31,295 bases of DNA from Allomyces arbusculus (taxonomy: Eukaryota > Blastocladiomycota > Blastocladiomycetes > Blastocladiales > Blastocladiaceae). A program made the position numbers and the translations under genes. Below are positions 1 through 31,295 of the stretch, in pieces. The notes beneath the pieces were generated by a model. The model was not told where the DNA came from and did no database searches. It was given only the letters and a program-made list of their open reading frames with translations. How positions within the stretch are numbered: the first letter of the stretch is position 1; every line of letters begins with the position of its first letter. The stretch spans positions 1 through 31,295 of the forward strand of contig JADHYV010000130.1 in the NCBI GenBank assembly GCA_027604705.1. Reading direction: 5' to 3'.

Positions 1-1
1 C

Positions 2-76
2 GTCCAGGCGCAGGCGCAGTCGCAGCACATTGACGTCAACTCGGCGACGATTTGCCACCCCCCGACGCTCTGCTAA
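2..76 (+). CDS. Possible 3' end of a gene that starts before the window
   Basis: Reading from base 2 there is an open frame of 24 codons, rich in Gln and Ala at first, ending in Cys and a TAA at 74-76. The base composition is GC-rich like coding DNA here, and drops sharply after the stop, which fits the end of a gene. Nothing in the short tail identifies a family. It could equally be a chance open stretch. Confidence 0.3.
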   Translation, partial: VQAQAQSQHIDVNSATICHPPTLC

Positions 77-820
77 GCATTGCGATGTCACGCTTGATTC
101 GTGAGCCTTTTTGAAATCGTCCAACACCACGATGTGGCAACTGTGTTCATATCCCAATCCCTATTTTGACGCAAGCTTTGTAATAGCTAACATTCGGTCA
201 ATCTCATCCTCTGTTTCATTCTCATCCATTTGGAGTCATCAATCAGCCGTCAGCGTCACAAGGAGCATCACTTTGCTACCGTTACAGCTGAAAATGCTTG
301 TGTTCCAACATTTCAGCCTGCTGCCCTCAAAGAATCAAGAGTGTCAACTGAGATCACGCATTATCAGATGGTTTCCCGGTGAGTTCGATGAGTTCAAAAG
401 CGGCCTTCATCAATGTGAGTGACAGTCTCTAGGTATTCCCACCTCTGAACCCCATCAACAAGAGGTCTGGCGAGCTTTGGAACATCATAACAGGAAACTC
501 CTAACAAGGAATACTCAGCAGACTATGAGCGGTGCGACTGTGATGTAATGCGAATCACTCGATGCGACATTCAATATGTGTCCAATGTTTGATAACTCGT
601 CGACGCGCTGTAGTCGCGACTGACCATTTCTTCTTGCGACCGCTTCTTCCGACCATTTCTTTGCGAACGCGGACTGCAGATGTCAGAGTTGATTTGATAC
701 TCAGCGGCGAGCTTCAAATCGCTTTTCCATATTATCATCCGTCACTTTTCGCACCACTAACAAAAACTCGCAAAGAGCCGCAAACCTCTCCATCCACCCG
801 GAAGAAACTCCGTGCACATT
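77..820. other. Intergenic, no gene seen
   Basis: About 740 bp that are clearly less GC-rich than the flanking coding DNA. Short open frames occur on both strands, but none has family likeness or plausible splice partners. It contains the 3' side of the MFS transporter gene read from the other strand. I see no RNA gene, repeat or clear regulatory site. Confidence 0.5.
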
Positions 821-2484
821 TCAGGCACAAAATCTGGCTGACGGCGTCGCTGATGCACAGTTTGCGGCCGGTGGCGAGGTCACAGTCCGCGACAAGCGCC
901 AATGATACGTGCGATAGTACCAAATGTACAGCAACATGACGCATACCGTCACGCCCGAGAACAAGCTCATCGACGCCATGAGCCCGCCAGCCTCATAAAG
1001 CAGACTCGACACAATCGGACCTGTTGGGAGCGCCCGCGTCAGTATACGACGATTCTTCCAGTGGAATACAAATGACTCGACCGTACCAATGAACATGCTC
1101 AACGCGTATGCGACGTTGAAACACGCATAGACTTGCCCCGATGCCGCAGAGTACTTGCGCGCGACCATGTTGCCCATGTCCGGCAGCGTCGGAATCATGG
1201 AGACGGGCAAGACGATACCGACCACGACGTATACGGCAATGCACACGGGCAACGTCACGGGCAGGGGCAGTATCGGGAGCGCAATCGCGGTCGACGCCAG
1301 GCCGAGGATCATGATGACGTGTGGCGAGTGCCGGTCGCACAGCCAGCCGACTGCACAGGGTGGAGAAGAATTATGAGAACGTATTCATTCAGGAACTTGA
1401 AGCAACCGCGGCGTACATACTCAGGGGTCCAACAAACAACTCGGGCAAACCGAGCGCAAGGAACATGAACCCATTTTCTGACACCGACGTGCCAAATTTG
1501 GCCGTGAGCCATGGTGGCAGGACCGGCTCGAGACCGGCCATGGCTGCCCCTTCAAAGATGACAGCGAGGCAGTTGACCCAGACTGCGGGTTCACGCACGA
1601 GCACAAGCAGCGACGGCACCGTGGTGTCAGCGGGCTTAGCGTCTCCGGCGACCATGGCGGCAGCGCACATCTTTTCCTTGGCGGCAATCGCCGGATGCTC
1701 GTCAACAATGAGCCGCATGATCAGGACGAGGACCGTCAGCCCCGTGAACAAGTAGTATGGCGAGTGTGGACCGAGCGCGCCATACAGGCCGCCACCAACT
1801 GCTGGGCCGAGCAGACCGCCTGCACTGATCCCAGCCATGACGGTGCCCATGGTCGCGCCGAGTTGGTTGACCGGGAACACGTCGCTGATCAATGCCAGAC
1901 CGACGGTCCAGTTACCGGCGGCAGCAATGCCCTGCAGGATTCGGACAGCGACGTAATGCCAGTACTGCGAGCAGATCAGGAACAGGAGTGATGCCGCGGT
2001 CAGGCCAGTGAGCGAGATCACAATGGGCCACTTGCGGTCATGGAGGCGGTCAGAGACGAGCCCGAAAATGGGAGTCGCGACAAGCAGACCTCCGGCTAGG
2101 ATGTGAGGACGACGGGAAATGGTGACGCTTTGCTCATCACTGTAATCCAAAGTGTTGTACAAGACGAAATTTAACGAACCGAAGGCACCGACGAGGTATC
2201 CCGTATACGCCGGGCCGAGCCCAAACTCGTCCTGGACAATTGTCGGCAAAATCGGGATGACGGCTGCGTAAATGAAGAAATCTGCAGCAGCTGGATGTGG
2301 TCAGTATCATGGCAGCCGCAACAGAACGCATGGCGAAAATGAGCACACCGACAAAGGCGATGAGCGTCACAAGGACGGCAATAACCCACGGCCGGCTGCG
2401 CAACGGGAGCGTGGCAGGTGTAGAATGCTGCGTCGGCGGCGGATATTCCTCACTTGACGATGATGGCTTGCTGACAGCGTTCAT
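821..2484 (-). CDS. MFS transporter, DHA1 / vesicular-amine-transporter-like H+ antiporter
   Basis: A 12-helix major facilitator protein that should exchange a small organic substrate for protons; substrate and membrane are not readable. Five exons fit: 2484-2349, 2281-2180, 2095-1421, 1350-1087 and 1020-821, giving about 458 aa. The introns are 67, 84, 70 and 66 nt. The 84- and 66-nt introns are multiples of three without stops, but removing them restores the continuous text GYLVGAFAGGLLVATPIFG and FIGPIVSSLLYEAGG expected of the family. Helix 1 reads LIAFVDFFIYAAVIPILP. Motif A is GLVSDRLHDRK between TM2 and TM3. The antiporter motif C is GGLLGPAVGG in TM5. A second A-like motif, GWLCDRHS, follows TM8. 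A TATA-like box lies 60 nt upstream. Closest known groups are SLC18-type and fungal DHA1 carriers. Confidence 0.85.
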
Positions 2485-2543
2485 GATCGCGAGTCCCTAA
2501 AACTGTAGCAGTATCGCGTAGCATTGACGAGGAAGGCAACGTC

Positions 2544-2551
2544 TTTTTATA
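2544..2551 (-). promoter_or_regulatory. TATA-like box of the MFS gene
   Basis: On the minus strand the octamer TATAAAAA lies about 60 nt before the MFS start codon. The same octamer precedes the GTPase gene at 23983-23990. Confidence 0.5.
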
Positions 2552-3277
2552 CTCCAAATTACATTACCAAGAGCTGGGGAGCCCCACGCGCAAACGAACG
2601 CCAGCCGCAGCAGGTTCGCCACATCATCAACAACCATGCTGCGGCGTGGTTCTTGCACTGCTGGTCCCAAATCCGCAGCCGTTTTTCGGTGGACCTTGCA
2701 TGGTGATACAATGCACATGTGTTGAGATTTAATAGTTAGGGGAAAGAATGCCAAGGCAGCAGCAATAGCGGCAGCCGGCGATGGATGGAGGAGGTGGGTG
2801 TGGTTGGTGCCGTTGCATCGGCGATACGGTTTTCCTGCACCATGAAGCTTTGACGATACGCTGCATAACTCGATCAAGCGCCTCGTATGGTTGGCCAGAG
2901 TGCGCCAGAGCCCAGACTGGCAAGACATGGCGGGCAGGCGTCTCCTGGCAGATTTGACGGCATGGCTAGCGTTGCGCCTAACAGTGCCAAGAAAATGGGC
3001 CAGGTCCAGGTGCGGAGACGATGCCATGAATTGCAACTGAAATTCAGAGTTCCATTTGCCATTTTGATGCTGATGAGCGTATTCGCAGCCGTTGATGCAT
3101 TTCCAGAAATAGAAACCATTTCCCAACATCAGAGTCACGGTTCATGTCAACCTTTCAGACGAACCACACTTGCAAGAGCACGCCATGTATTCTGCTAGCT
3201 ACGGAACTAGTATCACGCGTCTACGAAGTCCACCGACACAGTCCACCCCATCCCCCCTCTCCTACGCCGACCGCAGT
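2552..3277. other. Intergenic, MFS upstream region and GH18 downstream region
   Basis: About 725 bp between the start of the MFS gene and the stop of the GH18 gene, both on the minus strand. A minus-strand open frame of about 210 codons crosses it. It covers the MFS TATA box, has no recognisable domain and a non-protein-like composition, so I read it as chance. No repeat or RNA gene is visible. Confidence 0.45.
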
Positions 3278-4874
3278 CTACATCGCACCTTGCACCAGTG
3301 CAACCATCCCCACGACAGCCGCCACGACCACTCCACCCAACCCGCCCTCATGCACCGCCGTGTTATTCAGCGCCGCCGCCTGCGTGCGCGTCGGTACCGC
3401 CGTCCCGGAACTACTCGCGCGCGTCGACGTCGCCCCCGCCCCTGATCCCGATCCCGCCGTCGTCGTGGTCGTCGTCGCCGGCAGGACGCTATTCCGCGCA
3501 TCACACGTCGCGACCACACCTGAATCCCCATTCCACATCCGCGCGAGAGCGTGCGCGACAATCACCGAGTACCGACTCGTCGCCGACACGGATGGAACCG
3601 GTACCGTGCGCGCGATCGGCGCGCGCCGTTCGCGCGACCGCGTCGTAACGGTCGTGCACGGCGGACCCCACGCGTCAGTCGACAGGTCGTAGAAGGCCAC
3701 GCCCGCGAGCGGCCCGGACCCGCCGGCGTAGGCCGACGCGAGTGCGGTCATGACGGGCGAGGATAGGTTGAGCCAGGTGGATGCGGGGATAAAGTCGCCG
3801 GTCATGGCCTCAAAGTAGGCCTCGTATCCGCCGCCGAGCCCGGGGAAGGTCACGGAGAGGGCTTTACCGGTGGTACTTGTGTAGGTGGTCCATTGCGCGA
3901 GCGTGGATGCGAACGCGGTGGGAGATCCGGCTGAGCACGACTGAGACGAAGTCGCAAAGTAGTTGATGGTGTCGACGAGCGCCTCGGACGAGGTGTTGGT
4001 CAGGAGTCGGCCGGGGTAGGTCGGGCCGATCATAGCGTCGGGGAAGTCACACCGTGGCGAAACTATTAGAAAATGGTTAGATCCTTGTTTACCGAAGAGT
4101 TGAGATTGAGGAAGCCCAGGTACCGGTCACCCCGAGTGGATAGTTGGCCGCCGCCGCGAGTTGCTTGAGCGCCATGACAAAGGTCGGGTACCCGTCATAG
4201 TCGTTGGTGCGCATGGCCAGGTCGATGCCGTCGAGGGACACGGTACTGCCAAACGGCCGCAGCGAGTGCGTGCCGCCGAAAAACAGGTTCCACACGTTTT
4301 GCGCGGCCGTCGCGGCTTGGCTGACCGGCAGGCTCGTCATCGGCGCTATTCAACATCAAATTGTTAGCAATTACGCTCTACACCAAGAGAACAGAGCATC
4401 GAACGTACAAACGGTCAAGTACACCTTCTTCCCCGCGCGCTGGCACGCCGTGATTCCGTCCGCGACCGCTGGGCACCGCAACAGCGCAAACCCGGACATC
4501 GGTTGCGGCCCGGACCGCCACGCGTCAACAGCCGCATCCGTCGGCCATGTGCAGTGCGTGGAAAAGTCAATCGCGGGCAAGTTGCCGAGCGAGCTGAAGT
4601 CGCGCAACGACGCCAAGTGCACGTGCGTGACGCCCGGCGCGTTCGCACACAAGTCGGTCAGCGACGGTTCCGTGAGCCCTGACGACGGCGCGTAGAGCGA
4701 CGCGGCCTTGTCCTGGCCCCAGTACGCGATCAGGCGCGGCGAGGGCGGGGCTGCAGAGACACTGTTTGTGGCGGCGAGGAGAATCCCGAGGAGAAGGAAG
4801 GGGATCAGGGGGTGCCGGATAGGGGCGTGGACGGGGTAGGGCCGGCGCGGCCGAGGTGGTGCGGGGATCGCCAT
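3278..4874 (-). CDS. Secreted GH18 chitinase-like protein (class III type), catalytic motif degenerate, probable GPI anchor
   Basis: Three exons (4874-4409, 4345-4124, 4062-3278; introns 63 and 61 nt) give about 490 aa. Residues 20-42 form a signal peptide core ending SVSAAP. The mature start, RLIAYWGQD, is the typical first strand of class III (hevamine/Cts1-like) chitinases. Exon 2 carries the GH18 strand-4 motif as SLDGIDLAMRTND, where active enzymes have DGxDxDxE. The last Asp is Ala and the catalytic acid Glu is Arg. The later strand VTVSPRCDFPDAM matches the family's APQCPFPDA segment, so the fold is probably kept. A Ser/Thr-rich linker and a hydrophobic C-terminus (GGVVVAAVVGMVALV) suggest a GPI signal. 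I infer a non-hydrolytic chitin- or glycan-binding wall protein. GH18 membership is fairly sure; the function is not. Confidence 0.8.
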
Positions 4875-5422
4875 GTTGGCGTGGGCGGGGCAACAGACGC
4901 GGCGGACGCAAGAAGTGGCAAAGCAAGAGAGTCGTTATCGTCGTCGCTGCGGAACTGGTCAGTGCACCGTCGCTTGAAGCTCACAACAGATGCGGGCGGG
5001 TTCGTCTCGTGCCAGTTGGCAGTAGGCCGCTGCTTTATGTCGGGGAGTGGTCACTGGCGGTCACTGGCGGTCACTGGCTGAAGCCTCAAGGAGAAAGGAG
5101 CAGGAAAACACAACCGGATCATAAAGATAATTTGCGTCGCGTGATCGCGTAAAGGTGGTCTTTCATTTGCTTTGCTCTTGTCACCACAGCCCGTCCTGCA
5201 ACTTGCAACCCAGCGCTCCCCAAGGGACCTCGACACCAACAACCTGCTGCAATTGCTCGATCAAGCTCTCCTCGGTCTTGTCCCGCCACTTTGGACCAGC
5301 CAATCCTCCCAGCAGCAACCTCGCCGCGTGCTCGCTCCCACCGCGGTTACCTCTCGATCCAACCACCAAATGAATCCATCCTCCCGCCAATACGAGTGAC
5401 CTGTTCGAAATCCATTGTCGCC
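4875..5422. promoter_or_regulatory. Divergent promoter region between the GH18 gene and the unknown gene
   Basis: About 550 bp separate two start codons that point away from each other, so the region must hold both promoters. A tandem 10-bp repeat lies inside it (separate entry). No strong TATA box was found; ATAAAG on the minus strand near 5033 is a weak candidate for the GH18 gene. Confidence 0.45.
5051..5078. repeat. Three tandem copies of a 10-bp unit, TCACTGGCGG
   Basis: Two perfect copies and eight bases of a third lie head to tail in the shared upstream region of two divergent genes. The 10-bp period is about one helical turn, so copies would face the same side of the DNA. This could be a clustered protein-binding site or only a small slippage repeat. 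Confidence 0.8.
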
Positions 5423-7152
5423 ATGTCGCCGCTCACTTCGCCGCTTTCCGGCTTTTCGAGACGCGCCGCCAGTTTCTTCCAAAGTTCGTCCTTTCGGGCT
5501 CATTTCGCCCTTTGTCGCCCTCGATTCTGACCAACCCTTGCGAACGGTAGAGGCGCGCCCTCTACACCCGAAGCAAATCAACGCCGATGCCTCCTCCCAC
5601 ACGACGACGACCAAAGTTGCCCCGCACACCTACTCGCCCGACTCGGAAACGACTGTCGTCGGGTCCGGCTCCGTGACCGCGATCCACAAGTCGACGCTCA
5701 CAGTCGCCCTGACTGACCGTGTCGCGACCGTGCAGCGCAAGTCGGCGCACCCGTGGCCTACGTCCGTCTCGCTCGGTGACGGCGCGTCGGAGATTGCATG
5801 GACACGGCTCCCGCCGCTCGTTGCGCGCGCGCAGCTCGGGCCGGTCGTGGGGGGAGTCATGTTCCCGACGGCCGAGAAAAAGTACGCCAAGTACCGTAAG
5901 CGGCAGACGGCCGCGACAGGGTCGAAGCGGTGGAGCGGTGCCGAGTCGGTGGAGGGGAAGATGGAGGCCAAGCTAATGATGCGCAAGGACGAGGTCGCGT
6001 TTAGTGCGCGCATGCCGGTACGCTTGGGAGTTCGCTCCTCGTCTCCGTCGGTCAGACTCCTAACGGCTCGATTCCCGATAGCTCCCGCTCGAATCACTCG
6101 AGCTGCTCCTCAACCTGCTCGTCTACACGACCACCTCCACTCCCACCGGCCAAACGACCTCCACAGCTTTCCCGCCGCGCGGCATCGCCCCGACCCCGCA
6201 ACACATCACCATCACGCGCGACCTCGTGTCCCGCGCGCACAACCACACGACGACCAGTGACCTTGCCGCGACCTTCCACACCGCCTTCCACCACGGCTTC
6301 CCGGACCCCACCGCTGCCGCCGGCACGTCGACCATCGCCGACCTCGTCATTGCAACGATCCTCGCGATCCTCCGGCCGGCGCTCAAGAAAATCCGCCTTT
6401 TCGCGGACACCCCCACCTCGGCGCTCTTCGCGCTCGCCGACCTGATCCCGGCCCCCACTGCAGCGACGCAGCCGACCTGGCTGTGGCCTGCGATTCTTGC
6501 CACGTGTCCACCGAGTATTCGGACCGCGGTCGTGCAGGTCGTAAGCGTTGCGGGTGTGCTCGCGATGCGTTTCTCGGAATCGAGCGTGATCCATGCGCTC
6601 GTCGCGCCCATGTTTGTAAAGCGGCACAGTGCGGACGCGGCGGTCGTTGACCGGCTCGCGCAGTGGATGGTACGCGCGAACCGGGCGTGGATGCGGCACG
6701 TGGCCGAGGACGCGACAGCGACGTATGCGCGGGAGCGGTTGGATGCGGTGTGGGCTGAAACGGCGGTTGAGGGTGTGGTGACGGCTGAAATCCCGCCGCC
6801 GACGACGACAACGGCTGCCGAGGAGGAACCTGTCAAGGCCGCTGTGCCGGCGGTCGACGTGACCGAAGCGGAGCCGGTGCTGCCGGTGCTGGCGCGCGAC
6901 CGCGCGTCGCTCGAGCGCGCGTGCAACATCACCGACTTGCGGCTCGTAAGTGACGGGAGTGTCGATACGAGTGATGTGCGCGACAAGATAGATTGCACGA
7001 GTGTCCTGCCGTCGATGATTTCCATGAACCGGCCGGTGAGGGATGGGGTGCCGGTCGGTGGGGCCACGGATGGGAAGCGGCTGGCGGCGATGTGGAAGAG
7101 CAATGTGGACCGCGCGCAGACATTGCCGGTTCGCCGTGCGGGTGGGGACTGA
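5423..7152 (+). CDS. Unknown protein, about 530 aa
   Basis: I do not recognise the family. A clear intron lies at 6018-6081 (64 nt, GTACGC donor), joining a Thr/Ser-rich N-terminal half to an alpha-helical C-terminal half that ends at a TGA at 7150-7152. The first exon is uncertain. The coding frame before 5859 has no ATG of its own. An ATG at 5423 in another frame can be joined through an intron of about 67 nt (5484-5550) or 79 nt (5472-5550), giving MSPLTSPLSGFSRRAA at the N-terminus. Residues around LPLESLELLLNLLVY and SVIHALVAPMFVK faintly recall the later helices of a RhoGAP fold, but no arginine-finger region is visible and I would not name it. Half the C-terminal tail is acidic and Ala/Pro-rich. 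It is divergent to GH18 and convergent with the NOL8-like gene. Confidence 0.6.
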
Positions 7153-7481
7153 TGAGATGCTGTGACGACTTGAGATGCGCGGGAACGGAGGGGGGGGGCG
7201 GGGACTCTGATCTAAGAATTTAGTAGAACTCGCGAATAGACTCGTTCGCCGTGAATTTGTGGTGCGTTTGGCGCGTTTGGTACCTGCTCCACTCGTCCAG
7301 TTGCATCGCCCTGACGCGGGCTGGCGCGGACCGCCGACACAAGTTCTCGACGAAACGGGTCGTGCCAAACATGCTGTTACTTGGTCCTCGTTTGCTCCAC
7401 GAATCATGCTCACCGTCCACCGACGCTACTCAAGAAGAAGCACACAAAGCCCATATATTTTACCCACTTCCGCAACCAAAC
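7153..7481. other. Convergent 3' region
   Basis: About 330 bp between two stop codons that face each other. It should hold the 3' untranslated ends of both genes. A run of nine G at 7190-7198 is the only striking feature. No gene is seen. Confidence 0.5.
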
Positions 7482-9967
7482 TCACGCCCGCGACGTCTGC
7501 CCCCCACCCGCACCGCCGTGCTTCCGCCGCATCGCCTTGCGTGCGGCATTCTTGGCACGGCGGTGCGTCTCGACCGCCAAATCGCGGCGCGTCGCGCGCC
7601 ACGTCGCTTCGATCTCGGCCACGTCGGCAGTCCGGACAAAGTGCTTGCCCGTACCGGCCTCGAGTGCGGCCAGTCGCGCCGAAATAAAGAATTGGGTCGA
7701 CGCGAGCGCCGCGCCGGGGAACACCGACGCCGACGTAACGACGGGAGTCGGCGCGGGAGCCGCGGCGTCGCCAAAGAGCGAGAACGACGGCTTGGCGTCG
7801 GTGGATGCCGGGGCGGCGGAGTTGAAGAGTGAGAAGGACTGGGCTTCGGCCGAGGGCCCACCACGCGTGAAGATCGCGGAAAAGTCGGCGCGGACCGTGT
7901 TCCCGAACCGGTCCTTCTCCTTGCCATCGTCCTTCTCGGCCGCCGCGTTCGCGGGCTCGGCGTCGTCCTCTTCGTCCGACTCGTCCTCGGACGCGCTCAA
8001 TTCGCTCTCACTCGCCGCATCCGAGAGGAACGGATCTGCCGTGACCTCCACGACCTCCTCCTTTTCAGGCTCCGGCTGGAGCTCGTACGCCTCGTGGTCG
8101 GGAGCGTCCGGGTCGTAGAACGCCATCCCTGTGAGCTGGTAAGTCCGCGCGAGCGCGTTATCCTTAGCGGCGCCCGCCGCGGGCGCGTTGGTGGCGACGT
8201 TCGCGTGCGCGCGCTTCTTGACGGATTCCTGGACAGCGTCCTCACCAAACATGCTTGACAGGAGGGACATGGCCATGTCGCGCTCCTTGGCGAGGTTGCC
8301 GATCGCCTCGTCGCCTTCCTCGTCGGCATCGTGGGTCTGGACGGTCGGCGCAGCGGTATCCATGGCGTGGCCCGTGGAGGAGGCGTCGGAGTCGGCGTCA
8401 GACCCGTCGGCGGCAAAGTCGGCGGTGAGTTTGAACCGGTCGTCGCCGCGCGCCTTGGCCTGCAGGGCGAGCAGTTCGCGACCGGATTCACCCTCGAACT
8501 GGTCCTTGACGGCTACATGAGACGATGAACGGTCAGGAGGTGCGGACAAGAAGGACGGGATCGAGTATGGTGCGTACCAAAACGGTTATCTTCCTCGTCG
8601 TCGCCATCGGCCTCCTCGTCCGAGAAAATGTCGAGCTGCTGGGCACGCGACGGCGCAGACGGTGCCGATTCTTCGTTGTCGTCCACATCCATGGCATCCT
8701 CGTCCTCGGCGCCGTCGTCTTCACTGGACACGGAATTGTCCGTGTCCGACGAAGACGGTGCTGATGCAGCGGCGTCTGAGCCAGCGGCCCGCTCGTCCTC
8801 TTCCTCTTCGTCGATTTCGTCCTCCTCGCTGCTCGACGACTCGCCCTCCCCCTCTTCGACCTCCTCAACCTCCTCCTCCCCACCCTTCTCCTCCCACCAA
8901 TCCCCACCCTCCTCTTTCCCCCTCCCGTACCCCTCCCATCCCTCTAAACTCCACGTCAAATCTGCGACCCGCGTGGGCCTCGGATTCACGTACAACGGCT
9001 CCAAGCACGCCCTGTAGACAGACGGATCAATCGTGACCCTGCCGACGCCCGGCCGGTGCATCCTGCGCATCAGCGCGACCGCACGTCCCATCCGTGATCG
9101 TTTCCACAGCCTTCCCAAATCCGCCGAATCATCCGCATCACTCACCGGTTTCGACGCACGCACACTTACGACCCCCGGCACCACCCCGCGCGGCAAGGCT
9201 GCCGCCGCCGCAACGGGTTTCGGCGGCTCGAGCGAGAACACGCGGTTCGTATTCGGCTTGGCTCGGGTCGCGAGGGCCTCACGTTCCTCGTTCCGTGCGA
9301 TCACAGGATCCCGATTGGCGCGACTGACGGCGAGGGTGCCGCCCTTCCACTTGGTCCCGTTGTAGACGGTCATGAGTTTCGCGAGCTGGGCGCCGGTGCA
9401 GGTGAGCGTGAAGTGCAGGAACCCGCGCGGCGCGCCGGTGGGCGATTGCGGGATGGCAATGGCCGAGACGGTGCCGAACGCGCGGAACCGGGATTCGACT
9501 TCGGTGGGCGTCACGGGGTCGGTCAGGCCGCCGAGGTAGATGCGGCGCGGGGTCGGGGTCTTGTCGTCGAGGCTCTCGGCGGGTTTGTCGGTGGTGGATG
9601 GCGCGTTCTTGGGTGGTGCCGCCTTACCGCCGCCAGTGGCGGGTTTGGGCGGGCCTGCGGGCTTGGGGCCGCGGGAGTCGTTGCGCGGGGCAAATGGTTT
9701 GGACGGCGCGTGCAGGTCATGGTGTCCCGGGTGGGGCGGGCCCGAGAAATGATCTTGGCGCGACGGATCCGAAAAATGGTTGCCTGGACGCGGCGGGCCC
9801 AAAAACTGGCCAAACGGGCGCGACGGGCCCAGAAACTGGTTGCCTGAGAGTGGTGGGCCGGAAAACTGGCCGCCTTTACGTGGTGGTGGACCCGAGAAAT
9901 GGTCGGGCCGTGGGCGTTTCCGCGGCGCGTCGGCGCCCTGCGGCTCGTGGCGCTTCCTGGAGTGCAT
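7482..9967 (-). CDS. NOL8: NOL8-like nucleolar RNA-binding protein (RRM, acidic middle, basic tail)
   Basis: Two exons (9967-8578 and 8512-7482, intron 65 nt) encode about 806 aa. The chosen ATG is the first in frame and opens MHSRKRHEP. Residues 15-80 hold about six 10-residue repeats of the form QFxGPPxPGN. An RRM spans about 140-212, with RNP2 IYLGGL and RNP1 GAPRGFLHF. A long Glu/Asp/Ser tract follows (about 345-450). After the intron comes the block LLALQAKARGDDRFKLTADF, which matches the conserved LxxLQxxFxxDxRFxxDxRF element of NOL8. The C-terminus has DRFGNTVRADFSAIF and a basic tail. Known NOL8 acts in the nucleolus in ribosome biogenesis and growth. The symbol is by domain order and motif likeness. 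It shares a 230-bp divergent promoter with the small gene at 10197. Confidence 0.75.
9730..9905 (-). repeat. Degenerate 30-bp coding repeat in the NOL8-like gene
   Basis: The DNA encodes about six consecutive 10-residue units starting with [D/Q/N]-F-[S/L]-G-P-[P/S], for example QFSGPPLSGN, QFLGPSRPFG and QFLGPPRPGN. The bases vary between units, so the repeat is old or selected at the protein level. Phe-Gly/Pro repeats before an RRM suggest a flexible, self-associating tail. Confidence 0.7.
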
Positions 9968-10196
9968 TGCGCGTGGTTGATTCAAGTGCGGAGCGCGTTG
10001 GACGTCGGGATCACAAGGAAACGGGGACGATGGTGGTGGGCGTTGCGACGTCGAAAGGGAGGTGTGTTGACGAGGTCACCTGCGTGGGCGTGACTTTGTT
10101 GTTGCATGGCAACCAGCATTGCCAACCTGCAAATACGTTCAACGCGAACCCTCCCAAACCAATCGCATCGTCGCGGCCAACCAGCAGCTCAAGCAA

Positions 10197-12187
<1,991 letters not shown>

Positions 12188-13078
12188 ATGGCCGGCCCGC
12201 CCCCACCTCCCCCACCCCCACCCCCACCCGCCGGCGGCAGCATGCCGCCCCCCGCCGAAGGCCGGTCGGCGCTGCTCGCATCGATCCAAAAAGGCACCAA
12301 GCTCAAGAAAACCGTGACCAACGACCGGTCCGCGCCGACCGTCGCGCCCAGCAAACCCGGAGGCGGTGGCGGGATGCCGCCCATGGGGGGGATGGCCCTC
12401 CCTCGCCCCGGCGGTGGTGGCGGCAGTTCTGCTCCGAGTGCGGCACCTGTGGCGATGCCCGGTCTCGGCGGGCCGATGGGCATGGGTGCGATGCTCGCGG
12501 GTGTGCAGCTGCGCAAGGCGTCGGCAGGCCACGCGACGGGGCCTGCGGGACCCGCACCCGCACTGCCCGCGGGGCTGCGCAATGCCTCGAGCGCACCGTC
12601 CCGCCCACCGCCGCCACCCGCAGCTGCACCGGCGCCGCCGTCGTCGTTCCCCGCACGCGTCGCGTCCGCGACCCCCTCCCGGGCTCCACCCGCGGCACCG
12701 AGCTCGGCACCGCCGCCGCCACCACCCCCACCGGCCGCGGTCGCATCGAGCACGCCGTGGCGCGCGCCGCCGCCGCCACCCGCCGCCGTATCGCCGGGTC
12801 CGAACCGCGTTACGTCGCCACCCGCGCCCGCGCGTCGAGCTCCGCCGGCACCGCCGGCAGCAGGTGGACGTCGTCCGCCGCCACCGCCACCGCCGCGGAC
12901 GACCCGTGGTGCGCCGCCGCCGCCGCCGCCGAACCGGCCACCGCCGATGCAGCATTATGCGCCGACGCCGCCTCCGCCAGTCCAGGCGCCGCCGACAGTG
13001 CCGAGTCTGCAGTGGCCGGACGAGCGCGATTTCCCGCCGCCGCGCGCGTTTACGGGGCGGCCCAAAGTGTATGTGTGA
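12188..13078 (+). CDS. VRP1: Verprolin / WIP-family actin-organising protein
   Basis: A single-exon protein of 296 aa, over a third of it proline. It begins with a polyproline run (profilin/SH3 ligand). A classical WH2 actin-monomer site follows at about 25-45, GRSALLASIQKGTKLKKT, including the LKKT signature. A second WH2-like helix lies near 100 (GAMLAGVQLRKA). The middle is repeated PPPPPP blocks. The last 20 residues, DERDFPPPRAFTGRPKVYV, match the WASP-WH1-binding end of WIP/verprolin (DFPxPxxY/F..K.Y). This order, PPP-WH2-PPP-WASP ligand, defines the family. It is shorter than yeast Vrp1 (over 800 aa). It should act at cortical actin patches with WASP and Arp2/3. Confidence 0.85.
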   Translation: MAGPPPPPPPPPPPAGGSMPPPAEGRSALLASIQKGTKLKKTVTNDRSAPTVAPSKPGGGGGMPPMGGMALPRPGGGGGSSAPSAAPVAMPGLGGPMGMGAMLAGVQLRKASAGHATGPAGPAPALPAGLRNASSAPSRPPPPPAAAPAPPSSFPARVASATPSRAPPAAPSSAPPPPPPPPAAVASSTPWRAPPPPPAAVSPGPNRVTSPPAPARRAPPAPPAAGGRRPPPPPPPRTTRGAPPPPPPNRPPPMQHYAPTPPPPVQAPPTVPSLQWPDERDFPPPRAFTGRPKVYV

Positions 13079-13186
13079 GATGGAGGAGAGGGAGGGAGGA
13101 GGAGGAGAGAGCAGAGAGGAGACGCATTGTCGCGGTGAGATGCGCGAACGGGATGGAGGGAAACCTGGGTTATGGAAGGAGGGAGG

Positions 13187-13225
<39 letters not shown>

Positions 13226-14216
13226 AATACAATTTGACGCGTTGCCGTTTCGTTCGCGTGGAGCGAGTGCTCGACCAGCCTGACACTTGTTGCCTTGTCG
13301 CCCTGTGTTGCACTTCGAGTCTCGCGCGCAACTTACTGTCCCCATTCAGCATCTCACAACACGCACCACGACAGCTTCGATCCGGCTTCGATGAGAAGGA
13401 TGATGTGAGCCGAAGTCAGCGCGCCCCAGACATTACATGCAGAAAGGCCCCGCAACCTGGCAGCAACACCCTGAACGCCAAAACGCGGAAAGAAATTGCA
13501 AAATGAGATAAAGTTAGCAACATGATCGAGACTGGTCTCGTCAATGTCAACTCGAGATGGACTCATGCTCATTAAATCAGATTTTTCGAGCCACACAGGG
13601 TAGGCTTTCGAAGCATAGTTCTAATCCTTGTCCAGCGGGGGGATGAATACGGAAGTCAGCAGGGGAATGGATAAAGACAGCAATGCGTGATCCAGTAGTG
13701 GTATTCAGGGGGACATCCACGCTCATCACAAATGCGCGCTTCAATCTGCGCCCGAACGACAAACTACTGGTTTCAAAAACAGCGCACTCCCCACTAACCT
13801 GCGCTAGCACATGGAGGCCCTTGTGCGCGCCGGGTCATGCTCTGCAGTAACACACGGTCTAGTCGAGCGACCGCCACTTTGGGGTTGAGGCCTCGTCCAA
13901 TTCGCGGGACAGTCGCGAGAGGGGAGGTGGATGGGTTTTGCTCGCAGTGCGCCGCACTCACGTGCCGGCACATGACGCGTCGCGTTCAGCAGCATGAAAT
14001 CACACGCGTGCGGCCACGTCAGACGGATGGCTCGGCCACTTTCGCCACATCGCGACGCGTCTTGGCTGTATCTCATCGTCGTCGAACCGTCGGGGATCTC
14101 CCTCTTCACCAGCATCTTGCGACCAGTGACAGCTGCGACCACGTCGACAACGACAAGCCCAGCGGTCCAGCTCACCTTTGCGCAACGACCACGATCATCC
14201 CAACGGACGCTCGACC
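13079..14216. other. Intergenic with a GA microsatellite
   Basis: About 1.1 kb between the verprolin stop and the START-domain gene. It begins with purine-rich DNA including (GA)15. Minus-strand open frames at 13354-13596 and 13804-14175 show no family likeness. No TATA box close to the START gene was recognised. No RNA gene is visible. Confidence 0.5.
13177..13221. repeat. GGGA/GA microsatellite
   Basis: A short GGGA run passes into about fifteen uninterrupted GA dinucleotides (13191-13220). It lies 100 bp after the verprolin stop, probably in its 3' UTR or just beyond. Confidence 0.95.
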
Positions 14217-15063
14217 ATGCCGCAAGAAGTGTTTGCTAGCGCGCAGTTTGACGAGGCCATGGCCGAGTTTGACTCGCCCACGACCGACAACTGGGAGTTT
14301 GTCACGGAAACGTCCGAGCTCAAGATCTATCGCCGATTGCACGCCGAAGGGTCGGGCCTCTACGAGTACAAGACGTTTGGCACGCTCAAAGGCATGGACG
14401 CGCTGACGGCCTACCAAGGTACTTGTCCATCCATCGACGCGTCATCACGCTTCGCTCGCAACCACATCATGTTCACGCACATTGCGTCGTTCAATAGTCT
14501 ACATGGACCTCGACTACCGGCGCGAATGGGACAACCTGAAGCCCGAATACCTGCACGTGCGCCCGACGCCCGAGTCCGAATCTGAAGACCACCCCGAATC
14601 CGTCTACTGGCGCGTCAAGTTCCCGCTGATGATGGCCGACCGCGACTATGTTCTTTACCGCGAAGCACGCTCTCTGATCGACGCGCATGGCGAAACCTGC
14701 TACGCCGTCCTGCTCGAAGTCGACGAGGACGGCACCGCGGCCGAACCCGTGCCCTCGGGCGTCGTGCGCGTGCGCGAGTACGCGCAGACGGTCGTGTTTG
14801 GACCCGGCGCGCCCAACCCCGACGAGTACACGGCGGTCTACATGCAGTATTACGATAACCCAGAGACGAGCATCCCCAAGGCGGTCGTGAACTGGGCCAT
14901 TTCGTCGGGAATCCCGACGTTTTTGAAGAATTTGAAGTCGGCGTGTAAGAAGTACAAGGCGCGTGGGGAGATGGGAATGGCGGCGGCGCTTGGGGATGCG
15001 ACGGCAGTTCAGGATTTGAAGGCGACGCTGGATCAGTCGATGGAGAAGGCGTTCCAATTGTAG
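14217..15063 (+). CDS. START-domain phospholipid transfer protein, PCTP/StARD2-like
   Basis: Two exons (14217-14418 and 14498-15063, intron 79 nt) give 255 aa, nearly all a single START domain. Landmarks are WEFVTETSELKIYRR, then after the intron VYMDLDYRREWD (the helix-grip entry found as DxxYRxxWD in PCTP relatives), YWRVKFPLMMADRDYVLYRE and AVYMQYYDNPETSIPKAVVNWAISSGIPTFL. The segment VKxPxxMxxRDYVxxR and the final KxxxNW helix are hallmarks of the phosphatidylcholine-transfer group. There is no signal peptide or membrane helix, so it should be cytosolic and move lipids between membranes. Ascomycete yeasts lack this group; chytrids and animals have it, which helps place the organism. It is convergent with RPP40, the stops being about 135 bp apart. 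Confidence 0.9.
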
Positions 15064-15199
15064 ATTGTAGAGGAGAGTTTCATTGGTTGTGGCCGATTTC
15101 GCTCTGCTTGTCGTCGATGGGTCACGCCAGAAATACACGTCCTATTCCCCACGTCCAGAAACGAAAGTCAACCAAACGCAAAACAAAAATCAACGCCCG

Positions 15200-16656
15200 T
15201 CACGCAACCAGCGCCGCCATCTTACTACCCTTCCGCGGCACGACCCACACGTACACGTCTCCCTGCTTCATCCCGCCGTGCACTTGCTCGGGCCACGCGT
15301 AGGCAACGACCACAACCACCTCCCCGTCCCCTTCCTCATCATCCTCATCCACGTCCATCGCCGGCCCATCCCGCTTCCGTTTCCGACTCCCGACCTCTGG
15401 GCGCACCGCACAGAACAATCCCCGTACGTCCTCGGCACGCATCAACCCCCGAACCGTGGTCTTCTCCACCGCGCTCAACGCATTCGGTTCGGGCACGCGG
15501 TACGCCGACACGTACGCGTCCACGCCTTGGCCGTCGTCGACGCGGTCGCATTCGCCGCACACGAGCCCGATCCATTCGGTCAAATCGAGCAGTTGTTCTT
15601 GTAAAAGCGGCGAGAGGGTGGTCCTGGCGCGATGCCGCGTGCGCGACGGGACGCCGAGGGAGGTGTCGACGGGTGGAGAGGGTGGAATGGAGGAGGCGGG
15701 GTTGAAGAGGGGGGAGAAGGACGGGACGCGGATAGGGGAGCGGCCAGGTGGCGTCCAGGTGCGCGTGGTGGTAGTGTGCGAAGTGAAGGGGAGTGGGCGG
15801 AGAGGGGTTGGCACCGGGTCGGCGGGTTTGGTCGCTGCGTCGGTCGATTTGGTCGCAGGCGCTGGTTGCGGTGGGGCCGTCGTCGACTTGGCGAGTTCGA
15901 GGAGTCGGGCAATGGCTATTGTGCAACAATCGGTCAGCGTGAGCACCATCGAAACGAGAATGCGACCATTCGCTTACGTACCTTTGCTCGTCCCCGTCAC
16001 GGCGATCTCAAACTTGTCCACGAGTGTGTTGGCAAAGCACCACCGTGCGCGGTCCAGTACCTTGTCGCTCGCTCCCTTGGCAAGTGGGACCGTGATCACT
16101 ATTCCACAAAGTCTTGAGCACGAGACAGCGATAAAAAAACGGCAAGACGGACCCGACGTACCCCATCGATCCTCCTTCTTGACACGACTGCCCGTCATGC
16201 CAAACTGCTGGTAAGCGTCCTTGCGCAGCGACAGGTACATGATCCCGCCGTGCACTTGCGCGAACGCGGCCACGGATGCGCGCGTGTGCAGCGTCACGGC
16301 AGCGAGGTCGTTCGGGTCTGCCGAGGGGAAACGTGAGCCATCAGCTCTGGAACCGAAAGTGGGTGGAGAAAATGCGCGCACATTGTCGGATCGCAGCAAG
16401 CACACGCGGGTCGAGGAAGAGCCCGACCCGCGCCGTGGTCTTCAGGTAGGTCATAGGTTCCGGGAGCGAAGGGAGTGGACTCGCGTGAATCACGTCCACC
16501 TGGCAATTTTGCGTTGAAACAAATGGTTGGCGCTGGCCACGATATCACGCCGGAATTTGGGCAACGGACCCGGTGGAACAGGCCCTCGGGAACTTGCAAG
16601 TCTCGCGCAACATCGATTCCGAGGCGAGCATGGATCAAGCTGTGTTCGGCGTTCAT
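15200..16656 (-). CDS. RPP40: Ribonuclease P/MRP protein subunit RPP40
   Basis: A subunit of nuclear RNase P and RNase MRP, used for tRNA 5' and rRNA processing. Five exons fit by phase: 16656-16570, 16499-16382, 16317-16162, 16098-15982 and 15915-15200 (introns 70, 64, 63 and 66 nt), about 397 aa. Similarity to human RPP40 is visible in order. GGIMYLSLRKDAYQQFGMTG corresponds to GKLILSLDKDTYEETGLQG. VITVPLAKG...RARWCFAN corresponds to FIVSIDL...RISWSFKE. LTEWIGLVCG...VSAYRVPEPNAL corresponds to LFDWLGAVFS...ISTYCCPEPS. The C-terminal GDVYVWVVP corresponds to GEHLYNFVIF. A Pro/Thr-rich insertion separates the halves. Exon 1 and its donor (GTCCGT) and the GTGCGC donor of exon 2 are the least certain parts. 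Confidence 0.85.
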
Positions 16657-17148
16657 GGTGGTTCGTAATTCAAGCGCGGGTTTGGATGCTGAACGTTGCT
16701 GGCGCCGTTTGGCCGACTTGTCGAGGCTGATCTTGTCGGCTCGCCGCAATTTGACTGAATTGTGCCGTTGCCGACAGAGAATGTCGAGGCCTCGGGATCT
16801 TGCAGCTGTTGCACGCTCTTGCAGCACGTTGAGAGCGGTTGATCAAGACTGATCAGGCTCAACGATGTTGCTCAATGATGCTTTCGGCCGGACTGCAAAC
16901 AGGATCTCGAGAAACACGTGAGATTGAGTCGACTGTGCCGCTTTTTCGCATCCTCTTGCAACTTCTCCATTCCTCCAGCTCATCACTCATCCAGCTGCCA
17001 GCGACAATACTACGGCTCGTCAACTTGCTCCAACGCTCTGCAAGCGACAGACCAGGGCCACGTCAAGCGGACCGGAGACAGCTTCGCAGAGCGCTTGCCT
17101 CGACCTTCAAGTCTTACCGTTTGCTGCACGTCGAAATTTTGGCAAGTG
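16657..17148. promoter_or_regulatory. Divergent promoter region, RPP40 and propeller gene
   Basis: About 490 bp between two start codons on opposite strands. An open frame runs upstream of the propeller gene from 16918 but has no ATG before 17149. No clear TATA box, repeat or RNA gene was recognised. Confidence 0.45.
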
Positions 17149-18424
17149 ATGATGTTCAACGCGCCCAAGGCAAAATGCATCAGGTCGACATCACGCCCAG
17201 CAAGATTAATACTCGGACTGGCCGTTGCCCTCCTCGCGCTCTTGGCCACGTCGGTCTGTGCACGACAACTATCGCGCGCTTCGCTTGCAGCAACGGTCCC
17301 GTTTGACGCGTTTCGGTCCTGCCTCACGGACCCGGACGACGTGTTCCAATTCACGTCGCTGCCAGTAAGTTTCGAGCCATCTGATGCCGTCTTTGACGAC
17401 CGAACCGGCCAATTGTTTGTCGTGAGCGACGACGGCACAGTTGCTGCGTTTCGGCCTGATGGTGAGCTGGTATCGACGTGGGACGTGCAGGTGCCCAACT
17501 GGGTGGTGGAGAGTAGCGGGGTGAGGTTGAAGAAGCGAAAAGACAAGGGCAGGAAGGCAAAAATCGCGGTTCGCGCGGATTTGGAGGGGTGCACGATCGT
17601 ACCTGACCGGTACGATAGTGTGCACGTTGGAAAACTGTCTGCAGGCGCGCAGCTCACATTTTTCTCTGCCGATAGACCCGACCTACTCTACCTCGCCATG
17701 GAATTCCCACCGACCATCCTCGAATATTCCTTGACGCAGGGTCTCGTCATTCGCGCGTTCCCCCTCGCTTCCGTTCTCGGCACCGAACCCACTACTGCCG
17801 GCGTCGAGGCCCTGACGTTCATTCCGGACCCAGCCGCACCGCACGGCGGGTGGTTCGCTGTGGGACGGCAATCCGACGCGACCATTTTCGTGTTCGACAT
17901 GCCGCCCATTTACGGGGCCCGAGTGCACCCGCTTGTTTTACGCGGCACGATGCGACCGCCCGGGCCGAGCGAGGATCTGTCGGTGCGTTTATTTGGGTCT
18001 GTCACGATGATGAAAATGTGTCCTGATCGCGCAGCGGTCCCCCGTAGGCGCTACTCGCTCTTCCCGGTGAGGAGCAACTCGTCGCCGTCTTTGACAAGCC
18101 ACGAGCCGCGGTCGCCATGGACTTGCGTGACGCCCGCGTCGTTGACGAGCTGCTCGCACCGACGACCCTGAACTCAACGGTTCATGTGGACATGGCACGC
18201 GGACCGGAAGCGATGTCGGCAACGACGCCGTATCGCGGCATCGAAGCGTACGTGTATCTCATTTGGGGTCTGGTCGCACCGACCTGTGCTCACTCGACGT
18301 GGTCAACAGGTTTGCCTTGGCGCGAACCGGGCCCAACCGCGACTGTCTGATGCTGTTCCTTGGGCTCGACGTTAACAAGAGCAAGACGCGAGAGCTGTAC
18401 CGGTTGACGTGCCATATCCGGTAG
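17149..18424 (+). CDS. Secreted beta-propeller protein, SdiA-regulated / phytase-like superfamily
   Basis: Four exons (17149-17609, 17676-17982, 18048-18247, 18310-18424; introns 66, 65 and 62 nt) give about 360 aa. The first intron is in frame and stop-free, but removing it yields EGCTIVPDRPDLLYLAMEF, which reads as a normal propeller blade. The last intron joins GIEAFALA, a conserved block in this superfamily. Residues 20-38 form a signal peptide or anchor (LILGLAVALLALLATSVCA). Repeated strands include DAVFDDRTGQLFVVSDDGTV, LEYSLTQG, GGWFAVGRQSDATIFVFDM and EEQLVAVFDKPRAAVAMDL. The bacterial SdiA-regulated family has unknown function. I see no phytase active-site motif. The product is probably extracellular or periplasm-like; its substrate is unknown. 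Confidence 0.65.
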
Positions 18425-19074
18425 CCGTGAGTTCGTGTGTCGGGGTCGCGCGATCGTTGCTGTTTGAAACCGTCCGATGAGGCCAGGCGCGACGCGGGCG
18501 CCGTGACTGTGCATTGTAGATGAAAATCCGTTCTCGTTTTCTTTATCTTCTTTGAATGATTGTCCACCTCTCTCAGACTCCCTCGCGCTCGTGATCGCAG
18601 GACTGCAAGTCCACCGTGAGGGACGAACAGAGATGCAAGGATTGTCAAAGTGGCAGCCTAGCACCGCTCGGCACCAGTCTGTCTGCCTAGCACCGCTCGG
18701 CACCAGTCTGTCTGGTATCGCACCTCGTCCCCGGCTGAGTCGAGGAACGGTCGTGGAGTGGCAGCATGACCAGGGCTCGGAAACAGCCTAAAGATCAACA
18801 TTGGGGCTGCGAGACGAATCAAGGCCACACGTGAGCGCGGAATCATCTCCCAGTGCGCCGCAACGAAGCGCAACGACGTCCTTGATCACAACCACTTCCG
18901 TTCATCACTCCGCGCTTTCTGATCCGGCCACCGCGACCAGCTGCAAATTCTTTTATACCAGCAGCCCCTACGCGCTTGTTTTCCGCACGCCAACTGGCAC
19001 GACACGAGCGCCCTACACCCGCTTCGTCTCTTGCGCTCAACCACCACCACCACAACCGTTCCCAAACACCAACC
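18425..19074. promoter_or_regulatory. Intergenic, ARG8 upstream region with a 29-bp tandem duplication
   Basis: About 650 bp. A perfect direct duplication lies at 18657-18714. A TATA-like TTTTATAC at 18951-18958 sits about 117 nt before the ARG8 start codon. No gene was recognised. Confidence 0.5.
18657..18714. repeat. Perfect tandem duplication of 29 bp
   Basis: Two identical 29-bp copies, each starting CCTAGCACCGCTCGGCACCA, lie directly head to tail. The lack of any difference points to a recent event. The unit also has an internal echo (GCACCGCTCGGCACC). Confidence 0.9.
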
Positions 19075-20594
19075 ATGATTCCCGCATCGACGCTCGCATC
19101 CGTTACGGCTCGCGCAGCAGCTCGCGCCGCGTCCAAGGCACCACGCCACACGTTCCTCGCCGCCGTGGCCGCCCACGCATCGCGCATGCAATTCACTCGC
19201 CACCAATCGACGACCACGTCGCCGGCGCACCTGATCCCGCTCTATGGCCGTCCCGAGGACGTGGTGCTCACGCACGGCAAGGGTGCACTTCTGTGGGACA
19301 GCAAGGGCCGCGAGTACATTGACCTGACGGCGGGTATCGCCGTGTGTTCGCTGGGCCACGCCGACGCGCAAGTTGCCGAAGTGCTCGCCGACCAGGCGAG
19401 CAAGCTCGTGCACGTGTCGAACCTGTTCCGCAATCCGTGGGCTGAACAGCTCGCCGACCAGCTGGTGGAGTCGGCCAAGCGCGACTATCTGCCGGCGAGC
19501 GAGCAGGTGACGTTGGGTGAGGGCAAGGCGCTGTCGAGCGTGTTTTTCTGCAACTCGGGGTACGCTCTTGACAAGGTCAGTTTCGAAGACACTGAGAACG
19601 ATGAGCTCACGTTCCTCATCACAGCACCGAAGCCAACGAAGCAGCCATCAAATTCGCGCGCGCGCATGCGCCCGACCCGAACAAGTACCGCATTCTGACC
19701 TTCTCGAACGCCTTCCACGGCCGGTCCATGGGCGCGCTCTCGGCGACGCCCAACAAAAAGTACCAGGCGCCGTTCGAGCCGCTCGTGCCCGGGTTCCAGT
19801 CGGTCGCGTACAATGACTTGGCGGGCGCGCGTGCCGCGCTCGAACAGCACAAGGGCGAGTTTTGTGCGATCATGCTTGAGCCGCTGCAGGGGGAGGGTGG
19901 GGTGTGGCCCGCGGACGAATCATTTTTGCAAGGATTGCGCGCACTTGCAGACGAGCATGGGTGCGTGCTCATCTTTGACGAGATTCAGTGCGGCCTGTCG
20001 CGGACGGGACGCAAGTGGGCACACCATTGGTCCAAGGTCACGCCGGATATCTTGACGGCGGCCAAGCCGCTTGGGAACGGTACGTCGCTGTCGTCCACTT
20101 GACTCTGCACCGCTCAGATTGTCACTCACAAGCATTGTCCCTCCGTAGGTGTCCCCATCGGCGCCGTCATGGTCAATGCGACCGTCCTGTCGTCGCTCGC
20201 GCCGGCCTCGCACGGCACCACGTTTGGCGGCAACCCGCTCGCTTGCCGAGTCGGGTCGCACGTGCTCGACCGGCTCACGGCACCCTCTCTCCTCGCGCAC
20301 GTGGCCCACATGGAGTCGCTCGTACGCGACCGGCTCGCCGGGATGCAAAAGGCAGCGCCCAAGGCCGTGACGGGGTCGCGCGGGCGTGGGCTGATCTGGG
20401 GGCTCGAGCTGAACAAGAGCATTCCAGACGCGGGCAAGAACGTGGTCGCGGCGGGGCGCAAGAACGGCGTGCTCGTGTGCACAGCCGGCAAGGACGGGAA
20501 CGTGGTGCGCATTGTGCCGCCGCTCACGATCGAGGAGAAAGTGTTGCACAAGGGGTTGGATGCGATTGAGGCTGCTGTCAAGGCGCTGGATTAG
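19075..20594 (+). CDS. ARG8: Acetylornithine aminotransferase, mitochondrial
   Basis: PLP enzyme making N-acetylornithine from N-acetylglutamate semialdehyde and glutamate in mitochondrial arginine synthesis. Three exons (19075-19559, 19625-20079, 20149-20594; introns 65 and 69 nt) give 461 aa. The first 45 residues are rich in Ala, Arg and Ser with no acidic residue, a typical matrix presequence. Family motifs are DLTAGIAVCSLGHADAQV, FFCNSGTEANEAAIKFAR (the PLP phosphate site, rebuilt exactly across intron 1), FHGRSMGALSATP, LIFDEIQCGLSRTG (the Asp that pairs with the PLP ring nitrogen) and TAAKPLGNGVPIGA with the Schiff-base Lys, across intron 2. TTFGGNPLAC follows. A partial copy of its 3' end lies 440 bp downstream. 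Confidence 0.95.
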
Positions 20595-21036
20595 TAAATC
20601 ACGGAGCATTTGCTGGCGCATCTTTTGGCACACATTCCTTGATATTCCTGGTTCGGGATGATGCCGCTCAACCGCGGGTCCAGCATCAATGGTTCAAAAA
20701 TGTCGTCCATCCGGAAGAAATGCCCGTGGATACAGTCAATGTTGACCCGGTACTGTCTCAACAGTTCCCATTTTCAAGTACCAAAGCTCACGGCGTCCTC
20801 ACGACGGCCATTATGCACATCGCCAAAACGACAATATTCCGGAATATACCGGAACATGTCAGTGTGTGCCGGGCCAGTTTATGACGCGAACATATTGAGT
20901 TCAAGGGTCAGAATATTCTTCGCTGTCCCATCGCATACCAGGGATATTCCAGCGCTTTCTCGTCCACCTTGCGCACATTCCAGGAATATTCCCGACGTGC
21001 GATACGCAAGTTACGATCACATTTTGAGCTTGGTTT
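20595..21036. promoter_or_regulatory. Spacer with a cluster of heat-shock-element-like palindromes
   Basis: Within 20832-20993 four groups of GAA/TTC modules occur: AATATTCCGGAATATACCGGAA, split here only for display as TTCcgGAA plus GAA; AGAATATTCT near 20910; GGGATATTCC near 20941; and ATTCCAGGAATATTCC at 20976-20991. Inverted nGAAnnTTCn pairs are the HSF1 site. The spacer is less GC-rich than its flanks and has no convincing gene. Which promoter, if any, it serves is unclear. Confidence 0.4.
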
Positions 21037-21190
21037 GAACGTGGCCGCGGCGGGGCGCAAGAACGGCGTGCTCGTGTGCACGGCGGGCAAGGACGGGAAC
21101 GTGGTGCGCATTGTGCCGCCGCTCACGATTGAGGAGAAGGTGTTGCACAAGGGGTTGGACGCGATTGAGACCGCAGTACATGCGCTTTGA
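21037..21190 (+). pseudogene. Truncated duplicate of the ARG8 3' end
   Basis: About 153 bp match the last part of ARG8 exon 3 (20438-20594) at about nine in ten bases, up to a stop codon at nearly the same place. It would encode NVAAAGRKNGVLVCTAGKDG and the following 30 residues of the family C-terminus. Upstream of the shared GAACGTGG the similarity ends at once, so no PLP site, start codon or promoter is present and it cannot make the enzyme. Roughly two thirds of the differences fall at silent codon positions, as if the copy diverged while still part of a working gene. It is most simply the remnant of a former tandem or allelic ARG8. Confidence 0.85.
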
Positions 21191-21910
21191 CGGGTGAGCT
21201 TGCAGGAACGGCCGCGCATAAATACAACGAGTATTGGTTCTGTTGCTTCAGTGGTCATGGGCCTCATCGCGGGGGGTAGTGAGCGTCAATCACATTCAAT
21301 CCGGGTGCGCGTACAATCAGTTTGAGCTGCACAGCGACCGTAACCATCAACAGCGGCGCGTGCGACACATGCGCAGCAATACAACAAGCCTGGCAGGACG
21401 TTGCACCGATCCTCGGACACAATCTGATGGGCGTTCTCGGAAATTGATCCGATTCAGCGAGGGCCGGCCTAAACAAAAGACCAGCGCGCAATGCAAAGAC
21501 GAGGTGACAAACCCGAAACCACATTCTCATCATCACAATTTGTTCTCACTTCATGCGCACAAACAAGGACGAACAAGTCAAAGGCAAAGAGTTGGAGCAG
21601 AATACACAAGATGCAAAGGATTTGCACAAATGGGACATACATTTTTTTCGTGGTGCAACAACAGCGAAAATTGACAGCCGGCCACGAGAAAAATGAGACA
21701 AATGTTGGTGGGACTGCGCTTGGAACAGATGATGCGATTGTTCGCAATTGGAGCAGACATTGTTTCAAACATGAAAGTGGAACGAGATGCTTGGAACTGG
21801 GCGCTGTACAACAAACGCGCGTACCAGAGCTAGCAAAACATCGTAAGCTTGGATTTGGCCACTGCCATCGTCGAGGCGACGCCCAATATTGATATTGGAT
21901 CGAGCGAACG
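21191..21910. other. Intergenic, no gene seen
   Basis: About 720 bp between the ARG8 remnant and the stop of the GTPase gene. Open frames on both strands lack family likeness. Composition is less GC-rich than the housekeeping genes. It should contain the 3' UTR of the GTPase gene. Confidence 0.5.
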
Positions 21911-23819
21911 TTACGCTGCAGCCAGGGCAACAGGAGCGCCGTCTCCGGACTCATTGATGGCAACAAAGTCGTGCTCCTTGGTGCCATGCCGGCAGCCTGG
22001 TTTGGTGCCACGGACTGCCTTGCATGCGACGCACAAGTCGGCGCACGGCTCTTCACGGTTCGAGTGGCCGCAACCCGAATGCACGGTGCTGCAGCCCGGG
22101 TCCGCCTCGCCGCGCTGGCAGCACTCGTAGACCTTTTCGCACCCGTCTGCCATTTCGCCGAGGCAGCACGATGGCCGGCACCCAATGTGGTCGAAGTCCA
22201 CGTCCATGTTACAGTGCGCGCACAGCTTGGCGCATGGGCTCGCTGCAGCGCCAGCTGAATAGTCGGCTTTGCAGCACGCGTACACCTTGCAGCAGGGCGC
22301 GTCGAGCTTGCCATTGCAGCACGCCATGACACAGGCCAATGCCGGATTGGGAGCCTCCGATTCTGACAGAGACTTGGCATTGCACCTCACGCATTGCTGA
22401 CGGCATCCCTTGGCGTGCTCAGTGACGGATCGCTGATAGTTTTCGGCATAGTCGTCATCGGCCCCAGTCGCCAGCTTGTCGCAGCACGGAAAGATCCACG
22501 TGCAGAGCGTCCCATCCTTGGACTTGCAGCATGCGGGCAGGCATCCGGGCGCGGACAGATCCAACTTGCAATGCGAGCAAATTGACATGCACTTGTCATC
22601 ATCAGCCCCACCACAGCATGACAGTACACACCCTTTGCTGGATGCGTCCTTTCCGCACCCACTGCACATCAGCTTTTGGTCGCCGCCACTCGGTGGGATG
22701 ATAGGGAAAAAGAGCGAGAAACCCGGCTTGATCTCTGTGGTCATGGGAATCAGCTGCTTGTGCATGCGGGAGCTCGACTTGTGCTGGGCAACAACGGAAT
22801 CATGGGCAAGCCCCGTCTTTGGAACATGGCACTTGACAGGCTTACTCAAGTGCACGCGAGAGAGCTGCCTGTGCGCGCGCGCCGTGGTCTGGTGGATTTT
22901 GATCGTGTCCTGTGAGCGATGCCCTGCAACAATCGGGTGATGGACCTTGGGCGCCGACTTGTGGCGCTTGATCAGGTCCTTCGGGTGGGCAAATCCGAGC
23001 TTCCCAAGATGGTGCTTTTCAAAATCAAGGTGGCAGTACACATCGACGAGACGTGGGTCGGTCATGATGCCACATCCAGTGCACTTGAAGTGTTTGCGAA
23101 TCACTTGCACCGGCTTGCGCTCTGTCGACACAATCTTCACGAGCAAATCACGGTACATGTCAGCCGTGAGCCTGCCAAGCTTCAAGCTCGGCGCCATTGG
23201 CTGATCGTCATCGTCGAGGTCTTCCTTGTCAAGAATGTGCGCAAAGTGATACTCGTAGTCGTCCTGTGCTCCACCAACGCACTGGCCCAGCGCTGCCAAA
23301 ACGCCCTGGACGCCCTTGATCCTCTTCATGGACTTGAAGAGCACAACAACGTTCTGCGCCATGGCGTGGCTCGAGTTGTCACCAAGCGAATTGATAAACT
23401 TGGCGGTGTACTGCAAGAACGAAGACGCCCTTGAGTCGAGGCCACAGGTCCAAAGAATTGTGTGGATTTCGTTGATACCATGCTTGTCGAGCGTCTTGAG
23501 CGTTTCCACGCTGATTTGCGCATCCGTGGCCCCGGTCGTGTCACAAATGCCCTGCGTATCGATGAGGCGAATGATGCATGTGTCGAGCTCGACCGGATCG
23601 TAAACATGGGTAACCATCGTGCACGACGTGGCCTCAGGCCAACGACGGCACCTTTGGCCCCAAGATGAGAGCATGTGGTCGACTTGCCCATGCCTGTCTG
23701 GCCCACAAGCATCACATTGTACGTAGGTTTGGTCATGATGGCTTGAATTAGACCCGTCTCTGTAAGCGCGGTAGTGGAGCGTTTGGGGCTGCTCAGGTCA
23801 AAAAGTGCTTTGAATTTCA
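21911..23819 (-). CDS. AIG1-like GTPase with His-heptad and tandem Cys-rich C-terminal repeats (one frame break)
   Basis: About 636 aa if the single frame break is passed. Residues 1-30 lead to the P-loop GQTGMGKST (40-48). The G2-like EATSCTMVTH and G3 LIDTQGICDTTGA follow, then HTILWTCGLDSR and VVVLFKSMKRIKG, as in AIG1/GIMAP-type GTPases. A small C/H cluster comes next, CTGCGIMTDPRLVDVYCHLD. About residues 283-355 carry His at intervals of mostly 7-8. About 384-609 hold four or five repeats of CxxC-x(9-15)-[G/A]C-x3-CC-x(6-9)-C-x4-CC. No signal peptide or membrane helix is seen. The P-loop and switch segments lie in frames offset by one base near 23635, with no good intron between. It could be an assembly error, a recent pseudogene, or recoding. 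The fused architecture is not one I know. Confidence 0.7.
21993..22666 (-). repeat. Cysteine-rich coding repeat array
   Basis: Inside the GTPase gene, units starting CSGCGKD, CSHCKLD, CVRCNAK, CAHCNMD and a final CVACKAV each continue with a GC-x3-CC or AC-x3-CC core; most also have a C-x4-CC end (WIFPCC, VYACC, VYECC). Spacing and Cys positions are conserved while other residues vary, which points to metal binding or disulfide structure kept by selection. Confidence 0.8.
22755..22970 (-). repeat. Histidine repeat of about seven-residue period
   Basis: Between HKSAPKVHH and HKSSSRMHKQ, ten His positions recur at spacings 7, 7, 9, 7, 7, 8, 8, 7 and 7 when HH is counted once (rough units HxSxxxx). 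The residues between are basic and polar. The period would put His on one face of a helix, suiting a metal- or acid-sensitive surface. Confidence 0.7.
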
Positions 23820-24954
23820 TGGCATGATCTGTCGACGGTGTGGCAATAATTGTGTACCTCCAGCACTGAAAATGGGAGGGTGGAACCGTTGAATCAAGTC
23901 GAGTGACGCGCAATCGGGGCGTGGAAAATCGCAACGCTGTGAAGGCTTCAGTTGGCGGGTCCCAAGCACGGGGTGGCGACGCTTTTTATACTTTATGGAC
24001 GTGATATGGATGGCTGTAGCATGTTCCCCCCACGTCAGCTTCAGCCCACATCAGAACTGACGTTGCTTAAGTAAGGCTGAATGCATGTTCATGAACGAAT
24101 ACAAACCCTGACCATGTCGCGCGTTTCGTGCAGCCCGGGGCAGTACCACAATGCTGCACAACGCATCAACGCTTCCACGCGGATGTAAAGAACATAATGA
24201 TCAGGAGAACTTTGCCTCGACTCTCAATACGGCCACCGATGAATGGCGTCCAGATTTTGTGCTGTCTGCGTGAGCAGAGGCGCTGCTAGATCCACGTCCG
24301 CGCGCCATGTCGTCACCCATGACGTGATTGGGCATGAGAACTTTGCGGTCAGTGTGGTGGACGAGCGGACCAGTTTTGGCACAAGACCACGACGTAGAGG
24401 GCATGGCTGTCCGTTTTCCAGAAGCGGTACAGTATCCGGGTCTGTAATGCAGTGGAGCGGCATGGCATATCTCTGTGTCAGGCTTCCGCTTTTCGATGTC
24501 AAAAAATATTGGACGTTACTTTCTCGGTTTTGCATGCAGTCCCAGTGCAGTTTCGCAAAGTGTCTCTAGCGTAGTCTCATTTTGTTTCTGGGCCGCATGC
24601 AGTCGTATTCTTTGTGGCGGCCATGCTGTTGGAGTCAGCATGGGAGAAACATCTCAGCCAACGGTTGCTCATCATGTTGCCCTCATTTTGTGTCTGTCGC
24701 GGCTGTAGTTCCCTTCCTGCGGCATACGCTTGCGTTTCTGAAGAGGTGCGATTGTTGCAGTTGGAAAGCCGTTGATCAGCGCTCTACTGTCACGACGTGG
24801 AGCCATCAAGATGCTGTTTGGCACGCTCACGGTCGTCGATTGATATGATGCCCGGCATCAACGGGCCGGGTCGCACGATGATGCAATTGAAACGGGAATG
24901 CATGTATTATTTCGACTACGGGCAAAAGCGCATGGCGGCCGCCAGCGGTCGGTC
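23820..24954. other. Intergenic, GTPase promoter side and NDUFA6 downstream side
   Basis: About 1.1 kb of moderately GC-poor DNA. The GTPase TATA-like box lies at 23983-23990. Open frames at 24201-24848 on both strands have no family likeness. No repeat, tRNA or conserved motif was recognised. Confidence 0.5.
23983..23990 (-). promoter_or_regulatory. TATA-like box of the GTPase gene
   Basis: TATAAAAA on the minus strand, 164 nt before the start codon. The leader then shows a two-codon ORF, ATGCCATGA, whose stop overlaps the GTPase ATG at 23819. Such an overlap could lower translation of the main frame. Confidence 0.45.
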
Positions 24955-25527
24955 TTACCGGCCCGCGAGGAACTTGTCGAGGAACGCGCCCTTCTTTTGG
25001 TCGCCAAACTCGCGGTTCTCAAAATACCGCATGATGTGCGTCGTCTGCTTCCACAGGTTGAGCGTTTCCTGCAGCTCAAGGTGGCCCTTCCACAGCAGGA
25101 CATCAATTGTGCCGAGGTCCTCGACGTAGCGGTGCTTCTCAAACTCGGCGCGCACGCGTTGGCGGATCGCGTGCGCGGGCATGTCGAGGTAGTAGAGCTG
25201 GACGATGTGGTCGGCCTGTTACAGCATGGAGCAAATCGTAAATCACAGCGGCCCGCGCACGGACAGAAGATGGGTGGGGCGCGGTCTTACGTTCTTGAGC
25301 CACTGGCGGTAGAGCGTCATGGCGCGCTTGCGCGCGTCGTTCTTGTCGGCCGACGCGCGCGAGTAGACGGCGAGCGCCGACCCGTGCGAGGGCGTCTCGT
25401 AACCCGGCTCGGGCATCTCGGGGGCCTCGGCGAGCGCGGCGACGCGGTGCGACCCGGCGGGGACCGAGTGCGCCAGGCGTGCGAGGACGGGGCGCGTCAC
25501 GGCGGGCGAGCGGAGGGCGGCCAGCAT
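24955..25527 (-). CDS. NDUFA6: Complex I LYR-motif accessory subunit NDUFA6/B14 (NB4M)
   Basis: An accessory subunit of mitochondrial NADH:ubiquinone oxidoreductase that binds acyl carrier protein. Two exons (25527-25291, 25215-24955; intron 75 nt, GTAAGA donor) encode 165 aa. The LYR motif is ALTLYRQW-like (KRAMTLYRQWLKN) at about 68-80, right at the exon junction. After it come VQLYYLDMPAHAIRQRVRAEFEKHR and the conserved end HLELQETLNLWKQTTHIMRYF, matching B14. The first 60 residues are Ala/Arg-rich, probably a mitochondrial targeting extension longer than in animals. Presence of complex I separates this organism from Saccharomyces-like yeasts and microsporidia. Confidence 0.9.
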
Positions 25528-26407
25528 CGTCGTTTGGTCGTCGAGTCGGGGTTCCCGTTGATCAATTGGCGGTGCGCGCAGCGACTGCGGGTAGTGGCAC
25601 GCGCGGGTCGGTCAATCCGCGAGCGGCAAGCTGCTGGCAAGATGAGGGTGGCCAAAAAGAGCCGAAATCGGGCATCGCGGAGGAGGGTGTTCAATGTACG
25701 CCACGTGGGCTCGCGTGGAAGGCTGATCGAGGTGCGAGACGCTTCGCACCTGCCGTCGCGCAATCCACCACGGCCAAGTCCACAACCACCTTGGGCGCAA
25801 AGAAGCATTCTGCGCGGCACGCGCACGACGACGGCGACCTGATGCAGCGCGCCGACCGTGTCAGTTCAAGACACTGCCACGACCACGACCATGCCAGCGG
25901 TTGCGCTCCTTCACTCCTCGGCGGTCCGCTTCGCACAGGCGGGTGGTGCGGAAGCGGACGAGGCGGGGCTTGGCGGCGCGTCCGAGGACGCCGTCGCGAA
26001 CTCCCTGGCCTCCTCCGCACGCTGCACGCTGAAGATGCTGAGCTCAAGTTCAACTGGGTCCGAATGCTGCAACAAATGGAATGAAAATTGCGGAGTTTAG
26101 ACGCGTCTGCTCGCAACCTTTGCCTCTCAGTGCGCGCGCCAGGTCGTTCGTCCCAGACGCAAGCCCGATTCTTGGCTGGCGTGAACGCTTGGCACCAGTT
26201 CGAGACAGGAGGCACACCATGGACGAGCTCTTTCCCACGGCCAGTCCTTCAAATACCGGCCGCGCCTGTGGCTCTCGACAGCAGTTCAATCTCGTTTCGC
26301 GAGTCTTTCCGTCAAGGGCCTACCTCCCTCTGCTCTCTCTCTCCAAGCTCTCGCTGCTCCTCGTCACAGTTCTACTTCAAGTCAAGACGACCCGTACCTG
26401 CATCAAC
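25528..26407. promoter_or_regulatory. Divergent upstream region, NDUFA6 and TMEM198-like genes
   Basis: About 880 bp. A possible small plus-strand ORF begins at an ATG near 25890 and runs to 26100; in an overlapping frame the end reads HAEDAELKFNWVRMLQQME and stops at 26084. Neither has clear family likeness, so I do not call a gene. A pyrimidine-rich tract (around 26326-26343) leads towards the TMEM198-like start. Confidence 0.4.
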
Positions 26408-27336
26408 ATGCTCAGTTCCATCTCGTCATCAACTGCCGCCCTGCGCGCGGCATGCCCTCGCCGACCGTCCTCGCTCTCGCTCGCCGCGTCGCGATGGCTC
26501 CCAATACTCGTATACGCTCTGTTCACGCTCGTCCTGTCGGTGCTCTCCGCGCCTATGCCCGCCAGCAACGATGCGCCGCCCGTATCGCTGCCCTCGACCA
26601 AGGACATTGAGGACCAGGCCAACAAGCTCGTCGCCGACACGATTGCGCTCGGCGTCATTTTGATTGTCACGGGCCTGCTCTTCACGTTTGCCGGGATGAA
26701 GATGATGCGCATCTGCTTGTTCCTCGCCGGCGCCTACTTGTTTGCCGGGTTTGCGTTTGGTATCTTGCAAACGGTCGAGCCCACCGGCGGGTTTGGCAAC
26801 CGCAAGGCAGTCTACTGGGGTGTCGGGATTGCCGCAGCCCTCATCGGCGGTGCGCTGATGGTGTTCTTCTACAAGGTCGGCATGTTTGCCCTTGGCGCGT
26901 TTGGGTACGTATTTCGCTCTTGTTCTCGCATTTCATGAGGATTCATGACATTGACCATTTTCTCGTCTTCAATGTGTATAGTGGCTATTCGCTCGCCCTC
27001 TGGATCCTCGCCCTCTCCTCGGGCGGTCTCATTGCCAGCAAGACGGGCCAAATCATCTTGATTGTCGTGCTCGCGCTTGTTGGCGGTATCGCCATGCTCT
27101 ACATTGAAAAGCACGCGGTGCGCATCTGCACGGCCATTGGCGGCGCCTACTTCACCATGGTCGGTATCGACGTCTTTGCGCGCACGGGCTTCTACAACTC
27201 GACGGTCGCATTCCTCGGCGGCCAGTCATCGACCTACACGACGTCGGCCAAGGTCTATGGAATGATTGCCGGCTACGTGGTTCTGGCCGTGCTCGGTATC
27301 GTCGTGCAGTACCGCACGACCCGCAACAGCAAGTAG
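26408..27336 (+). CDS. TMEM198 / DUF4203-like multi-pass membrane protein
   Basis: Two exons (26408-26904 and 26982-27336, intron 77 nt) give 283 aa. A hydrophobic leader WLPILVYALFTLVLSVLSAP looks like a signal peptide. About seven membrane segments follow in close succession, among them LGVILIVTGLLFTFAGMKMM, LFLAGAYLFAGFAFGI, VGIAAALIGGALMVFFYKV, LWILALSSGGLI, IILIVVLALVGGIAML and VVLAVLGIVVQY. The pattern of Gly-rich helices with charged turns and two similar halves is that of DUF4203 (TMEM198, TM7SF3 C-terminus). In vertebrates TMEM198 aids Wnt/LRP6 phosphorylation; the fungal role is unknown. The short tail TTRNSK faces the cytosol if the signal peptide is cleaved. Confidence 0.75.
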
Positions 27337-27866
27337 TCGCTGCGCGTGTCGTTGTGTTGCGTTGTTTTTCCTCTCTGTACATACCAGCTCTTTTGCCTCG
27401 TGCGCCGTCGTTATGTTTTTCGTGCGCCGGCACGTCTGCTCCCGCTTTCTGCAGTTTTTCGGGGTGCTGCTCTGTCAAATTCGTGTCCAATGAAGAGATT
27501 TTATTGCGGCTTCTTGCTTTTGCATTTCCGTCCAAGAAGCGTCACCGCGCGTAACAAAATATCCCTGCCCGGAAACACGTCGGATGCTCTTCGGATGCTG
27601 AGCTTTCATATTTTCGGCTGTCGGAGCTGTCGGCACCCGGCACCGACGACCACCACAACCACCACCCGCTGCTGCGCCGGCGCCGCCGCCAAGGACCCGT
27701 CACGCGTGCAAGCATCTGCGCGCGTAAATACTTGCTGCAACTCTCTTCAACTCCCCTGGCAAAGTGGCAACACGCCGTCGCGAGCTATAAAGCGCGTCCG
27801 TCGCTAATTGTAAACTTGTTCTCTCAGCTCGTTCAACGACCAACTGCTCAGGAGCAAGCACCGACC
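27337..27866. promoter_or_regulatory. Upstream region of the acyl-CoA oxidase gene
   Basis: About 530 bp holding the 3' end of the TMEM198-like transcript and the oxidase promoter. TATAAAG lies at 27786-27792, 75 nt before the oxidase start. I could not identify an oleate-response-like element with confidence. No gene is seen. Confidence 0.5.
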
Positions 27867-30231
27867 ATGATTCGCATCCCGTTCACGCCGCCGTCGCCCG
27901 CCGAGCTCGACGCGGTTCTCGCGCGCCTGCCGGCGCCGACGCCCGACACGGACCCGACCTACCAGCCGCCCAACACGCACGCGGCGCTTGCGAGCGCGCG
28001 CAAGGGTCATGGTACGCCCGCAACCGCGTCAATGGCCAAACGCGCATCGCTGACAGCGCTGTCTGTCTGTCCGAATAGAGCGCCTTATTCGCGACCTGAA
28101 CCTGTACGCCGTGCACCGCAACGACGCGCAGTCGCTCGAGCTCAAGCGTCGCTTGGAGCGCGCGCTGGTCCTCGAAGACGCCGCTCTTTTCCCGAACCCG
28201 CACACGCACCCGTCGCTCGCGCACCCGCAGGCGGCCTACTACCTTGGCGCCAAATCCGAACACTATGCGCGCGCGTGCCGCGTGATCCAGGTGGTTCGGT
28301 CGGTCCAGGCGCGGTACCAACTGCCGTCGTCCCTCACGGTCCTGCTCTGGGAAGCCGCGGGCGAGCTGGTGCCGCTGTTCCTGCACTTTGGCATGTTTAT
28401 CCCGACCGTGCAGAATCTCGGGACCAAGGCGCAGCGCGAGACGTGGTTGCCGCGCGCGCTCGACATGGAGATTATTGGGTGCTATGCGCAGACGGAGATG
28501 GCACACGGGTCGAACGTGCAGGGGATCGGGACGACGGCCACGTACGATGAGAAGCGCGACGTGTTTGTCCTGCATACGCCGAGTCTCGAGGCGGCCAAGG
28601 CGTGGCCTGGCGCGCTTGGGCATACGGCGAATTACGCGCTCGTGCTCGCACAGACGTTGGTCAAGGGTAAGAATCTCGGCGTGTTCCCGTTCATGCTGCA
28701 GGTGCGTTTGGTTGGGTGGTTTGGCGCGGTGGTCGACCGGAGCAGTTTGCTGACGGCGAGATTGCGGCAGATTCGCGACCTCAAGACGCACGAGCCGATG
28801 CCGGGCGTGTCGCTCATGGACCTCGGCCCCAAGATCGGCTTCAATGTCATGTGCGTTTGCGAGCCTTCTCCTCTTGCTTGGCAGCGGTCGTTTGCTCATC
28901 GTGACCCTTCTCATCCAGGGACAACGGTATCATGACCCTCGACCACGTCGCTGTCCCGCGCGACCACCTCTTCTCGGGTTCGGTGCAAGTCGCGCGCGGC
29001 GGTGCCGTCTCCGCGTCGGCCGACGCGTCGCAGGCGCAGGCCCTCGTCTACAAGACCATGCTGAATAGTATGTCCCCACTTTCCATACCTCCTCCCCCGC
29101 AGCCCTCCGCTAACCCTTCCCCACCCCCTCCCAGTGCGCGCCGGGATCGTCGTCGGCGCATGTCAGGCTTTGTGGCGCGGCACGACCATCGCCGCGCGGT
29201 ACTCGACCGTGCGCACGCAATTCGGCGCCGACGCGCACGGCAAGGAATTCCCGATTCTCGAGTATCAGACGCAGCAGCGCAAGGTGCTCGAGCCGCTGGC
29301 GGCGAGTTTCGCGTTCATGTTTGCCGGCCGGATGATGGAGGACCTGGTAGCCAATGTCAAGTCGCCGGCGGACCTGAAGCGCGCGCACTTGGTCAGTTCG
29401 TGCCTGAAAGTGGCCGTGACGCACGAGACGTCGGCGATGCTCGAGGATTTGCGCCGGTCGGCGGGCGGGCACGGGTACGCCAAGTCGTCCGGGTTGGTGG
29501 ATTTGGTGAATACGTATGTGCAGGTACGTTGGCGGCGGAGGTCTCCTTCGATTATATGCTTAGCAACCACGAAGCTGACCCACTCTTTGCATGCGTAGAT
29601 GATCACGGTCGAGGGCGAAAACTCGGTCCTGGCATTCCAAGTCGCGCGCGCCGCATCAGCCAACCCGGGGTCCCTTTTCACGCATGCCGTGCCCTCGTCG
29701 CAACCGACCATCGCCGACTGGTCGGACCTCGAGTCTGTCGCTCAGCTCCTCGACTACACGGCGCTCCGCGCGGCCAAGCGCCACGTGACTCAGGGGCCCG
29801 GGAGCACGATCGCCGCAGAACACCTCGTCATGGCCGCCGGGTACGCCATGGTCCTGCGCGCTTTTGCGACCCACCTGCGTTCCGCGCCGGCACACATTCG
29901 CGCATCGGTTCTCGCACCGAGCGCCGTGATCATGGCCGTCCGCGCGGTATCGGCCTCGCACGCGCCGGTCGCGGACGACGACGGGATGTACGGGGCGCAG
30001 GCCACGGCGTTGGCGCAGTTGCGCGCGGTGGCCGTGCCCGCGACCGACGCGTTTGGGTTGACGGAGCGCGAGCTGGTCTCGGCGCTCGGCCGGAAAGACG
30101 GCGACGTGTATAACGCGATTGTCGCCTGGGCGAAAGAGTGGGAGGGGATGAACCAGTGCAAGGTTCATCCGGCGTGGTTGTCGCATGTGTTGCCCGTCAC
30201 CGGGAGCAAGATCAATCTGGCCAAGCTGTAA
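27867..30231 (+). CDS. Peroxisomal acyl-CoA oxidase
   Basis: FAD enzyme of the first peroxisomal beta-oxidation step, turning acyl-CoA to trans-2-enoyl-CoA with release of H2O2. Six exons (27867-28011, 28079-28701, 28771-28850, 28919-29067, 29135-29523, 29599-30231; introns 67-75 nt) give 672 aa, the usual length. The FAD/substrate motif is CYAQTEMAHGSNVQGIGTTATYD (about 183-205, split over the exon body). IRDLKTHEPMPGV, LGPKIGFNVMDNGIM and FGADAHGKEFPILEYQTQQ follow. The catalytic Glu is probably E467 in ITVEGENSVLAFQ, right after intron 5. The C-terminus AKL is a PTS1 signal. The 69-nt second intron is in frame and stop-free, but removal restores FMLQIRDLKTHEP. Corresponds to fungal POX1 and animal ACOX. 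Confidence 0.95.
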
Positions 30232-30848
30232 ACACATTGAGAAACAGAGAAAGGAGGAGGTGGTGGCCCGCGAGAGGCCACTTTGCGAATGAATAAGGCT
30301 TGGTTTGCGGTGATGTTCGTGGGAATTTTAGCGGTGTGTTTACCGGAGCGGTGAGAGGCAGTTGTCAACAAATACTCAGCCCATGCCCCGCGCGGTTTCG
30401 ACTCAGCCCAGCCCTGCTGAAAGAATGGAAGAATGGAAGAATGTAAGAATGTCAACACATGTCTTTACGGACCCGGTCACAACCGCCCATGCGCTCCTGT
30501 TGGCTGTGCGGTTCACCGGTTCACCGACGGCACGCGCTGTACACGCGCGCGGTCACTGGCGCGCACGCACCGTTTTGACACAGGGCTAAACGCCGCTTTG
30601 GCCGACAGCCGATGACTGTGGCTCGCTGAACTCTTTGTCACGCATGGATTGACGCGAGGTGCGGGCGCGGCACAGACGTGCATGTCCAGCGCGGCCGACT
30701 ACTCGGAGTTGCCATGAGGGCTCGACGAGCATTGAGCCTGCCCCGGCCCGCTTCGCCCAAAGTATATAAGCTCAGCCAGCCCCCTCGCCGTCGTCAACCA
30801 AGAAAGGACCCTCAAGTCTCGTCAACCCTACTCAATTAAACCATCAAC
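30232..30848. promoter_or_regulatory. Upstream region of the Gly/Ser/His repeat gene
   Basis: About 620 bp. A degenerate GAATGGAA/GAATGTAA repeat lies at 30421-30452. A strong TATA-like TATATAAG lies at 30763-30770, 79 nt before the ATG, followed by an A/C-rich leader ending ATCAACATG. Open frames in between have no family likeness. Confidence 0.55.
30421..30452. repeat. Short AAGAATGG-type microsatellite
   Basis: Four imperfect copies of AAGAATGG/AAGAATGT. The regularly spaced GAA modules could mimic half-sites of a heat-shock element but are all in one orientation, so this is weak. Confidence 0.7.
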
Positions 30849-31295
30849 ATGTCGGCCGGTGAACAGTCCTTCGTCGAGATGCCCAGCGACAGCCAGACGA
30901 CTTCGGGCAGTGAGGCCGGCAGCGGCCAGCCCGCTGTATGTAACCACCTCCACTCTGTCAGACATCGAATCGACGCGCGTTTCGCGCCGATATGTCGTTT
31001 AAGAGCTGATCAACTTTCTCCACCGTGTTTTTGCTCTTCATTCTAGCCCGGGTCCGGCAGCGGCAGCAGTAGCAGCGGCTCGCACGGCGGCAGCTCGGGT
31101 GGCAGCTCAGGCGGCTCGCACGGCGGCAGCTCGGGCGGCAGCTCAGGCGGCTCGCACGGCGGTAGCTCGGGTGGCAGCTCAGGCGGCTCGCACGGCGGTA
31201 GCTCGGGTGGCAGCTCAGGCGGCTCGCACGGCGGCAGCTCGGGTGGCAGCTCAGGCGGCTCGCACGGCGGCAGCTCGGGCGGCAGCTCAGGCGGC
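30849..31295 (+). CDS. Gly/Ser/His-rich repeat protein, 5' part (runs off the window)
   Basis: Exon 1 (30849-30935) encodes MSAGEQSFVEMPSDSQTTSG and nine more residues. A 111-nt intron, the longest here, has a GTATGT donor and TTCTAG acceptor. Exon 2 from 31047 reads PGSGSGSSSS, then six full copies of the 12-residue unit GSHGGSSGGSSG up to the window end, with no stop reached. No signal peptide is visible, so it is not an obvious wall protein. A strong TATA box close by suggests a highly or inducibly expressed gene. Such tracts occur in hydrophilin-like and phase-separating proteins; the function cannot be named from this part. Confidence 0.7.
31077..31292 (+). repeat. 36-bp coding minisatellite, six units to the window edge
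   Basis: Six exact-length 36-bp units begin at 31077, 31113, 31149, 31185, 31221 and 31257, each starting GGCTCGCACGGCGG. They differ only at two Gly third bases (GGC or GGT). Units 1 and 5 are identical, units 2 and 6 are identical, and units 3 and 4 are identical. The array continues beyond 31295. Confidence 0.98.

Follow-up and report, generated by a model that had tools for sequence, protein, structure and literature searches.

A putative GTPase with a histidine- and cysteine-rich tail, divided by a frame change, in the genome of Allomyces arbusculus

Introduction

AIG1-type GTPases are patchy in distribution and uncertain in their roles. Metallothioneins and zinc-finger repeats, for their part, have many cysteines per unit and contain CC pairs. 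An R-finger is named in AIG1/GIMAP proteins in the available part of one source (PMC11238149). In fungi, AIG1-Hint proteins of the Glomeromycotina, in which AIG1 is fused to a Hint module, are described in the accessible portion of a second (PMC8778642), and another known fungal case is an Aig1 gene induced in Rhizophagus, as given in the part of the paper at hand (PMC7490403).

Here we describe a locus of Allomyces arbusculus in which GTPase motifs are followed by a histidine ladder and a cysteine array. The window, that is, the whole stretch of DNA analysed, is an entire contig of 31,295 bases. A sequence-only reading had taken the locus for an AIG1-like GTPase fused to histidine and cysteine repeats, and we compared it with profiles, shuffled controls, neighbouring genes and several sequence collections.

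Results

Gene layout and reading frames

The gene lies on the minus strand of contig C130, in a genome assembled to 25.9 Mb in 197 contigs. Frame A opens with the ATG at 23820 (MKFKALFDL...NVMLVGQTGMGKST) and carries the P-loop, while frame B runs from stop to stop over 628 codons (21911..23797), with an internal ATG at 23674 and its last stop at 21911. Contained in frame B are PEATSCTM, LIDTQG, HTILWTCGLDSR, NVVVLFKSMKR, a C/H cluster, a histidine ladder and a cysteine array. The parts were thus found in the order and at the coordinates first read (P-loop, G2-like motif, G3, C/H cluster, His ladder, Cys array), and the fusion of the GTPase to the His and Cys arrays also stands, because these arrays share a single open frame with the G2-G3 part. 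The gene does not stand as one protein in the assembled sequence, because the P-loop frame differs from the frame of everything else.

None of 200 Markov simulations (31.3 kb each, trained on positions 20001-25000 of the window) matched the 628-codon open frame, the largest simulated frame being 427 codons. The real window holds a second long open frame of 530 codons, which is located in a more GC-rich stretch. In 16 of 19 sliding windows, frame B exceeded the other two minus-strand frames in third-position GC. The supposed less GC-rich pocket was borne out roughly, with 53-60% GC per kb at 21-25 kb vs 55-76% for the rest of the window, apart from one kb at 50%. We also observed a direct repeat of 150 nt, with copies 92% identical and 599 nt apart (window 20438-20587 and 21037-21186); here a class-III aminotransferase gene is followed, downstream, by a duplicate of its own 3′ end.

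GTPase motifs

All motifs described here lie on the minus strand. The G1 motif or P-loop, GQTGMGKST (23677..23703, frame A), is matched by Pfam P-loop models and agrees with the pattern GxxxxGKS, though its frame differs from that of the rest. The G2-like PEATSCTM (23615..23638, frame B) lies within the AIG1 alignment and holds S-x-T-x, and the G3 motif DTQG, in LIDTQG, is found at 23549..23560 in frame B. Set against the Biomphalaria patterns, SCTM agrees with SxTx and DTQG has Gln where DxPG has Pro; these patterns and that for G1 are those given in the available part of PMC7053062. Downstream, the conserved-box-like HTILWTCGLDSR (23429..23464) contains a candidate arginine and falls within the AIG1-aligned stretch, its equivalence to the motif being judged by eye. 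NVVVLFKSMKR (23321..23353) occupies, again by eye, the place of the G4 strand, with KSMKR at the G4 site. The set of conserved box, G4 and G5 that characterises AIG1 was not found, since the conserved box was placed by eye only and G4 and G5/IAN motifs were not recognisable by eye in frame B. A coiled coil beside the GTPase part was likewise not seen by eye.

Profile scores of the GTPase part

We used a read-through query, in which frames A and B are joined with an X at the junction, against Pfam, which listed 8 families. The top family was AIG1 (PF04548; 26.1 bits, E = 6.4e-6, profile positions 2-124 of 212), 0.9 bits under its curated cut-off of 27 bits. MMR_HSR1 (PF01926) scored 22.3 bits over profile positions 1-72 of 113, just above its cut-off of 21.9 bits, and the Septin model reached just 11.2 bits. 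In six controls that retained the P-loop piece and had the second piece reversed (1) or shuffled (5), AIG1 appeared in 2 of 6 (best 12.3 bits) and MMR_HSR1 also in 2 of 6 (best 16.5 bits). Taken alone, the P-loop piece matched AIG1 at E = 0.077 (12.7 bits) amid many P-loop families of Pfam, and the second piece matched no Pfam family; its best match among PDB sequences was an unrelated protein (E = 0.41). NCBIfam gave weak P-loop matches only, all to the first piece. With a GIMAP2/5 profile made from two human GIMAPs, the score of the P-loop piece was reached by 0 of 1000 shuffles, and the second piece scored -1.1 bits, a value that 433 of 1000 shuffles equalled or exceeded.

PF04548 was matched at two other places in the same genome, L001 and L002. 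The latter is a septin (83.2 bits to PF00735) that scores 24.3 bits to AIG1; with a septin of the same genome so close, about 26 bits to AIG1 says little in favour of membership. L001 is another GTPase, with 28.8 bits to AIG1, over the cut-off, yet 36.3 bits to MMR_HSR1. The AIG1-like assignment of the sequence-only reading survives in part: AIG1 is the best-scoring family on the two-frame read-through, but the score is below the cut-off and the pieces fail singly. Judged by profile matches, the GTPase part is best classed as a TRAFAC GTPase with AIG1 as its best match, not as a confirmed AIG1 member.

The frame break between G1 and G2

The change from frame A to frame B (net -1/+2 nt) falls within 23639..23676 on the minus strand, between the P-loop and PEATSCTM, these limits being defined by motifs and not by stops. 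As assembled, the P-loop is not co-translated with the remainder. From the P-loop to DTQG we found nine candidate introns, that is, stop-free GT/GC...AG pairs of suitable length. Four of the nine keep the TSCT of G2 but measure 11-26 nt, and the other five (35-71 nt) delete it, among them GT-AG pairs of 56 and 59 nt with the donors GTTGGC and GTCGTT. Introns placed in three neighbouring genes (UPRT, class-III aminotransferase and acyl-CoA oxidase), five in all, are 65-74 nt long, with the donors GTACGT, GTACGC, GTACGT, GTGCGT and GTATGT and with CAG or TAG as acceptors; for the aminotransferase intron, a second, weaker splice pair fitted as well. An intron across the frame change was rejected, all nine pairs being too short or G2-deleting and unlike the neighbouring introns, with none convincing. 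A programmed -1 frameshift was also rejected, as no in-frame X XXY YYZ slippery heptamer was present at 61 places.

We take the frame break to be a one-base error of the assembly or else a genuine, recent change, and the results are compatible with both. A real one-base change in the GTPase domain, with the remainder undecayed, would make the locus a pseudogene of the same kind. The break does fall within the catalytic domain, a second copy was not found in the genome, and the contig, on a small sample, is without sign of frequent indel errors, because the frame changes at five places in the three neighbouring genes are ordinary introns and no further break was seen in the parts of these genes that were read by eye. 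The 575 codons that are stop-free from PEATSCTM to the end, and the retention of all Cys in the three units of the array, speak against decay, and we consider a pseudogene rather unlikely, if still a reading of some weight. Translation could instead begin at the ATG at 23674, as frame B has this ATG of its own upstream of G2 and then stays open for 587 codons, and the product would be a shorter, P-loop-less pseudo-GTPase with a His/Cys tail. However, the P-loop lies upstream at a plausible distance and the GTPase profile match depends on it, which leaves such a product improbable.

Histidine ladder and cysteine array

The C/H cluster, KHFKCTGC...YCHLDFEKHH (23009..23092, minus strand), and the histidine ladder (22760..23032, minus strand) are both in frame B. 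The ladder has 15 His in a segment of 105 residues, with gaps mainly of 6-9 residues. Twelve gaps fall in that range when adjacent His pairs are excluded, and none of 20000 composition shuffles had as many, the largest count being 11, in keeping with the regular spacing noted from the sequence. Pfam gave no family for the His part at E up to 10.

The cysteine array (21962..22672, minus strand, frame B) contains 39 Cys in 253 residues. It is built of three 9-Cys units, C-x3-C-x2-C-x(8-16)-C-x3-CC-x7-C-x5-CC, with a half unit at either end. A leading half unit, C-x2-C-x8-C-x3-CC (22613..22666), is followed on the same strand by unit 1 (22481..22591; C359-C395 of the protein P0001), unit 2 (22271..22405; C421-C465), unit 3 (22118..22234; C478-C516) and a trailing half unit, C-x3-C-x2-C-x9-C (21992..22045). 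The nine Cys are invariant across the three units, the last six at fixed spacing, and no other column is invariant. CxxxCC, CxxxCxxC and CC-x7-C occur 4 times each, whereas 10000 composition shuffles averaged 0.83-0.85 and reached 4 in 0.8-0.9% of cases; these figures, like those for His, are descriptive because the segment and the motifs were picked after viewing the sequence. At the DNA level, the pattern for C-x3-CC-x7-C-x5-CC has 3 occurrences in the window, all within this gene, and 0 in 100 shuffles. The Cys array, like the His ladder, is non-random.

The invariance of the nine Cys alone is as expected of a metal- or disulphide-held repeat, and zinc would be the favoured ligand of the units, given the cytosol. 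Pfam returned no family for the array at E up to 10, with no Cys-rich or zinc-finger model matching. AlphaFold models of frame B and of one Cys unit had mean pLDDT values of 38.1 and 49.8, respectively, at which metal sites were not readable, and Foldseek with the one-unit model gave a single, meaningless match (E = 5.9). The earlier proposal for the locus was a GTP-switched metal or redox sensor, in which the GTPase would respond to oxidation of the tail or to the metal that it carries. The CC pairs, the CxxxCxxC motifs and the His ladder are indeed ligand-like; however, structural zinc accounts for the same residues and nothing favours sensing, and such a sensor seems to us very doubtful.

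Search for relatives

Among the best-scoring candidates in its own genome, there was no further match to the protein, to the Cys array or to the GTPase part. Homology scans of viral contigs, prokaryote genomes and phages revealed no relative, and PHROGs gave a single match at E = 0.3. The spacing pattern of the Cys unit was present in at least 120 stretches of viral contigs, 65 open frames among them holding the spacing. We inspected the 14 most Cys-dense of these 65. The three multi-match loci, judged by appearance on the open frame only, had the look of Ala-rich repeats read out of frame or of Cys runs of low complexity, and were rejected. In the literature, AIG1 with "cysteine-rich repeat" was found for plants only (by title), and a search for AIG1 and zinc finger in Allomyces found nothing. 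Where AIG1 was searched with Blastocladi, the mention of AIG1 concerned the Glomeromycotina, in the available part of PMC8778642. The view that no described protein has this combination of parts is therefore uncontradicted, to the extent of the own genome and the viral, phage and prokaryote collections.

As a separate observation, the same genome carries microbial rhodopsin genes, L006 and L007 (613 and 611 aa from ATG), and L006 continues into a guanylate cyclase domain: two segments beyond its rhodopsin part, lying in different frames, hit that family at 50.6 and 76.7 bits. Zoosporic fungi, e.g., Blastocladiella, are known to have fusions of rhodopsin with guanylyl cyclase, according to the part of PMC4046227 available.

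Discussion

The interpretation that we tentatively prefer, at slightly short of even chances, is that the locus encodes a TRAFAC-class GTPase that is lineage-specific, closest to AIG1 in its profile match and equipped with a C-terminal metal-binding tail. The GTPase domain would pair with another GTPase via its G face when nucleotide-bound, the His/Cys-rich tail would fold round structural zinc in the cytosol, and the tail might then bind a partner or gather copies, giving a nucleotide-gated scaffold. We infer the cytosolic location because no signal-peptide-like N-terminus was seen by eye; dimerisation, zinc binding and the scaffold role are likewise predicted. A bolder form of this proposal would be a new class of zoosporic-fungal GTPase, in which a G-face dimer gates the His ladder and multi-metal 9-Cys units as a scaffold or sensor, and to this we give little credence.

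Under the preferred reading of a GTPase with a metal-binding tail, the GTP-binding switch domain would be kin to the immunity GTPases of plants and animals. If intact and expressed, the gene would add another fungal AIG1-like gene and broaden the range of modules driven by such switches, with a type of Cys repeat that no Pfam model covers.

Compared to metallothioneins and zinc-finger repeats, the locus also has Cys-rich units with CC pairs, but the array matches no Pfam model. It resembles MMR_HSR1-type GTPases (PF01926) in scoring just over their cut-off, whereas the alignment stops before G4 and the score is below that of AIG1. With AIG1/GIMAP proteins (PF04548) it shares the P-loop GxTGxGKS, S-x-T-x at G2 and DTxG at G3, together with an Arg that lies, by eye, near the place of the conserved box; it differs from them in that G4 and G5/IAN are not recognisable and no coiled coil is apparent by eye, and a His/Cys tail is present instead. 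Like the AIG1-Hint proteins of the Glomeromycotina, as far as these are described in the available part of PMC8778642, the locus would combine AIG1 with a further module within an early-diverging group of fungi, the added module being Hint in those proteins and a His/Cys array here.
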